DNA of 64,000 nucleotides from Thermococcus onnurineus NA1. GTDB taxonomy: Archaea; Methanobacteriota_B; Thermococci; Thermococcales; Thermococcaceae. Shown piece by piece: positions 1 through 64,000 of the stretch; within the stretch, counting starts at the first letter, position 1; every line of letters begins with the position of its first letter. The translations under genes were made by a program, and so were the position numbers. The notes beneath the pieces were generated by a model. The model was given only the letters and a program-made list of their open reading frames with translations. It ran no database searches and had not been told where the DNA came from. The stretch spans positions 1,116,001 to 1,180,000 of the forward strand of contig NC_011529.1 in the NCBI RefSeq assembly GCF_000018365.1. Direction: 5' to 3'.

Positions 1-1073
1 AGAATCCCCGTCTCAGCGAGGCAGAGTTTCACTCCTTCGCGAGGAGGTTTCATCTAAAGGTTAGGCCAGTCGAGAGCGGGAGGGACTGGCTGGTTTTCGA
101 GGCTGATCCCAACGTAGAAAGATATTTTAGGTGGCTCGGAGGCTCGCTGAAGCTGGTTAAGATACTTGGTGAGGGAGAGGGAACTATACGGGAGTTTGAA
201 TACTCAAAGCTTTTCACAGTGAGCCTCTACGGGAAGAGCGACTGGAAGCTCTGGCGGAAGCTTGGGAGCGAGATAAAGAAGGAGTTCAAAGTCGAAGGTC
301 CCTCAAAGTTCTTCAAACCGGCCAAAGTTTACGCCATGCCGGCCGAGCTCATCCTCAAGGGATTTCCAGAAACTAAGGACTTTGTATTCCTCTTCGGCGA
401 GAGTCTCTGGGTTGGAGAGACGATTAAGGTCACTGACCCCTTTGAGCTGAAAAAGCTTGACGTCGAAAGGCCGATTCAGAGGCCGATACTATCCATTCCA
501 CCCAGACTGGCGAGGATAATGGTGAACCTGAGCGGGGTGAGAAAAGGCAACTTCCTCGATCCCTTCTGTGGCATAGGAACGATAGTCCAGGAGTTCGTCC
601 TCCAGGGGCTTTCAGCTTACGGAAGCGACAGGGACGAGAAAGCCATTAGAGACGCCAAGAAAAACTTAACGTGGCTTAGGAAGGAGTTCCACCTTAAGAA
701 CTCGGCCCACCTTGAGGTCTGTGACGCTAGGAAGCTGAGGAGGTGCCTCAGGACAAGGTTTGACGCCATAGTCACAGAACCCTACCTCGGCAAGCCTCTC
801 AAGAGGAACCCGAGCAGAGGGGAGGCGATAAAGCTCACCAACGAGCTTGATCGCTTCTATTATCCGGTCTTCGAGAGCTTCAGTGAGGTTCTCAAGAGGA
901 ATGGAAAGGTTGTCTTCGTCTTCCCAGCATACAGGCTTTCCAGCGGTGGAATCTATAGAAAAGACAGGAAGTGGCTCGGGAAACTCGGCTTTGAGGTCCT
1001 GGGCAAATACACCGACTATGAAGAGAGGCACAAACTGGTCAGAGACATTCACGTGCTGAGATACAGAGGTTAA
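1..1073 (+). CDS. SAM-dependent RNA methyltransferase, TRM11/COG1041-like (5' end outside window)
   Basis: The frame beginning at base 3 is open from the window edge to the TAA at 1071-1073, so the N-terminus is missing; a GTG at 219 is an internal codon, not a convincing start. The C-terminal half has a Rossmann methyltransferase fold with the SAM motif DPFCGIGT and a TEPYLG motif at the place where the family usually has D/N-PPY. This fits the archaeal tRNA guanosine N2-methyltransferase group (Trm11/TrmG10), which modifies tRNA in the cytoplasm. The THUMP domain expected upstream cannot be seen. The altered catalytic motif means the exact substrate is uncertain. It converges with a broken CoA-binding gene, overlapping its stop by a few bases. 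Confidence 0.75.
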   Translation, partial: NPRLSEAEFHSFARRFHLKVRPVESGRDWLVFEADPNVERYFRWLGGSLKLVKILGEGEGTIREFEYSKLFTVSLYGKSDWKLWRKLGSEIKKEFKVEGPSKFFKPAKVYAMPAELILKGFPETKDFVFLFGESLWVGETIKVTDPFELKKLDVERPIQRPILSIPPRLARIMVNLSGVRKGNFLDPFCGIGTIVQEFVLQGLSAYGSDRDEKAIRDAKKNLTWLRKEFHLKNSAHLEVCDARKLRRCLRTRFDAIVTEPYLGKPLKRNPSRGEAIKLTNELDRFYYPVFESFSEVLKRNGKVVFVFPAYRLSSGGIYRKDRKWLGKLGFEVLGKYTDYEERHKLVRDIHVLRYRG

Positions 1074-1500
1074 TCCCCAAGCAGCCTCACGTGCTCCTGC
1101 TTTATGTAACGGTGGGCAACTGCTATAAGTCCCGCTTCTTTCGCCTTTTTGAAGGCATCCCTGTTGTAGGTTCTAAACTGGAACCAGACGACCTTGGCGC
1201 CCTTCTCTATCGCCTGCTCAACGTAGTCCATCGTGAACTCCGGTCTGACGAAGAGGTCGACGATTTCAATATCATCGGGAATGTCAAGAACGCTCGGATA
1301 GCACTTTCTGCCGAGACCTCCTCGTAGCGCGGGTTCACCGGATAGACCTCGTAGCCACGTTCAAGCAGATAGCGCATGACGTCGTTCGCATCGCGCCCCG
1401 GCCCCGGAGAAACTCCAACGAGAGCTATCCTCCTTTACTTGGTAAGTATCTCCTTAATGTCGTCATCAGTCAGTCTGTCGACGGGCATTACCCTTACCAT
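1070..1500 (-). pseudogene. CoA-binding (YccU-like) protein gene, disrupted by a stop and a frameshift
   Basis: On the minus strand an ATG at 1500 behind a GGTGGT site opens a frame that reads MVRVMPVDRLTDDD and reaches an in-frame TAA at codon 22 (1435-1437). The same frame continues with RRIALVGVSPGPGRDAND, the nucleotide-binding start of a CoA-binding Rossmann domain. Near 1311-1321 one base is missing, after which the frame reads GRKCYPSVLDIPDDIEIVD and runs to the TAA at 1070. Adding one base gives 143 codons, the usual size of this small family. In related proteins a tyrosine is expected where the TAA stands. Either a real pseudogene or two sequencing errors within 125 bases. Confidence 0.8.
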
Positions 1501-1567
1501 GCTACCACCGGAGAAACCTAGAAGTGAACCTTTAAAGGGGTAGTGGGAAAGTTCCTTTGGTGGGAAG

Positions 1568-2005
1568 ATGTCCCTTTACGAAGAAACTGTATCGAGCAGG
1601 ATGTTCCAGCTCCTGATGATCCTCCCCATGGCGGCAATGCTCTGGGGAACGTACCAGACGTACCAAGCCGGGGAAGGGTTCGAGATAATGGCGGCCTCCA
1701 CCATCGGGGCTCTTATAATCCTGCTGGACGTCATGGCAATTAGGATTGAGATAGACGACCGTGAGCTGAGGATACGTGGTGTTCTGGGGCTCTTGGTCAG
1801 AAAGACGATCTCATTGGAGAACATCGCGAGCTTTAGAGTTGGTAAGAGCTGGACCCTGTGCTACGGAATGATACACTTCAACCTTCCCGCCAAAGGCTGC
1901 GTTACGATACGCCAGAAACATGGCTGGAGCGTTTCCTTCACAACGAACAGACCAGAGGAAGTCGCGATGGTTCTCTCTACTCTGGGCATTCCACGAGAAC
2001 CTTAG
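1568..2005 (+). CDS. membrane protein with bacterial-PH-like domain
   Basis: A 145-residue protein with two hydrophobic segments (about residues 14-30 and 40-58) followed by a soluble beta-rich tail containing IEIDDRELRIRG and a conserved-looking RKTISLENIASFRVG stretch. This pattern, two membrane helices then a PH-like beta domain, is typical of small archaeal and bacterial bPH membrane proteins, but I do not recognise the family with certainty. The ATG at 1568 lies behind a GGTGGGAAG ribosome site. It converges with the NfeD-like gene and the two 3' ends overlap by 29 bases. Function unknown. Confidence 0.65.
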   Translation: MSLYEETVSSRMFQLLMILPMAAMLWGTYQTYQAGEGFEIMAASTIGALIILLDVMAIRIEIDDRELRIRGVLGLLVRKTISLENIASFRVGKSWTLCYGMIHFNLPAKGCVTIRQKHGWSVSFTTNRPEEVAMVLSTLGIPREP

Positions 2006-2360
2006 TGCCCTCAACGGCAACGACTTTCACTTCCTCACCCCTCCTAGCAGTTCCATTTATGCATTCTGCCTTCCAGAGCCCGCCTTCGAGCTTGACAAGA
2101 CCTTCGGACGTTAAATCCTCAACAACCACTGCAGTCCTGCCTATCAACACCTCAACGCCGACTTCCACCTTTCTGTCGAAGGTATTGAGAAGGAACGGGG
2201 CGATGACTATGTCCTTGATCAGGAGTACTCCCAAGATAACCAGCACACCCCTGGTGGGAACGTTTATGCCCATTGCGGGGAGGACGATTAAGAGCAGAAC
2301 GGCCACAATAAGTTCGTCCGCCATCAATGCGAGAAGCTTGAGAATATTTCCCTTTTTCAT
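1977..2360 (-). CDS. short NfeD-like membrane protein with OB-fold tail
   Basis: A 127-residue protein with two N-terminal membrane helices (about residues 15-33 and 38-58), then a C-terminal OB-fold domain starting around VEVLIGRTAVVVEDL and ending VEGTKVLVECPE. The G-x-x-G-x-V and K-V-x-V-x-x-V-E-G-x-x-L/V-x-V pattern is the NfeD C-terminal domain. Such short NfeD proteins usually pair with a stomatin or are associated with membrane quality control; no stomatin gene is visible here. Its ATG overlaps the stop of the upstream YgjP-type protease gene (ATGA-type overlap), so the two are translationally coupled. Confidence 0.75.
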   Translation of the reverse strand: MKKGNILKLLALMADELIVAVLLLIVLPAMGINVPTRGVLVILGVLLIKDIVIAPFLLNTFDRKVEVGVEVLIGRTAVVVEDLTSEGLVKLEGGLWKAECINGTARRGEEVKVVAVEGTKVLVECPE

Positions 2361-3004
2361 TCCCTTCCCTCCAGCCAGCGCCAGTATTCGTTCAGCTCAA
2401 CCACGCGCCACCAGTGTTTGAGCTCCCTTCTGGCGGTTTTGTAGTCAGGATAAAACCTTCCGACGAGTTCCCAGAAGGCCTTTGAGTGGTTGAGATACCT
2501 CAGGTGAGCAAGCTCGTGAACAACAACGTATCGCTTCAGATTTTCTGGAACGACTATGAGACGGAGGTTGAAGCTCAGGTTTTTCCTCGAAGAGCAGCTT
2601 CCCCACTTGCTCCTGCCGAGCCTCACGTAGATCTTTCCGGGTTCGACGCCCATCTTCCGGGAGTACTCACCGATAAGCTCGTGGAGTTCCCTCCTGAGGC
2701 GCTCTCTGAGGAGCGAGATCATCTGTTCGGGCATCGGAGGGAGGACGACCGTCCCGAACCGGTCGTGTATCTTCGGCTTTCTACCATGGATGACGTGGTA
2801 GAACCTGCCATCGAGGGGAAAACCCTTTTCCGCCTCTTTCCGGGCTTTTTCAACCCCAGCAAGTTTTTTCTCAAGCCACTTCCTGTGATTCTCAATAAAG
2901 GAATCAACGTCAAAGCCGAACGGGGCCGTAACAACTACCTTTCCATCCGGCCTGACCTCAAGCCGGGCGTACTTTACCGGCCTCACGCGGAGCTCGTAGT
3001 CCAT
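2357..3004 (-). CDS. YgjP-type zinc metallopeptidase (DUF45/SprT-like)
   Basis: A 215-residue protein with the zinc motif VVHELAHLRYLNHSKAFW, that is HExxH with a third His ligand further on, in the usual C-terminal position, preceded by GSCSSRKNLSFN, a family signature. This is the YgjP/M48-like metallopeptidase family (COG1451). I chose the ATG at 3004 because GGTGAG lies just upstream; the frame stays open further upstream but those residues look non-native. Substrate is unknown. It overlaps the downstream NfeD-like gene by four bases, suggesting a two-gene membrane or protein-quality unit. Confidence 0.85.
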   Translation of the reverse strand: MDYELRVRPVKYARLEVRPDGKVVVTAPFGFDVDSFIENHRKWLEKKLAGVEKARKEAEKGFPLDGRFYHVIHGRKPKIHDRFGTVVLPPMPEQMISLLRERLRRELHELIGEYSRKMGVEPGKIYVRLGRSKWGSCSSRKNLSFNLRLIVVPENLKRYVVVHELAHLRYLNHSKAFWELVGRFYPDYKTARRELKHWWRVVELNEYWRWLEGRE

Positions 3005-3041
3005 CCCGCTCACCTTTAAGGAAAAGTAAGAAGCTGAGCTT

Positions 3042-3803
3042 ATGAAAGTTGAGGTTCTCAAGAGAAAAGCCAAGAGCATCTACACCCGCTCGAAGATTCC
3101 AGGAGTTAACTGGACGGTGAACCAGTACGTCGGCTGTGCCTTCGCCTGCAGGTACTGCTACGCCAAGTTTCTGTGCCGGTGGAGGGACTATGGGGAGTGG
3201 GGAAGCTGGGTGGAGGTAAAGACCAACGCACCGGAGCTCACCAAGAAGCGGGTGCGAGGGAGCGTTGTGATGTCAACCGTCAGCGACCCCTACCAGCCAA
3301 TAGAAGCTGAACTGAAGCTAACTAGGCGGGTTCTCCGCTACATGGACAAGAGAAACGAGCTGTCCATATTGACGAGGTCACCGTTGGTCACCCGCGACAT
3401 AGACTTATTCCGGGAGTTCCGCTCGATAGAAGTTGGCCTGACGATTAACGGCGTTGATGGGAGGGAAAAGAGGCTCTTTGAACCGCTGGCACCTCTGCAT
3501 AAGGCGAGAGTAAACGCGCTCCAGACGCTTTACGATGAGAGCGTAAGAACCTACGTCTTCGTGAGCCCAATAATCCCAGGAGTTACCGATGTCAGAACCA
3601 TCGTAGAGGAGACACGGGGCTTGGCTGACTACTACTTCTTCGAAGTTCTCAACCTCCGCGCTGCCGGGAGGGAGTTTGAGAGACTTTTGATGGAGGAGTA
3701 TTCCGAGAGCTATGAGGTCCTGACCGACAACGAGAAGTTTGAGAGCTTCATAGGAGCGCTGAAAAAGGAGATAAAGGCGCTGAAGGTTCGAGCGGAGGGG
3801 TAG
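3042..3803 (+). CDS. radical SAM protein, SPL-like family
   Basis: A 253-residue protein with the radical SAM motif CAFACRYCYA (CxxxCxxC, residues about 32-39) following NQYVGC, and an STVSDPYQPIEA stretch that is diagnostic for the spore-photoproduct-lyase-like COG1533 subgroup. It binds a 4Fe-4S cluster and SAM; the substrate of archaeal members is not known. A second paralogous radical SAM gene of the same subgroup lies at 58092-58934 in this window. It is divergent from the YgjP gene, with only 37 bases between the two starts. Confidence 0.85.
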   Translation: MKVEVLKRKAKSIYTRSKIPGVNWTVNQYVGCAFACRYCYAKFLCRWRDYGEWGSWVEVKTNAPELTKKRVRGSVVMSTVSDPYQPIEAELKLTRRVLRYMDKRNELSILTRSPLVTRDIDLFREFRSIEVGLTINGVDGREKRLFEPLAPLHKARVNALQTLYDESVRTYVFVSPIIPGVTDVRTIVEETRGLADYYFFEVLNLRAAGREFERLLMEEYSESYEVLTDNEKFESFIGALKKEIKALKVRAEG

Positions 3804-3841
3804 AGACCCACAGGAAGGGGTGGGAGTTCGTCCCGCTATGA

Positions 3842-4474
3842 TCACCACGTCACACCAAGCAGTTCTCCACCATAGGCGAGCCATATCAGGAGGGCAGTTG
3901 CAAATGGAACCGTGAACTCGTCGTAGGCCGACGGGATGGGAAGGCTCTCCAGAAATACCGCAATCATGGCCACCAATCCCAGGAACGGGAGGGAATACTG
4001 CATACCAAGGACTCTGTGGGCAAAAACCAGCATGACCAGAGATACACCGAACATTGTGGCACTTCCAATGATGGTCTTTCTTTTATTCCACGGAATCTTC
4101 GGGCCACCAACCGCCTGGCCGATTATTGCATTGAAGCAGTCGCCGAAGGTCGAGACCCACAGTGCCGAGAGGGCGGCTATCTTCGGAAAGATTGAACATA
4201 TCATTGCCATCGTAACCCAGAAGAGGAAGCTCCCCAGATAGTTGTCGACTTCGTCCTCCCTCGCCATCTGGCGGTAGCTTATATCGGCTATCGGAACCGT
4301 GAATTTCCAGCCGCGCCTCAGCTTGAGATGCTGGAGAGTGTAGAGGAATGCTAAACCCCACACCACCAAGAGCGTTACCCACCTTGGCGTGAAGACTATT
4401 ATTGGAGCACCAAGTATTCCCGGTGAGATATGCCAAGCCTTTCTTATCAGCTCCCTTCGAGATATACGGTTCAT
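3842..4474 (-). CDS. SEC59/DGK1-type lipid kinase-like membrane protein
   Basis: A 210-residue protein with about six or seven hydrophobic segments. The loop GDCFNAIIGQAVGGPKIPWN followed by KRKTIIGSATMF matches the conserved G-D-x-x-A/N...G...K-K-T-x-x-G signature of CTP-dependent diacylglycerol, dolichol and phytol kinases (DGK1/SEC59/VTE5). In Archaea such proteins probably phosphorylate a polyprenol or archaeol-type lipid alcohol in the membrane. The exact substrate is inferred only from family membership. Confidence 0.75.
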   Translation of the reverse strand: MNRISRRELIRKAWHISPGILGAPIIVFTPRWVTLLVVWGLAFLYTLQHLKLRRGWKFTVPIADISYRQMAREDEVDNYLGSFLFWVTMAMICSIFPKIAALSALWVSTFGDCFNAIIGQAVGGPKIPWNKRKTIIGSATMFGVSLVMLVFAHRVLGMQYSLPFLGLVAMIAVFLESLPIPSAYDEFTVPFATALLIWLAYGGELLGVTW

Positions 4475-4515
4475 GATTTCACCCTTCTAGAGTTCAGCAG
4501 AAGGATTTATATCTT

Positions 4516-5832
4516 CTACGGAATCACCGCTATCACCAGCGAGTTGACGTTCGTTCCGGTCGGGCCGGTTTTGAGGAGCGCACCTACTTTTTCGAGGGCC
4601 CTGTAGACGTCGTGTTTCTTAAGGACTTCCTCCACACCTATTCCAGCCGTTTTGAGATTTTCAAGGGTGGATCCGTCAACAATTCCCCCGGAGGCATCGG
4701 TGGGACCGTCGGTTCCGTCGGTGTCAAGAGCCAAAACTACGGCGTTTAAGCCAGCTATCTTCCTCGCTATGCTCAGCGCGAACTCCTGGTTCGGGCCGCC
4801 GAGACCAGCTTCCCCTTCAATCGTGACTGTCCACTCACCACCGGCTATCAGAACAGCGGGCCTCTCAAAGGGCCGGTTTCTCGAGGCTATCTCCTGAATC
4901 AGCGAGCCGATTGCGAGCGCTACCTCCCTTGCCTTGCCTTCAAGGGTGGTCGTCAGGATGTGGGCATTAAAACCGAGCTCTTCGGCCTTTCTCTTTGCGG
5001 CCTCACACGCTATAGCCCCGCTCCCCACTATGAAGTTGTGAACGTTGGGCAGATCTTCTTTGAGGGTCTCCTCTGCTTCCCCCCGGAGGCCTTTTTCTAT
5101 GTGCTTCCTAACACTCTCCGGGAGCTTGTCCCACACACCGTAGAGCCTCAGAACCCTGTGAGCGTCTTCAAAGGTTGTGGGGTCACTCACAGTTGGTCCA
5201 GAGGCTATGGCCTCCAAGGGGTCACCGACGACATCCGAGAGGATTAAACTTACAACCGTCCCCTTCACAAGCTTTGCCAGTTTTCCGCCCTTCACCTTTG
5301 AGATGTGCTTCCTAACGGTGTTTATCTCGTAAATCTTCGCCCCACTTTTCAAAAGAAGCTCGTTCGTCTGTATCTTGTCGTCAAGGCTTATGCCGTCCTC
5401 GGGTAGAGTAAAGAGAGCCGAACCTCCACCTGAAATCAGGACAAGAAGTAAATCCTCTTCCCCAACTTTTTCCGCGAGCTCAACGCCAGCCAGTGCGCCT
5501 CTCATAGAGTTCTCGTCGGGAACTGGATGACCCGCCTCGATTACCGTAATTTTCGAGTCGTCCACGCAATTTGCAGCGTATCCATATTTTGTGACGATGA
5601 GGCCTTCTGCTATCTTCTCACCGAGAACCTCATAAGCAGCTTTAGCCATCGCACAGGCAGCCTTGCCGAAAGCGAGGAGGTAAATTTTTCCAGAAACCCT
5701 AAATTTCTCCTCTTTAACAATCAGCCACTCCCCATCAAAGCCGAAGGAGTTTTTCACTGCCATATAAGGATCAGCCGCTTTGAGGGCGGCGTTCATTATT
5801 TCGAAGGCGATGGTCTTGGTGTCTCCAATCAT
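4516..5832 (-). CDS. glycerate 2-kinase, MOFRL family
   Basis: About 438 residues, the usual size for archaeal D-glycerate 2-kinase, which makes 2-phosphoglycerate from glycerate. Conserved parts are visible in order: LLAFGKAACAMAKA, EAGHPVPDENS, VLISGGGSALF, NTVRKHISKVKGGKLA, SDVVGDPLEAIASGPTVSDP, and the C-terminal MOFRL part GGPNQEFAL...ALDTDGTDGPTDASGG. The likely start is one of two consecutive ATGs at 5835 and 5832, behind GGGGGAAGG; the second has the better spacing. The frame stays open upstream because it is fused to a gene remnant (5850-6005). Confidence 0.88.
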   Translation of the reverse strand: MIGDTKTIAFEIMNAALKAADPYMAVKNSFGFDGEWLIVKEEKFRVSGKIYLLAFGKAACAMAKAAYEVLGEKIAEGLIVTKYGYAANCVDDSKITVIEAGHPVPDENSMRGALAGVELAEKVGEEDLLLVLISGGGSALFTLPEDGISLDDKIQTNELLLKSGAKIYEINTVRKHISKVKGGKLAKLVKGTVVSLILSDVVGDPLEAIASGPTVSDPTTFEDAHRVLRLYGVWDKLPESVRKHIEKGLRGEAEETLKEDLPNVHNFIVGSGAIACEAAKRKAEELGFNAHILTTTLEGKAREVALAIGSLIQEIASRNRPFERPAVLIAGGEWTVTIEGEAGLGGPNQEFALSIARKIAGLNAVVLALDTDGTDGPTDASGGIVDGSTLENLKTAGIGVEEVLKKHDVYRALEKVGALLKTGPTGTNVNSLVIAVIP

Positions 5833-5849
5833 CATTTCCTTCCCCCGCA

Positions 5850-6005
5850 ACCGGCCAGCCTTTGAGACAAAGTAAGCACTTTCGCCTTCTATCGTTCCGA
5901 GGTGGAGGTCGTAACCCCAGGCCTTGAGATCCTTAAAGCGGAACCTCCTTTCGGCAGGACAACGCCAGAGTTTTCAACTATGTAGTACCCTTCGAGCATT
6001 TTCAT
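5850..6005 (-). pseudogene. N-terminal remnant of an unidentified conserved gene
   Basis: Behind a TATA-like CTTTAAATACTC and a GGTGATG site, a frame starts at 6005 or 5999 and reads MLEGYYIVENSGVV. If one base is added near 5955 it continues PAERRFRFKDLKAWGYDLHL and GTIEGESAYFVSKAG, then runs without a stop straight into the glycerate kinase frame. The sequence looks like real protein but ends after about 50 residues. I believe it resembles the N-terminus of a longer conserved Thermococcales protein of unknown function, from memory only. The rest of that gene is absent, so this appears to be a truncated, frameshifted relic that still supplies a promoter upstream of the kinase. Confidence 0.6.
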
Positions 6006-6088
6006 CACCAAAAGTTAATAAAATAGCCAAGAGTATTTAAAGGTTTATTCCCAGTGCTAGAGCATGGAGAAAGAAGCACAGGATACCC

Positions 6089-6508
6089 TCAGTCGAGGAT
6101 AATCAGCTCTATCTCAGCAACAGTTTTTGGGTTCTTTAGAAGCTCAACGATGCGCCTGTCTATGTCTCTAGCGGCTTTGTTCGCTTTTATCGCAAGGGTT
6201 CTTCCATCGATGTAGTCGCTCTTCCTGACGACCATGGAGTAGGGATGTTCGAGAATCAGCCTGGGGCTCCCCTCGGCGAGAACTTCGTCGATAAGGTCAG
6301 CGATTTTTATCCTTATGAGGAGCCTCTTTCCTTCTTTCAGCGCTCGCTTAAACTCCTCACTCAGGTCGTTTATTCCTTTGTCAGCTTCAATACAGAGTAT
6401 GCAATCTCCTCTCGGGGTCAGGTAGTCCTCCTTTGTAAACTCAAGCGTGGACTTGTGAGTGGCCCTAACGTTCTCGTGACCCCGGCAGCGGATGATTTCC
6501 CTGAGCAT
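6089..6508 (-). CDS. DUF371 family protein
   Basis: A 139-residue soluble protein with CRGHENVRATHKSTLEFTK near the N-terminus and ILCIEADKGINDL after it, which is the pattern of the archaeal DUF371 family. It is predicted to be a small beta-rich cytoplasmic protein. No function is established. Length matches the family. The gene stands alone, divergent from the S17e gene. Confidence 0.8.
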   Translation of the reverse strand: MLREIIRCRGHENVRATHKSTLEFTKEDYLTPRGDCILCIEADKGINDLSEEFKRALKEGKRLLIRIKIADLIDEVLAEGSPRLILEHPYSMVVRKSDYIDGRTLAIKANKAARDIDRRIVELLKNPKTVAEIELIILD

Positions 6509-6618
6509 GGTTCAGGTTTTGAGAGAGGGTTTATAAGCCTGAGCCGGGGAAAAGTTTTAAAACAGCTTTCGAGATTGGGCATATGGTTGTCAAACTCAAG
6601 CTAACGGGGGGATTGATG

Positions 6619-6822
6619 ATGGGAAACATCAGGCAGACGTTCATTAAGAGGGTTGCAAGGGAGCTCTTTGACCGCTATCCAGACCAGTTCACCAAGGACT
6701 TCGAGCACAACAAGAAGAAGGTCGGGGAGCTGACCAACGTTACCAGTAAGACCATCAGGAACAGGATAGCGGGCTACATCACCAGGCTCGTGAGAATGAA
6801 AGAAGAGGGCAAGATGCTCTGA
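6619..6822 (+). CDS. rps17e: 30S ribosomal protein S17e
   Basis: A 67-residue protein starting [18 protein letters not shown] and containing [18 protein letters not shown], which is S17e of the archaeal/eukaryotic small subunit. The ATG at 6619 gives the exact family length and follows a GGGGGGATTG ribosome site; the longer frame from 6583 adds residues not found in the family. Ends ...EEGKML as in other Thermococcales. Confidence 0.95.
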
Positions 6823-6876
6823 ATGCCCTATCCCTCGTTTTTCTGAGCTTTAACTTTCTCCTTCTCCAGCCGCTTT

Positions 6877-7473
6877 CTAAAAGTCGTCGAGGTCTTCCAG
6901 TATCTTCCTAGGGAGCCTCGGGCCAAACTCGCGCATGAGTCTCTCGAATTCGCGCTCGTTCTCCTGGGCTATTCTCCGCAGGAGATTCTCTATGTAGGTC
7001 TCGGTGATAAGGCGGACCTCTTCAAGCTCCTGCTTTGTCATTATGAGCTCCTCAATCCTTTCCTGAATCTCGGCGAGGAACATCACGAGCTCTCTAATCT
7101 TGTCCTCCACTGGCTCGGTAGACTTTATCAGCGCCCTCGCCTGAGCATACTCGCGGGTGGGCCTTGGCGCCTTTGGCTCGTACATCTCTGTTCCAAAGGC
7201 ATACGGCGTCAGGAGAACCTCTAAACGGAAGCCGCGCTTTATCGTGTAGTACTTCCTCGGTCTGCCACGCGGGATCTTCTCCACCCTACCTTCAATCAGT
7301 CCCGCACTCTCAAGTATTCTGAGGTGCTCCAAAACGGCCTTCTGGCCAACACCAAGCTCCTGACTAAGCTCGCTCACAAAGTACGGCCTCCTGGTGAGCA
7401 GGATGAGTATCCTTCTTCGCGTCTCGTTTCCTAGTATGTCAAGCAATCGTCCCATGTTCTTATTTGACTCCAT
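6877..7473 (-). CDS. phr: heat-shock transcriptional regulator Phr (ArsR-type)
   Basis: A 198-residue protein with an N-terminal winged helix domain: MGRLLDILGNETRRRILILL, then YFVSELSQELGVGQKAVLEH and a KIPRGRPRKYY wing, followed by a helical dimerisation tail. This is very close to the characterised Pyrococcus furiosus regulator Phr, which represses heat-shock genes and its own gene at normal temperature by blocking RNA polymerase recruitment. Autoregulation is expected here too; the upstream stretch 7474-7586 holds A/T-rich promoter sequence shared with the divergent threonine synthase gene. Its location near RuBisCO fits the T. kodakarensis arrangement, from memory. Confidence 0.85.
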   Translation of the reverse strand: MESNKNMGRLLDILGNETRRRILILLTRRPYFVSELSQELGVGQKAVLEHLRILESAGLIEGRVEKIPRGRPRKYYTIKRGFRLEVLLTPYAFGTEMYEPKAPRPTREYAQARALIKSTEPVEDKIRELVMFLAEIQERIEELIMTKQELEEVRLITETYIENLLRRIAQENEREFERLMREFGPRLPRKILEDLDDF

Positions 7474-7586
7474 GCTCTCACCCCCTTATCTTTCCCTAAC
7501 TTAATGTAAGAAAAGGCCACTTTAAGCTTTTCGGTTTGGATGCCCAACTTTAAAAGGCATCGAAAGAATTACCAGCGGTGGTCCCA

Positions 7587-8756
7587 ATGTTCGCAGCGAA
7601 GCTGGTCTGCACAAAGTGTGGTGAGGAGTACTCCCTAGCATGTGGAGTTTATAAGTGCACCAAATGTGGTTCACCCCTAGATGTTCGCTATCATTACGAC
7701 GATATAGCAGACCTCATCCAGGATAACGACCCCTGGTTCAGGGAGCATCCGCACGTCTGGAAGTACTGGATGTTCCTTCCAGTCTCCAATCTTAAAAAAG
7801 CGGTTACGCTCAATGAAGGCGGTACAAGACTTTACAGGGCAAAAAGGCTTGAGGAAAAAATAGGCATCTCGAAGCTGTACATCAAGAACGAAGGCGAGAA
7901 CCCGACTGGGGCTTTTAAAGACAGAGGCTCAAGTGTCGAAATTACAAAAGCCCTCGAGTTTCACGCGCAGAAAGTGATAGTAGCTTCAACCGGCAACATG
8001 GCGGCGTCAATAAGTGCATACGGGGCAAAAGCTGGCCTCAAAGTCACTATAGTAGTTCCCGAGGGAACCCCAGAGGGCAAGCTCGTCCAGGCCAAGATGT
8101 ATGGAGCAAACGTTGAGGTTTTCGGAAAGACGTACGATGAAGCGCTGGCAGAGGCAGAGAGAAGGGCGCTTGAGGATGGCTACTACCTGACCGGCAACTA
8201 CCACTACCGTGTCGAGGGACAGAAGACGACGGGCTTTGAAATCATCGATCAGCTCCACTTCAACGTCCCCGACTGGATAGTAGTGCCCATAGGAGCCGGA
8301 ACACACCTCAGGGCAATCTGGAAGGGCCTAAAAGAGTTTTATCGGATTGGCCTCATCAGTGAGCTTCCAAGGATAGCGGGCGTCCAAATTGAGGGCTATG
8401 ACTCAATAGTTAGAGCTTGGAAGACCAGCAAACCCATTGAAAAGATAACAAAAAAGGTCCCAACAATCGCCAGTGCAATAGCCGTCAAGGCCCCAGTTGA
8501 TGGAGAGAACGTTCTCAAGGCAGTAAAGGAGAGCAACGGATACCTCGATACAGTTACCAATGAAGAAACAGCCGCTGCTGGCCTTCTCCTCGGAAGGGAA
8601 GGACTCTTTGTTGAGCCCTCCTCCGCAACCTCCCTGGCCCTTGCTCAGAAAATGAGGGAAGAGGGAATAATAGACAAAGGCGAAAGCGTAGTTATCATCG
8701 CAACCGGCCACGGACTCAAAGACATCAACACCTGGAGCAAAGTGCTGACGAGCTAA
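7587..8756 (+). CDS. thrC: threonine synthase
   Basis: A 389-residue PLP fold-type II enzyme converting O-phosphohomoserine to threonine. An N-terminal zinc ribbon is visible (C8-x2-C11 and C24-x2-C27), then the PLP lysine in NPTGAFKDRG (K111), the STGNMAAS phosphate-binding loop and PIGAGTHL. I chose the ATG at 7587, which follows GGTGGTCCCA; the GTG at 7578 lies inside that ribosome site. Its 3' end overlaps the convergent thymidine kinase gene by four bases. Confidence 0.92.
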   Translation: MFAAKLVCTKCGEEYSLACGVYKCTKCGSPLDVRYHYDDIADLIQDNDPWFREHPHVWKYWMFLPVSNLKKAVTLNEGGTRLYRAKRLEEKIGISKLYIKNEGENPTGAFKDRGSSVEITKALEFHAQKVIVASTGNMAASISAYGAKAGLKVTIVVPEGTPEGKLVQAKMYGANVEVFGKTYDEALAEAERRALEDGYYLTGNYHYRVEGQKTTGFEIIDQLHFNVPDWIVVPIGAGTHLRAIWKGLKEFYRIGLISELPRIAGVQIEGYDSIVRAWKTSKPIEKITKKVPTIASAIAVKAPVDGENVLKAVKESNGYLDTVTNEETAAAGLLLGREGLFVEPSSATSLALAQKMREEGIIDKGESVVIIATGHGLKDINTWSKVLTS

Positions 8757-9331
8757 GGCACCTCGTGATGGAGCCTGCATCTAGCCTCGTAGCTCTCCCT
8801 TCCTCCAACTAGGATTACCGGGGAATCCCTGGGAGCAGGCTTTCCATCGATAAGCCTCTGACTTCGGGTCGCAGGCCTCCCACAGACAGTGCAGACAGCG
8901 GTTAGGTAGACTATGTTGTCAGCCCTGACAAGAAGTTCCCTAGTTACAGGGAACGGGTCTCCCTTGAAGTCGAGATTCAGGCCACTCGCTATGACGTAAA
9001 CACCATCATCGGCAAGCCTGTCGAGTGTTTCAACGATGCTCATCGGAAAGAACTGCACCTCGTCAATTCCTATGACCTCAAAGTTCTCTCTCTTGGTTAT
9101 TTCTCCTATCGTTCTCACACCCTCTTCATCCGTCGGTATGACAAAAGCTTCGTAGCGCAGCCCGTTGTGGGCAACGATCTCATCCTCGCTGTACCTGTTG
9201 TCTATGGCAGGTTTGAAGAGCGCTGCCTTTCTTTTTGCAAACATCTGGCGTTCTATGCGCTTAATCAGCTCCGTTGTTTTACCCGCAAACATTGGACCCG
9301 TGATGACTTCCAAGAACCCTCCCGGATGCAT
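8753..9331 (-). CDS. tdk: thymidine kinase
   Basis: A 192-residue type II thymidine kinase that phosphorylates thymidine for dTTP salvage. The P-loop GPMFAGKTTELIKR, the Walker B-like IGIDEVQFF, and the zinc-binding lasso CTVCGRPATRSQR with a later Cys/His pair (C...H near the C-terminus) are all present. Length is normal. Starts MHPGGFLEVITGPMF. Confidence 0.93.
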   Translation of the reverse strand: MHPGGFLEVITGPMFAGKTTELIKRIERQMFAKRKAALFKPAIDNRYSEDEIVAHNGLRYEAFVIPTDEEGVRTIGEITKRENFEVIGIDEVQFFPMSIVETLDRLADDGVYVIASGLNLDFKGDPFPVTRELLVRADNIVYLTAVCTVCGRPATRSQRLIDGKPAPRDSPVILVGGRESYEARCRLHHEVP

Positions 9332-9428
9332 GGTCTCACCGAAGAACCAAGAACCTTGGGGTTAAAATTACCTGCGGAAGAAAAGTTGAACGGAAGACGA
9401 AAATGGGAAGAAAAAGCCGTCAGAGCGG

Positions 9429-10763
9429 TCAGATTGGGGTGACGTGGCCCCACTTCTCCAATGCCCTTGCGAGCTCCTTGTGGGTCTTGGCGTACTCGTC
9501 GAGCGGTATACCCTGGACGAGGGCATCGATAGCCTGCCTCACTGCTCTCGCTCCAGCGGCAGGCCCGTCCGGATGGCCGAGGGTTCCACCGCCGAGCTGG
9601 AGGACTATGTCGGTTCCAAGGGCGTCTATGACTATCGGCAGGTTGCCCGGGTGCAGGCCGCCTGAGCTGGTCGGGAAGGCTGGCTTTATGCTGTAGAACT
9701 TCTGCTCCAGGTGGAAGACGTCGTTCTCGTCGGGCTTGTAGTGCTCCTCCCTAAGGATTCTGGCGTTCTGTATGACGTCCCACTTGCCACCCTCAAGCTT
9801 GCCAGCTCCAGCGGTTCCAACGTGGAGCTGGTCGATACCGATGAGCCTGTAGAGCTTCGCCAGGACGAACATCGAGATGCCGTGGTAGGGGTTCCTGGTG
9901 AAGGTCGCGTGCATTGCCCTGTGGCCGTGAATGGCCAGACCGTAGTCTGCCGCGAGGTCGCGGATGTATTCAAGGGCTCCCCAACCGGTTATGACGACGT
10001 CAACCATCGCGTGCTTGAGGCCGAGGTCAGCCAAGATTTCCAGCCTGCGCTCCATCTCCCTAACGTCAGCTGTTATGTTGGCGAACCAAGTCTTCTTCTC
10101 GCCGGTCTCGCTCTCAACCTTCTCGATGATCTTGGCGATGGTCTCAGCCCTCTCCTCAAAGCGGTTGTACCATGGGCTGGTGAGGTTCTCGTCGTCCTTC
10201 ATGTAGTCGGCCCCATTGAGAAGAAGCTCATAGGAAAGCTTCTCAAACTCCTCCGGGGAGTAGCCGACCTTCGGCTTGGGAACGACACCGTAGATGGGCC
10301 GGTCCTTGATCTCAAGCATCTTCCTGACGCCCTCGATACCAAAAGCCGGACCGCTGAACTCTCTGATGAGCTTCTCCGGGAAGTACATGTCCTCAAGGCG
10401 CAGCCCCTTGGCACGCCTCATTCCAAAGACGTTTCCGGCTATGCTCGCGAGAAGTCCCGGAAGGTTGGCCTCCTCGAAGGCGTGGAACGGATAAGCGATC
10501 TTAACTATCCATGAGCCGTCACCCATGTCAATGAAGTCATAGGCCTTAGCTGAAAGGTCGGCCCAGCGCTCCTCCTCGTACCAGTTGTAGAGCGTCGTCC
10601 AAGTTCCCGTCGAGCTTTCGGCGGCCACACCTCCGGCCACCTGCTCGATGGTATATCCCTCAGCAGGGGTTATGCGGAATACGGCTATGATGTCCCTCTT
10701 CTTGTTGGGTTCGTAGCTCTTGTCCACGTAGTAGTCATATATCTTGTCAAACTTCTCTACCAT
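9429..10763 (-). CDS. rbcL: type III ribulose-1,5-bisphosphate carboxylase
   Basis: A 444-residue archaeal form III RuBisCO. The carbamylated lysine and metal ligands are visible in GADYMKDDEN (K189, D191, E192), with the GHRAMH and GGGTLGHPDG substrate loops. In Thermococcales this enzyme takes ribulose-1,5-bisphosphate made from AMP by AMP phosphorylase and R15P isomerase (the latter gene is at 61252 here) and yields 3-phosphoglycerate, not a Calvin cycle. I chose the ATG at 10763 because AAGGAGGTGAAAGG lies directly upstream and the length equals the characterised T. kodakarensis enzyme. Promoter at 10801-10811. Confidence 0.96.
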   Translation of the reverse strand: MVEKFDKIYDYYVDKSYEPNKKRDIIAVFRITPAEGYTIEQVAGGVAAESSTGTWTTLYNWYEEERWADLSAKAYDFIDMGDGSWIVKIAYPFHAFEEANLPGLLASIAGNVFGMRRAKGLRLEDMYFPEKLIREFSGPAFGIEGVRKMLEIKDRPIYGVVPKPKVGYSPEEFEKLSYELLLNGADYMKDDENLTSPWYNRFEERAETIAKIIEKVESETGEKKTWFANITADVREMERRLEILADLGLKHAMVDVVITGWGALEYIRDLAADYGLAIHGHRAMHATFTRNPYHGISMFVLAKLYRLIGIDQLHVGTAGAGKLEGGKWDVIQNARILREEHYKPDENDVFHLEQKFYSIKPAFPTSSGGLHPGNLPIVIDALGTDIVLQLGGGTLGHPDGPAAGARAVRQAIDALVQGIPLDEYAKTHKELARALEKWGHVTPI

Positions 10764-10800
10764 CCTTTCACCTCCTTGGTAACCTAAAGGTTGCATAAAT

Positions 10801-10811
10801 CCCTATAAAAA
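10801..10811 (-). promoter_or_regulatory. TATA box of the RuBisCO gene
   Basis: TTTTTATAGGG on the minus strand lies 38 bases upstream of the ATG at 10763, predicting a start site near 10781 and a leader of about 20 bases that holds the strong AAGGAGGTG site. Between here and the histone promoter (10812-11085) I see no gene, only A/T-rich spacer with a small GAAACTTC inverted repeat. Confidence 0.6.
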
Positions 10812-11085
10812 TGCTATGGTTCAATTTTGGGACATTGATGCCTCTATGTGCGTATTAAGGGCGCTTTTCCTTCGCCAGCGACCCAAACTCCCATCCCCTT
10901 TTGGGAAATCAGAACAACAAGCAGTAGGTAAACCTGATTTAAAGGCCTAAAATCGACTTTCGAAACTTCGCCCTGAAGTTAGTATTGAGCCGTTTATAAG
11001 TCACAGACCCAATGATGCCCAATTTCTCAATACCCCACTGAAAAATGGCCGAGTATTGCCTCCAGAGTGCCCCATTTCCGAAAAG

Positions 11086-11093
11086 TTTATATA
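11086..11093 (+). promoter_or_regulatory. TATA box of the histone gene
   Basis: TTTATATA preceded by the purine-rich BRE-like CCGAAAAG, a near-consensus archaeal promoter. It predicts transcription from about 11115 and a 40-base leader ending in AGGAGGTTGGGAAA before the histone ATG at 11155. Confidence 0.7.
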
Positions 11094-11154
11094 GCTCCTT
11101 GTTCTTAGAATAGAACGCAGATGCCTGCAAAACAACGTTTAGGAGGTTGGGAAA

Positions 11155-11358
11155 ATGGCTGAGTTGCCGATTGCCCCAGTTGACAGGTTGATAAGGAAGG
11201 CTGGCGCTGCCCGCGTCAGCGAGGACGCTGCCAAGCTCCTCGCCGAGCACCTTGAGGAGAAGGCTCTTGAGATCGCCAAGAAGGCGGTCGACCTTGCCCA
11301 CCACGCTGGCAGGAAGACCGTCAAGGCCGAAGACATCAAGCTTGCCATCAAGGCCTGA
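11155..11358 (+). CDS. archaeal histone
   Basis: A 67-residue histone-fold protein: [18 protein letters not shown], then the long central helix [19 protein letters not shown] and the C-terminal [12 protein letters not shown]. It dimerises and wraps DNA into nucleosome-like hypernucleosomes. It is one of the usual two Thermococcales histones (HpkA/HpkB type). The strong AGGAGG site and TATA box fit a highly expressed gene. Confidence 0.96.
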
Positions 11359-11386
11359 AGGCCTTTCTTCTTGCTTTTCGACTTTT

Positions 11387-11887
11387 CTACCAGAACTTAA
11401 CGCGCTCCACCGAGACTTTATTGCCCTCCACTTTGATAAAGGCAAAACCTGCCGAGTCCATTCTCGGGAAAGTCGGAGAACCCGGATTGAGAAGGACAAC
11501 CTTCTGGCCGTGAATCGAGTATGTGTCATAATAATACATATGAGTATGACCAAAAATAAGTACATCAGCCTCCATGTCAAGGGCCTTAAGGGTCAAGAAC
11601 TGTGCATTGAGACTGAAGAATTGATGACCATGCAGAAGGCCGATTTTAACGTCCTCGGCATCAACGACCTGCTCCTCAGGCAGTCCTAGGTGGTCGGCAT
11701 TTCCCCTGACTGCAATTACAGGGGCAAACTCCTCCAGCCTTTCGAGGAATCCCGGAGAAGTAACGTCGCCAGCGTGAAGAATAAGGTCTGGCCCTCTCTT
11801 CTCAAGCTCTCGGAAAAGAAGGGAAGGGAAATTTCTTGTCTTGTCGCCGTAGTGTGTGTCGCTCATCACCGCTATCAGCAAGGCCAT
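11387..11887 (-). CDS. metallophosphoesterase, MJ0936/YfcE family
   Basis: A 166-residue phosphodiesterase of the calcineurin superfamily. Metal ligands are visible in order: SDTHYGD, HAGDV, RGNADH, LLHGH and FGHTHM, then LLNPGS. Members hydrolyse phosphodiesters with Mn or Ni in the cytoplasm; the natural substrate is unknown. It starts three bases after the tfb stop, so it is the third gene of a gar1-tfb-phosphoesterase operon. Confidence 0.88.
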   Translation of the reverse strand: MALLIAVMSDTHYGDKTRNFPSLLFRELEKRGPDLILHAGDVTSPGFLERLEEFAPVIAVRGNADHLGLPEEQVVDAEDVKIGLLHGHQFFSLNAQFLTLKALDMEADVLIFGHTHMYYYDTYSIHGQKVVLLNPGSPTFPRMDSAGFAFIKVEGNKVSVERVKFW

Positions 11888-11890
11888 CCC

Positions 11891-12802
11891 TCAGATCGGG
11901 ACGTTTATGCCGAGCTTCTCGACGAGCTCCTTGTAGCGGTTCCTGACAGTAACTTCGGTCACGTGGGCTACCTCGGCTACCTCGCGCTGGGTCTTCTTCT
12001 CCCCCTCGAGGAGTGAGGCAACGTACAGAGCCGCGGCAGCTAAACCAGTTGGTCCTTTTCCACTTGTTATTCCCCTCTTGATGGCCTCCTGAAGTATCTC
12101 CTTGGCGCGCTTCTTGGTTCTCTGACTCACGTCGAGGGAATCGCCGAAGCGGTCAATGTACTCGATCGGACTCGTCGGCCTAAGGTTCAGCCCAAGGCCT
12201 CTAGCCAAGAAGCGGTAGCTCCTTCCTATCTCCTTCTTGGTTACCTTCGAAACTGCAGCAATCTCGTCGAGCGTCCTTGGAATGCCCTCCATCCTGCAGG
12301 CGGCATAGAGGGCAGCCGAGACCATTCCCTCGATTGACCTTCCGCGGATGAGCTTCTTCATGACGGCTTTCCTGTAGAGCGAGGCGGCCACCTCCTTAAC
12401 GCGCCTCGGCAGCATCATCTGGGCAGCCATCCTGTCAAGCTCGCTCAGGGCGAATGCCAAGTTACGCTCGGCGGCGTCGTTTATTCTCATCCTGCGCTGC
12501 CACATCCTGAGCCTGCGCATCTTGGTACGATACATTCCCGTAATCTGGTTGCCGTGAATGTCCCTATCGCGCCAGTCTATATCGGTGGAGAGGCCCTTAT
12601 CGTGGATCATCAATGTCATGGGCGCGCCGGTCCTGGCGCGCTTTGTCCTTTGATCGGGGTCAAAGGCGCGCCATTCGGGACCCTCATCGATAACATTCTG
12701 CTGAACGACATAACCGCAGACAGAACAGACGATCTCGCCCCTCCGCGGATCGTAGAACAGCTTATCGGAACCACAAACCGGACAGATGTTCTTATCAGCC
12801 AA
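11891..12802 (-). CDS. tfb: transcription initiation factor TFB
   Basis: A 303-residue TFIIB homologue. It has the N-terminal zinc ribbon ([12 protein letters not shown]...CSVCG), the B-finger/linker region with [11 protein letters not shown], and two cyclin-like repeats ending in a helix-turn-helix ([20 protein letters not shown]) that reads the BRE. It recruits RNA polymerase to TBP-bound promoters. Thermococcus species carry two TFBs; position near RuBisCO suggests the TFB2 type, from memory of T. kodakarensis. Six bases separate it from the gar1 stop. Confidence 0.93.
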
Positions 12803-12808
12803 AAGTTC

Positions 12809-13120
12809 TCACCCCCTTTTTCTGGGGGCAGGGCGTCTACCCGTTCCGCCCTTAGCTCTTCGCTTCTTCCCGTGATTCGGCTTGGTCTTTTTGCGCTTGG
12901 TATCGACGTAGAGCAAAGCCCCAACGTACTCCCCAGGGTTCTTGACACGCGGTTTAACAGCCACGTATGGCCTTTTAACCGGCCCGAAAACATCCTTCAC
13001 TACCCCGACCATGGTGAGATTCTTATCCACAACCGGTTCATTGAGCGATGGAACCCAGTCTGTACGCAGAATTAAGAACCCCTGCTTTGCATAGTGAGAA
13101 ACCTTGCCCAGGCGCTTCAT
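12809..13120 (-). CDS. gar1: H/ACA RNP protein Gar1
   Basis: A 103-residue protein with the Gar1 beta-barrel core (VVDKNLTMVGVVKDVFGPVK, then PYVAVKP and GALLYVD) and a basic C-terminal tail (KRRAKGGTGRRPAPRKRG). Gar1 binds Cbf5 in H/ACA particles that make pseudouridine in rRNA. First gene of an operon with tfb. The promoter TTTATAAG at 13168-13175 (minus) predicts a start near 13146, inside an 18-base palindrome (13132-13149). Confidence 0.9.
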   Translation of the reverse strand: MKRLGKVSHYAKQGFLILRTDWVPSLNEPVVDKNLTMVGVVKDVFGPVKRPYVAVKPRVKNPGEYVGALLYVDTKRKKTKPNHGKKRRAKGGTGRRPAPRKRG

Positions 13121-13131
13121 AGCCCCACCCC

Positions 13132-13149
13132 AAAAGGATATATCCTTTT
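13132..13149. promoter_or_regulatory. 18-base perfect palindrome at the gar1-tfb start site
   Basis: AAAAGGATATATCCTTTT reads the same on both strands. It lies 12 bases upstream of the gar1 ATG and at the start site predicted from the TATA box at 13168-13175. A symmetric site there could bind a dimeric repressor or form a leader hairpin. Role inferred from position only. Confidence 0.45.
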
Positions 13150-13243
13150 AAGCTTTTCGCTTTTACACTTATAAACTTTTCGGTGAATTTCCAAAAGGTT
13201 TTTATTTAAGGCGCTCTCTATATCCAGAGTTAGGCGGGGTAAA

Positions 13244-14083
13244 ATGAAGTGCCTTCTCGTGGGTCACATTGTCATTGACATCGTGGTCAGAGGTTTGAAG
13301 TCCGAAATCCGAATTGGGGGAGGAGCCTACTACTCAGCCCTCGCGTTGGCGAAGTTCTGCGACGTTGAGATTCTCACGAGCGTGGGGAAAGACTTTCCAG
13401 AGAAATGGCTCGAGGAACTCGAGGAGATGGGAATAAAACTCAACGTCGTTTCCTCAAAAACCAGTACGGCCTACGAGCTCAGATACCTGGACGGAAACAC
13501 GAGAACGCTGAGGCTTCTCGCTAGGGCCGAGCAAATAACAGAAGTCCCAGATAAGCGCTATGACATGGTGATCCTCAACCCCGTTGCCAACGAGATTCCT
13601 CCCGAAACGGTCGCAGCGTTCAAGGAAAGAACAGACTTTCTGGCGGCCGACGTCCAGGGGTTCATTCGAAAACCTCGGCCCGGGATGGTAGAACTTATCG
13701 AGAGGAAAACCTCCTTCCTCAAGGGCCTCAAGGTGCTCCACGCTGACCTATCAGAGCTTCCGTACCTTCAGAACCTTCAGCCCGAGGACGTTGAGGTTCT
13801 CCTCGCTTCCAACGGACCGGAACCTGGAAGGGCATATCTGAGAGGCAGGGAGTACATCTACCGGCCGGTTAGGGTTGAGGTCGAGGAATCCACCGGTGCA
13901 GGGGACGTTTTTCTCGCCGCGTTCAGCTACTTCTACAAGAGCTGTCCGTTCATTCAGGCGCTCAAGAGGGCAAATGCATTCACTGGGCTGTTCCTGGAGA
14001 GGAGGAGCTTCGACTTCTCCATGGAAGATGTGGACGAGCTGGCGATGAGGGTGAAAGTCGAAAGGAGCGAGGACGCTTCTTAA
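13244..14083 (+). CDS. PfkB-family sugar kinase, probably myo-inositol 3-kinase
   Basis: A 279-residue ribokinase-family protein. It starts [17 protein letters not shown], has [14 protein letters not shown] in the substrate region, and the catalytic [13 protein letters not shown] anion-hole motif with the base Asp near the C-terminus. Length and location match the T. kodakarensis protein TK2285, which was shown to be a myo-inositol 3-kinase; I rely on memory for that match. Inositol-related genes for di-myo-inositol phosphate lie 7 kb downstream (20309-22795), which supports the assignment. A generic ribokinase-type role remains possible. TATA-like TTTTTATTTA lies about 40 bases upstream. Confidence 0.7.
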
Positions 14084-14092
14084 CATTGAAAA

Positions 14093-14100
14093 CTATAAAA
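14093..14100 (+). promoter_or_regulatory. TATA box for the C/D sRNA and Nudix transcript
   Basis: CTATAAAA, ten bases after the upstream kinase stop. It predicts transcription from about 14121, four to six bases before the C box of the sRNA at 14122-14178. Confidence 0.55.
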
Positions 14101-14121
14101 GCCCCAGCGGAAACTATTATC

Positions 14122-14178
14122 GACCGATGATGAAACGTCAGCATGCTGAAGATTATGAGAAGGGACTTCCCTGAGGTG
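14122..14178 (+). ncRNA. C/D box sRNA (2'-O-methylation guide)
   Basis: The boxes are visible in order: C box ATGATGA (14127-14133), a 12-base guide AACGTCAGCATG, D' box CTGA (14146-14149), a degenerate C' TATGAGA (14154-14160), a 10-base guide AGGGACTTCC, and D box CTGA (14171-14174). The size of about 55 bases and the spacing are typical of archaeal C/D guides, which direct fibrillarin to rRNA or tRNA. The D guide would pair with GGAAGUCCCU and the D' guide with CAUGCUGACGUU in the target. The RNA lies in the leader of the Nudix gene, whose ATG is ten bases after the D box. Confidence 0.72.
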
Positions 14179-14183
14179 GTGAT

Positions 14184-14693
14184 ATGGACAGGTACGTTCT
14201 CCTCGTTAAAGCTCCAAAGGGGGTGGATATCTCCCCCATAAAGGAGGAGCTGAAGGAGTTCCTCAGCGAGAGGCATCCTGAACTCAAGGTCGAGCTTCAC
14301 AGATGCATAGGCCTCACTGTTGATTTGGTAATTCTCTATCGTGAGGGCGTTGTGCTCATAAAGAGGAAGCATGAGCCGTTTAAGGATCACTTTGCCCTGC
14401 CGGGGGGCTTCGTTGAGTACGGTGAGCCCGTTGAGGATGCTGCAGTAAGAGAAGCGAAGGAGGAAACGGGGCTCGACGTCAGACTATTGCGGCTGATTGG
14501 AGTTTACTCAGACCCCAACAGGGACCCGAGAGGACACACGGTAACTGTGGCGTTTCTTGCTCTGGGAACCGGTGAGCTGAAGGCAGGAGACGACGCCAAG
14601 GACGTCATGGTAGTCCCGATAGATGAGGTTAATGAAATCCCATTGGCGTTTGATCATGAGAAAATCTTGAGAGACGCCCTTGAACTGAGGTGA
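14184..14693 (+). CDS. Nudix hydrolase, ADP-ribose pyrophosphatase-like
   Basis: A 169-residue protein with a perfect Nudix box, G-FVEYG-E-PVEDAAV-REAKEETGL, which binds Mg and cleaves nucleoside diphosphate-X bonds. An extra N-terminal domain of about 45 residues (DRYVLLVKAPKGVDISPIKE) precedes the Nudix fold. The family context suggests ADP-ribose or another nucleotide sugar as substrate, but this is inferred. The ribosome site GGTGGTGAT follows directly on the C/D sRNA, and the stop is four bases from the next ATG. Confidence 0.85.
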   Translation: MDRYVLLVKAPKGVDISPIKEELKEFLSERHPELKVELHRCIGLTVDLVILYREGVVLIKRKHEPFKDHFALPGGFVEYGEPVEDAAVREAKEETGLDVRLLRLIGVYSDPNRDPRGHTVTVAFLALGTGELKAGDDAKDVMVVPIDEVNEIPLAFDHEKILRDALELR

Positions 14694-14697
14694 GGAT

Positions 14698-15051
14698 ATG
14701 ATAGAAGTCCCCGAGTTCGGTCGGATAATCGTTGATGAAAAGGAGTACGCTCACGACATCGTGATCTATCCCAGTGGAAAGATAGAGACGAGAAAGAAGT
14801 GGATAAGCAAGGAGAAGCACGGGACAAGCCACAAGCTCGATCCAGAGGAGCTAAGGAAGTACCTGAGAGAGGACTTTGACGTTCTCGTTGTTGGGACTGG
14901 CCTCTGGGGTATGCTCTCCCTTCTGCCGGAGAGCAAGGAGCTGGTCAAGGACAAAGAAATCATCGAAATACCAACGCCAGAGGCGGCCGAGCTCTTCGAG
15001 AAGCTAAGAAAGGAGAAAAGAGTCCTTGGGATATTCCACGTCACCTGCTAA
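14698..15051 (+). CDS. Mth938-like domain protein
   Basis: A 117-residue protein with the pattern FGRIIVDEKEYAHDIVIYPS, KKWISKEKHGTSH and DVLVVGTGLWGML, which is the Mth938/NDUFAF3-like small Rossmann-type fold. Function in Archaea is unknown; the eukaryotic relative assists complex I assembly. It follows the Nudix gene by four bases and probably shares its transcript. The 3' end overlaps the convergent permease gene by 11 bases. Confidence 0.82.
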   Translation: MIEVPEFGRIIVDEKEYAHDIVIYPSGKIETRKKWISKEKHGTSHKLDPEELRKYLREDFDVLVVGTGLWGMLSLLPESKELVKDKEIIEIPTPEAAELFEKLRKEKRVLGIFHVTC

Positions 15052-16504
15052 CCGCTTTCAGGAAAACAAAAACTCCTAAAATAGAAAGCCCCATGGCGTA
15101 GGGATAGCCTAGGAGGAACCAGACTCCTGCAACGATTCCGAGGGTTATTCCGTTGAGTATCATCAGGGCTATGACATGCCCAAAGTTCGTCTCCGGGAGG
15201 GATAGCTCTTTTTCCCCGTGATAGAAGAAGGTCATCGCCAGTGATGACGTCAGAAGAGGCAGAACTATTGCAGCGGGAACTAGTTTCAGGAGGTAGGGGT
15301 TGAGATAGGAAGCAACGAGCACGAGGACTACTCCAGCGGATATTGGAACTGCGTTCATAGTTATCAGCTTCCCCCTCACGAACTGACCAAGGGTTATCGG
15401 CAGGCTTCTTAGGAACTCGAACTCCAAGCCGTCTATTTTGAGAACAGTGTCAATTCCGACGGAGGCCATCCATGCTATCATGAAGAGAACCGAAACAACG
15501 GCCCATTCACTGACCTTTCTCGAACTCAGTACACTGATGGCTGTCGGAAGGACAATAAAGAGGGGAAGTAAAAGCCCAACGAACAGGGAGCTCTTCCTGA
15601 AAATTATCCTGAGGTCCTTCATTGTTAGCGCCAGCACCGGGGACAGGATTTTGGCCCTGAACTTGGAAACGACAGTGCGAGAGGTCTTGAGGTTCTCACC
15701 CATCCTTTCCCACAGCCTACGAATAACTACCAGGTATAAGGGAGCAAGGATGGCAATGTAGCCGAGCAGTATTAAAACCGAGATAATGGGTTCGAGTATT
15801 GACGTCACAGAGAACGGGTATGCTATGGAATAGCGCGAAAAAACCGGGATAAGCTCCTTATAGTGTTCAGAAACGTAGGCCTGGATGTAGTTGAGGGCGT
15901 AAAACATGCTGATGAATAGCAGTACCCCCATCGTTCTCGCAAGGGTCTTCAGGCTTGAGAACCTTCCGTCGACACTGGCGGAGCCGAAGAATCTGAATAT
16001 CACCAGGCCCAGAACGTGGCCGAGGAACGCACCAATGGTTATCCAGAGGAGACCCAGGATGCCTGTGAGGCCGTAGTTGAGAGCCAAAACCCCGACTGAC
16101 GGAAGCATGGCGACCAGGGCCGGAACGTTGTCAATCATGAGAAGCAGGCTGAGATATTTGGCCCCGGTTTTTATTGGGAGCGGCTTCAACGGCTCAAAAA
16201 TTCCCATAGAGGTAGTGTAGGAAGCGTTGACTGCAGTTGTGTAGAGAGCCATCACAAAGGGAAGCATTGCGTATGTTGAGAACATTATAACTGCCTTGGT
16301 TTTGTCTCCGGTTGATTTTATGGCCATCGCCATCATGAAACCAAAGAAGAGGAACGCAATGGACTGGAAAAGAATGCCCCGGATTATGTCCCCGCTGGTT
16401 TTAAGCTGCTTCTCGAACTTTTTGGGATCGCTTGCTATCTGAGGGTTACTTTTGAGCCGTCTGTAGTGCAGCTCCCGGTAGAGTATCCTCACAACCTCGA
16501 ACAT
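15041..16504 (-). CDS. ABC transporter permease
   Basis: A 487-residue membrane protein with roughly a dozen hydrophobic segments and a charged N-terminus (MFEVVRILYRELHYRRLK). No binding-protein gene is present, and it follows its ATPase by eight bases. This is the usual form of an ABC-2-like exporter of unknown substrate in Thermococcales. Transport direction is inferred from the lack of a solute receptor. Confidence 0.75.
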   Translation of the reverse strand: MFEVVRILYRELHYRRLKSNPQIASDPKKFEKQLKTSGDIIRGILFQSIAFLFFGFMMAMAIKSTGDKTKAVIMFSTYAMLPFVMALYTTAVNASYTTSMGIFEPLKPLPIKTGAKYLSLLLMIDNVPALVAMLPSVGVLALNYGLTGILGLLWITIGAFLGHVLGLVIFRFFGSASVDGRFSSLKTLARTMGVLLFISMFYALNYIQAYVSEHYKELIPVFSRYSIAYPFSVTSILEPIISVLILLGYIAILAPLYLVVIRRLWERMGENLKTSRTVVSKFRAKILSPVLALTMKDLRIIFRKSSLFVGLLLPLFIVLPTAISVLSSRKVSEWAVVSVLFMIAWMASVGIDTVLKIDGLEFEFLRSLPITLGQFVRGKLITMNAVPISAGVVLVLVASYLNPYLLKLVPAAIVLPLLTSSLAMTFFYHGEKELSLPETNFGHVIALMILNGITLGIVAGVWFLLGYPYAMGLSILGVFVFLKAVSR

Positions 16505-16512
16505 GCTCCCAC

Positions 16513-17274
16513 CTAAAGCCTCTCCTTCAGTGCCTGAACTACGGCAAAAATCTCGTCCTGGCTCTCGGTCAGTTTGAGGAAGACATCCTCCAAGCTCTCC
16601 TCATGGGCGAACTTCTTGAGTTCGTCAACCGTTCCCTCGGCAATTATTTCGCCGTTGTAGATAACGCCAACACGATCGCAGATCATCTCCGCCAGCTGGA
16701 GCACGTGGGTGGAGAATACAATGCTCCTGCCCTCCCCTTTGAACTGAAGGAGAAGTTCCCTGAGAATGCGAGCGCTTTTAGGGTCGAGGCCGTTCATGGC
16801 CTCATCAAGGATAAGGACTTTTGGATCATGGAGGAGGGCGCTTATGAGGGAAACCTTCTGCTTGGTTCCGAAGCTGAGGGAGCCTATCAGCTCACCGAGG
16901 TATTTCTCTATCCCAAAGGCCTTCACAAGGGTCTCGACCATCTCATTGAGCCTTTCTCCTGGAATCCGTCTCACACTCCCGATGAAGTTGAAGAACTCGA
17001 TTGGGGTGAGGCTTTCATAGAGAACGGGAGTTTCGGGGACGTAGCCGGTGATCTCTTTCACTTTGATTGGATTTTCCGATACATTAACACCATCAACGAG
17101 AACCCTCCCGGAGGTGGGTCTCAGGATCCCCGCAAGGATTTTCATCGTCGTTGACTTTCCACTACCGTTGGGACCAAGAAGGCCGTATATCTCGCCATTT
17201 TTTACCGTGAAGCTGATTCCCCTAAGGGCGTGAGTGGAACCAAAGGTCTTGACGAGGTTCTCGGCTTCAATCAC
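16513..17274 (-). CDS. ABC transporter ATP-binding protein
   Basis: A 253-residue ABC ATPase. Walker A GPNGSGKST (about residues 34-42), the Q-loop region, the signature LSFGTKQK (an unusual F in place of the common G at the second position of LSGGQ), Walker B VLILDEAMNG and the switch His in STHVLQL are all present. First gene of the two-gene transporter operon with the downstream permease. The IS605-type element lies directly upstream, within about 60 bases, so the operon promoter is close to the element end. Confidence 0.88.
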   Translation of the reverse strand: MIEAENLVKTFGSTHALRGISFTVKNGEIYGLLGPNGSGKSTTMKILAGILRPTSGRVLVDGVNVSENPIKVKEITGYVPETPVLYESLTPIEFFNFIGSVRRIPGERLNEMVETLVKAFGIEKYLGELIGSLSFGTKQKVSLISALLHDPKVLILDEAMNGLDPKSARILRELLLQFKGEGRSIVFSTHVLQLAEMICDRVGVIYNGEIIAEGTVDELKKFAHEESLEDVFLKLTESQDEIFAVVQALKERL

Positions 17275-17319
17275 CCTACCACCCGGGATAAAATTTCACC
17301 CACCGCTAATAAGTCTTGT

Positions 17320-17420
17320 CCATTGACTGACCTCCCTCCCTGCATTGAAGGGCGAGGATTAACCCCTCGCCAGTGACAGGGAGGTTTGGGGGGCTTCATT
17401 CAAACCCACTAAAAAGTGGG
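17320..17420 (-). ncRNA. candidate omega (re)RNA at the tnpB 3' end
   Basis: TnpB proteins use an RNA from the element's right end. Here the minus strand holds CCCACT-TTTT-AGTGGG inside the tnpB coding end, then a nested hairpin with outer arms CCTCCCTG (17377-17384) and CAGGGAGG (17335-17342) and inner arms GGCGAGG/CCTCGCC (17351-17357 and 17365-17371) whose loop contains the tnpB stop codon. The guide would be the flanking bases just beyond the element end, below about 17330. Inferred from the known TnpB system; not a measured transcript. Confidence 0.5.
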
Positions 17421-18669
17421 TTTTCAACCCCTCGGGGAGAGCCTTCCCCCCATTACCCCTCACCCGGAAGGCTCTCAAACCCTCAAGGCTCGGGGTTATC
17501 GTTTTTACCTTCTTCAAAATATTAAATGCCCCAACCAAGTCGGCATTAAACACAAGCCCCGTTGTGGGACACGAATAAAGACCACGAACAAATCTCGCCC
17601 CTTTATGAGGCTTCCCGCAAACGGGGCAGGTTTTAGAAGTGAAAGCCTCATCAACGACCTCAACAAGGATACCATACTCTTCGGCAACTTCCTTAAGACG
17701 TTTGATAACATAATTAAACCGCCAGACGTGAGAGAGGAGAAAATTTTGCTTCCTTCTCTTCTCAGAGTTTCTTGCTATTCCCTTTGGGTAACCAACGACG
17801 ATTTTAGAAACACCCAAATCGTAAAGCCTCCTAACTGTTTGTCTTACCACCGTGTTAATGTAGTGCTTCGCCTGAAGTTTGGCCTTTTCATGCATTCTTT
17901 TGAGTTTCCTGCTCTTTTTAGCCCCGCTTTTGCTGAGTTTCGACTGATAATCCGCAATCCTCCTCTGCCAGTAGAAGGCTATTGATTTTAGTGGTTTTCC
18001 ATTCACCAAGAAGCTTTCCCCGTTCTCGACATAAACGGCCATTAAGTTGTTCACTCCTAAGTCAATCCCTGCTGTGAGTCTTCCTTTTGGTGTTCTTGGA
18101 ACGCTGATCCATTCGTTTTTGATTAGCTTTTTCTCAACGGTGAAGCTGACATGAGCATACCATTTTTGCTTAGCATTATCATAGATGATTTCTAATCTTC
18201 CCTGCTTGCCCCTCAAGTGTATTCTCCCCTTAAACTGTATTTCGAGGCGTTTGAATTTGCCGAGACCCATTAAAATAAGCTTATTTCCTTCAATGCGGTA
18301 TTGAGTGTTTCTCAGAACGATGAAGAGCTTTCTCTTCCCGTTTTCTTTGAGGTAGTTTGGTGGTTTTGGTTTTAACCAAGTGGGGAGTTCTCCGTTCCTC
18401 TTCTTCCTGAGGAGGGAGAAGAAGCCCCGCCAAGCTTCAGCGTTTTTCCTCGCTATTGTTTGGACGGTTGCAGAACCGATTTCTTTCTTGAACTCTTCGT
18501 AAACGATTTTCTGAGTTTTCAAAAAGTCTATTGGTTTTCCTTGGAAGTATTCCTGCCGTCTAAGGTAGTTTACTCTATTCCATGCTCTGGAACTTAGGTC
18601 AGCCAACTGAAAGAGAGCCTTTTCTTGCTCTTTTGAGGGCTGGAGTTTGAGTGTCAATGTTCTCTTCAT
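17359..18669 (-). CDS. tnpB: TnpB RNA-guided nuclease of IS605-type element
   Basis: A 436-residue TnpB with the helix-turn-helix-like N-terminus, the RuvC-I motif GIDLGVNN (D203) and the RuvC-III motif NADLVGAFNI (D377). At the usual RuvC-II Glu position it has KIVVGYPKG, with Gly at 293. A Glu is present at 341 in VDEAFTSKTC, just before the zinc finger, where most family members have another residue. The zinc finger is also degenerate: C348, C351 and C367 are present, but the fourth position is Thr (CPTTG). TnpB cuts DNA next to a target motif using an omega RNA. The gene is intact in length. Confidence 0.92.
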   Translation of the reverse strand: MKRTLTLKLQPSKEQEKALFQLADLSSRAWNRVNYLRRQEYFQGKPIDFLKTQKIVYEEFKKEIGSATVQTIARKNAEAWRGFFSLLRKKRNGELPTWLKPKPPNYLKENGKRKLFIVLRNTQYRIEGNKLILMGLGKFKRLEIQFKGRIHLRGKQGRLEIIYDNAKQKWYAHVSFTVEKKLIKNEWISVPRTPKGRLTAGIDLGVNNLMAVYVENGESFLVNGKPLKSIAFYWQRRIADYQSKLSKSGAKKSRKLKRMHEKAKLQAKHYINTVVRQTVRRLYDLGVSKIVVGYPKGIARNSEKRRKQNFLLSHVWRFNYVIKRLKEVAEEYGILVEVVDEAFTSKTCPVCGKPHKGARFVRGLYSCPTTGLVFNADLVGAFNILKKVKTITPSLEGLRAFRVRGNGGKALPEGLKTHFLVGLNEAPQTSLSLARG

Positions 18670-18812
18670 TTTTCCTCGCTTTCTACTTTTTTAATCCAGA
18701 GTTTCATGGCTTCAGTTACTGCAACGCCTAAAGCTCCCCTGATTTTCCCGTATTTCTTTTCCACGAGTTCCCTGAATTTTCTTTCGACTTCATCATCAAC
18801 GGAAATTGTCAT
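18666..18812 (-). CDS. small ribbon-helix-helix protein partnered with tnpB
   Basis: A 48-residue ORF that starts at an ATG behind GAGCTTGGGGGTC and ends in a TGA overlapping the tnpB ATG (ATGA), so the two are translationally coupled. The product begins MTISVDDEVERKFRELVEKK and continues with YGKIRGALGVAVTEAMKLW. The short N-terminal beta strand and two helices fit a ribbon-helix-helix DNA-binding fold. A promoter-like CTTAAATACT lies about 40 bases upstream. A likely role is repression of the element's own transcription, inferred from the fold and position. Confidence 0.7.
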   Translation of the reverse strand: MTISVDDEVERKFRELVEKKYGKIRGALGVAVTEAMKLWIKKVESEEK

Positions 18813-18996
18813 GACCCCCAAGCTCTCACCATTAATTATTAGCATTGCTTAGTATTTAAGCTTTTCTTTGAGTGCTTTCTCGGTATGAGGGTCATTGGGT
18901 GGTTTATTGAATCCTCGCCCTAAGGAGCGAAGTTTTCAAAAGAAAAAAGATAAACCATCCAGAAACTCTTAAATATGAAGAGGGCCAAATTATAAA

Positions 18997-19054
18997 AAAT
19001 CCAAACCCTTGTATTGGGCCTAATTTCGTTTCTTGCCTCCAAGGGTTTGGATTT
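18997..19054 (+). promoter_or_regulatory. 15-bp leader hairpin before a lipoprotein gene
   Basis: AAATCCAAACCCTTG (18997-19011) pairs perfectly with CAAGGGTTTGGATTT (19040-19054) around a 28-base loop. The ribosome site GGAGGC starts on the next base, 12 bases before the ATG at 19067. TTAAATAT at 18969-18976 predicts transcription from about 18998, so the stem would be the very 5' end of the mRNA. An alternative TATA (TTATAAAA, about 18990) would place the start inside the loop. Regulatory role is inferred. Confidence 0.6.
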
Positions 19055-19066
19055 GGAGGCGCCTTC

Positions 19067-19499
19067 ATGAGAGAGACATCAAAGGTTCTAATTTTTGTAT
19101 TCCTGACGTTATTAGTCATTATCAGCGGATGTGCGAGTAATACCCCCACATCAACATCAACGGGAACGAGTCGGGGCGAACGACCACAGCAGGCTTTTGT
19201 ATCACGACGATAGGGCGATAAGCGTAAACTGGCCCTACATCAACGGCTATCCTGTCTTTGTGATGCCGCTCGACGAGGCCCGGAAGTACAGGAGGATTCT
19301 GATCAAAACCACCGGGTGGGACAACGACGACCCGGTGGGCATCGTGGGGATAACGATCCTGCTCGACGACGACTACTTCGACTGGGACGTTTTCTCCGGA
19401 ATCCCGACCAAGGAGTGGGGCCTGGATTTCAACGTCTGCGGCGTCAGCGGAGGCTGCGGTAAGGCTTGGCTGTGGGTAAGGGTGAAGCCAGAGGGCTAA
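19067..19499 (+). pseudogene. small secreted lipoprotein gene with a one-base frameshift
   Basis: The first frame gives a lipoprotein signal: MRETSKVLIFVFLTLLVIIS followed by GC (lipobox ISGC) and a Thr/Ser-rich linker. It then hits TAG after about 48 residues. The neighbouring frame reads ANDHSRLLYHDDRAISVNWP on to VKPEG and a stop at 19499. The two join if one G is removed from the run CGGGGCG near 19172-19175; the total length of 433 bases is one more than a multiple of three. The mature part (about 110 residues, with one Cys pair NVCGVSGGC) matches no family I know. Either a G-run sequencing error or a recently inactivated gene. Confidence 0.7.
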
Positions 19500-19537
19500 G
19501 GCTTTCCCTTCTTTTCCAAATTTTAAAAGGTGAAGAA

Positions 19538-20215
19538 TCACTCTTTTGGCTCCAGATGCGCCCTCTTAACCTCAAGAACGCCGGAATAGCTGCACTCGTC
19601 CCACCGCTTTTCTACCTCATCGAAGACTATCCTGGCTTTGAAGAAGGGCGCATCGCGAACGAAGGTCTCAAACTCGCCACCCTCGCCAGCGACGTGAATG
19701 CTGTACTTTTCGTGAATTTTGATAAGCTCTTCTAAAGCTTTCTCGTCTATCCTCCTTCCGAGCCACTTCTGGTCGAGGCCGTAAGCGGAAACGCCGACCA
19801 TCACGATGTCAAAGATGTTTATCAGCTCGCGCATGTAGTCAACCGGATCGCGATGCCAGGCGGGAGCGAAGCTCTCAAGTCCGAGCTCTTCTGCAACCCT
19901 ATCAACCCTCTTCTTCTGGTACTCGCTCGCTAAAGCTCCAGCAACGATGCCGTCTACCTTCAGCCCCTCAAGGACGGCCTTCATGTCTTCGACTTCCTTC
20001 TCCTTCTCGCCGCTGGTGAAGCCCTTAATGAGGGGTATTCCAATCGCTTTGGCCTGAAGCTCGGTCAGGTGAATGTTCGGCACGTGGTACATGTAGCTCT
20101 CGTCGCTCTCGCTAACCATGCTGACAAGATATTTGACCTCAAAGCCCTGCTTCAGAGCCCAGTATAGGGCATAGTTCGAATCCTTACCGCCGGAGTAGAG
20201 CACTGCAACGCGCAT
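19538..20215 (-). CDS. dph6: diphthine--ammonia ligase (Dph6-type ATP-PPase)
   Basis: About 225 residues. The PP-loop [15 protein letters not shown] at the N-terminus and the [10 protein letters not shown] motif near the C-terminus define the MJ0570/Dph6 family, which amidates diphthine to diphthamide on elongation factor 2 using ATP and ammonia. The ATG at 20215 is preferred over the GTG at 20224, which lies within the GGGTGAGAG ribosome site. Divergent from the IPCT/DIPPS gene. Confidence 0.87.
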
Positions 20216-20308
20216 CTCTCTCACCCGAAAGTTTTAAATCACCTTCAGTTAATTTAATTTCAGACTTCTAATCCAACGCACTTGAAATGCCTTAAAAAGG
20301 TGATGCCC

Positions 20309-21586
20309 ATGGTTCCAACTACGGCAGTGATTCTGGCAGCTGGCCTCGGGACAAGGATCGGCGGAAGGCCCAAAGGACTGCTCAAGGTAGCAGGAAGAGA
20401 AATACTCTACCGCACCATGAAGCTTCTGAGCAATGAGGGAGTCAAGAGGTTTGTTATAGTCACCAACGAGCACTATGTCGAGCTTTACAGAGAGTTCATC
20501 GAAAAACACGGCTTCAATGCAGAGTTCGTGACAAACCCCACCCCGAAGCGAGGAAACGGCTACTCCCTTCATCTCGCGAGGGGAAGGGTTAGTGGAAGGT
20601 TTGTCCTCGTAATGAGCGACCACGTATATTCGGAAGCCTTCGTCAGGGGAGCAGTGAAGGGTAAAGGACTCATAGCGGATAGGAAACCAGAATGGGCCGA
20701 CGTTGAAGAGGCCACCAAGGTAAAGGTCGAGAACGGAAAAGTGACGAGAATCGGGAAGGATCTCCCGAGGTGGGATGCCGTAGATACCGGTTTCTTCGTC
20801 CTCGAGGAGGATATCTTTGAAGTCACATCCTCACTAGTCATGGAGAAGGACAGCTTTGAGCTTAGGGAGGTTGTTGAAAGGGCAAAGCTGAAAGTTACCT
20901 TCGTTGACGGCCTTCCATGGATCGATGTGGACACTCCAGAGGACGTCAAGCGCGCCAGGAGGATGCTTATTAAGAGCGCTGTTAAAGAAACTGGCGATGG
21001 TTTCATCAGCAGGCATCTGAACAGGAAGATTTCAACCGAGATGAGCATACTGCTGATCGAGTACGTCAGCCCAAACTTAATGACCGTCGTTACGTTCCTC
21101 TTTGGCCTGCTCTCGGCACTGCTAAACCTCTGGAATCCAGCGGTAGCTGGAATTCTGTACCAGCTCAGTTCAATCCTTGACGGGATGGACGGTGAACTGG
21201 CTCGAGCGAGACTGCAGACAAGCCGCTTTGGGGGCTATGTTGATTCCCTCCTCGACCGCTACGTGGATGGAGCATTTTTGGCCCTACTCGCATACTCAAC
21301 GCTAAGCGAACCAGTCTGGTGGCTCGTAGCTCTGTTGGCCTTGTTAGGCTCAGTGATGGTGAGCTACTCCACAGAGCGCTTTAAAGCGGCCTACTGCAAG
21401 GATGCTTACAGAGCCGTTCCAACGCTTCGATATCTGCCGGGCAAGAGAGATGAGAGGATATTTTTAACGATGATCCTGCTCCTTCCCGGCCAGGTTAAGG
21501 CTCTCTTTGCTCTCCTGGCAGTTTTGACGAACCTCCGGGTTGCACTTACCCTCTACCTCGTTAAGAAAAACCTCCCAAGAATTTAA
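20309..21586 (+). CDS. bifunctional IPCT / DIPP synthase
   Basis: About 425 residues with two domains. The N-terminal nucleotidyltransferase (LAAGLGTRIGGRPKGLLKV, about residues 8-26) makes CDP-inositol from CTP and inositol-1-phosphate. The C-terminal membrane domain (from about residue 240) carries the CDP-alcohol phosphotransferase motif DGMDGELARA...GGYVDSLLDRYVD and joins CDP-inositol to inositol phosphate. The product is di-myo-inositol-1,1'-phosphate-phosphate, which is dephosphorylated to the heat solute DIP. I chose the ATG at 20309, six bases after AAGGTGAT; 20303 is possible. Followed by inositol-1-phosphate synthase. Confidence 0.92.
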   Translation: MVPTTAVILAAGLGTRIGGRPKGLLKVAGREILYRTMKLLSNEGVKRFVIVTNEHYVELYREFIEKHGFNAEFVTNPTPKRGNGYSLHLARGRVSGRFVLVMSDHVYSEAFVRGAVKGKGLIADRKPEWADVEEATKVKVENGKVTRIGKDLPRWDAVDTGFFVLEEDIFEVTSSLVMEKDSFELREVVERAKLKVTFVDGLPWIDVDTPEDVKRARRMLIKSAVKETGDGFISRHLNRKISTEMSILLIEYVSPNLMTVVTFLFGLLSALLNLWNPAVAGILYQLSSILDGMDGELARARLQTSRFGGYVDSLLDRYVDGAFLALLAYSTLSEPVWWLVALLALLGSVMVSYSTERFKAAYCKDAYRAVPTLRYLPGKRDERIFLTMILLLPGQVKALFALLAVLTNLRVALTLYLVKKNLPRI

Positions 21587-21646
21587 CGGGCGAAAACTAT
21601 TTAACTGCCATAAAATATCTCATAAACAAGCAAAGGAGGTGGAAGG

Positions 21647-22795
21647 ATGGTTAGGGTTGTAATCCTCGGACAGGGCTACGTTGCCAGCATCTTTGCGAGC
21701 GGTCTTGAGAAGATAAAGGCCGGAAAGCTTGAGCCCTACGGCGTCCCCCTGGCCGACGAGCTTCCAATTAAGATAAAGGACATTGAAATAGTTGGCTCCT
21801 ACGACGTCGATGCCTCTAAGGTTGGCAAGGACCTCTACGAGGTCGTCAAGGCCTACGATCCAGAGGCGCCAGAGAGCCTCAGAGGAATAACCGTGAGGAA
21901 GGGAATCCACCTGAGGAGCCTCAAGAACCTGCCGATTGAGGCCGTTGGTCTGGAGGACGAGATGAGCCTTAAGGACGCCATTGAACACCTCGTAAACGAG
22001 TGGAAGGAGCTCAGGGCTGAGGTCTTCATCAACGTCTGCACCACCGAGGCCTTCGTTCCCTTCGAGAGCAGGGAGGAGCTTGAGAAGGCCATCGAGGAAG
22101 ACAACAGGGACAGGCTCACGGCAACGCAGGTCTACGCCTACGCCATTGCCCAGTACGCCAAGGAGGTCGGCGGCGCTGCCTTTGTCAACGCTATTCCGAC
22201 CCTCATCGCCAACGACCCGGTCTTTGTAGAACTCGCCAAGGATAGCAACATGGTCATCTTTGGTGACGACGGTGCCACCGGTGCAACCCCATTCACCGCC
22301 GACGTACTCAGCCACCTCGCCCAGAGGAACCGCTACGTTCTCGACATAGCCCAGTTCAACATCGGTGGAAACAACGACTTCCTGGCCCTCACCGACAAGG
22401 AGAGGAACAAGAGCAAGGAGTTCACCAAGAGCTCCATCGTCAAGGATCTGCTCGGCTACGACGCGCCGCACTACATCAAGCCGACCGGCTTCCTCGAACC
22501 GCTCGGCGACAAGAAGTTCATCGCCATGCACATCGAGTACGTCAGCTTCAACGGCGCCCATGACGAGCTCGTCATAACTGGAAGGATAAACGACAGCCCT
22601 GCTCTGGCCGGCCTGCTCGTTGACCTCGCCAGGCTCGGCAAGATAGCCCTCGACAAGAAGGCCTACGGAACCGTCTACGAGGTCAACGCCTTCTACATGA
22701 AGAACCCGGGACCGAAGGAGAAGGGCAACATCCCGAGGATCATCGCCCACGAGAAGATGCGCATGTGGGCCGGTCTCGAACCCAAGTGGCTCTGA
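21647..22795 (+). CDS. ino1: inositol-1-phosphate synthase
   Basis: A 382-residue NAD-dependent enzyme that converts glucose 6-phosphate to inositol-1-phosphate, the first step towards DIP. It starts MVRVVILGQGYVASIFASG (Rossmann-like) and carries the family stretches NVCTTEAF, FGDDGATGATPFTADVL and NIGGNNDFLAL. The ribosome site AAAGGAGGTGGAAGG is strong. Together with the upstream gene it forms the complete DIP synthesis pair, 60 bases apart and likely one transcript or two coordinated ones. Confidence 0.93.
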   Translation: MVRVVILGQGYVASIFASGLEKIKAGKLEPYGVPLADELPIKIKDIEIVGSYDVDASKVGKDLYEVVKAYDPEAPESLRGITVRKGIHLRSLKNLPIEAVGLEDEMSLKDAIEHLVNEWKELRAEVFINVCTTEAFVPFESREELEKAIEEDNRDRLTATQVYAYAIAQYAKEVGGAAFVNAIPTLIANDPVFVELAKDSNMVIFGDDGATGATPFTADVLSHLAQRNRYVLDIAQFNIGGNNDFLALTDKERNKSKEFTKSSIVKDLLGYDAPHYIKPTGFLEPLGDKKFIAMHIEYVSFNGAHDELVITGRINDSPALAGLLVDLARLGKIALDKKAYGTVYEVNAFYMKNPGPKEKGNIPRIIAHEKMRMWAGLEPKWL

Positions 22796-22859
22796 GCCTT
22801 TCTCCCTTTTTCCAATAAAGTTTTAATCCCCTTGCCCTACTTTTCTCGGAGGGAAGCCG

Positions 22860-23462
22860 ATGAGCTGGAAGAGGGGAGCCTATCCAGAGTTCACGCTCGA
22901 GGATGTCATTGCGGTTCTGTTTATGCTGAGAAATCCAGCGGGTAGAAAAACTATCTCGGAGGTTCTCGACCTCGGTGAGGGGAGTGTTAGAACTCTCTTG
23001 AAGAAGCTTGCCGGTCTCGAAGTCATTGAGTCGACTCAGAGAGGGCACTCACTAAATGATAAGGGCCTGAAACTCCTCGAAAGAATCTCCAAGAGCTTCT
23101 CAGAAGTTCAAAAAATAGGGAAAGTTGAAGATTATCCAGCCTATGCTCTTATCGTGAAGGATCCGCCAGAGTTCAAAAGTATAGAGCTCCGCGACGAGGC
23201 AATAAGGTTCTTCGCGAAGGGAGCGATGATACTCGTCGTTAAGAAGGGTGAGCCAGTCTTTCCAGAGGATAGTAGGCCACTTAGTGACACAATGCCTGAA
23301 CTGGCAGAAAAGCTCAAGAAGGCATTTCAACTGGAAGAGAGCGATCTTATCGTGGTTACCTGGGCTGAGAAGGAGCCCGAGGCCATGAAGAGCGCCTATC
23401 ATGTAGCCTTGTTCTTGAAAGGGGAGGAGCTTCCAGAGGACATCCAGTGCCTTGTGAGGTGA
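22860..23462 (+). CDS. DUF4443-type winged-helix protein
   Basis: A 200-residue protein. The N-terminal half is a helix-turn-helix: FTLEDVIAVLFMLRNPAGRK, then SEVLDLGEGSVRTLLKKLAG and a wing ending QRGHSLNDKG. The C-terminal half is a mixed domain of the DUF4443 type. It is likely a transcription regulator with a ligand-binding tail. It is four bases upstream of pyrF, so control of pyrimidine genes is possible but unproven. Confidence 0.65.
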   Translation: MSWKRGAYPEFTLEDVIAVLFMLRNPAGRKTISEVLDLGEGSVRTLLKKLAGLEVIESTQRGHSLNDKGLKLLERISKSFSEVQKIGKVEDYPAYALIVKDPPEFKSIELRDEAIRFFAKGAMILVVKKGEPVFPEDSRPLSDTMPELAEKLKKAFQLEESDLIVVTWAEKEPEAMKSAYHVALFLKGEELPEDIQCLVR

Positions 23463-23466
23463 CTGC

Positions 23467-24114
23467 ATGACATCCCACAAAGAGCGCAAGCTTATACTGG
23501 CGTTAGATGTCTACGAACAAGACAGGGCGTTGGAGATAGCCAAATGCACAGCTGATTATCTCTGGGCTATCAAGGTAAACTGGCCGCTTATAATCGGCTC
23601 GGGTTTGAGAATCATCACGGAGCTGAAGCAGGTTACGGGTCTCCCCATAATAGCGGACTTAAAGCTGGCGGACATTCCAAACACGAACAGGCTCATAGCA
23701 AGCAGAGTTTTCGAAGCGGGGGCAGATTACGTAATTGCTCATGGTTTTGTTGGCAAAGACAGCGTTAAGGCCACCATGGATCTCGGGAAGACGATAATCG
23801 TCGTCGAGATGAGTCACCTAGGGGCAAAAGAGTTCATTCAGCCTGCAGCAGACAAGCTCATCAAGATGGCAAACGAGCTCGAGCCTTTCGGTGTTATCGC
23901 CCCAGCAACGAGGCCCAAGCGCGTCGCTTACATCCGTGAGAGGCTCAAAAAGGAGGTTAAAATCCTGACCCCCGGTGTCGGGGCACAGGGAGGAAAGGCT
24001 TGGGAAGTTTTAAAGGCCGGCGCCGACTACATCATCGTCGGGAGGAGCATCTACGCAAGTGAGAACCCAAGGGAGAGTGCGAGAAAGCTCCACGATGAAA
24101 TAATGGGGGTGTGA
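23467..24114 (+). CDS. pyrF: orotidine 5'-phosphate decarboxylase
   Basis: A 215-residue TIM barrel for the last step of UMP synthesis. The signature LALDVYEQDRALEIA, the catalytic K-D-K-D region (IKVNWP and IADLKLADIPNTN) and the phosphate-binding GVGAQGG...IIVGRSIY are visible. Length is right for archaeal PyrF. The stop lies three bases before the ATG of the PUA gene. Confidence 0.93.
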   Translation: MTSHKERKLILALDVYEQDRALEIAKCTADYLWAIKVNWPLIIGSGLRIITELKQVTGLPIIADLKLADIPNTNRLIASRVFEAGADYVIAHGFVGKDSVKATMDLGKTIIVVEMSHLGAKEFIQPAADKLIKMANELEPFGVIAPATRPKRVAYIRERLKKEVKILTPGVGAQGGKAWEVLKAGADYIIVGRSIYASENPRESARKLHDEIMGV

Positions 24115-24116
24115 AG

Positions 24117-24635
24117 ATGGAGCTGAAAGTCAAGCACCCGCTCAGCAAGAAGGAGGTAAAAGAGATAATTCGTGAGATGAGCGAGATCTTTGGAGAAGAG
24201 GTCGCCCAAAAGCTAATCAAGAAAAAGGACAGAGTCGAGCTAGCCGAGTTCGACAAGACTACCGAGATAATCATCGTGAACGGGAAGCCGACATTCATAA
24301 GGCGGAAGGACCTAATCTTCCCGCTCGTTATAGCGCTCTACGAACTGTCCAATGAGGAAGACCTGAGAACCTGGAAGCGCAGGGTTGTCGTCGATGCCGG
24401 GGCGGTGCCCTTCATTCTTAAGGGCGCCGATGTAATGGCGGCTGGAATAACCGACGCCGATGAGGGAATTAAAGAAGGTGATTTCGTCTTCGTCGTCGAG
24501 GAGGACTACGGCAGACCTCTCGCAATTGGGATAGCCCTAATGAGCGGAAAGGATATGAAGGAGAAGCCCAAAGGCAAAGCCGTCAAGGTCATACACCACG
24601 CAAAGGACAGGATATGGGAGCTAACGGTGGGATGA
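24117..24635 (+). CDS. PUA-domain RNA-binding protein (MCT-1/COG2016-like)
   Basis: A 172-residue protein with an N-terminal alpha/beta domain ([20 protein letters not shown]) and a C-terminal PUA domain ([20 protein letters not shown], then [14 protein letters not shown]). The arrangement matches archaeal COG2016, related to MCT-1/Tma20, which act on ribosomes in translation recycling. The archaeal role is inferred. The start is the ATG at 24117; the GTG at 24111 is in the ribosome site. Two bases separate its stop and the next ATG. Confidence 0.82.
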
Positions 24636-24636
24636 T

Positions 24637-25089
24637 ATGGAAAAAAGGGAGAGAAAGAAGATTAGAGTCCTCGCCGGCGGAGTCTTTGACCTCCTCCACG
24701 TTGGCCACATCCACTTTTTGAGCCAGGCAAAGAGCCTTGGAGATGAGCTGGTGGTCATAGTCGCCCACGATGAGACGGTTAGAATGCAGAAGCGCCGCGA
24801 GCCGGTGAACCCAGCTGAAGACAGAGCCGAGCTTTTGAGAGCACTCAAGATGGTGGACGAGGTATACATTGGCTCTCCAGGGACGATAGACTACGAGCTT
24901 GTCAGGAAAATAAATCCGGATATTGTTGCAATAGGGCCCGATCAGAGATTCAGCTGCGAGAGGCTGAAGGAGGAACTGAGAAAGCACGGAATAAACTCCG
25001 AGGTCATAAGGATCCCATACCTCTACAAAGAGGATAGGGCAAAGACGAGCAAAATAATTCAAAGGATAGTGGAAACATACTGTGAGTGA
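24637..25089 (+). CDS. ribL: archaeal FAD synthetase
   Basis: A 150-residue nucleotidyltransferase with the HxGH motif [10 protein letters not shown] and KTSKIIQ near the C-terminus (the RTSxI-like site). This matches archaeal RibL, which adenylates FMN to FAD and is related to glycerol-3-phosphate cytidylyltransferase. The CTP enzyme is the alternative, but the size and the GPDQRFSCE stretch favour FAD synthetase. Last gene of a run from 22860. The following 96 bases hold no gene. Confidence 0.85.
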
Positions 25090-25185
25090 TTCCAGCTCTG
25101 ATTTCAGTCCTTATTTCATCACGGATCCTTCCCAACGGGAGTTGGAGCCGATTCCGACACTTATTTCGCTTGTCCTAGATTAACG

Positions 25186-25536
25186 TTAGAGCTTAAAACG
25201 TCCCATGTACTCCCTCAGGAACTCGGGGTCTTCCCTCTTAACGGCACTCATTAACTCGTTGAATTTCTTTTCGCCAAGGGCCAGCTTGAGATAGTAGTAG
25301 AGGTTAACTGCATCCTCCACGATGGCGCTCTGCCTCCTGCCCTCTTCTCCGTAGAGCTCGATGAGCTTCCTGTTCATGTCGAGGCTTATGTAGAGGGTCT
25401 TCTGCTTCTTCTCCTTCTTCAGGTCTTTTGATTTCAATTTGACCTTCTCCTCCAGCTTCTTTGGCCTGGAAGGCTTGGTAAGCTCGTTAACGGAACCGTC
25501 AAAAAGTCTCGGGATTTTATCCTTCGACAATCTCAA
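25186..25536 (-). CDS. RHH-like protein next to ParA
   Basis: A 116-residue protein with a lysine-rich first half (KKLEEKVKLKSKDLKKEKKQ) and a second half that looks like a ribbon-helix-helix: KTLYISLDMNRKLIELYGEE, then RRQSAIVEDAVNLYYYLKL. The gene begins 20 bases inside the 3' end of parA, so the two are translationally coupled. A basic DNA-binding partner encoded after a ParA ATPase fits a centromere-binding (ParB-like) role; this is inference from position and fold. Confidence 0.6.
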   Translation of the reverse strand: MRLSKDKIPRLFDGSVNELTKPSRPKKLEEKVKLKSKDLKKEKKQKTLYISLDMNRKLIELYGEEGRRQSAIVEDAVNLYYYLKLALGEKKFNELMSAVKREDPEFLREYMGRFKL

Positions 25537-26287
25537 CCACCTCTCTGGCGAGCTTTAAGAGGGCCTTTGCGGCCCGTCCGTCACCCTCAAACTCGAATAT
25601 GCTCAGCCCCTGGCTCTGGGCCTTCTCGAGTGCTATGGCCTTTGGGATCGTCGTCAGAATCGGCGCATCTGGATAGGTTTCCTTCAGCTCCCTGAGGCGC
25701 ATCTTGGGAACCTTAGTCTGGCGCGTGAACTTGTTGGGAACTAAACCAAGCAGCTTGAGGTTCTCGTTGGTCTCTTCCCTTATCATGCGCATCAGGTTGA
25801 ACATGAGCTGCATTCCGATGACACCGAAGTAGCTGAGCTCGAGTGGGATTAGAACGTAATCTGACGCCGTGAGTGAGTTAACCAAGAAGATTCCCATGCT
25901 CGGCGGGTTGTCTATTAGCACGTAGTCGTAGTCGGGCAGTATAGGGGTTAAAGCCTTTTCAAGTCTCCTCTCGCGGTTGTAGGCGTTGATTATCTCTATT
26001 TCCTTGGCCGAGAGGTTGAGGTGGCTCGGTATCAGGTGGAGATTCTCCCTGACCTCGACGATGGTTTCTTCGACACTGCTCTCTCTCGTCATCAGCGTTC
26101 CGACGTTGTTTTCCCCGTATTCGAGCACATCCATGCCGATCAGGCCGAAGGTGAGGTTGAACTGAGGGTCGATGTCCACGAGAAGAACGCGCTTGCCCAT
26201 CGAGGCCAGCGCGTGACCGAGGTTCATAGTGATCGTCGTTTTTCCAACTCCACCCTTTTGGTTGGCTACGCTAATCACCACTGTCAT
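25517..26287 (-). CDS. ParA/Soj-type ATPase
   Basis: A 256-residue ATPase with the deviant Walker A KGGVGKTTITMNLGHALA, the switch DIDPQFNLT and the YVLIDNPPSMG Walker B region. It belongs to the ParA/MinD family that positions DNA or division proteins. It is between ftsZ upstream and the RHH-like gene downstream on the same strand. Starts MTVVISVANQ. The 33-base gap to ftsZ suggests one transcript. Confidence 0.88.
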   Translation of the reverse strand: MTVVISVANQKGGVGKTTITMNLGHALASMGKRVLLVDIDPQFNLTFGLIGMDVLEYGENNVGTLMTRESSVEETIVEVRENLHLIPSHLNLSAKEIEIINAYNRERRLEKALTPILPDYDYVLIDNPPSMGIFLVNSLTASDYVLIPLELSYFGVIGMQLMFNLMRMIREETNENLKLLGLVPNKFTRQTKVPKMRLRELKETYPDAPILTTIPKAIALEKAQSQGLSIFEFEGDGRAAKALLKLAREVVEIVEG

Positions 26288-26320
26288 AGAATCACCTGCT
26301 CAAAGTTAAAGATGAAGAAG

Positions 26321-27571
26321 TCAGGTAAAGTCGATAAAGTCGTCGAGAACCCTCTTCGCGTAGGGGGGAAGCTCCTTTTTGTTCTTCTTGTTCCCTGAGA
26401 TAGCCCTCCAGATTTTGTCCGCTCCATCGCCATCCGACTTGAAGGGCTTTATCGGCTCTGGGGCTATCAGGTTCTCCTTGAATGATGAGCCCATCTGGAG
26501 GGCGTGCTCCCCGCCAAGTATGTGCGGTGATTTAACTCCGGTCATGATTACCATCGCACGAACGACTTTACCCATGTCCTCGTCTATCCTAGCGCCCCAC
26601 TTTATCTCCGACTTTTCACCGAGCTTCTCATAGACAATGTCCATAGCGGCGTTTATCTCGCCCAGGCTGACGTCCGGACCAACGGTGAAGTGAACCAGAG
26701 CCTTATCACCGCTGCCAAACTCAACTTCAAGCATCTTGTTCTCAAGGGCGTTCTTGACGGCATCCACTGCCCTGTTGCTGGAGTCACTCTCACCTATCCC
26801 GATGAGGGCAGCTCCACCGTTGTGCATGACGCTGTAAACGTCGGCGAAGTCAATGTTAACCATAGAGGGCAGCTTTATGGTCTCGGTGATGCCTTTGACC
26901 ATCCTTGCTATTATCTCATCCGCAAAGCGGAAGGCGGCATTGATGGGCAGCTTCGGAACGAGCTTGAGGAGCTTGTCGTTCTCGATAATTATGACGGTGT
27001 CCGAGTAGTACATGAGGGCTTTTATACCCGCCCTGGCTTTCTCTATCCTTATCTTACCCTCGTTCCTAAACGGAAACGTGACAACGCTAACAACGAGCGG
27101 CTCCCTAAAGCGACCGTTGTGCCTAGCGCGCTCCTTGATAACTTTAGCGACGACTGGAGCGGCGCCCGTACCTGTGCCATTGCCCATACCTGCTGTTATG
27201 AAAACCAAATCAGCGTCACCTATGGTCTCGGCAATCTCGTGGGCGCTCGCCTCGGCTGCCCGGTAGCCTATCTCAGGGTTCCCGCCGGAACCCTTGCCGT
27301 GAGTTATCTCTCTACCAAGGAGAAGCTTCTTATGAGCCTTCGTCCTAGCAAGGTGCTGAGCATCGGTGTTCATGGCTATCAGCTCAGCACCCTGGACACC
27401 AAGTTCGTAGAGTCTAGTTATGGTGTTGTTTCCAGAACCGCCAACGCCAACTATTACAATCCTTATCAGGTCGTCTAAATTATCCTCTGAAAATCCATCT
27501 AGCTTTGCCGTCTTCGGCTCGTCGTCCAAATCGAGTTTAATTCCGGCCTGTTCCAAGAGCTTAAATACCAT
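26321..27571 (-). CDS. ftsZ: cell division protein FtsZ
   Basis: A 416-residue tubulin-family GTPase. [13 protein letters not shown] binds nucleotide, [15 protein letters not shown] is the tubulin signature loop, and the T7 region follows. It polymerises into the division ring. The start [19 protein letters not shown] is the typical Thermococcales N-terminus, so I prefer the ATG at 27571 over the one at 27601. Thermococcales usually have two FtsZ proteins; which one this is cannot be decided from the sequence alone. Confidence 0.9.
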
Positions 27572-27636
27572 TGGCCCCAACCCCCTCAGTCCATCAGCCA
27601 TTAGAGGATAGTGATTTTAACGTTGATTTTAGCGGC

Positions 27637-27828
27637 TTATTTCATGATGTAGTCGGGCGTTGAGCGTTCCTCAGCCTCAAACTGATAGAGTTCCTTCTTC
27701 AGGAGCTCACGAATGGCTTCTCTGATAATCTCGCTTCTGTTAGGATAGACTCCCTTCCTAACGAGTTGATCCATGGCGTTAATCAGTCCCCGGGGGAGCT
27801 GTACACTGATGATACGCATCTTGCTCAT
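27637..27828 (-). CDS. CopG-type ribbon-helix-helix regulator
   Basis: A 63-residue protein with the full RHH fold: the strand MRIISVQLPRGLINAMDQLV, then RSEIIREAIRELLKKELYQF. It is 65 bases upstream of ftsZ on the same strand and starts behind GGTGGTG. It may control ftsZ or the divergent gene region. The A/T-rich stretch 27829-28037 holds a 22-base palindrome (27923-27944) that such a dimer could bind. Confidence 0.82.
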   Translation of the reverse strand: MSKMRIISVQLPRGLINAMDQLVRKGVYPNRSEIIREAIRELLKKELYQFEAEERSTPDYIMK

Positions 27829-27922
27829 CGTTGCACCACCCAGTCCAGCAAGCCGCTGAAATAAGTAGTGCTTTAATTAGTTAAATACTTTGCGCTTGCT
27901 TAATATTACTAGCATATTATGA

Positions 27923-27944
27923 TTTTCAAAAAATTTTTTGAAAA
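27923..27944. promoter_or_regulatory. 22-base A/T palindrome between divergent genes
   Basis: TTTTCAAAAAATTTTTTGAA with two further symmetric bases is a perfect palindrome centred at 27933/27934. It sits between the promoter of the CopG-ftsZ-parA genes (TTTAACTAATTAAA near 27879-27893, minus) and the Cgi121 gene. Candidate operator, bent DNA site or hairpin; position is the only support. Confidence 0.4.
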
Positions 27945-28037
27945 AACCGAAAAAACAAAAAATAGTCCAACCCAAGAAAAATTGGAGGGGAGAAAGGGTT
28001 TTAACTTCAGAAATTTCAGCTAACTCTGGGTGGCTCG

Positions 28038-28445
28038 ATGAGAAAAATACTAGATCGCCTTCACATCGCAAAGGTCCGTGTAGACAATGCCGAGGAGCTC
28101 ATCCCAAAGCTGGGTGGGGACTTTCAGATAGTGAACGTTGAATGTTGGGAGGCCGCAGCATTTGCAGCACTCTTAGCCCTTCGTTCATTTGAGAGGGGAA
28201 CAAACCACGCGAGAACCGTGGGCGGCGAGCTGCTTCTCCGTCTTGCCGGGACACTTCAGATAAAGGATGCAATAGCCCAACATGGAATAAGAAATGGAGA
28301 GAACTACCTGGTTGTCTTTGGGGGCCGTGAGCGGGCAGGATCAATACTCCAGGAACTAGGTCTCAAGGAGTTACCAATGAACGATTGTGATAAGGAAAAA
28401 GTGAAAACTTTTTTTGAAAAGGCTGCCCTCGTTGAAGTTTTATAG
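28038..28445 (+). CDS. cgi121: KEOPS complex subunit Cgi121
   Basis: A 135-residue protein with NVECWEAAAFAALLALRSFE, then AGTLQIKDAIAQHGIRNGEN and a short C-terminal helix, the Cgi121/TPRKB pattern. Cgi121 binds tRNA and activates Bud32 in KEOPS, which makes the t6A base at position 37. No other KEOPS gene is in the window. It starts in the frame MRKILDRLHIAKVRVDNAEE. Confidence 0.82.
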   Translation: MRKILDRLHIAKVRVDNAEELIPKLGGDFQIVNVECWEAAAFAALLALRSFERGTNHARTVGGELLLRLAGTLQIKDAIAQHGIRNGENYLVVFGGRERAGSILQELGLKELPMNDCDKEKVKTFFEKAALVEVL

Positions 28446-28530
28446 GCATTAGATGCCCATTTTTGTACTTCATTGAGGATAGGTTTATAAAATTCCGTCC
28501 TCATTTTCGGACTGCCCGAGGTGATGCTCG

Positions 28531-29709
28531 ATGAGATATAAAAAGCGCAAGTACTTCCTTGCAGGGCGTATAAACCTCATCCAGCGCTCAAAAATCAGAG
28601 AACTTTTTGAGAAAGCCAGAAAAATGGAGGATGTCATTTCCCTTGGAATAGGGGAGCCCGATTTCGACACGCCCGATGTCGTTAAGGATGCTGCGAAGAG
28701 AGCCATTGACGAAGGTTACACCCACTACACACCCAACGCAGGCATTCCAGAGTTCAGGGAGGCCATAGCTGAGTACTACAAGACCCACTACAAGGTTGAC
28801 GTTTCTCCCGACGATATAATCGTTACCGCTGGCGCTTATGAAGCAACTTACCTCGCCTTCCAGACGCTTCTCGAAGGGGATGACGACGTTATAATCCCCG
28901 ATCCTGCTTTTGTCTGCTATGTTGAAGATGCCAAAATCGCCGAGGCGGGGATAATAAGAATCCCCCTCCGCGAGGAGAACGAGTTCCAGATTGATCCTGA
29001 TGAACTTGTCGAGGCTATAACCAAACGTACCAGGATGTTAGTTATCAACTACCCCAACAACCCCACAGGTGCAGTCCTCAAGAAGAAAACCGTGAAAGCC
29101 ATAGCTGATATAGCCGAGGACTACAACCTTTACATCCTTAGCGACGAACCTTATGAGCACTTCCTCTATGAGGGGGCCAAACACTACCCCATGATCAAGT
29201 ACGCCCCTGACAACACAATCCTCGCGAACAGCTTCTCGAAGACTTTCGCCATGACCGGCTGGCGTTTGGGCTTTGCCATAGCGCCGACCCAGGTAATCAG
29301 GGATATGATAAAGCTCCACGCCTATGTCGTTGGAAACGTTACCTCCTTCGTTCAGATAGCGGGAATAACGGCCCTGAGAGACAAGCGCAGCTGGGAAGCA
29401 GTTGAAAGGATGCGCCAGACCTACGCCGAAAGGAGAAGGCTCGTTCTTAAGTACCTCAACAAGATGCCCCACATAACGCCGTTCAGACCGAAGGGCGCCT
29501 TCTATATCTGGGCCAAAATTGACCCAGAGCTCGATATGAGCAGCGAGGACTTTGCCGAGTGGCTGCTCGAGAACGCGAGGGTTGTCGTTATTCCAGGAAC
29601 CGCCTTCGGCAAGGCCGGTGAGGGATGGATAAGGATAAGCTACGCCACTAAGAAGAGTCAGCTCCTAGAGGCGCTGGAAAGAATGAATGAGGCACTATCA
29701 AAGCTCTAA
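28531..29709 (+). CDS. class I/II aminotransferase (aspartate/aromatic type)
   Basis: A 392-residue PLP enzyme. GIGEPDFDTP near the N-terminus, YPNNPTGA, the PLP lysine in NSFSKTFAMTGWRLG and the arginine WIRISYA that binds the substrate carboxylate are all present. It belongs to the family of archaeal aspartate or aromatic aminotransferases; the exact amino acid is not settled from sequence. A second aminotransferase of another subgroup lies at 59757. TATA-like GTTTATAAAA lies about 45 bases upstream. Confidence 0.87.
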   Translation: MRYKKRKYFLAGRINLIQRSKIRELFEKARKMEDVISLGIGEPDFDTPDVVKDAAKRAIDEGYTHYTPNAGIPEFREAIAEYYKTHYKVDVSPDDIIVTAGAYEATYLAFQTLLEGDDDVIIPDPAFVCYVEDAKIAEAGIIRIPLREENEFQIDPDELVEAITKRTRMLVINYPNNPTGAVLKKKTVKAIADIAEDYNLYILSDEPYEHFLYEGAKHYPMIKYAPDNTILANSFSKTFAMTGWRLGFAIAPTQVIRDMIKLHAYVVGNVTSFVQIAGITALRDKRSWEAVERMRQTYAERRRLVLKYLNKMPHITPFRPKGAFYIWAKIDPELDMSSEDFAEWLLENARVVVIPGTAFGKAGEGWIRISYATKKSQLLEALERMNEALSKL

Positions 29710-29722
29710 CGGTGAACAAGAC

Positions 29723-29986
29723 ATGGATGGTATCCTCACCATCTTCATTGCAATATTTCTTGCCGAGCTGGGGGATAAAACCCAGCTCGCAACGATAGCC
29801 TTTGCTTCCAAATACGGCTGGAAGACAGCCTTCATTGGAGCGATCTTGGGCCTGGCGGCGGTCAATCTTATCGGCGCATTTCTGGGGGACAAGCTTGGCG
29901 ACGTACTGCCCCTGGACGTTGTTCACAAGCTTGCTGGAGGACTTTTCATTATTTTCGGCGTGCTAATGATACTCGGAAAGCTTTAG
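29723..29986 (+). CDS. single-repeat GDT1/TMEM165-family membrane protein
   Basis: An 87-residue protein with three hydrophobic helices and one copy of the family motif E-L-G-D-K-T (AELGDKTQLATIAF). Full-length members have two such repeats and transport Mn or Ca with protons. This half-size version presumably acts as a dimer, as known for other archaeal and bacterial short forms. The ATG at 29723 follows AACGGTGAACAA. It precedes the MFS gene by 12 bases. Confidence 0.8.
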   Translation: MDGILTIFIAIFLAELGDKTQLATIAFASKYGWKTAFIGAILGLAAVNLIGAFLGDKLGDVLPLDVVHKLAGGLFIIFGVLMILGKL

Positions 29987-29998
29987 GGAGGAGATATC

Positions 29999-31204
29999 AT
30001 GGACAAACGGTGGAGGTCAGTCCTGCTCGACACGCTGGTTATGACTGCCGGTTTTGGAACTCTCACCATGATGGCCGTTGCGAAGCCCGACGTCATGGCG
30101 CACTTCGGAATCGACAGTGCCGCCTACGAGTGGCAGCATATCGCTTATGTTTTCGGTCTCTTCATAGCCTTCCTTCTCGGCCATACCAAAATCTACGAGG
30201 GCAGCTTTAAGAGGAGCGTTGCAATAGCTTTGAGCTGGGCTGCTGTAACCCAGGCGCTCATCCCACTCGCTCCCAATTGGCACGTTGTCGTTTTCCTGAG
30301 ATTCATTCAGGGATTCGTCGTCACGCTCGTTCCGCTCTTTAGCACCCAGATAGCTCACTTCTTCGTGGCTGAAAGGCCCTTCGCCAAGGGTATAATCCTC
30401 TCGGGCATCTTCTGGGGCGGCGTGTTTGGAAGCATAAGCGCAAAGTACGCTGTTGAGGCTTTCGGCTGGAAAGGCGGCTTCTGGAGCACAGTCGTTATCA
30501 TGTACACTGTCCTGGCCATATGGTGGCTGTTCACCGAGGACTTTGAGATAAGCCACAGAAATGAGGCCAGCACAAAGATCAACGTCTGGAAGATGCCGTT
30601 CACCTGGATTCTTGGCCTGACTTTCTTCCCAGCTCTGTGGATAATCTTCACCATCGTCGGTTTCTCAGCTTCGCTCGGCTATGAGATTGGCTGGACTAAG
30701 GAGCACGTGGCAACCCTAAGTACCAGCCTGAACATATCAAAGGCCCTCTGGAGCATAGGTATGGGCTACGTGGGCTACCTGCTCTCAAGAAAGAACCCGA
30801 CAGCCAGGGGACTCTTCAAGGCCATTGTTCAGGTCATGATATTCTCCTACGCGGTGGCCTTTGTCGGTCTGCTCGTGTATGGGAAGGCCATGCTGGCGGG
30901 CAACTACACCCTCGCACTTGCTTCCGTTGTCCTCATCGGCGCCCTCCAGGGAACGGGACCGGCGTTCTGGACCAGCGCTCCAGCCACCTACCCGAAGAGC
31001 ATCTTCCCCAAGGCCAGCTTTGCCCTTGGACTCATCTCCAACTCTGCCAACATCATAGCCCCGGGCCTTACTGATGCGCTGGCAAGGCAGAGTACTGCCC
31101 TTGCCCTAGGGGAGCTGGCGATAATGCCCCTTCTCGGAATCCTGACGCTGGTGATTGTTTCGAGGATGAAACTCCCCGTGGAGGAACTCGGCGATGAGGT
31201 CTAA
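29999..31204 (+). CDS. MFS transporter
   Basis: A 401-residue membrane protein with about twelve hydrophobic helices. The MFS pattern shows in RFIQGFVVTLVPLFSTQIAH and the central loop EDFEISHRNEASTK. Substrate unknown. It overlaps the following small membrane gene by 11 bases and follows the GDT1-like gene, so these three probably form one operon. Confidence 0.82.
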   Translation: MDKRWRSVLLDTLVMTAGFGTLTMMAVAKPDVMAHFGIDSAAYEWQHIAYVFGLFIAFLLGHTKIYEGSFKRSVAIALSWAAVTQALIPLAPNWHVVVFLRFIQGFVVTLVPLFSTQIAHFFVAERPFAKGIILSGIFWGGVFGSISAKYAVEAFGWKGGFWSTVVIMYTVLAIWWLFTEDFEISHRNEASTKINVWKMPFTWILGLTFFPALWIIFTIVGFSASLGYEIGWTKEHVATLSTSLNISKALWSIGMGYVGYLLSRKNPTARGLFKAIVQVMIFSYAVAFVGLLVYGKAMLAGNYTLALASVVLIGALQGTGPAFWTSAPATYPKSIFPKASFALGLISNSANIIAPGLTDALARQSTALALGELAIMPLLGILTLVIVSRMKLPVEELGDEV

Positions 31205-31520
31205 GCCCATCGTCATTTCCTTCTTTCTGATTTTGGCAGCTTACTTCTACGGAATGGCAGCGATAAGCTTTGGAGATAGGTACACCTTCGGGGGCTTTAT
31301 CGTAATAGCGACGATCCATCTCCTATTCGCTTATGGAATCAAAACTGGCCGCGATCTCGTAGTCGATGTCGCTCCCCATATAGCACTCCTTGACTTTCTC
31401 TTCGGCCTGCTGTGGGTTCTCATCGGCCTTTCAATTCCAGCGGTAAGCTTAACGCTGCTCTCAGCACTGGCGCTTTTCATACTGCTGGATGAGGAAGTCA
31501 GAATGGAGCTGAAGAGCTGA
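31194..31520 (+). CDS. small four-helix membrane protein
   Basis: A 108-residue protein made almost wholly of hydrophobic segments (about residues 7-24, 31-48, 63-80 and 83-98). No family recognised. The ATG lies inside the 3' end of the MFS gene, which suggests coupled translation and a linked function in transport. Confidence 0.65.
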   Translation: MRSKPIVISFFLILAAYFYGMAAISFGDRYTFGGFIVIATIHLLFAYGIKTGRDLVVDVAPHIALLDFLFGLLWVLIGLSIPAVSLTLLSALALFILLDEEVRMELKS

Positions 31521-31561
31521 ACAATACCTCTGCCTGTGCATCCTGAGACTGTCGTTTCAGT

Positions 31562-32013
31562 TCCTCCCGCTCCACCGGAGGAAGTTTGATTAAAGAGTTA
31601 ACTTCTCACTAAACTGGCTGGCACGCTTTCACGTCTTATCAAACTCGCGAGTTTAACACAGGTTTAACTCAAAAGTCAGCGAATGAAGAGCCTGCGAAGT
31701 TAGTATGTGAAGAAAAATGCACGAACCCCATCAAATTCCTCCAGCAAAGCGGACTTCACCTTAAATCCGCTGGAATGAGTTTGCATGTCTTTTTCAAAAA
31801 CAGCAAATTCCAGGGGTTTAACTTGAAAACCTCTGAATTGAAATGTTTCACTTTCCTCTTAACGCCCGAAGGGCGTTATTCCTGCAGTGAAACGATATAA
31901 AACTGGCAAAATGCGAAGTAAACCACTCAAAACTACCAGTTTGAGAAGACATGCGAGCCTTGATCAAACTCAACGGGACGATAGTCCCGTGCGTTGAAGC
32001 TTCGCTTCAACGT
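31562..32013. other. hairpin-rich non-coding spacer next to tRNA genes
   Basis: The 520-base gap 31521-32041 has no convincing ORF but many strong inverted repeats: 31562-31568/31578-31584 (TTCCTCC), the palindrome AAACTCGCGAGTTT (31642-31655), 31741-31746/31770-31775 with an inner GGA/TCC, 31807-31820/31827-31840 (13 pairs, one bulge and one G-U), 31846-31853/31887-31894 enclosing TAACGCCC/GGGCGTTA (31861-31868/31872-31879), 31927-31935/31939-31946, 31974-31980/31985-31991 (ACGGGAC) and 31993-32001/32005-32013 (CGTTGAAGC). GATATAAAA at 31895-31903 could be a plus-strand promoter. Whether this is one RNA, several, or an insertion relic cannot be told. Confidence 0.6.
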
Positions 32014-32041
32014 CGCGCAGGCGAAGTTTGTTAGAATGTGG

Positions 32042-32116
32042 TGCGGTGGCCGGGATTTGAACCCGGGTCACCGGCTTGGAAGGCCGGTGTCCTAGACCAG
32101 GCTAGACTACCACCGC
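32042..32116 (-). tRNA. tRNA-Gly (anticodon TCC)
   Basis: Minus strand. Acceptor arms GCGGTGG and CCACCGC pair fully; the anticodon arm CCGGC-CTTCCAA-GCCGG gives TCC; the T arm is CCGGG-TTCAAAT-CCCGG. 75 bases without an encoded CCA. It follows tRNA-Phe by 12 bases and shares its promoter. Reads GGA codons. Confidence 0.96.
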
Positions 32117-32128
32117 ATTGAGAGAAAG

Positions 32129-32205
32129 TGGTGGGGCGAGGGGGATTTGAACCCCCGACACCCGGATCTTCAGTCCGGCGCTCTCCCAGGCTGAGCTACC
32201 GCCCC
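32129..32205 (-). tRNA. tRNA-Phe (anticodon GAA), CCA encoded
   Basis: Minus strand. Acceptor GGGGCGG pairs with TCGCCCC (one G-T pair), the anticodon arm CCGGA-CTGAAGA-TCCGG gives GAA, and the T arm is GGGGG-TTCAAAT-CCCCC. The discriminator A is followed by an encoded CCA, unlike the neighbouring tRNA-Gly. A TATA box lies at 32232-32241. Confidence 0.96.
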
Positions 32206-32231
32206 ACGCCCAATGGATAGGGTAGAGAGCG

Positions 32232-32241
32232 TATTTATAAA
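32232..32241 (-). promoter_or_regulatory. TATA box of the tRNA-Phe/tRNA-Gly operon
   Basis: TTTATAAATA on the minus strand, centred about 31 bases upstream of the tRNA-Phe 5' end, a good archaeal promoter position for a start a few bases before the tRNA. Confidence 0.65.
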
Positions 32242-32298
32242 TCTTGCGGTGGTATGGCCAGAGGTCTTTAAAAATCTAAAGAGGATGGAGAAAGGCAG

Positions 32299-33018
32299 TT
32301 ATATCTTCGGTTCAACGGCATAAACGGTTCTGTCCTCTCCAAGTGCTTCCATCAGACCGCGATGCCTCCTGACGCAGCTCTCGCACTCGCCGCAGTGTAT
32401 AGGCTTGCCATCCTCCGTGAAGCCCTTAGGCATGTAGCAAGAGTTAGAGTACTCGTACTTTGCATCTAGTTCTTTCAAGAGTTCTGCGATTCCCTTCTTG
32501 TCGAGGTCTATGAGCGGGGCAACGACCCTAACTTCCGCCATCGCTCCGTACTTCAGCATCTCGTTCATCCTCTCGACGAACTCGGGCGTGTTGTCAGGGA
32601 ACGTTGCTCCCTCTTCAGCGTTGAAGCCGACTATTATATCGCCTCCACCAAGCGCATCAAGGAGCGAAGCAGCGACGCTGATGAGAACGACATTCCTTGC
32701 TGGAACCCAGACGCTTTTCGCGGTTTCCTGTGCAACGCCCATATCTTCGAGCTCTTCAGCGGTCACCTTTGGAGTCTCGCCGCCGACCAAGGTCGTCCCC
32801 CTCAGCTTCGAGAACTCCTCGAGAAAGTCAAGCCTAACTATTTTCAGCGGAACGTCCAGCTCCTTCGAGAAGAATTCCGCGACCCTATTAGTGACCTTCT
32901 CTTCATTGCTGCCGTAGTTTACTGTCAGCATTATCACCTCGTCGTAGTTCCTCTTCGCCCAGTAGAGGCAGGCCGTCGAGTCGAGCCCCCCGGAAAATAA
33001 CACAACTGCGCGCTTCAT
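32299..33018 (-). CDS. queC: 7-cyano-7-deazaguanine synthase
   Basis: A 239-residue enzyme that makes preQ0, the precursor of archaeosine in tRNA. The PP-loop [32 protein letters not shown] and the C-terminal zinc site ([11 protein letters not shown]) are all present. Starts [11 protein letters not shown]. The nearby tRNA genes are a coincidence of order, not proof of co-regulation. Confidence 0.94.
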
Positions 33019-33063
33019 GTTATCACCTCGCTTAGATTAAAAGGAGGACTGAAGGTTAAAAAT

Positions 33064-33966
33064 CTACTCCAGCGCCAGCCCAACTATTTCCTCAATACTC
33101 TCAAAGCCTTCCTCCTCGAGATACCTCGCTATTCCCTCGTTTATCTCCCTGAAGACCTTCCAGCCCCGTAGAGCCACTGCAGTTCCTATCTGGAGCGCTC
33201 TTGCTCCAGCGAGGAAAAACTCCAGGGCATCCCGCCACGTAGTTATGCCGCCTATCCCGATGACCGGGATATTAAGGGCCTTGGCCAAATCGTAGACCGC
33301 CCTCAAGGCAACGGGCTTGACCCCAGGACCAGAGTAGCCGCCGACTCTGTTGCTCAGTATCGGCCTCCTCGCGTAGACGTCTATCGCTATCGCCTTCAGC
33401 GTGTTTATGGCTGCGACCGCATCTGCACCGGCCTTTTCAGCGGCCAGACCGAGCTTCGTTATGTCGTCTATGTTTGGCGTGAGCTTCGCTATAACGGGCT
33501 TGTCCGTCACATCCTTAACGGCTTTGACGACCTCGTAGACCATCTCCGGTCTCTGGCCTATCTCCATGCCGTAGCCCTTCGCATGGGGACAGCTGAGGTT
33601 GAGCTCGAAGGCATTGGCCACTTCGCTCAGCTTTTCAGCGAGAAAGGCAAACTCCTCCGGCGTTCCGCCGAATATCGATACTATCAGCGGAAAGTCAAAG
33701 GTGTAGCCTTCAACCATCTCCAGAAAGCCCTTCCAGCCGGGATTCGGAAGGCCCATCGCGTTTATCAGTCCATAGGGGAGCTCCACGATAGTGGGGTTGT
33801 CGTAGCCATTTCTCGGCTCGATTCCGATGGACTTGGTAACGACGCCGCCAGCACCTTCCTCATGAGCGCGTATCCACTGTTCAGGGGTCTTATCGTTTAC
33901 TCCCGAGGCGAGAATAAGTGGATTTTCAAGCTTAAGACCGGCGACCTCAACGAAAAGCCTCACCAC
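33064..33966 (-). CDS. pyrD: dihydroorotate dehydrogenase, catalytic subunit
   Basis: About 300 residues of FMN-binding TIM barrel. LASGVNDKTPEQW at the N-terminus, the catalytic base Cys in ELNLSCPHAKG, and GIGGITTW near the C-terminus define class 1 PyrD. The Cys base and size suggest the form that works with an electron-transfer subunit (PyrK), which is not in this window. A GTG at 33966 six bases after GGGGTG is the likely start; GTG at 33963 is possible. Confidence 0.9.
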   Translation of the reverse strand: MVRLFVEVAGLKLENPLILASGVNDKTPEQWIRAHEEGAGGVVTKSIGIEPRNGYDNPTIVELPYGLINAMGLPNPGWKGFLEMVEGYTFDFPLIVSIFGGTPEEFAFLAEKLSEVANAFELNLSCPHAKGYGMEIGQRPEMVYEVVKAVKDVTDKPVIAKLTPNIDDITKLGLAAEKAGADAVAAINTLKAIAIDVYARRPILSNRVGGYSGPGVKPVALRAVYDLAKALNIPVIGIGGITTWRDALEFFLAGARALQIGTAVALRGWKVFREINEGIARYLEEEGFESIEEIVGLALE

Positions 33967-34027
33967 ATTTAACACCCCGGAGGCAAAAGAGGTGGTTTGC
34001 TATTAAGGTTTTTGCCAGAATTTTAAC

Positions 34028-34345
34028 GGCGGCGGGCGCGCCCGGGGGTGGGAACCCTCCACCGTCCGCTTCCATCGGGGCTCGCTCACCCCCGCTACCC
34101 CACGAGCGCCGAACGTCCCGCCTACCGCTGCTCCCTTCCGGGCCTGGCGGGGTTCGGCGGGCAAAGGGCGTTAGTCCGGCCCTCCAGCCAGACCCCGCCC
34201 ACCGTCGGCCCCGTGGGACGAGGGATCATCGTTGTGCCCCGACTTCCGCAGGCGGCTTTGGGAACCGCCCCCCGGGCTTCGGCCCCGGCATATCGGCGGT
34301 TTCCGGTTACAGGGGACGCCGAACCCCCCGGCCTAGCCCGCCGCC
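34028..34345 (-). ncRNA. 7S RNA of the signal recognition particle
   Basis: The G/C-rich minus-strand stretch begins GGCGGCGGGC and ends in the complementary GCCCGCCGCC, forming the closing helix. The SRP54-binding helix 8 is visible as GCCAGGCCCGGAAGGGAGCA followed by GCGGTAGGC. The size of about 318 bases is normal for archaeal SRP RNA. The promoter TTTATATAT at 34367-34375 places the start at about 34345. The ORF that covers this region on the other strand is an artefact of its composition. Confidence 0.95.
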
Positions 34346-34366
34346 AGCTAACTTATCCGCTCTTAG

Positions 34367-34375
34367 ATATATAAA
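34367..34375 (-). promoter_or_regulatory. TATA box of the SRP RNA gene
   Basis: TTTATATAT on the minus strand, centred about 26 bases from the 5' end of the SRP RNA, matching the archaeal spacing. Confidence 0.7.
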
Positions 34376-34467
34376 GCTTTGGTAGGTTCACAAACCAAAG
34401 GTTGCCCACCATTGGATTGAAAAATTTTCATAAGTTCCTGCACGGATGGGTGCACAGGTGATACATC

Positions 34468-35904
34468 ATGCGCCTAACTGAACACCCTGTTCTGCGTTTT
34501 GAACGCGGAAGAGAAGTTATCATATACTTTGAAGGACAGCCAATCAAGGCCTACGAGGACGAAACCATCGCCGCTGCACTTCACGCTAATGGAATCAGAG
34601 TCCTGAACTACTCGGCCAACGAAAAGCGTCCAAGAGGCCTCTTCTGTGCCATTGGAAAGTGCTCCTCCTGTTTGATGGTCGTTAACGGAATCCCCAACGT
34701 CAGGACGTGCATAACCCTCGTCGAGGACGGCATGACCATAGAGCGCCAGAGAGGAAAGGCCGAGCTCCCGAAGGACGTCAAGCCGCCGGAGTGGAAGGAT
34801 GCCAAGGTCGTGAAGGCAGACATCGTCATCATTGGAGGTGGGCCCGCCGGACTGATGGCGGCAATCCATGCGGCCGACGCAGGAGCAAAGATCGTTCTTC
34901 TCGACGAGAATCCGATGCTCGGCGGTCAGCTCGTCAAGCAGACCCACAAGTTCTTTGGCAAACGCGAGCAGTTCGCTGGAGTGAGGGGCGTCGAGATAGC
35001 TAGGATTCTGGAGGATGAGGTCAGAAAAAGGGAGAACGTCGAGGTCTTCCTCGAAACTTCGGCGGTGGGAATATTCCAAGATGGAGATGAGAAGCTCGTT
35101 CTGGCCGTCAAAAACAACCGCGAGCTGATAGAGTTCCGTGGAAGGGCTGTCATCGTCGCCACCGGTGCGATGGAGAAGATGATTCCCTTCGAGAACAACG
35201 ATCTGCCCGGAATCTACGGTGCTGGAGCCATTCAGACCCTCATGAACACCTACGGGGTGAAGCCGGGCGACAAGGTTCTAATCGTTGGTGCGGGCAACGT
35301 GGGACTTATTCTGGCGTATCAACTCATTCAGGCCGGAGTTGAAGTCAAGGCTATAGTCGAGGCGATGCCGAAGGTGGGAGGCTACTTCGTTCACGCGGCC
35401 AAGGTTAGACGCTTGGGCGTTCCGATACTGACCAGGCACACTATTCTTCGCGCTGAAGGAAGGGAGAGGGTCGAAAAAGCAATTGTTGCTCAGCTCGACG
35501 AGAACTGGAACGTTATTCCCGGAACGGAGAAGGTCTTCGAGGTCGATGTGATAGCCCTCGCGGTTGGCCTGAGGCCGAGCATAGAGCTCCTCCACCAGGT
35601 AGGCTGCCAGATAAAGTACATCCGGGAGCTCAGCGGCCATGTGGCAGTTCGCGACGAGTGGATGGAGACAACCGTGAGAGGCATCTTCGTGGCCGGCGAT
35701 TCTGCCGGAATAGAGGAGGCTACCACTGCGATGCTGGAGGGCAAGATAGCAGGAATAGCCGCTGCCCTGAGGCTCGGCATAGCCGACGAGAGCTGGGTCA
35801 AAGAGATAGAGAAGGCACAGAGAGACTTGGACGAGTTCCGCTCCGGACCCTTCGGCAGGCATGTTATGGAAGGTGTTAAGAAAGCTCTGGTGGTGAGAGA
35901 ATGA
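34468..35904 (+). CDS. pdhA: dye-linked L-proline dehydrogenase, alpha subunit
   Basis: A 478-residue flavoprotein. An N-terminal 2Fe-2S-like domain has the full Cys set (GLFCAIGKCSSCLMVV and VRTC); it is followed by an FAD domain (VIIGGGPAGLMAAIHAADAG) and a NAD-binding-type Rossmann region (VLIVGAGNVGLILAYQL). This matches the alpha subunit of the alpha-beta-gamma-delta complex PDH1 (P. horikoshii PH1363, from memory), which oxidises proline and may pass electrons via NADH dehydrogenase activity. It begins the pdhA-F-(insert)-X-B operon. Its stop and the next start overlap (AATGAG). Confidence 0.85.
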   Translation: MRLTEHPVLRFERGREVIIYFEGQPIKAYEDETIAAALHANGIRVLNYSANEKRPRGLFCAIGKCSSCLMVVNGIPNVRTCITLVEDGMTIERQRGKAELPKDVKPPEWKDAKVVKADIVIIGGGPAGLMAAIHAADAGAKIVLLDENPMLGGQLVKQTHKFFGKREQFAGVRGVEIARILEDEVRKRENVEVFLETSAVGIFQDGDEKLVLAVKNNRELIEFRGRAVIVATGAMEKMIPFENNDLPGIYGAGAIQTLMNTYGVKPGDKVLIVGAGNVGLILAYQLIQAGVEVKAIVEAMPKVGGYFVHAAKVRRLGVPILTRHTILRAEGRERVEKAIVAQLDENWNVIPGTEKVFEVDVIALAVGLRPSIELLHQVGCQIKYIRELSGHVAVRDEWMETTVRGIFVAGDSAGIEEATTAMLEGKIAGIAAALRLGIADESWVKEIEKAQRDLDEFRSGPFGRHVMEGVKKALVVRE

Positions 35905-36407
35905 GCGAGATTCCTGAGTACCTGAGAACCGGCTACATAACGCCCGAGGAGCTTCAGAAGTTCATCCCGCTTCCGAGCGAGGAGAGGCTGAGGAAAAGGC
36001 CAGTAGCAATTCCAGAGTGTCCGCAGGAGATACCCTGCGCCCCCTGCAGGGAGATATGTCCTACTGGAGCCATAAGCATGCCCACGCCGAACGATTTGCC
36101 CATCGTTGACTATGACAAGTGCATAGGCTGCTCTCTCTGTGTCCAGATATGCCCCGGCCTAGCATTCTTCATGATGCACTACGTTGGAGACAAGGCGAGG
36201 ATAACGATGCCTCACGAGCTTCTGCCAGTTCCGGAGAGGGGCGAGGAGGTCGTTCTCCTTAACCGCGTCGGGGAGCCTGTTGGCAAGGGGAAAGTCCTCA
36301 CGGTAGTCCCGAGGGAGAGAAGCAAGGGGGACACGCCGATAATCACTGTGGAGGTTCCAATAGAACTCGCCTGGGAGGTCAGAGCGGTTAAGGTGGTGAG
36401 AGAATGA
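35901..36407 (+). CDS. pdhF: ferredoxin-like subunit of proline dehydrogenase
   Basis: A 168-residue protein with two 4Fe-4S-type Cys groups: CPQEIPCAPCREICPTGA and CIGCSLCVQICPG. It follows pdhA with an overlapping ATG and matches the small ferredoxin-like subunit of the Thermococcales PDH1 complex. It shuttles electrons between the flavin subunits. The ORF ends with a VVRE stretch whose DNA carries the ribosome site for the next frame. Confidence 0.8.
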   Translation: MSEIPEYLRTGYITPEELQKFIPLPSEERLRKRPVAIPECPQEIPCAPCREICPTGAISMPTPNDLPIVDYDKCIGCSLCVQICPGLAFFMMHYVGDKARITMPHELLPVPERGEEVVLLNRVGEPVGKGKVLTVVPRERSKGDTPIITVEVPIELAWEVRAVKVVRE

Positions 36408-36616
36408 CGGCCACCGAGATTGTATCTGATGGGTGCCAAAAGATGGGACACCTCTGTAAGGTTCACAGTCATCTCGCGCCCGAAGGGCGCATTTCAGGGG
36501 TGAACAACAGAATGGCATCAATTGCGCGGGCACCCAATATCGTTGAAGCTAGTTTGGGAGTCAGAAACATTCCGCCAGCGCTTTCATCAGAAAGAGCTGT
36601 GGTGGTGAAAGAATGA
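36404..36616 (+). other. extra 70-codon frame / structured insert inside the pdh operon
   Basis: Between pdhF and pdhX lies a frame coding for 70 residues that overlaps both neighbours by ATGA. The product has no recognised domain (it holds a possible metal-binding-like CQKMGHLCKVHSH). The same DNA folds well: TGGGTGCC (36430-36437) pairs with GGCACCCA (36529-36536), and inside it GTTCAC (36461-36466) pairs with GTGAAC (36500-36505) around an inner GCGCCC-GAA-GGGCGC (36476-36490). The described pdhAFXB operons have nothing here, as far as I recall. Coding is possible but RNA structure or an insertion relic is equally likely. Confidence 0.45.
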
Positions 36617-36885
36617 GCGGGAAGAAAATCATCTGCCGCTGCAACGACGTCACGGTTGAAGGCGTCGAGAGGCTCATCGACTCGGGCATCACGGACATCG
36701 AGGAAATCAAGCGGCTTCTCAGGATAGGCATGGGGCCCTGCCAGGGAAGGACGTGCATCCCGATTGTAATCTCAATCCTCGCGAGGAAGACGGGAAAGAG
36801 ACAGGAGGATATACCGCTCCCGAAGTCGAGGGTTCCGATAATGCCCGTCCGCGTCGAGGTTCTGGTGGGTGGTGCCGATGAGTAA
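36613..36885 (+). CDS. pdhX: BFD-like 2Fe-2S subunit of proline dehydrogenase
   Basis: A 90-residue protein with the pattern IICRCNDVTVEGVERLIDSG, then RIGMGPCQGRTC, the BFD-like [2Fe-2S] fold (C-x-C ... C-x4-C). It matches PdhX of the PDH1 complex. The C-terminal tail KSRVPIMPVRVEVLVGG is long for a bare BFD domain. Overlaps pdhB by eight bases. Confidence 0.8.
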   Translation: MSGKKIICRCNDVTVEGVERLIDSGITDIEEIKRLLRIGMGPCQGRTCIPIVISILARKTGKRQEDIPLPKSRVPIMPVRVEVLVGGADE

Positions 36886-38044
36886 GATAGCGATCATCGG
36901 CGGCGGAATAATAGGCGTCGCGACGGCCTATGAGCTGGCAAAGCTCGGAGAAGAGGTAATCCTCTTCGAGAAGAACTACTTCGGCTCAGGTTCGACCTTC
37001 CGCTGTGCAACGGGAATACGGGCGCAGTTCACGGACGAGGCCAACATCAGGCTCATGAAGTACGCCATCGAGCGCTGGGAGAGACTTGAAGAGGAGCTCG
37101 GGGCCGAGATAGGCTTCCGGCACTCCGGTTACCTCTTCCTGGCGACGAGTGAGGAGGAGGTTGAAGCCTTTAAAAACAACATAAAGCTCCAGAACAGCTT
37201 TGGCGTTCCCACGAGGCTCATAGATATGGATGAGGCAAAGGAAATAGTCCCGCCACTCAACACGGAACCGTTCTTGGCCGGGGCCTGGAACCCGATGGAC
37301 GGAAAGGCCAACCCCTTCAAGACGCTCTTTGCATATCTCACGAAAGCCAAGGAGATGGGCGTTGACGCGAGGGAGCACACCGAAGTTGTGGCTCTGGAGC
37401 GCGAGGGGGACAAGATAATCGCGGTGAAGTTCAGAAGCAACGGAAAGGTGGAGAGCGTTAAGGTTGACGCCCTTCTCAACGCGGCCAACGCATGGGCACC
37501 GCTGATTAACGAGATGGCAGGCCTGAGCAGGGAACTCGTTCCAATAACCGCGTACAAGCACCAGCTCGTGAAGACGGAGCCCCTCAAGCCGGGTCAGGTC
37601 GAACCCCTCGTCTGTCCGCCAAGCTGGAACGACAGCTACCTCATCCAGGACGGCGAGGACGGTGGAATAATCTGTGGCTCGGGAATAGAGCACAAAGCCA
37701 AAAGCCTCGACGACTACGAGCCGACCTACGACTTTCTGAGGGGTGTGCTGAAATACGCCGTTCAGATAATTCCCGCCATCAGACACGCCCATATCGTCCG
37801 CCAGTGGGCCGGCTTCTACGCTAAAACGCCTGACAAGAACCCTGCCATAGGAAGGCTCCTCGACAACTTCTACATTGCGGCAGGCTTCAGCGGCCACGGC
37901 TTCATGATGGCTCCAGCGGTTGCCCAAGCGATGGCGGAGTTCATGACCAAAGGAAAAAGCAAAGTGCCCCTCGACTGGGAGTGGTACGACCCGTACAGAT
38001 TCGAGCGCGGCGAACTGAGGAGCTCGGCCTTTCAGATAGGCTAA
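36878..38044 (+). CDS. pdhB: dye-linked L-proline dehydrogenase, beta (catalytic) subunit
   Basis: About 388 residues, FAD-dependent, of the DAO/glycine oxidase fold. IAIIGGGIIGVATAYELAKL binds FAD and the C-terminal IAAGFSGHGFMMAPA closes the site. It is the proline-oxidising subunit of PDH1 (compare P. horikoshii PH1364). I chose the ATG at 36878, after GGTGGTGCCG. A second complex with a related beta subunit is encoded at 49050-51701. Followed by a 160-base spacer with an AAATTTAAATAG promoter at about 38115. Confidence 0.85.
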   Translation: MSKIAIIGGGIIGVATAYELAKLGEEVILFEKNYFGSGSTFRCATGIRAQFTDEANIRLMKYAIERWERLEEELGAEIGFRHSGYLFLATSEEEVEAFKNNIKLQNSFGVPTRLIDMDEAKEIVPPLNTEPFLAGAWNPMDGKANPFKTLFAYLTKAKEMGVDAREHTEVVALEREGDKIIAVKFRSNGKVESVKVDALLNAANAWAPLINEMAGLSRELVPITAYKHQLVKTEPLKPGQVEPLVCPPSWNDSYLIQDGEDGGIICGSGIEHKAKSLDDYEPTYDFLRGVLKYAVQIIPAIRHAHIVRQWAGFYAKTPDKNPAIGRLLDNFYIAAGFSGHGFMMAPAVAQAMAEFMTKGKSKVPLDWEWYDPYRFERGELRSSAFQIG

Positions 38045-38206
38045 TATATCCCAAAAGTCTGCCAAATATTCTTTTGTTTTCTACACTATGTGACGCAGGT
38101 TATTCGAGAATGGGAGTAAAATTTAAATAGGTATTCTCAGAATTAATGCACGCATACGTACTTCCACGCCTCTTTCTGTCCTCTTCAAGGTCAGGAGGTG
38201 ATCACC

Positions 38207-40117
38207 GTGATTAGGGTTGAGAGTGCCCTTTCAGCCTTTGGGGTTGAGAAGTCTCCATGGGGTCTTGAACAGGGGGTGGGGCACGGAGAATTCATGGAAA
38301 TCTTCGAGCCACTTCCAGAAATAGGCGAAATTCTCCAGAAGAGCGAGAGTCTTGAGGAGGCAAGGGAGAAGCTCCTGGAATTCACGAAGAACCTGGGGTG
38401 GAAGTTCAAAAGCGGCGAGATAGAGGTAAGCCCCCTAGATAGGTGGCTCGCCATCTATGCCTGCGACGTCTTTGAGAACATTCTCTCGCCATACAACGAA
38501 AAGGCAGCAGGCTTCTCAACGCTGGAATATCTCTGGAAAGCCGCCAAGGGCGACGAAAAGACTCTCAGTGTTCTCACTAAGGGATTCCTCGAGGAGTTCA
38601 GGCACCTCTTCCTTGCCATGTCTGGTAAGGCCAACTACTCCAAGGGCTGGCTTGGGCCGAAGCTGGAAAAAGCAGGCATAGTTTCACCCGACTTCAGTAA
38701 GGTTCACGGCAGGGAGGCAGGGAAGCTGCGCTCCGACTACCTCGATAAGGTCTACGAGTACATAAAGGCCTGGCTCGACCGCTATCCGAGTGGACTCGAC
38801 GAGAGGATAATCAAGAAGAGGGAGGAGCAGAGGAAGCAGCTCGAGGAGTACTGGGGCATAGACGATGAGGAGTGGTTCGACTACAGGTGGCAGTTCAGCC
38901 ATGTCCTCAAGGGCAGGAAGGGCCTTGAAATCCTCAGAGAGCTCAACGAACTTGGCATCGTCAAGGTTCCAGAGGAGGATCTGGAAGAAGTCGAGAGGGC
39001 AGTCAAGTATCGCATTCCCTGGGGAATAACACCTTACTACCTCCACCTCTGGGACTTTAAGGAGCCCTACAAGGAGGACAGGCACGTCAGAAGGCAGGTG
39101 ATGCCGCCCAAGTGGTACATGGACAACATGATACTCCACCGCAAGGACAGAGAGTACGCCTTCGACTTCATGGGCGAGCACGACACCTCTCCGATAGACC
39201 TCGTCACGAGGAGGTACGTGATGATAGCGATCCTCAAGGCCTTCGACACCTGCCCGCAGATATGCGTCTACTGCCAGAGGAACTGGGAGGTCCTTGAACC
39301 CTTTATGGCAGGCTCGTTCCCGGGATGGGACAAGATAGAGAAGGCTATAGAGTGGTTCGGCGAGCGCGAGTCGATGATAGACGTGCTCATAACCGGAGGA
39401 GACCCCTTCGCCCTGAGCAACAAGATTATAGACAAGATAATGTCCCGTCTGAGCGAGTTCGACCACGTCATTAACATCCGCTGGGGAACAAGGATTCCAG
39501 TGACCGTCCCAATGCGCGTAACTGAAGAGCTGGCCGAGATACTCGGATCGTACATCGAACCAGGCAAGAGGAACGTGGCCGTCTCGACCCATGTAGAAAC
39601 GGCCTACGAGGTAACCCCAGAGATGGCCAGGGCAGTCTACAACCTTAGGAGGCAGGGAATATACGTCTACAACCAGCTGGTCTACCAGAGAAACGTCAGC
39701 AGGCGCTTCGAGAACGTTGCACTTAGAATAGCCCTCAAGAAGATCGGCATCGATCCATACTACACCTTCTATCCCAAAGGTAAGATCGAGCAGAGAGACT
39801 ACCTCGTGCCGATAGCGAGGGTCATCCAGGAGAGGAAAGAGGAGGCAAGGCTCCTACCGGGCCAGTTCAGGACTGACGAGCCAATCTTTAACGTGCCGAG
39901 GATGGGCAAGAACCACCTGAGGGCTTGGCAGGACAGGGAGCTCATAGCCATAAAGCCCGACGGAAGCAGGGTGTACCTCTTCCACCCGTGGGAGAAAGGC
40001 ATCAGCGAGACGAAACTCTACACATACACGGACGTCCCAATAGAGGAGTATCTCCGCTATCTGGAGAGCATCGGGGAGAAGAGGGAAGACTACGAGACCA
40101 TCTGGTACTACTACTGA
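38207..40117 (+). CDS. KamA-family radical SAM protein (lysine 2,3-aminomutase-like)
   Basis: A 636-residue protein. The radical SAM triad CPQICVYCQRNWE is followed by the aminomutase-like region (LITGGDPFALSN and VSTHVETAYEV). A long N-terminal domain of about 300 residues is typical of the archaeal KamA-like group and not of classical lysine 2,3-aminomutase. It may act on a beta-amino acid used as a compatible solute, but no substrate is proven. Start is the GTG at 38207 behind AGGAGGTGATC; the GTG at 38198 is in the ribosome site. Confidence 0.85.
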   Translation: MIRVESALSAFGVEKSPWGLEQGVGHGEFMEIFEPLPEIGEILQKSESLEEAREKLLEFTKNLGWKFKSGEIEVSPLDRWLAIYACDVFENILSPYNEKAAGFSTLEYLWKAAKGDEKTLSVLTKGFLEEFRHLFLAMSGKANYSKGWLGPKLEKAGIVSPDFSKVHGREAGKLRSDYLDKVYEYIKAWLDRYPSGLDERIIKKREEQRKQLEEYWGIDDEEWFDYRWQFSHVLKGRKGLEILRELNELGIVKVPEEDLEEVERAVKYRIPWGITPYYLHLWDFKEPYKEDRHVRRQVMPPKWYMDNMILHRKDREYAFDFMGEHDTSPIDLVTRRYVMIAILKAFDTCPQICVYCQRNWEVLEPFMAGSFPGWDKIEKAIEWFGERESMIDVLITGGDPFALSNKIIDKIMSRLSEFDHVINIRWGTRIPVTVPMRVTEELAEILGSYIEPGKRNVAVSTHVETAYEVTPEMARAVYNLRRQGIYVYNQLVYQRNVSRRFENVALRIALKKIGIDPYYTFYPKGKIEQRDYLVPIARVIQERKEEARLLPGQFRTDEPIFNVPRMGKNHLRAWQDRELIAIKPDGSRVYLFHPWEKGISETKLYTYTDVPIEEYLRYLESIGEKREDYETIWYYY

Positions 40118-40873
<756 letters not shown>

Positions 40874-41016
40874 TTTCCTAATATCAATTTATCATTTGTT
40901 AAGGCGTTTGAATAAGGGCACCGTCCCAGCCATAGCTCGCAAATGGATGCGCTAACCAACCTTCGGTTAAGGGCAGATTTTTATATCCCTCCCTCCTCTT
41001 TTCTCCGGTGGTGTCT

Positions 41017-42336
41017 ATGAAAATCGTGGTCATCGGTTCTGGAACTGCCGGAAGCAACTTCGCCCTTTTCATGAGGAAGCTTGACAGGAAAGCTGAGATA
41101 ACCGTCATCGGAAAGGAGGAGACGATGCAGTACTCCCCATGCGCCCTGCCGCACGTGATAAGCGGCACGATAGAGAAGCCCGAGGACGTTATCGTCTTCC
41201 CTAACGAGTTCTACGAGAAGCAGAAAATAACCCTCATGCTTGGCACCGAGGCTAAAGCAATAGATCGCGAGAGGAAAGTTGTCATTACAGACAAGGGCAA
41301 AGTTTCCTACGACAAGCTCGTTCTGGCAGTCGGCTCAAAGACTTTCGTCCCACCAATTAAGGGCGTCGAAAACGAAGGCGTCTTCACGCTCAAGAGCCTC
41401 GACGACGTGAGGAAGATAAAGGCATACATAGCCGAGAGGAAGCCGAAGAAGGCTGTCGTCATTGGCGCCGGCCTGATCGGTCTTGAAGGGGCTGAAGCAT
41501 TCGCAAAGCTCGGCATGGAGGTCCTCGTCGTCGAGCTACTAGACAGGCTTCTGCCCACGATGCTGGACAAGGATACCGCCAAGCTCGTTCAAACGGAGAT
41601 GGAGAAGCACGGTGTTTCCTTCCGCTTTGGCGTCGGTGTGAGCGAGATAATAGGCAGCCCCGTCAAGGCCGTCAAAATTGGTGACGAGGAAGTCGAGGCT
41701 GATTTGGTTCTCGTTGCCACCGGTGTGAGGGCCAACGTTGACCTCGCTAAAAAAGCGGGCCTCGAAGTTAACCGCGGAATAGTCGTCAACGAGCACCTCC
41801 AGACGAGCGACCCTGACATATACGCGATAGGCGACTGTGCGGAAGTTATTGACGCCGTTACCGGAGGGAGAATCCTCAGCCAGCTGGGAACTTCTGCAGT
41901 GAGGATGGCGAAAGTGGCAGCGGAGCACATAGCAGGAAAGGACGTCTCCTTCAGGCCCGTCTTCAACACGGCAATAACCGAGCTCTTCGGCCTTGAGATC
42001 GGCACCTTCGGCATAACGGAGGATAGGGCGAAGAAAGAGGGCATCGCGATAGCCGTCGGTAAGTTCAAAGGCTCCACCAAGCCCGAGTACTATCCCGGCG
42101 GCAAGCCGATAACCGTGAAGGTTATCTTCAGGAAAGACGATAGAAAGCTCATTGGCGCGCAGATAGTCGGCGGCGAGCGTGTCTGGGGCAGGATAATGAC
42201 GCTCTCTGCCCTAGCACAGAAAGGTGCAACTGTCGAGGACGTTGTTTACTTAGAGACCGCCTACGCCCCGCCGATAAGCCCGACGATAGATCCGATAAGC
42301 GTTGCAGCCGAGATGGCTTTGAGGAAGTTCAAGTGA
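41017..42336 (+). CDS. CoA-disulfide reductase / NADH oxidase-type flavoprotein
   Basis: A 439-residue pyridine-nucleotide-disulfide oxidoreductase. FAD site VVIGSGTAGSNFALF, the single redox cysteine C42 in YSPCALPHV (hallmark of CoA disulfide reductases and NADH oxidases), the NAD site VVIGAGLIGLEGAEAF and the GDCAEVIDAVTG motif are present. In Thermococcales such proteins reduce CoA disulfide or sulfur compounds with NAD(P)H; which of these cannot be decided here. A TATA (TTTTTATATCCC) lies about 40 bases upstream of the ATG at 41017. Confidence 0.85.
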   Translation: MKIVVIGSGTAGSNFALFMRKLDRKAEITVIGKEETMQYSPCALPHVISGTIEKPEDVIVFPNEFYEKQKITLMLGTEAKAIDRERKVVITDKGKVSYDKLVLAVGSKTFVPPIKGVENEGVFTLKSLDDVRKIKAYIAERKPKKAVVIGAGLIGLEGAEAFAKLGMEVLVVELLDRLLPTMLDKDTAKLVQTEMEKHGVSFRFGVGVSEIIGSPVKAVKIGDEEVEADLVLVATGVRANVDLAKKAGLEVNRGIVVNEHLQTSDPDIYAIGDCAEVIDAVTGGRILSQLGTSAVRMAKVAAEHIAGKDVSFRPVFNTAITELFGLEIGTFGITEDRAKKEGIAIAVGKFKGSTKPEYYPGGKPITVKVIFRKDDRKLIGAQIVGGERVWGRIMTLSALAQKGATVEDVVYLETAYAPPISPTIDPISVAAEMALRKFK

Positions 42337-42398
42337 CACCTCTTTTCTCTTCACATTTTAGCAAACTTTAAGTCCATTCTGGCAAACTTGGGTTTTAG

Positions 42399-42596
42399 AT
42401 GATGCTAGTGAAGGTTAGCGATAGGAATAAGATACTGCTTGGAATCGGGACCGGAGTGCTGCTGGCGTCGAGCCTGAGGATCTTCGTTGCCGGCGCTTAT
42501 TCCAGCCTTGAGAAGACGTTCTTCTACGGCGTGAACTTCCCATCGGGACTTGATATAATACTCCTCATACTCGCCTCCATCTTGTTGGCAAAATGA
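42399..42596 (+). CDS. small membrane protein, possibly the detached N-terminus of the next pseudogene
   Basis: A 65-residue frame with two hydrophobic segments (about residues 12-32 and 45-62). Its TGA overlaps the ATG of the next frame. Adding one A in the run at GGCAAAATGAGC would join the two frames into one membrane protein, and the following gene is clearly decayed, so this may be its front part. On the other hand, ATGA-type coupled small membrane genes are common here. No family recognised. Confidence 0.4.
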   Translation: MMLVKVSDRNKILLGIGTGVLLASSLRIFVAGAYSSLEKTFFYGVNFPSGLDIILLILASILLAK

Positions 42597-43652
42597 GCAG
42601 AAAAGCTGGAGCGGCCCTAATGGCAGCCTACGCGGTGGCTTCCCTTGCCTTTGCATCAGCCATAGCTCTCGTCGAGAGCACTAAGGGCAGCAGGGGTGGG
42701 GTAATCGGCGCTGCGTACCTCTTTCTCGTGGCAACTTTGGCTTTGGGTGCCTACGTCGGTATGGACATCGGTTTGGCGTTCATGGAGAACAACCTTGAAG
42801 CCCTAATTCTAGCCGCCTCCGTGATCTACGCCCTCGCGAGCTACGGTGGAAGTGCTGAGGTTAGGCTTCCAAACGCGAAAGAAATAGCGGCCCGCTTCTC
42901 GGCCTCGCAGTGGTTTCGGTAATAGTTCTCGCCCTCTTCAACGTGGTCCAACTTACGTTGAAGCCAAGAAGGACGTCCTCATCTGGAGCTACAACGTCCA
43001 CCAGGACTTTGGACCTTAACAGGGGACGTTCAACGGCTACGAGCTGATTAACCTCCTGAAGGAGCAGAAGCCCGATATCTGGGCGGCGCAGGAGGTCGTC
43101 GGTGGAATGATCAGCAACGGCTACCAGGATATTCCCCTGATGATCTCCGCATACCTCGGCTACGCCTACGAGTACAAACCGGCCGTTGAAGGAACCCACG
43201 GCATAGCGGTCTTCTCGCACTGGCACATGAAGACGGAGAGTGAACTCAACCCCGAGAGCCTCGGACAGGCGAGGTCAGCCCAGAAGGTAACCATCGATGA
43301 GCTCGGATTAACCCTCGTCAACGTGCACATGGGGCTGAACGAGACAGAGAGAGCAATGCAGGCGGGAGAGCTCCTCAAGTTCGCGGAGAGCGAGCCGGTA
43401 GCCCATATAATAGCAGGCGACACTAACGTCGAACCGGACGAGAGGCGATAGCAATACTTACGCGCAACTACTATAACTCCTTTGAGAAGAGGCTGCCATA
43501 CACTTTCAAACTGGGGCAACATCGACATCGAAAACATCGACCACATCCTGCTCAAGAAGGACTGGCCGGCAAAGGTCAAAGACTACGGATGCCTCTGCGA
43601 TGTGGAAGTTTCCGACCACAGGCCGATATGGGCCGTCATCGAGCTACCGTGA
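42593..43652 (+). pseudogene. membrane-anchored endonuclease/exonuclease/phosphatase-family gene, multiply frameshifted
   Basis: Pieces of one protein can be read across four frame changes. Frame 1: a membrane domain from MSRKAGAALMAAYAVASLAF to about 42895. Frame 2: GLAVVSVIVLALFNVVQLT. Frame 3: VEAKKDVLIWSYNVHQDFGP, then an in-frame TAA (about 43017), then YELINLLKEQKPDIWAAQEV with the DTNVEPDE motif. Frame 4: AIAILTRNYYNSFEKRLPYT. Frame 5: NWGNIDIENIDHILLKKDW to SDHRPIWAVIELP (the SDHRP catalytic His motif). The EEP family nuclease/phosphatase signatures (QE, GDTN, SDH) remain, but at least four indels and one stop disable it. Confidence 0.85.
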
Positions 43653-43736
43653 GGTTTTTACTCTTCCAACCTTTTTTGAAAATTGAACCACAACTCTTAA
43701 ATTCCAAACCAGACGTATCTCCGCCCGGTGAAAAAT

Positions 43737-44900
43737 ATGAAAGAGATTTCATTGGTTCTGGTGTCCATTGCAACCGTTATTATTCCTCCCCTCGTCATGA
43801 GACACTGGGGCCGCAAAATCCTGAGAGAAGAGCTACCAAAGAAAGAGAAAAACTATAATCTGCTGAAGGCTGAGGTGGTCTGCATTTTCGGGGCATTCAT
43901 ACTCTACTTGCCTGCGATGATAGCCCTCGGAGCCCTTGACTGGGCCTCTGACGTGGTAGATAAGCTCCCCCTACCTGAGATATTCAGGGTGTTTGCATTT
44001 GCAGCAATCCTGATCTTCCCGCTTCTGCTGTCAATCTTCCTCATCATCTACGAGACCGTCAAAGTAGGGATAAATATTACAGAGGAAAAGATTGAAAATC
44101 CAAAAAAGGAGGTTCTGAAAGTTCTCGCACTTATTCTTGGTCCAACAGTTGGCTTTGCCTTTATCTGGCTGCTGCTGATGATCTATCTGCCAGAGAGTTT
44201 GACCTCAAAGTGGTGGTTTGACCTGCTCATGTACTCAACCCTAATACTCGCTTTCTTTGCGCTCTTTCCACTCATCCTCATTAGAGTTGGGACAAAGAGC
44301 GAGCTCGACCCCGAGCTTAAGGCCGAGCTCATGAGGTTCTGTGAGGAGCATGGAGTTAAAGTCAGGGGCATCATCGTTAAAGGAAAGCCCGGTCAAAAGC
44401 TCGCAAACGCCATGGTTACGGGTATAATCCCCCGCTACCGCTACGTTGTTTTAACCCGCTATCTGGTTGATAACTTCGAAGAGGACGAGATTAAAGCGGT
44501 CTTAGCCCATGAGATTGGGCACATAAAAGGAAAGCACCTCTGGATAAACGCGGCTTTGAGCATCGGTTGGTTCATCTTCTGGATAGGACTCATCTACATC
44601 CTCCACAAATTCAACGTTCAGCTGTTCTCATCGCCGTGGGTTTTCTTCGGCGTTTTCTTCTTTGCATTCTACTTCTGGCTCTTTGTTATTGAATCAAGGA
44701 TAGCCATAAGGAACGAGTTCAAGGCAGATGAGTTCGCGGCGAATGTCGTGGGGCTTGAGCCAACTCTAATGGCACTTAAAAAGCTGGCTGAGCTCAACTT
44801 GCTGCCGGAAAAAACAGGGAAATGGTTTAACCTGTTGAACAGACACCCTTCGATTGAAAAGAGGATAGAGCATTTAAAAGAACTGGAGGGTCGGAGATGA
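43737..44900 (+). CDS. M48-family membrane metallopeptidase (HtpX-like)
   Basis: About 387 residues with five or six membrane helices and the zinc motif VLAHEIGHIKGKH, with the third ligand Glu in NEFKADEFA. This is the HtpX/STE24 family that degrades or trims membrane proteins. The likely start is the ATG at 43737, five bases after GGTGA; the GTG at 43728 lies inside the ribosome site. Its TGA overlaps the ATG of the next small gene. Confidence 0.85.
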   Translation: MKEISLVLVSIATVIIPPLVMRHWGRKILREELPKKEKNYNLLKAEVVCIFGAFILYLPAMIALGALDWASDVVDKLPLPEIFRVFAFAAILIFPLLLSIFLIIYETVKVGINITEEKIENPKKEVLKVLALILGPTVGFAFIWLLLMIYLPESLTSKWWFDLLMYSTLILAFFALFPLILIRVGTKSELDPELKAELMRFCEEHGVKVRGIIVKGKPGQKLANAMVTGIIPRYRYVVLTRYLVDNFEEDEIKAVLAHEIGHIKGKHLWINAALSIGWFIFWIGLIYILHKFNVQLFSSPWVFFGVFFFAFYFWLFVIESRIAIRNEFKADEFAANVVGLEPTLMALKKLAELNLLPEKTGKWFNLLNRHPSIEKRIEHLKELEGRR

Positions 44901-45061
44901 AATTGCTTCAGTTTGTTAAAGATGACCCTGGAAGGACGGTGATTATCTGCGGGCTTTTCCTAATGGTTCTGGGACTCCTCTTTCGTGACGGCAGTGCGCT
45001 ATCTCTGAGCGTGATGTTTCTTTCGACTGGTTTAATCCTTCAGCGGAGGGGATGGCATTGA
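44897..45061 (+). CDS. 54-residue small membrane protein
   Basis: A small ORF whose ATG overlaps the stop of the M48 gene (ATGA) and ends in TGA at 45059-45061. The product starts MKLLQFVKDDPGRTVIICGL and has two hydrophobic segments separated by FRDGSALS. No homologue family recognised. The coupled start and the sensible two-helix pattern support a real gene, perhaps a partner of the membrane protease. Confidence 0.5.
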   Translation: MKLLQFVKDDPGRTVIICGLFLMVLGLLFRDGSALSLSVMFLSTGLILQRRGWH

Positions 45062-45094
45062 GACAAAATTATTGATTAAAAAGGAGGAATAAAA

Positions 45095-45949
45095 ATGAAA
45101 AAGCTCGGCATCCTGTTGCTGGTCGTTTTTCTGGTTGGGATTGGTGCTGGATGTATATGGGAGAACACGGGGACATCCACTACGCCCGCGGCAACGTCAA
45201 ACACAGCATCTCCAAAAGTAGTCCTCCAGCCCAAGCACTACCCGACGGAGGAGCTTCTCAAAAACATGGGGAGTATAAAGCAGTTCACCTACCTCGAGAA
45301 CACAAGCATGATACTTCACGTCAGGATCTCTCAGGGGAACGTTACCCGGGATGGGGGCAACGTTACTGTGATTTACAAACGGAAGGGCTATATCGATCTT
45401 GATAGCAAGGAAGCCGACGTCAATACCACGACCAGAACCTTTCCGGGAGGGGCCGCCGTTTTCTCGCGCCAGATTATAAAGGACGACGAAATCTATGTCT
45501 TTTCAAGCGGAACATGGCAGAAGATGACGAACGAGACCCTCGGAATTGATCCGGAGACCATTTTAAACCTCACCTGGGAATACAACATCGTGAGCTTCGT
45601 GGCAAAGTATCTACAGGAAGAACCATCCAACACAACCATCGAAAACGATACGCAGCTGCTTTACTATCAGATAACAAAGGAAGATCTCGATGCCATGACC
45701 CGGCTGTTCATAGGCTCCAATGCGAACATGACGTTCAACGTTACCAACGGCATCCTTGAGGTCAGGTTCAGGGATGGCGTTTTTGTCGGAGGCAGAATAG
45801 CCTATCAAATGGAGATCCGTATCTGGGGCAAGGACATCTACGGTCAGGAATTTGAAGTATATGAAAAAGGCCACGTCTACGATGAGTTCGTTGTTAGGGA
45901 CATAAACGTCAAGAAGCCCGTCAAAAAGCCCGTTTCTTACCGTGCGTAA
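45095..45949 (+). CDS. secreted lipoprotein of unknown function
   Basis: A 284-residue protein with a lipoprotein signal [20 protein letters not shown] (lipobox GAGC) and a Thr/Ala-rich linker. The mature part is rich in N-x-S/T sequons and beta-strand patterns ([18 protein letters not shown]). It resembles the archaeal lipoproteins that follow membrane proteases, but I do not recognise a named family. A strong AGGAGG site precedes the ATG. Preceded by the 54-residue membrane gene. Confidence 0.7.
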
Positions 45950-45986
45950 GGGAAAGCTTTTTGGAGCTTCTTTCCAACTTTTCACG

Positions 45987-46529
45987 ATGTTTCCGGGCAG
46001 AAGAAAAGTCAGCAAGCTAATGGCCTACATCCTGCGGCACTCGCCGGAGGAGTTCGGACTGAGGCCTGACGTGGAGGGCTTCGTACCCCTTTCCGAGCTC
46101 GTCGAGGCCCTAAAAACTATCTATCCAGACGTTACGGAGGAGTTCGTACGCGAAATAGTCGCCCGCGATGCGAAGGGCCGCTACGAGATTCAAGGAGACA
46201 GAATACGCGCCCGCTACGGCCACAGCTTTCCGGTGAGTCTAGACCACGAAGAAGACACCGAGAGCCGCTTCCTCTATCACGGCACGCCGAGGAGGAACCT
46301 CGAGAGCATTCTCCGCGAGGGGTTGAAGCCCATGAGGAGGCAGTTCGTCCACCTAAGCACGAGCAAAAGCGAGGCAATCAAAACCGGCAGGCGGCACGGG
46401 CGGGACGTGGTTCTTCTGGTAATAGACGCCGAATGCCTCCGAAAGAAAGGCTTGAAGGTTTACAAAGCCGGGAAGAACGTCAGGATAGTCGAGAAAGTCC
46501 CACCGGAGTGCATCACTCTGGAAGTCTAA
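45987..46529 (+). CDS. kptA: RNA 2'-phosphotransferase
   Basis: A 180-residue protein with the Tpt1/KptA pattern: [52 protein letters not shown] and RQFVHLS. It transfers the 2'-phosphate left on spliced tRNA to NAD. The ATG at 45987 gives the family start; no clear ribosome site lies upstream, so a leaderless transcript is possible. The 3' end overlaps the convergent MFS gene by 17 bases. Confidence 0.88.
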
Positions 46530-47751
46530 GCGCGAAGAGGAAAGCTACTCCGAGAGGCACGAGCGTGCTCATGAAGTTCAGCTCAAAGCTTATGGCAGAG
46601 AGATAGCCTCCGAGTAATGGACCTACGACCCAGCCGAGGCTCATCATAGCGTTGAGCAGGCCCATAGCCTGACCCCTCTCCGTCGCTCTGACCTTCGTGG
46701 CAACATAGGTCGAGGAGGCGTTTAGGGTCAGTGACCACTTGACGCCCGAAAAGAGGGCCACGACGATCATCAGGTAGAGATTCTTCGCGAAAGCGTAGCC
46801 GAGGAAAGCGATGGCGTAGCCGGCTATCGCCAGCAGGTAGAATTTCTTGGCGCCGTAGCGGTCAATCAGCTTCCCGAGGTAGTATCCGCTCACCGCCGCC
46901 GCTAAAGAGTCTATTCCAAAAAGTATCCCTACCCACTCGCTCCCAAAGACCTCCTCAAAGTAAACCGAGACCACTGAATAGACCTGACCTGAAGCTATCA
47001 TTACGAGCAGAACTGTAAAGTAGAAAAGGCCCAGATGGCCCCTCATGAGCCGCTTGAATGCCGCACCCTGGAAGGTTGCCCTCTCGCTTTCCCGCCCTTC
47101 CTGGACGAGTATAAGCTTTCTTGGAGCCCTTTTCGGCCTCGGCCTCTCCCTGAGGAGGAGAACTATCGCAGAGGAAAGGACGAGGAGAGCCCCTGCTATG
47201 AGGAAGATTCCCCTGATCCCGACGTATTTTATAAGGAAGCCGCCGATGAAGTTGCCCAGCATGTAGCCCGCGTTCTCAATCGAACCGAAGAGCCCGTAGG
47301 CTGAACCAACACGGGTCGAGAGCTCCGCTATCAGCGCCGAATGGGCAGGCATAATGGCTGAGCCGAGTGCTCCCTGGAACGTCCTCAGGGTAAGCAGGGC
47401 TAACGGAGTTGAAACGACAGCCATGAGGGCATAGAAGGTCCCCGTAGAGAACAGGCCGAAGGATATGAAAGCCTTCCTGTTCCTAGTCCTATCGGAGAGA
47501 TAGCCAAAGGGATACTGGAAGACTGTCGAGGTCAGGTTGAAGGCGACACTTAAAAGCCCGACCATCAGCATGCCGCCGCCGAGGAGCTTCATATAGACGC
47601 TGAGATATGGAAACGCCATGCCAAAGGCCGCGTTGGCGATGAACATACTCACCGCTAGCAGGACCACGTTCCTGCGCTTGATCCTTATTCTGCGAATCTT
47701 CCCTGCCTTCTCGCGCCTCCCCTGCGTTACGACGAGCTCCCTTCTGCTCAT
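46513..47751 (-). CDS. MFS transporter
   Basis: A 412-residue membrane protein with about twelve hydrophobic segments and the MFS loop [14 protein letters not shown] between helices 2 and 3. Drug or sugar efflux type by pattern; substrate unknown. The N-terminus has a basic stretch ([11 protein letters not shown]) before the first helix. A TTTTATAAG promoter box (minus) lies near 47773-47781. Confidence 0.83.
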
Positions 47752-47924
47752 CGCTCGCGCCTATGGGAAGCCTCTTATAAAACTTCCTCCAAGGTGATTT
47801 TAGGCTGAGGATTTATTATGGCGCTGAAGCATCTCGATGGTTCTCTCTTCAGAACACGACCTTTGAGAGAACTTGGGAAAAGTGCCAATGTTTATGGAGA
47901 GATAAAAGATACAAGAGAGACACC

Positions 47925-48986
47925 CTAAACCCTCCTCACAGCAACACCATCGGTCGGGAGGACAAGATAGTAGTCGGCCTCCCAGTTGAAGGTACGCTGG
48001 TACTCCTCTAAGACTGTCCTAGCAATGCTCAGTGCCCTGTCACTATCGACTATCGCTATGGCCGAACCGCCGAAACCTGTTCCCGTGAGCTTCGCGCCGT
48101 AGGCGCCGAGCTGGAGGGATCTACGAACGAAGAAGTCCAACTCTTCACAGCTTACATCATAGCTCCTCGCAAGATCCCAGTGAGAAGCTGTAATAAGCTC
48201 TCCCAATGTGTCTACATCCCCCTCCCTGAGTGCATCTCTTGCCTCTAGAACGCGCCGGTTTTCTCTAACGATGTAGCCAAAGAGGCGCCTGTAGAGGGAG
48301 GGAATGTTTCTCAGCTCTGCCTCCTCAACCTCCTTGGAAGTTCTCTTACCGAGAAGCCCTAAGGTTTCTTCTGCAACCTTCCTACGCTCCGCGTAGGCTG
48401 AGTTGGCCAGCTCCCTCTTGACACCGGTATAGAAGACGATCGCCTGAATGTCCCTCGGGAATTTTATGTATTCGTGCCTCAGCGTATCAGTATCAAGGAA
48501 AATGACGTGCCCCCTCTTTCCATGGGTCATGGTGAACTGGTCGAGTATTCCACAGGGGACACCCACAAACTCGTTTTCGGTCTTCTGAGCCAGGAGGGCC
48601 ATTTCTATGGGGAGTAATCTCAGTTTATATGCCTCGTTGAGAAACGCCAGAACGGCAAGCTCAAGACTCGCTGAAGAACCCAAACCCGAGCCTATAGGCA
48701 GGTCTCCATTCAGAATTCCCTTCATGCCGCCTACTTCATGCCCTTCTTCCCGGAGAACCCAGAAGATTCCCTTTATGTAGTCCGCCCAGTCCCCACTCCT
48801 TCTGATGTCATCGAGCGAGAACTCCTTGACCTCACGGAATATCTGCGAGTAAACCCAGATCTGCTCGTCCTCCCTGGCATGCAGAACCGTGTGGATGTTT
48901 ATTGCCATCGGCATGGCGTAGCCAAGGGCGTAGTCAGTGTGCTCACCGATAAGATTCACCCGACCGGGAGAATCAACGCGATACAT
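47925..48986 (-). CDS. galK: galactokinase
   Basis: A 353-residue GHMP kinase: GRVNLIGEHTDYALGYAMPM (sugar-binding signature), LPIGSGLGSSASLELAVLAFL (ATP loop) and KLTGTGFGGSAIAIV (third motif). It phosphorylates galactose at C1. The ATG at 48986 follows GGGTGAAATC and gives the normal archaeal length. Divergent-free position: the two proline dehydrogenase genes lie upstream on the same strand with a 64-base gap. Confidence 0.92.
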   Translation of the reverse strand: MYRVDSPGRVNLIGEHTDYALGYAMPMAINIHTVLHAREDEQIWVYSQIFREVKEFSLDDIRRSGDWADYIKGIFWVLREEGHEVGGMKGILNGDLPIGSGLGSSASLELAVLAFLNEAYKLRLLPIEMALLAQKTENEFVGVPCGILDQFTMTHGKRGHVIFLDTDTLRHEYIKFPRDIQAIVFYTGVKRELANSAYAERRKVAEETLGLLGKRTSKEVEEAELRNIPSLYRRLFGYIVRENRRVLEARDALREGDVDTLGELITASHWDLARSYDVSCEELDFFVRRSLQLGAYGAKLTGTGFGGSAIAIVDSDRALSIARTVLEEYQRTFNWEADYYLVLPTDGVAVRRV

Positions 48987-49049
48987 GATTTCACCCACGA
49001 AAATTCGGCGAGAAGATATTTAAGGATAGCGAAGGAAAAAGAAAGGACT

Positions 49050-50210
49050 TCACCCCATCTGGAGGGCTTGGCCCCTGAGCTCACCACGCTCAAATCTGTA
49101 TGGGTCATACCACTCGACTGGAAGGCTCGTTCTGCCTTTGGTTATCAAATCGGCGACCATCTCCGCAACGGCCGGGGCCATCATGAAGCCGTGGCCGGAA
49201 AAGCCGGCGGCAATGTAGTAGTCGTTCAGCTCCTCGATTTTTCCTATAGCAGGGTTGCTATCAGGCGTTTTAGCGTAGTAGCCCGCCCATGTTCTGAGTA
49301 TAAGAAGCTCCCTCAGGGCCGGGATTATCCTGGTGAAGTAGTAGCTCACCTCGCGCATGAACTCATAGGTCGGATTGAGGTCGTAGGTTGGCCCCAGCTC
49401 GTAGCCGACACCGCCAACAACGCCGCCGTGGCTGGTCTGGGTCAGATAAGCGTGGCCGTACTTGAAGGAAATGACCATCGGCTTTATCGCGCCCTTCCTT
49501 ATCGGCTGCGTTATCACCGCCTGATGTTTGTAAGGCTCTATCGGAATAGGAGTCTTTATTCCGGCCATTGCGTTGATGAGCTTGGCCCACGCGTTGGTGG
49601 CGTTAACGACGATGCCCGTCTTGATAACTCCCCTGTTGGTCTTGAGACCCTTTATCTCACCGTTCTCGATGATGAAATCCTTGACCTCCGTGTACTCAAC
49701 CAGCTTAGCCCCAAAGCGCTCGGCGTTGAGGGCGAATGCAGCGGTCGAGTAGAAGGGATCGACCTTTCCATCAGTGGGGTTCCACGATGCCGCTATGACC
49801 TCACTTATGTCAAGGAGCGGGACTATCTCCTTCGCCTCTTCTGGAGTTATGAGCCTCGTCGGGACGCCGAAGCGGTTCTGGATGGCTATGTTCCTCTTGA
49901 ACTCCTCGACCTCATCATCGTCGTAGAGCAAAAAGAGATAGCCTGTCTGCTCGAAGGAGAAGCCGTACTCTTCACTATAGTGCTTCCAGAGCTCGACGGA
50001 GCGCTTCATGACCTGAACGTTGGCCTCGTCGTTGAACTGCTGCCTTATGCCAGTTCCACAACGGAAGGTCGAGCCTGAGCCTACGAAGCGCTTCTCTATG
50101 ACGGTGACCTCCTCACCGCGTTTAGCTAGCTCGTGGGCAAGGGTCACACCTATTATTCCCCCGCCGATGATAACGATTTCGCTTCTTTCGGGAAGTTCTT
50201 TCGTCGGCAT
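49050..50210 (-). CDS. second L-proline dehydrogenase, beta (catalytic) subunit
   Basis: A 386-residue FAD protein with EIVIIGGGIIGVTLAHELAK and the closing IAAGFSGHGFMMAPAVAE, clearly paralogous to pdhB at 36878. It follows the alpha gene by six bases. The pair matches the heterooctameric PDH2 type described in P. horikoshii (PH1749-PH1751, from memory). It probably oxidises proline; a role on another cyclic amino acid or sarcosine cannot be excluded. Confidence 0.82.
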   Translation of the reverse strand: MPTKELPERSEIVIIGGGIIGVTLAHELAKRGEEVTVIEKRFVGSGSTFRCGTGIRQQFNDEANVQVMKRSVELWKHYSEEYGFSFEQTGYLFLLYDDDEVEEFKRNIAIQNRFGVPTRLITPEEAKEIVPLLDISEVIAASWNPTDGKVDPFYSTAAFALNAERFGAKLVEYTEVKDFIIENGEIKGLKTNRGVIKTGIVVNATNAWAKLINAMAGIKTPIPIEPYKHQAVITQPIRKGAIKPMVISFKYGHAYLTQTSHGGVVGGVGYELGPTYDLNPTYEFMREVSYYFTRIIPALRELLILRTWAGYYAKTPDSNPAIGKIEELNDYYIAAGFSGHGFMMAPAVAEMVADLITKGRTSLPVEWYDPYRFERGELRGQALQMG

Positions 50211-50216
50211 AAGCCA

Positions 50217-51701
50217 TCATCCCCCAGCGGCGGTAACCTTCATCTTCACGTTCTTGAGCGGCGGTCTCGCTACCGGCAGGTCAATTTTCGCCATGTCCAG
50301 GTTGGCCCTCTGGGAAACCACCACCGCGCCGTTAAAGAGGCAGAAGCGACCTTGGCAGAAGCCCATGGCCAGGTGGGTGAGACGCTTGATTATCTGAAGG
50401 TCTGTTATACCACTTCTCACCACATCGTCGACCTTCTTCAGCGAGACGTCGCAGCCACATATCTGGACGTCCTCCAGACTAAAAGCGTCGAACTCTATCT
50501 TGTGGATGGTGATAGCCTCAGGCTCGTACTCCCTCAGCTTCTTCTCATAAACACACGGCTGGGCTTCGTAGCCGAACTCTCCAAGGATGTATGCCCCAAC
50601 GAGTCTGCCTTCAAGGTAGTTGGCATAGTGGGGCTTTATGCTGACGGCGCTTCCAGCGACGTAGATGCCGTCCCTTATTCTGTGCTGGGAGTCGAGAACT
50701 GGCATGTAGTAGCCTCTCTTGAAGCGAAGCTTTCCGCCGGCCTGGGTTATCGGGTTTATGTCCGGCCTTCTGCCATCGGAAACTATCACAGCGTCAACCT
50801 CGTAAACGTTGCCGTTCATATCTATCAGCTTTTCAACCTTTTCCGTTCCTTCAACGCGCTTCGGGTTTGGGACGACGATGTACTCGATACCCCATCTCTC
50901 AAGCTCAGGAACGATGTCCTCCGGCCTGCCCCCGACGACTGCGACTTTTTTGCCGGGAGCGACACCCCAGACGTTCATGACCTCAAGGGCAAAGTCGCGC
51001 CTGAAAACGCCCGGAATGTCGTTGTTCTCAAAGAGGAGAATATTGTCAACTGCTCCAACGGCCAAAACAACGCGTCTCGCCATGAGTTCTATAAGCTGGT
51101 CTCCCTTAACGATGGGAACCAGGAAGTACTCCCCCTTGTCGAAGATTCCCAACGCTATCGTTTTCCTGAAAACGCGAACGTTGTCGTTGAACTGGGCAAC
51201 GAGTGACTTTATAACCTCCTTTGGTTCACCATCAAAACCTTCCTGTGGGAGGCCCTTGAGCCACATGTCTCCGCCGAGCCAGCCGCGCTCCTCAATGAGG
51301 GCGACCGTCAGATGCTCCTGAAGCTCAAGTGCTGCCCCTATTCCGGCGGGGCCAGCACCTATAACGGCCACATCCACGACCTGTCTAGTTACGGGTTTGC
51401 TCTCATCCACTTCAACAGTCTCCTGAAAATCACCGTAGTTCTGACGCTCTATCCTGATGCCATCCTTTACAACCGTTTTTCTGCCGTTGATGTTCTTCAC
51501 GCCGTTGACGACCATCGGAACGGGGCCGAACGTAAAGGCACCTCTCTTTCTCCCCTCAGTGCTCGTGGTGAGCCAGTAGATGCCGTTAGCCAGAAGGGCA
51601 ACAGTGAGCTTCTCACCCTCATAGGCCTCGAGGGGTTTCCCCTCAAAGTGAATCGTGATTCTCTTAGAAGGGTCTTTTTCCGTCAGGTCGAGCGGTCTCA
51701 T
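50217..51701 (-). CDS. second L-proline dehydrogenase, alpha subunit
   Basis: A 494-residue flavoprotein. FAD site DVAVIGAGPAGIGAALELQE and a C-terminal BFD-like Cys cluster (CGCD ... MGFCQGRFC) are present, fusing the PdhX-like part seen as a separate gene in the first operon. The N-terminal 2Fe-2S-like domain has lost its Cys ligands: where pdhA reads GLFCAIGKCSSC this protein has GAFTFGPVPMVV. ATG at 51701 follows GAGGTGGGAG. The TATA-like TTTATAAGC at about 51748-51756 (minus) lies upstream. Confidence 0.82.
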   Translation of the reverse strand: MRPLDLTEKDPSKRITIHFEGKPLEAYEGEKLTVALLANGIYWLTTSTEGRKRGAFTFGPVPMVVNGVKNINGRKTVVKDGIRIERQNYGDFQETVEVDESKPVTRQVVDVAVIGAGPAGIGAALELQEHLTVALIEERGWLGGDMWLKGLPQEGFDGEPKEVIKSLVAQFNDNVRVFRKTIALGIFDKGEYFLVPIVKGDQLIELMARRVVLAVGAVDNILLFENNDIPGVFRRDFALEVMNVWGVAPGKKVAVVGGRPEDIVPELERWGIEYIVVPNPKRVEGTEKVEKLIDMNGNVYEVDAVIVSDGRRPDINPITQAGGKLRFKRGYYMPVLDSQHRIRDGIYVAGSAVSIKPHYANYLEGRLVGAYILGEFGYEAQPCVYEKKLREYEPEAITIHKIEFDAFSLEDVQICGCDVSLKKVDDVVRSGITDLQIIKRLTHLAMGFCQGRFCLFNGAVVVSQRANLDMAKIDLPVARPPLKNVKMKVTAAGG

Positions 51702-51919
51702 GCTCCCACCTCTGGATTTTCTAAAAGCAGGCGTTCTAAGATGATCACCAATGCTTATAAACGTTAGGCTGACCAAAAATGGTTTACAACATTTGGTTAA
51801 ATTACACCGGAATCCACCGGTGGGAGCAATTATCCTCCACCTGCCTCAGACCATTAAAAACATCCCGATGACTAAAGGAATGACATATAAACAACACACA
51901 AGAAAGAAACGAGCTAACA

Positions 51920-53086
51920 TTATCGTGCGTGAATCTCCACTATGTCCCCATCCTCCAGCACGTGGTCGGCCCCAACCCTCTGGCCCGGGAACTTGACGCT
52001 CTTACCCCAGACACGGGCATATCGGAAGTTCTTGGCAAAGTCCTTGTGAATTCTTTCCGCCAGATCCATGACCGTTGAGCCCTTCTTGAGCGGCACCGGG
52101 GGATAGGCCGGCTCTTCCCCGGGACTCTTCGTGAAGACCCTTATTATTCCAGCCAGCTCATACAGCTCGTCCTTGAGCTTGTCGAGGTTTATCTTCCTCC
52201 TCGCGGAGATTGGGATGATTTTGAATCTGTCTCCGTAAGCCTGGACGAGCCTCTCGTAGTTCTCTTTGCTTCCAGGGGCGTCGCCCTTGTTAGCAATGAT
52301 TATAGCCCTCCTCCAGACGAGGCTCTCGTCTAAAGCGTCGGCGAACTCCTCCAGAGTCACGGGCTCCTTAACGGTTATCTCAGCTGAGTGAATCCTCTCC
52401 TCGCGGAGCATCTTCATGACTTCACTTATGTCGCCCTTTATGTTCTCCTGACCGTTGATGATTATTCCACCGCTCGCTGTCCTCTTTATCTCGACCCTTG
52501 GACGGCGCTTGTTGAGCTTTATTCCCGCCCTCTCGAACTCTCTCAGGAGGATTTCCATCTGCTTTACGGGATCCTGAGAGAGGTCAACGACGATGGCTAT
52601 AGCATCGGCGTTCCTTATAACACTCAGGAGCTGAGGCCCCATGCCCTTTCCGAGGGCGGCACCCTCGACGAGGCCGGGCACCTCAACGAGCTGTATCTGA
52701 ACATCCTTGTGATGCATCATTCCAGGGATAGGTTCGACTGTTGTGAAGGCATAATCAGCCACGTCAATATCAACGTTTGTCAGCGCCTTCATGAGGGAGG
52801 ACTTTCCTACATTCGGAAGGCCAGCCAGGACTATCTGAGCAGCACCCTCCTTCCTCACGCTGAAGGAGTAGCCGCCACCCTTCTTCTGAACCTGCCTCTG
52901 CTTTTCAAGCTCCTTCCTCAGCTCAGCCAGCTTTCGCTTTATCTGGAGCCTGAGCTTCTCCGTCCCCTTGTGCTTGGGAACGGTGGAGTACATTTTCTCA
53001 AGGGCCCGAATCTTCTCTGGAATCGTCTTGGCGTTCCGGTATTCCTCCTCAGCTGCTAGGTACTCCGCTGTTACGTTGGTTGGCAT
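51920..53086 (-). CDS. DRG-type GTP-binding protein with TGS domain
   Basis: A 388-residue GTPase of the Obg/DRG family. G1 GLPNVGKSSLMKALTN, G3 VEVPGLVEGA, G4 NKGDAPG and a C-terminal TGS domain (AERIHKDFAKNFRYARVWG to VLEDGDIVEIHA) are visible, with a coiled N-terminal segment of about 75 residues. These bind ribosomes and aid translation. The ATG at 53086 follows CTGGAGGGTC; the longer frame upstream is not native. Confidence 0.9.
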   Translation of the reverse strand: MPTNVTAEYLAAEEEYRNAKTIPEKIRALEKMYSTVPKHKGTEKLRLQIKRKLAELRKELEKQRQVQKKGGGYSFSVRKEGAAQIVLAGLPNVGKSSLMKALTNVDIDVADYAFTTVEPIPGMMHHKDVQIQLVEVPGLVEGAALGKGMGPQLLSVIRNADAIAIVVDLSQDPVKQMEILLREFERAGIKLNKRRPRVEIKRTASGGIIINGQENIKGDISEVMKMLREERIHSAEITVKEPVTLEEFADALDESLVWRRAIIIANKGDAPGSKENYERLVQAYGDRFKIIPISARRKINLDKLKDELYELAGIIRVFTKSPGEEPAYPPVPLKKGSTVMDLAERIHKDFAKNFRYARVWGKSVKFPGQRVGADHVLEDGDIVEIHAR

Positions 53087-53204
53087 GGCTGACCCTCCAG
53101 AAGCCTCTGGATTAAAGAGCGGATGGCGTTTTATAAAAGTATGGTTCTCTAAAATCGCCAAGTTTATATAATCATCCGAAAATTTTTTAGGGGTGGTGAT
53201 GCTC

Positions 53205-53657
53205 ATGCGAATGGGTTTGGACGAAATAGACAAAAAGATTCTCGCCATACTCCAAAAGAACAGCAGAACGCCCCTGCGGGAGATCTCCAAGGAGGTCAAT
53301 CTGGCCGAATCGACCGTTTACGAGAGGATAAAGAAGCTGAAAGAGAAAGGCATCATAAAGAAATTCACCGTCATTCTCGACCCCGATTCTCTCGGCTTCA
53401 GGATTCTCGCGTTTATACTCATAAAGTCCAAGGCCGGCAGGTGTTCCCACGTCGCCCAGGAGCTTACGCAGTACCCGGAGATAGTCGAAATCTATGAAAC
53501 CACCGGCGACTACGACATGCTCGTGAAGATAAGAACAAGTGGAAGCGAGGAGCTCAACGAGTTCCTCGACACCATCGGTGAAATCGAGGGCGTTGAGGCG
53601 ACCCACACCATGGTCGTGCTCAAGGTCCACAAAGAGACGACGGAACTTCCGCTATAA
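53205..53657 (+). CDS. Lrp/AsnC-family transcription regulator
   Basis: About 150 residues. LDEIDKKILAILQKNSRTPL, then the HTH SKEVNLAESTVYERIKKLKE, and a RAM/ligand domain ending EGVEATHTMVV. It is typical of Lrp-type dimers or octamers that sense amino acids. Several start codons are close together (53193-53205); the ATG at 53205 suits the GGTGGTGAT site. Target genes unknown; it is next to the DRG gene, divergent with a shared promoter region. Confidence 0.86.
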   Translation: MRMGLDEIDKKILAILQKNSRTPLREISKEVNLAESTVYERIKKLKEKGIIKKFTVILDPDSLGFRILAFILIKSKAGRCSHVAQELTQYPEIVEIYETTGDYDMLVKIRTSGSEELNEFLDTIGEIEGVEATHTMVVLKVHKETTELPL

Positions 53658-53733
53658 TGCCCGTTTTTGTCCACAAAAGCTTATAAGTGTCCCATTTCTA
53701 TTTCTCTCTGAGCGTTAATATGGGGGTGTTCCT

Positions 53734-54234
53734 ATGAAGGTACTGTTTCTGAGCGCGGATGGTTTCGAGGATCTGGAGCTGATATACCCGCTCCATAGGA
53801 TAAAAGAGGAAGGCCACGAGGTTTATGTCGCCAGCTTTCAGAGGGGCAAGATAACCGGAAAGCACGGGTACAGTGTTAACGTTGATCTGACTTTTGAGGA
53901 GGTTGACCCCGACGAGTTCGATGCCCTCGTTCTTCCAGGTGGGAAGGCCCCGGAGATAGTCAGGCTTAACGAGAAGGCAGTTATGATAACCAGAAGGATG
54001 TTCGAGGACGACAAGCCGGTCGCGAGCATATGCCATGGGCCGCAGATACTCATCTCCGCCAAAGTCCTTAAAGGCAGGAGGGGAACCAGCACGATAACCA
54101 TCAGGGACGACGTGATAAACGCAGGGGCAGAATGGATCGACGCAGAGGTCGTCGTCGACGGCAACTGGGTCAGCTCAAGGCACCCAGGCGACCTGTATGC
54201 CTGGATGAGGGAGTTTGTGAAGCTCCTCCACTGA
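53734..54234 (+). CDS. pfpI: PfpI/DJ-1-family protease or deglycase
   Basis: A 166-residue protein. The nucleophile Cys in ASICHGPQIL, the Glu of GFEDLEL and the preceding LPGGKAPE match PfpI of Pyrococcus, which forms a hexameric ring and has protease and/or deglycase activity. Length and sequence pattern are those of the characterised proteins. TATA-like AGCTTATAAGTG lies upstream. Confidence 0.92.
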   Translation: MKVLFLSADGFEDLELIYPLHRIKEEGHEVYVASFQRGKITGKHGYSVNVDLTFEEVDPDEFDALVLPGGKAPEIVRLNEKAVMITRRMFEDDKPVASICHGPQILISAKVLKGRRGTSTITIRDDVINAGAEWIDAEVVVDGNWVSSRHPGDLYAWMREFVKLLH

Positions 54235-54313
54235 GCTCCAACTTTTCTTGTTAACTTCTCTCCGGCATAAGCCTTATACAGAAAAGTGATGAGATCTTTC
54301 ACAGGTGTAAGCA

Positions 54314-55039
54314 ATGAAAAGGCAAGGCAGGACTCTCGGTGCACTCCTAGCATTAATCCTCGTGGCAGTTCTTGTGGGTGCGGCGGTGACGTTAGCCTTA
54401 GCGCTCCACGGCGACATTGAGATCATCAGAGGTATAACCCCAAAAAAGACCGCCGGAGTACTCGTTGAGTTTGGAAAGTTCAGTGCGTCCTCTCTTGTTG
54501 TCAGGGGCACCGTGGGAGATGTATACGTGGTCAAGGCGAACGTGAGCGGCATAGTGGTCAAGAGCAACCTTCCAATAAACGTTAGCTTTGAAAACGGCGT
54601 CCTCGAAGTGTACTGCCCGATTAAAGAGGGCATTATCGGCAAAAGGAACATCTGCAACGACTACAAGAACGGCACCGTTGTGGTAGAAGTTGGTGGAGAG
54701 CTCGAGTACCTGGGCATAAGAGACGCCGTCGGGGAGTTTCTGGTCTCGGCAGGAGTCAAGAGAATAACCGTAAGGCACGTCGTTGGCGATTTCGATGGCC
54801 AGAGCTGGGCGGGGTACACGATCGAGAACTCGGTTGGAGATATAACGCTCCACGCCAGCGATCACGTGAGCATCAACAATGTGGTTGGCGATATCATAGT
54901 AATCGTCCCGCCGGACTTTGGTGTGGCCCTAAACGCCGAAGATGTTGTGGGAGACGTTAAGAGCACAACGAGCGGGAACAACGGCACGATAGTCGTTTCG
55001 ATTTCCAATGTGGTCGGTGATGTGAGCATCAAGGGGTGA
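54314..55039 (+). CDS. DUF4097-type repeat protein with N-terminal membrane anchor
   Basis: A 241-residue protein with an N-terminal hydrophobic helix (about residues 10-32) and a repeated beta motif, V-V-G-D (HVVGDFDG, SVGDITL, VVGDIIV, VVGDVKS, VVGDVSI) spaced 18-25 residues apart. This repeat is the DUF4097 (putative adhesin) fold. It lies upstream of a PspC gene and a small membrane gene on the same strand, so these are probably one membrane-stress operon. Function unknown. Confidence 0.7.
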   Translation: MKRQGRTLGALLALILVAVLVGAAVTLALALHGDIEIIRGITPKKTAGVLVEFGKFSASSLVVRGTVGDVYVVKANVSGIVVKSNLPINVSFENGVLEVYCPIKEGIIGKRNICNDYKNGTVVVEVGGELEYLGIRDAVGEFLVSAGVKRITVRHVVGDFDGQSWAGYTIENSVGDITLHASDHVSINNVVGDIIVIVPPDFGVALNAEDVVGDVKSTTSGNNGTIVVSISNVVGDVSIKG

Positions 55040-55080
55040 CTTTTTAAGCCCCTTCCCCTTCTTACAACTGGTGAGGAGAA

Positions 55081-55509
55081 GTGGTGAAGAAACTGATGCG
55101 CTCAAAGGAGAACAGGGTCTTTCTCGGGGTTATTGGAGGGATAGCCGAGCACCTTGAAGTAGACCCGACGCTCCTCAGGATTATCTTTGTTGTCCTGCTG
55201 GTATTCAACCCCTTCGCGATGGTTCTGCTCTACTTCCTGCTTGCCCTTGTCCTGCCAGAGGAGGGGGACGAGGAGAAGCCCATCGAGGAGAGGCTCAACG
55301 AGCTGGCGGACGAGACTGGAAAGAGGATCAACGAGATCTTCTCAGGGAACGATAATACTAAAGCCCTCGCGGTAATACTGATAGTAATCGGCGCGGCCCT
55401 TATAGCAAAGCCCCTCTTCCCATTGATAATCGACCCTGTTGGAGGAACGACGCTCCTCGCCGCTACGCTCCTTGTGATAGGCATAATACTGCTGACGAAG
55501 GGTGATTAA
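55081..55509 (+). CDS. PspC-domain membrane protein
   Basis: A 142-residue protein. The PspC pattern (KENRVFLGVIGGIAEHLEVD, then RIIFVVLLVFNPFAMVLLYF) is followed by a charged linker (EKPIEERLNELADETGKR) and two further helices. PspC proteins sense or respond to membrane stress in bacteria; the archaeal role is not shown. Start is GTG at 55081 or 55084, after GGTGAGGAGAA. Followed by another small membrane protein after one base. Confidence 0.8.
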   Translation: MVKKLMRSKENRVFLGVIGGIAEHLEVDPTLLRIIFVVLLVFNPFAMVLLYFLLALVLPEEGDEEKPIEERLNELADETGKRINEIFSGNDNTKALAVILIVIGAALIAKPLFPLIIDPVGGTTLLAATLLVIGIILLTKGD

Positions 55510-55510
55510 G

Positions 55511-55738
55511 ATGAGAACGCTCGGAATAATCTTCGTTTTCCTTGGGTTCGTCCTCCTGCTGAAGCAGTTCAATCCAGCTTTCATAGCCTGGCTCCAGCCC
55601 TACGCGGGGGCAATAAAGGATGCCTTCTGGGGTGTTACGCTGATAGCCTTCGGCCTTTACATGCTGACAAAGAGAACCGCGAGGAGGATTGTGCTGATCC
55701 TCTACCTCATCTATCTGCTCCTCTATCTGGTGGTCTGA
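55511..55738 (+). CDS. small two- or three-helix membrane protein
   Basis: A 75-residue protein made of hydrophobic helices (about residues 3-19, 33-50 and 56-74). No family recognised. Start ATG at 55511 follows GGGTGATTAAG, one base after the PspC stop, so it is cotranscribed with PspC and DUF4097. Its TGA directly precedes the next ATG. Confidence 0.65.
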   Translation: MRTLGIIFVFLGFVLLLKQFNPAFIAWLQPYAGAIKDAFWGVTLIAFGLYMLTKRTARRIVLILYLIYLLLYLVV

Positions 55739-56635
55739 ATGGAGCGGTGGAGGATCATAAAGGCCTTCACCCTCGGCCCGCTCATTGAAGCCACTATCCC
55801 GAAGCCTGGCAACGTAAACCGCTTTAGGGACTTCGAGGATCTGACCTTTTACCACTTCCTCTTCGCTGAAACTGCCGTTATAGACATCTACTACGAGGCC
55901 GTTAAGGTCGGCGAGCTTCTCCGGAAAGGAGCCCTCCTACCGAGTGAGGCAGGAATCGGCGAGCTGATTAGGAGGGCGGTTCAGAACGCGAGGGAAGCAC
56001 AGAACGCCAATCCCAACTTTGGCATAATAACCCTATCCATTCCGCTGATGATTGCCCTATCAATGGGCAGGAACATGCTCGATGCCAGGGAGAAGGTGAA
56101 GCTCCTCATCGAGGAATCCATCGTGAGAGATACCATGGAGCTATACCGTGCGATAAGGATAGCCAACCCGAAAGGCATCCCCAGTGGCGTTAAGTACGAT
56201 GTCTACAGCGACGATTCCTTCAGGGAGCTCTTCCAGGATGGAATAAACCTAGCAAGGCTCGCTGAGATAAGCTGCGAGAGGGAGCTAATATTCTGCGAGT
56301 GGCTTAACCAGTACGAGCTGAGTTACAATACCTTCGCGAGGCTTTACGAGCTCGTCAGGAGGAGACCGCTTGAGGAAGCAGTACAAACGGCTTTTCTGGA
56401 GCTTTTGGCGAGCAACCTCGACACGCTCATCATCAGAAAAGCTGGCATAGAAGAGGCAAAGCTCGTCCAGAGAAAGGCGGGGGAAGTCCTGGAAGGTAAG
56501 CTTACGCTCGAGGAGTTTGACTCATTTATGAGGGAAAAGAAGGACTTAAGGAACCCCGGAAGCCTGGCAGACGTAATGGCAGTAGCGTTGAGTCTCCTTA
56601 TCTTAAGGGGCTACCGTTTCACTCCAGAACTCTGA
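55739..56635 (+). CDS. triphosphoribosyl-dephospho-CoA synthase-like protein (CitG/MdcB family)
   Basis: A 298-residue helical protein with IEATIPKPGNVNRFRDFEDL (the family PGNV motif) and NPNFGIITLSIPLMIAL plus a C-terminal DVMAVALSLLI. In bacteria CitG builds the prosthetic group precursor of citrate lyase and MdcB that of malonate decarboxylase. No carrier protein or lyase is in this window, so the archaeal substrate is unknown. The 3' end overlaps the convergent DUF1884 gene by 17 bases. Confidence 0.78.
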   Translation: MERWRIIKAFTLGPLIEATIPKPGNVNRFRDFEDLTFYHFLFAETAVIDIYYEAVKVGELLRKGALLPSEAGIGELIRRAVQNAREAQNANPNFGIITLSIPLMIALSMGRNMLDAREKVKLLIEESIVRDTMELYRAIRIANPKGIPSGVKYDVYSDDSFRELFQDGINLARLAEISCERELIFCEWLNQYELSYNTFARLYELVRRRPLEEAVQTAFLELLASNLDTLIIRKAGIEEAKLVQRKAGEVLEGKLTLEEFDSFMREKKDLRNPGSLADVMAVALSLLILRGYRFTPEL

Positions 56636-56900
56636 ACCGCTTTGCCCCGCCGAGACCAAAGCCCAGAACCTTACTGTCAACAACAACCGCGTCCTTTCCG
56701 AGTTCATCGAGGATGCGGAGCTTTAATCCTGAAAGCTCGAGGACTTCCTCCTCACCGCCGAACTCCTCGTTCACCTGCCCTTTTATGAATTCGTAAGCTT
56801 CGAAGCCGACGAGAACAACATCTGGCTCGTAGCCGTCGAGCTTTAGCTCGTTGGCCTTCTCCTCAATCAGGCTTAGAACCCTGATCAAATCTCCTCTCAT
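56619..56900 (-). CDS. DUF1884 protein, family 4 (A-domain) encapsulin-like
   Basis: A 93-residue protein: MRGDLIRVLSLIEEKANELK, then DGYEPDVVLVGFEAYEFI and VVVDSKVLGFGLGGAKRF. It is closely similar to the P. furiosus protein PF0899 (structure known). The DUF1884 family was proposed as a short HK97-related A-domain group (family 4 encapsulins), found in Thermococcales; whether it forms shells is not shown. The neighbouring genes here are a CitG-like enzyme and MarC. Confidence 0.8.
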   Translation of the reverse strand: MRGDLIRVLSLIEEKANELKLDGYEPDVVLVGFEAYEFIKGQVNEEFGGEEEVLELSGLKLRILDELGKDAVVVDSKVLGFGLGGAKRFRVLE

Positions 56901-56943
56901 ACAACCACCGAAAAAAGTTGGAGAAGGAGCTTAAAAGTCTTCC

Positions 56944-57585
56944 TCAGAGGCCGAAGGCGCCTTTTATGCCGTTTATTATCATCTGAACGGCCATGGACGT
57001 TAGTATGAGACCCATCATCCTCGTCATGACCTTGATTCCGACCCTCCCGAGTTTGGTTTTGATCTTGTTAGCCGAGCACAGGACGAGCCATACCGTGAGA
57101 CCTATTGCCATTATGCTGGCTATGACCGTCACTTTCTCCGGAAGACTAATGCTCTTGGCGGTGTAAATCATCACCGTCGTTATCGCACCCGGACCGGAGA
57201 TCAGCGGGATGGCAAGGGGGATTATCGCAACCTCCTCAAGGGTCACCACTTCCTCGTCGAACTCCTCTGTTTCTTCCCGGCTTATCTTGATTGAAGAGAG
57301 TCTTCCTGAGAGCATGTCCATGGCCATTCGGAAGAGAAGAATGCCGCCGGCTATGGCGAAGGCATCTATACTAGAGCCGAAGAACCGAAATATCCACTGG
57401 CCGATGAGGGCAAAGGTTACGAGCGTTACCACTACCGTTATGGTAGTTTTCCTTGCTATCTCTCTTCTCTCGCTCCATGAAAGGTCGTGAGTGACGCCTA
57501 GGAAGACTGGCACCGCTCCAACGGGATTCGTTATCGCAAAGAGGCCACCGTAGAGTATGACAAAGTGCTTGAGGAGCTCTATCAC
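56944..57585 (-). CDS. MarC-family membrane protein
   Basis: A 213-residue protein with six hydrophobic helices and the MarC signatures ITNPVGAVPVFL, AGGILLFRMAMDML and PLAIPLISGPGAITTVM. Function unknown in Archaea; bacterial members were once linked to antibiotic resistance. The start is the GTG at 57585, behind GGGTGGT; residues encoded upstream in the open frame are not expected. Confidence 0.85.
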   Translation of the reverse strand: MIELLKHFVILYGGLFAITNPVGAVPVFLGVTHDLSWSERREIARKTTITVVVTLVTFALIGQWIFRFFGSSIDAFAIAGGILLFRMAMDMLSGRLSSIKISREETEEFDEEVVTLEEVAIIPLAIPLISGPGAITTVMIYTAKSISLPEKVTVIASIMAIGLTVWLVLCSANKIKTKLGRVGIKVMTRMMGLILTSMAVQMIINGIKGAFGL

Positions 57586-57625
57586 TTTACCACCCTCGGC
57601 GGCTGAAAGAAAAGAGGTTAAAAAG

Positions 57626-58033
57626 CTAACTCTTGATAATCTCGAAAGAGTACGTAAGCTCCGCCCCACTGAGCTTTATGTGGGCCGAGGCAGAGCAGTA
57701 TTTGTCCTGACTCAGCTCTATCGCGCGTTTGGCTTTCTCCTCACTCACGTCACCGTAAATTTTGTAATGGATGTGAACCTTCTTGTATATTCTCGGATGC
57801 TCCTCCCTTCTTTCACCGCCGATTTCGACTTCCAGGCCCTCAATCGGCTCGCGCATCTTCTGGAGTATCATAACCACATCATAGGCGGTGCAACCAGCAA
57901 CGCTCAGAAGGAGAAGCTTCATGGGGCTTATGCCACCCTCACCGAGGATAACGGAGCAGCTATTGTTCTCTATCCTTCCGATGAACTGATAGTCCTTGAA
58001 CCACTCCACCCGGCCTTTAACCTCGTCCCCCAT
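57626..58033 (-). CDS. OsmC-family peroxiredoxin
   Basis: A 135-residue protein with the two redox Cys of OsmC/Ohr: LLLSVAGCTAYDVVMIL and DKYCSASAHI. These reduce organic peroxides with a dithiol. Start ATG at 58033 follows GGGTGA. It lies 58 bases from the divergent radical SAM gene and 40 bases from MarC. Confidence 0.88.
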   Translation of the reverse strand: MGDEVKGRVEWFKDYQFIGRIENNSCSVILGEGGISPMKLLLLSVAGCTAYDVVMILQKMREPIEGLEVEIGGERREEHPRIYKKVHIHYKIYGDVSEEKAKRAIELSQDKYCSASAHIKLSGAELTYSFEIIKS

Positions 58034-58091
58034 ATTTTTCACCCGTAAAAGTAAACACAATTTCTTTTAAGGCCTTTTCGTAGGCACAAAC

Positions 58092-58934
58092 ATGTATATA
58101 CGGCCCTTTGATCCATGGAAGGCAAAGCTCTGCACATGTCCCTTTAAGTACACGCTGAACGTCTACACCGGCTGCGATCATGCCTGCGTTTACTGCTACA
58201 TAACGAGCTACATCCCCCATGCCTTTCGTGTGAGGATAAAGGAGGGAATTTTACCGAAGCTTGAAAAAGAACTGAGAAAGTTCAACAGGAGGTACATCAT
58301 AGCACTCTCCTACTCCTCAGACCCCTATCCAACCATAGAGCGTGAGCTCAGAATAACGAGGAAGGTTCTCGAGCTTTTCAAGAGATACGACGTCCGCTGT
58401 TTGCTCCTCACGAAATCGGACGTCTTCGAGCGTGACCTCGATATCCTGAAGGAGATCAAGTGCGCCGTTGGGATAACCGTGACCACCGTAGACGAGAAAA
58501 AGGCAAAGCTCCTGGAGCCGAACGCACCCGCACCTAAAGACAGGATTAGAGCCCTCAAAAAGGCTAAGAGTGAGGGAATCCCAGTTTACGCGCGCATAGA
58601 CCCTATAATCCTGTTTTACACATGGGAGGACTTCGACAAGACCCTTGATGCGCTGAGCTTCGTTGATCACATAACCGTTTCGACGCTCAAGCTGAGGACA
58701 GATTCAAAGAGAAGAATGTTTGCGAAGTTTCCGGAGCTCATGGAAAAGCTGTGGCCGCTCTATGAAAAAGGTGAGCGGATAGGAGGATATTACTACCTTC
58801 CAAGGGAGCTTAGAATGAAGATCCTTCAAGAGGCGGAGAGAAAAATAACCGAAAAGGGTATTACGTTTGGCTCGTGTCGGGAAGGTTATCGGTCGTATCC
58901 GAGCTGCGACGGTTCTCATCTAGTTCCTCTCTGA
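58092..58934 (+). CDS. radical SAM protein, SPL-like family (second copy)
   Basis: A 280-residue protein with CDHACVYCYI (CxxxCxxC) after the YTLNVYTG segment, and the ALSYSSDPYPTIE stretch that corresponds to the STVSDPYQPIE motif of the gene at 3042. It belongs to the same COG1533 subgroup; function unknown. Its C-terminal part overlaps the convergent C26-like gene by 74 bases, an unusually long overlap. Confidence 0.83.
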   Translation: MYIRPFDPWKAKLCTCPFKYTLNVYTGCDHACVYCYITSYIPHAFRVRIKEGILPKLEKELRKFNRRYIIALSYSSDPYPTIERELRITRKVLELFKRYDVRCLLLTKSDVFERDLDILKEIKCAVGITVTTVDEKKAKLLEPNAPAPKDRIRALKKAKSEGIPVYARIDPIILFYTWEDFDKTLDALSFVDHITVSTLKLRTDSKRRMFAKFPELMEKLWPLYEKGERIGGYYYLPRELRMKILQEAERKITEKGITFGSCREGYRSYPSCDGSHLVPL

Positions 58935-59694
58935 CCTCTGCCTCTATCTCCAGCCTTTCCATCTCCCGCTTTTTGGCACGGTATTCTGCAGCAGCCAGTA
59001 CAAAAGCCTCGAAAAGCCGCCCCATTTCGGGCAAATGCTCCGCCTGCCACTGGACGCCAATCACAAAGCTCTCCTCTGCCTCAATCGCCTCGATGAGGCC
59101 GTCGACGGCGTAGGCAACGGGCTTTATTCCCTCACCAACCCTCTTGATGGCCTGGTGATGGAAGCTGTTGACGCGCAGATAAACCTCATTGGTGCCCTCT
59201 ATGCTGAGCTCGTCCTTGAGAATCTCATAGAGCTTCGAGCTCATCTTTATCCTTACTCCGTGAACACGCTGGGTCGGACCGATAATGTTCAGATCCCAGT
59301 CATGCTTGATGGCTTTAGGAATCTCCGTTAGATCCTGATACAGAGTTCCACCCAGGGCAACGTTTATAACTTGCATTCCACGTCCGATGCCAAGAATCGG
59401 CACACCCTTTTCAATAGCTTTTTTTACGAGGCATATCTCAAATTCGTCCCTTTCAACATCCACATACTTGATGGAACTTGATGGATCCTCACCGTAGAAA
59501 TGGGGATGAACGTCGGGGCCCTCGATGAGGAGGATTCCGTCGGCGTGCTCCAGAACCTCCTCCGGAGAGGAATCCGCAGTGAAAACCGCAGGAATGCCCC
59601 CTGCCTTAATCACTTTCTCCAAGTGCATTTTATCGAGAAAAATGCGATTTCTGGAATGGTCTACCTGACCGATTATACCTATCAGAGGCTTCAT
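58861..59694 (-). CDS. class I glutamine amidotransferase-like protein (C26), probable pseudoenzyme
   Basis: A 277-residue protein of the gamma-glutamyl-GABA hydrolase/PuuD family. The fold elements ILLIEGPDVHPHFYGED, RVNSFHHQAI and VIGVQWQAEH are visible. The nucleophile elbow reads PILGIGRGMQVIN, with Gly where the catalytic Cys belongs, and the usual QWHPE reads QWQAE, so the catalytic His is also gone. Catalysis is therefore unlikely; ligand binding may remain. Start ATG at 59694 follows GGTGGTCGCT. The C-terminal tail after residue 240 is highly charged. Confidence 0.8.
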   Translation of the reverse strand: MKPLIGIIGQVDHSRNRIFLDKMHLEKVIKAGGIPAVFTADSSPEEVLEHADGILLIEGPDVHPHFYGEDPSSSIKYVDVERDEFEICLVKKAIEKGVPILGIGRGMQVINVALGGTLYQDLTEIPKAIKHDWDLNIIGPTQRVHGVRIKMSSKLYEILKDELSIEGTNEVYLRVNSFHHQAIKRVGEGIKPVAYAVDGLIEAIEAEESFVIGVQWQAEHLPEMGRLFEAFVLAAAEYRAKKREMERLEIEAEVREELDENRRSSDTTDNLPDTSQT

Positions 59695-59756
59695 AGCGAC
59701 CACCTAGAAAGAAGTTGAGGAAGGAAGTATAAAAAGGTTTACGGAAAAGGATAGAA

Positions 59757-61028
59757 TCAGTCCTTGATAGCCTTTATTTCCTCTTCTATGACTCCTGCAA
59801 GCCTCTTAACGCCCTCATGTATCTTTTCCTCTGGGACATATGTAAAGTTCAAGCGCATGGTGTTCTTGACGTCCCTGTGGGCGAAGAACGCCTCACCCGG
59901 AACGTAGGCGACACCCTTGGCAACGGCCTTCTCCATCATGAGCTTGGTGTCGATGCCCTCAGGAAGGGTAACCCAGATGAACATTCCTCCGTCTGGCTTG
60001 GTCCACTTAACGCCCTCCGGCATGTACTCCTCGAGGGCCTCAAGCATCGCGTCTCTTCTCGGCTTGTAGAACTCTATAACCCTCGGAATGTGCTCGTCGA
60101 GGTAGCCGTCGGCAACGTACTTCCAAGCTATGACCTGTCCGAACGGGTTGGCACAGAGGTCAAGGGCCTGCTTGGCTATCTCCATCTTCCTGATGAAGTG
60201 CGGGTGGGCCGCTACCCATCCCAGCCTGAAGCCCGGAGCAAATATCTTCGAGAAGGTGCCGAGATAGATAACCCTTCCCTCGTCGTCGAAGTGCTTAATG
60301 GGAGGAATTGGCTCTCCGGAGTAGCGGAGCTCGCTGTACGGGCTGTCCTCAACGATGAGGAAGTCGTACTCTTGGGCCAGCTCTACGAGCCTCTTCCGCC
60401 TGTCAAGGCTCATCGTAACACCCATCGGGTTCTGGAACGTCGAGACGGTATAGACGAACTTGACCTTCTTTCCTTCGGCCCTGAGCTTTTCTAACTTCTC
60501 CTCAAGGAGATCAATCATCATACCGTTGTCGTCCATGGGAATTGAGACGAATTCAGGCTCGTAGTACTTGAAGGCGTTAAGCGCAGCCAGATAGGTCGGA
60601 CCCTCAACAACGACTATGTCTCCAGGGTTTATGAAGACCCTTCCAATGATGTCAAGGGCCTGCTGGCTTCCAGCGACCATCATTATCTCGACTTTGCTCG
60701 TCGGAATACCGTAGCGCTTTTCCATCCAGTCCGCGAGAGCAAGGCGGAGCGGTGTGAAGCCCTTCGTCGTTCCGTACTGGAGTGCCTTGTCTGCATGAGT
60801 GTTAAGTATCTCGGCGGTTATCTTCTTGATTGTCTCCACGGGGAATGTCTCCGGGGCGGGAAGGCCGCCGGCGAGCGAGATAACGTCTGATGTCTCGACG
60901 AGCTTGAGGAGCTCTCTAATCTCTGAGGCCTTCATTTCCTGAGCCTTGTCAGAGAAGTATACCTCAAAATCCAGTGAACCAGAACTCAGCTTCCGCATGA
61001 GTTTTTCCCCCACTTCCGTTCCCCCCAT
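59757..61028 (-). CDS. aromatic/alpha-aminoadipate-type aminotransferase
   Basis: A 423-residue PLP enzyme of the kynurenine/aminoadipate group: SLAGGLPAPETFPVE, VAGSQQALDIIGR, and the PLP lysine in YLGTFSKIFAPGFRLGW. It is close to the P. horikoshii enzyme PH0207, described as a kynurenine aminotransferase, and to the aromatic aminotransferase of Thermococcus and Pyrococcus. It probably uses aromatic amino acids. The ATG at 61028 matches the start of the Pyrococcus protein. A divergent promoter region lies upstream (61029-61251). Confidence 0.88.
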   Translation of the reverse strand: MGGTEVGEKLMRKLSSGSLDFEVYFSDKAQEMKASEIRELLKLVETSDVISLAGGLPAPETFPVETIKKITAEILNTHADKALQYGTTKGFTPLRLALADWMEKRYGIPTSKVEIMMVAGSQQALDIIGRVFINPGDIVVVEGPTYLAALNAFKYYEPEFVSIPMDDNGMMIDLLEEKLEKLRAEGKKVKFVYTVSTFQNPMGVTMSLDRRKRLVELAQEYDFLIVEDSPYSELRYSGEPIPPIKHFDDEGRVIYLGTFSKIFAPGFRLGWVAAHPHFIRKMEIAKQALDLCANPFGQVIAWKYVADGYLDEHIPRVIEFYKPRRDAMLEALEEYMPEGVKWTKPDGGMFIWVTLPEGIDTKLMMEKAVAKGVAYVPGEAFFAHRDVKNTMRLNFTYVPEEKIHEGVKRLAGVIEEEIKAIKD

Positions 61029-62220
<1,192 letters not shown>

Positions 62221-62274
62221 GGTTTTTCCTTGTCTCTTTATTTCTCGTCATTTGATGGTGAAAAATGAAAGGCT

Positions 62275-63136
62275 TTAACCTCCGACGCTTCCTGCGGTGA
62301 ACGCTTCGGCATATGCCTTCACGACTTCCTCATCGCCCATTATCATGAGGACTCTGACGAGATCCATGCCCTTCACTTGGGCAAATTCCACGTAGAGGTA
62401 CTGACTGTCTCTAACGAAAAAAGCTGAATACATGGGTTTTAGCACCTCTGTTTCTAAGATTCCCACATGCTCCTTTTCTTTGAAGCCGGCGGATTTGATT
62501 TTCTTAAGGGTGGCCTCTACGATCTCTTCCGGCTTACAGGTACAGGTTCCGTTGAACCAAGTGGAAACGAACCGTCCTCCACCAGTGCTGTTGAACCAGT
62601 AAGGGTTCTCCAAGAGCTCACCTGTCTCGATTTTCCAGCTTCCGTTGGATATCGGTATCGTGTAAACTGCTACTCTCACTGAACCCGCGGAGACAGCGGT
62701 CTCTTTTCGTTTGTCCACCCTTTTCAAATCGCTCCAAGAGTTCCCGTCGTTTTTGACTCTCCACCGAAGGAATAGACCATAGCCAGCTTTCCCTTCCGCT
62801 TCCAGCACTGCCTTTCCTGTAGCCTTGGTGATGTAGCACGGTGGGCTTATCCCCAGTTCCTCAGTCCAGTCTTCGATCACGTAAAAGCCCTTATCTCCAT
62901 GGGGCCACGGGGTAAAGCTCTCCTCGTACTCTACAACTGACCCGTTTGGTAGATAACGGTGAACAGTTACCACAGGCATCGAGGGCCAGTAGGATACGTT
63001 CGAAGTTAGGAGGCAATTCTTTGAACCTTCATCCTGTTCTGTCTCTCGGATGGGCATTTTGGAATACAACACCACCGCAAGAAAAAGTAAAATAATGGAA
63101 AGTATGAGCAGTTTTTGTGATAGTTCTACCGTTCAA
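62275..63136 (-). pseudogene. membrane-anchored secreted protein with an N-terminal frameshift
   Basis: From about 63111 down the frame is open and encodes a hydrophobic stretch LLILSIILLFLAVVLYS and then about 260 residues of a secreted domain (DWTEELGISPPCYITKATGK, FNGTCTCKPEEIVEATLKKI). No start codon occurs upstream in this frame. The start TTG at 63136, behind GGGGGTGATACAG, is in a different frame and reads MNGRTITK. The two join if one A is removed from a five-A run (63112-63116 on the plus strand). The length of 862 bases is one more than a multiple of three. A sequencing error, slippage or real decay are all possible. Function unknown; a Cys pair and one-helix anchor are visible. Confidence 0.6.
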
Positions 63137-64000
63137 CTGTATCACCCCCGGATAATGGTTCTGGCCCGCTTATGCATGTTGGGTATATTACGTATAAATC
63201 CGCGTTTTGCCAGTTCCCTACCAAAATCCAGTCCACGCTTAATGCCTCATAATTTCTTGCTCCCGTGTGGACTTGTAGGTATTCGTACCCGTTGCTGTAA
63301 ATTCGGTATCCTGTAAAGGACATTACATGAGGCCATGTTATCCATTTACCACTTTCCTCTAAATACGCCTGAAATGTTCTAAATAATCCTGGTCTGTTGT
63401 TGTCAACCTCATACTTCAATTTGCCAAACAACCAGGAGGGATCTGGATTCTCGTACCAATAAACTTGATATGAGCAATGTGGAGGATCAGCCAGTTCCCC
63501 TTCCCAGTAGCGGCGAATGGCGTCTTGGTAAAATGCTTCAAGACCAGGCCCAATGTCATCGGGGGCAGTGTTCCCATAGTAATCAGTGTGCATAAGGTCA
63601 TGGAGGATATCTATTATGGCCTCCCGATACCAGTCAGTACGATATTGAGGCTCGTAATAACCCACAACCATAGAACCTGCGATTGGAGCGCATCCGTCGT
63701 TATCTCCCCAGGGATCCGGGGCTGGCCCAAGGTTTGAATCTGTATCTGATGCTCCTCCTGGATCTGTATCGGTCCATGCTGGAACGCCGTAGATTATCTT
63801 CTCAGACGTTATTGTTGCCAGTGGAGTAATCGGGTATTTCGGTGTTGTAAGTACTATGGATTCTATTGATTTCCACTCTTTTTGGTTCTTGGTGGCCTCA
63901 ACTTCCAGTGAGAGAGTGTACCTGCTTGGCTTTTTGTACTCCCTCCCCTTTATGTCCATTAATTTGTCTCCTATTAGTAACCCATAGCTTAGCCCTCCAA
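63126..64000 (-). CDS. C39-like cysteine peptidase domain protein (5' end outside window)
   Basis: The frame is open to the window edge; an ATG at 63959 is internal. The product has GDNDGCAPIAGSMVVGYY (probable nucleophile Cys in a C39-like D-x-x-C context), WPHVMSFTGYRIYSNGYEYL (probable catalytic His) and DWILVGNWQNADLYVIYP. This fits the peptidase C39-like fold used by secreted papain-like proteins. Its 3' end overlaps the start of the membrane-anchored gene at 62275-63136 by 11 bases, so the two may act together at the cell surface. Confidence 0.65.
   Translation of the reverse strand, partial: GGLSYGLLIGDKLMDIKGREYKKPSRYTLSLEVEATKNQKEWKSIESIVLTTPKYPITPLATITSEKIIYGVPAWTDTDPGGASDTDSNLGPAPDPWGDNDGCAPIAGSMVVGYYEPQYRTDWYREAIIDILHDLMHTDYYGNTAPDDIGPGLEAFYQDAIRRYWEGELADPPHCSYQVYWYENPDPSWLFGKLKYEVDNNRPGLFRTFQAYLEESGKWITWPHVMSFTGYRIYSNGYEYLQVHTGARNYEALSVDWILVGNWQNADLYVIYPTCISGPEPLSGGDTVER

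Follow-up and report, generated by a model that had tools for sequence, protein, structure and literature searches.

A structured insert in the pdh operon of Thermococcus onnurineus NA1 is probably one copy of a mobile element family that preserves translational coupling

Introduction

MIRUs are mobile mycobacterial repeats that insert at start codons and carry an open reading frame (ORF) coupled at -4 nt (PMC12548453, citing Supply et al. 1997). Rickettsia palindromic elements are inserted in-frame inside protein-coding genes, and prokaryotic MITEs, including the archaeal ones of Sulfolobus, are short, multicopy and presumed to be moved in trans (available excerpt of PMC10969869). No Thermococcus MITE family is named in that excerpt. 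Thermococcus genomes have been described as repeat-poor, and T. gammatolerans as being without the transposase genes of other archaea (PMC2718504).

The insert analyzed here separates pdhF from pdhX in T. onnurineus NA1 (genome of 1,847,607 bp, one contig) and lies in a window, the whole stretch of DNA analyzed, of 64,000 nt. It is most probably one copy of a non-autonomous mobile Thermococcus family that carries a coupling-preserving frame and works in a MIRU-like manner. Despite the described repeat poverty, almost every Thermococcus genome contains members of this structured repeat family.

Like MIRUs, the element is inserted at start codons or at the stop-start overlaps of coupled genes, as seen in 36/36 occupied alleles at two junctions (pdhF/pdhX and hydrogenase 30kDa/49kDa). 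The internal ORF with -4 nt coupling is likewise common to both: the element frame starts in the upstream ATGA in 36/36 occupied alleles and ends with the exact -4 overlap with the next start in 24/36. This likeness is one of described architecture, the covariance model having been run on Thermococcaceae only; judged in this way, the element appears to work as mycobacterial MIRUs do. It differs from them in its archaeal host family, in its covarying P1[P2[P3]]+P4 fold of ~140-200 nt, in its long site-specific flanking repeats, and in having noncoding siblings at tRNA 3′ ends.

With the Rickettsia elements, as presented in the excerpt of PMC10969869, the family has in common that small palindromic mobile elements are kept in open reading frames. 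Those elements sit inside genes, whereas Thermococcus copies lie between stop and start codons and have their own stop/start overlaps. Similarly to MITEs, the element is short, multicopy and presumed to be moved in trans. No terminal inverted repeat was recognized at its ends; it has helices P1-P4, none of which pairs both insertion ends, and its fold consists of nested helices and a 3′ hairpin. It has no target site duplication of constant length (about 15-19 bp at some sites, 33+ bp at others), and no parent transposon was seen in a transposase survey that covered Y1.

Anatomy of the Insert

Features of the locus are listed below in window coordinates.

34468-38044, pdhA-, pdhF-, pdhX- and pdhB-type genes (Pfam)
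35901..36407, + strand, pdhF (4Fe-4S protein), upstream neighbor (Pfam Fer4)
36392..36407, + strand, left copy of the flanking direct repeat, GGTGGTGAGAGAATGA, which is the pdhF end with an SD-like stretch and ATGA
36404..36616, + strand, 70-codon ORF with ATGA overlaps with the pdhF stop and the pdhX start
36408..36612, + strand, inserted element of 205 nt, from pdhF stop to pdhX start (comparison with the empty allele)
36430..36437, + strand, P1 5′ arm, TGGGTGCC (fold; P1 comparison across lineages)
36461..36466, + strand, P2 5′ arm, GTTCAC (covariation)
36476..36490, + strand, P3 hairpin, GCGCCC-GAA-GGGCGC (covariation)
36500..36505, + strand, P2 3′ arm, GTGAAC (covariation)
36529..36536, + strand, P1 3′ arm, GGCACCCA (fold; P1 comparison across lineages)
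36570-36575, + strand, conserved TTCCGC, directly 5′ of P4
36576..36599, + strand, P4 hairpin, CAGC-G-CTTTC-ATCA-GAAAG-A-GCTG (covariation; genome pattern scan)
36601..36616, + strand, right copy of the direct repeat, GGTGGTGAAAGAATGA, an SD-like stretch and the pdhX start
36613..36885, + strand, pdhX (BFD-like [2Fe-2S]/sarcosine oxidase A3 domain), downstream neighbor (PF17806, PF04324)

A sequence-only reading of this DNA had described a 205-nt piece separating pdhF from pdhX, an 8-bp outer stem (36430-36437/36529-36536) with GTTCAC/GTGAAC and GCGCCC-GAA-GGGCGC, and a 70-codon frame overlapping both neighbors by ATGA. All of these are present, and the pdhA-F-X-B gene content that it gave is right by Pfam family. 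To these the present analysis adds P4, the flanking direct repeat of 16 bp, and relatives elsewhere in the same genome. P4 is the best conserved portion of the element family and typically has an internal mismatch, mostly G.G across the family and G.A in the pdhF/pdhX insert.

An archaeal SRP RNA gene (Rfam RF01857) is located close upstream of the pdh operon, at window positions 34030-34343 on the - strand.

Conserved Fold

Folding of the insert is not at chance level. Compared with dinucleotide shuffles, the segment 36425-36541 has z = -3.4 (0/200 shuffles) and the whole ORF, 36404-36616, has z = -2.2 (3/200). The architecture common to the family is P1[P2[P3]] + P4, in which P1 encloses P2, P2 encloses P3, and the terminal hairpin P4 follows.

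In 30 distinct cores from nine sites, 93.9% of P2+P3 cells are paired, against 23-47% in slid controls, and 24 double changes are found vs. 6.3 in shuffles; the double changes weigh more than the percentage, because the cores were located via a pairing search and the sample is biased towards structure. P2 exists as GTTCAC/GTGAAC, GTTCGC/GCGAAC, GTTTAC/GTAAAC, and GCTCGC/GCGAGC. For P4 (29 distinct types), 98.5% of cells are paired (slid controls 35-55%), with 27 double changes vs. 9 in shuffles. Thus covariation strongly supports P2, P3, and P4, and a chance fold is rejected by the shuffle z-scores together with the P2-P3 and P4 covariation.

Support for P1 is moderate, weaker than for P2-P4. 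By duplex energy, own and foreign arms could not be told apart (-21.0 vs. -20.0 kcal/mol), a result probably due to the ease with which arms of this length form chance pairs. In a contiguous-helix test, run after the energy-based test had failed to separate the arms, a helix of at least 6 bp is formed by 70% of own arm pairs vs. 32% of cross-lineage pairs, and the own-arm mean was reached in 0/300 permutations. Copies with a short leader have the SD-like stretch as the pairing partner in P1 (e.g., GGAGGT/ACCTCC in L287, GGGGGG/CCCCCC in L191).

The P4 loop of some copies (L012, L013, L090, L186, L188) can carry an extra piece of ~45 nt with two hairpins, e.g., GGGAGC-AAA-GCTCCC and TGTTGAGGC..GCCTCAACA. 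This piece retains the reading frame and forms a nested structured insert.

A Dispersed Family in Thermococcaceae

Each copy of the element is ~140-200 nt long. BLASTN with the pdhF/pdhX insert gave matches in 56/61 Thermococcus genomes, and a search for the P4 pattern was positive in 65/94 Thermococcaceae genomes vs. 0 for a reversed-pattern control. A covariance model built from 22 elements was run on the 94 Thermococcaceae genomes alone, its E-values being rough owing to short calibration. It has matches in 75/94 of these genomes, including 59/61 of Thermococcus, where usually 5-27 places per genome are found; in genus g3 it has none (0/9 genomes). Both coding and noncoding copies are matched full-length.

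In the T. onnurineus NA1 genome, partial relatives of the pdhF/pdhX insert were found, several of them directly adjoining tRNA genes. The model finds 15 places there at E ≤ 0.05, the weakest of which span P2-P3 only, as judged by eye. A weak model match (E about 1e-3) in the window, at 31846-31915 on the + strand, is intergenic and near tRNA-Gly and tRNA-Phe. It reads TTTCAC..AACGCCC-GAA-GGGCGTT..GTGAAAC.

The pdhF/pdhX insert has no match in Pfam or NCBIfam. Nor was it assigned to a known RNA family of Rfam 15, in which no match reached the gathering score (best mir-2229, 22.8 bits vs. a cut-off of 65). No element match came from the plasmid and phage collections, and one IMG/VR contig contains the P4 pattern. 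In the open-access papers searched, which leave out most of the subscription literature, no earlier account of such a Thermococcus repeat was found.

Occupied and Empty Junctions

The pdhF/pdhX junction, compared at 50 Thermococcus loci, is occupied at 18 (including the remnants L211, L235, and L241), empty at 31, and atypical at 1. The nearest empty allele, L199 (G026), whose pdhF is 97.6% identical, reads AAGGTGGTGAGAGAATGAGCGGGAAGAAA and has one copy of the 16-bp flanking repeat; relative to it, the net insertion is 209 nt (36408-36616). The hydrogenase 30kDa/49kDa junction is occupied at 18 loci and empty at 39. Related elements are found at about eight other gene junctions, among them Oxidored_q6/30kDa, 49kDa/NADHdh, and pdhA/pdhF, and also upstream of ttuA and of archease (identified from its sequence, without a family search). 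The sites are concentrated in a few redox operons.

The direct repeats differ by site. They are TGGGGGTGATCGAATGA in L098 and of the GGAGGTGCAAAGAAATGA type in one hydrogenase family, and reach 33+ bp in the other (L248/L251/L253); over all sites the length ranges upwards from about 15-19 bp. Because SD + ATGA is a common junction motif, short repeats alone are weak evidence, and it is the long and site-specific repeats on which the argument for insertion rests. Not every site shows a clean target duplication. At the pdhF/pdhX alleles L203, L215, L217, and L230 the left and right flanks are of different native junction types, which indicates that recombination has acted besides insertion.

In the element tree, the clade of the window (L198, L200, L219) and the other pdhF/pdhX elements form separate lineages, one hydrogenase junction holds about four lineages, and different junctions have lineages in common. 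Distinct element lineages have therefore inserted recurrently at one junction.

The Open Reading Frame

The frame that starts in the upstream ATGA is open to within -8..+20 nt of the next start in 36/36 occupied alleles at the two junctions, and is still open in the deletion derivatives L211, L235, L241, and L294. After shuffling, an element has an open frame with a chance of about 0.12, but 36/36 is not a product of independent trials, since the alleles share ancestry. In a wider set of 43 elements, which was partly selected by frame, as the 36 occupied alleles were not, the two remaining sense frames are open in 0 and 1.

Neither of the outcomes that the sequence-only reading had named as refuting it was observed: the fold exceeds chance, and no clear sign of purifying selection on the 70-residue protein was found. 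The pN/pS of the element frame is 0.71; the two other frames give 0.85 and 0.79, and pdhX gives 0.11. The element values are pooled over related pairs that overlap, so they are descriptive. The slightly lower value of the true frame leaves room for weak peptide constraint. In the pdhF/pdhX groups, pS is 0.14-0.25 for the element vs. 0.53-0.61 for pdhX. Together, the open frames and pN/pS appear to say that openness is conserved and the peptide, at most, weakly.

Interpretation and Alternative Explanations

The suggestion made from the sequence alone, of a structured and mobile insert that keeps translation of the neighbors coupled, has proved largely right, with coupling itself deduced from the open frame. 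Mobility is supported by the dispersed family, the occupied and empty alleles, the duplicated junction, and the recurrent insertion by different lineages. Structure is supported by the covarying helices, and coupling by the frame open from ATGA to the next start in all 36 alleles.

In operons, the element is placed directly after an overlapping stop/start ATGA and flanked by a duplicate of the junction, with a stop-free frame spanning the first ATGA to the second. A ribosome finishing the upstream gene may restart on the element frame at the first ATGA and open the helices as it passes through them; termination at the second ATGA would then allow it to initiate again on the downstream gene. 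With restarts at both ATGAs, operon expression would survive the insertion. The frame is presumably kept open by selection for coupling, or against (transcription) polarity, the fold may be what the mobilizing machinery recognizes, and the element probably moves in trans. A parasite-like DNA element could in this way live inside compact archaeal operons by passing the ribosome on, a coupling trick apparently independent of that in mycobacteria, where MIRUs were already known. Because the natural, replicated insertions can be paired with empty alleles, and genetic tools exist for the genus, archaeal translational coupling and the cost of an inserted RNA structure can be tested directly.

The element could instead be a host-domesticated intercistronic regulatory RNA, the fold of which tunes the expression of pdhX and hydrogenase subunits and the copies of which persist for their benefit. 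Strongly conserved helices, the low pS of the element relative to pdhX, and the pairing of P1 with the SD-like stretch in L287 and L191 agree with this, and the concentration of sites in redox operons could hint at a host function. We consider it unlikely, given that the element is absent at 31/50 pdhF/pdhX loci, the nearest relative included, that a single junction carries different lineages, that the majority of sampled copies are at tRNA 3′ ends, and that the truncated copies L235 and L241 have lost helices yet retain the frame. A plain small-protein gene that some species have gained or lost would also fit the ATGA-overlapping open frame, present at each occupied junction surveyed, and the protein profile of this frame, which retrieves family members. 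However, the residues that are conserved are encoded by base-paired nucleotides and are exchanged in step with the covarying pairs (VH..VN vs. VR..AN), noncoding relatives exist, and the peptide has no significant PHROG match in addition to the lack of Pfam and NCBIfam matches. Such a gene is scarcely credible: it is largely refuted and was rejected on pN/pS, which is near the wrong-frame values and far above pdhX, and on the reading of P4 in two frames, as FPPALAQARAV or FRERFAEQRAL.

A further candidate is an IS200/IS605-type derivative moved by a Y1 transposase that recognizes the P4 hairpin. As a terminal hairpin whose internal mismatch is conserved, P4 resembles REP and IS200/IS605 ends, and this is taken as a lead only; flanking direct repeats are not expected for IS200/IS605. 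Y1_Tnp is found in 15/61 Thermococcus genomes and not in that of T. onnurineus NA1, whereas the family is in 59/61, and its lack in most carrier genomes and in the element's own genome makes Y1/IS200 mobilization very unlikely.

A TnpB-like/Cas12f1-like_TNB (PF07282) match is present in the window at about 17518-17718 (- strand), within a 443-aa open frame, in this genome without a Y1 transposase match.

Relatives at tRNA Ends

In a sample of one P4 match per genome (n = 30), 19 copies have the CCA end of a tRNA gene 2-5 nt away (15 identified via ARAGORN, and 4 intron-bearing or truncated tRNAs by eye), and 5 precede an SD and start codon. The tRNA-adjacent copies match the covariance model full-length, and stop codons are found within the weaker profile matches among them. 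A search of 900 bp on the other side of these copies showed no duplicate of the tRNA end. TGGTG, GGGTG, or AGGTG follows directly after P4 at both tRNA-end and junction sites, as noted by eye and without statistics.

Tentatively, and with considerable doubt, the family may represent a new archaeal mobile class with a mover other than a known IS transposase, in which the insertion machinery would recognize a CACC-type motif. This motif would be common to tRNA 3′-CCA ends and the Shine-Dalgarno complement, so that noncoding copies would land at tRNA 3′ ends and coding-compatible copies at stop/start junctions.

Some P4 copies (L117, L153, L182) adjoin apparent truncated tRNA 3′ halves, Val-like or His-like, which may record earlier integration events. 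Upstream of the tRNA-adjacent copies L003, L112, L113, and L116 there are long AT-rich intergenic blocks. These carry repeated modules (AAACTTTGATCAAAC, CAGTCGTGCACT, and GTTTAAC..GTAAAC), suggesting a larger composite repeat.
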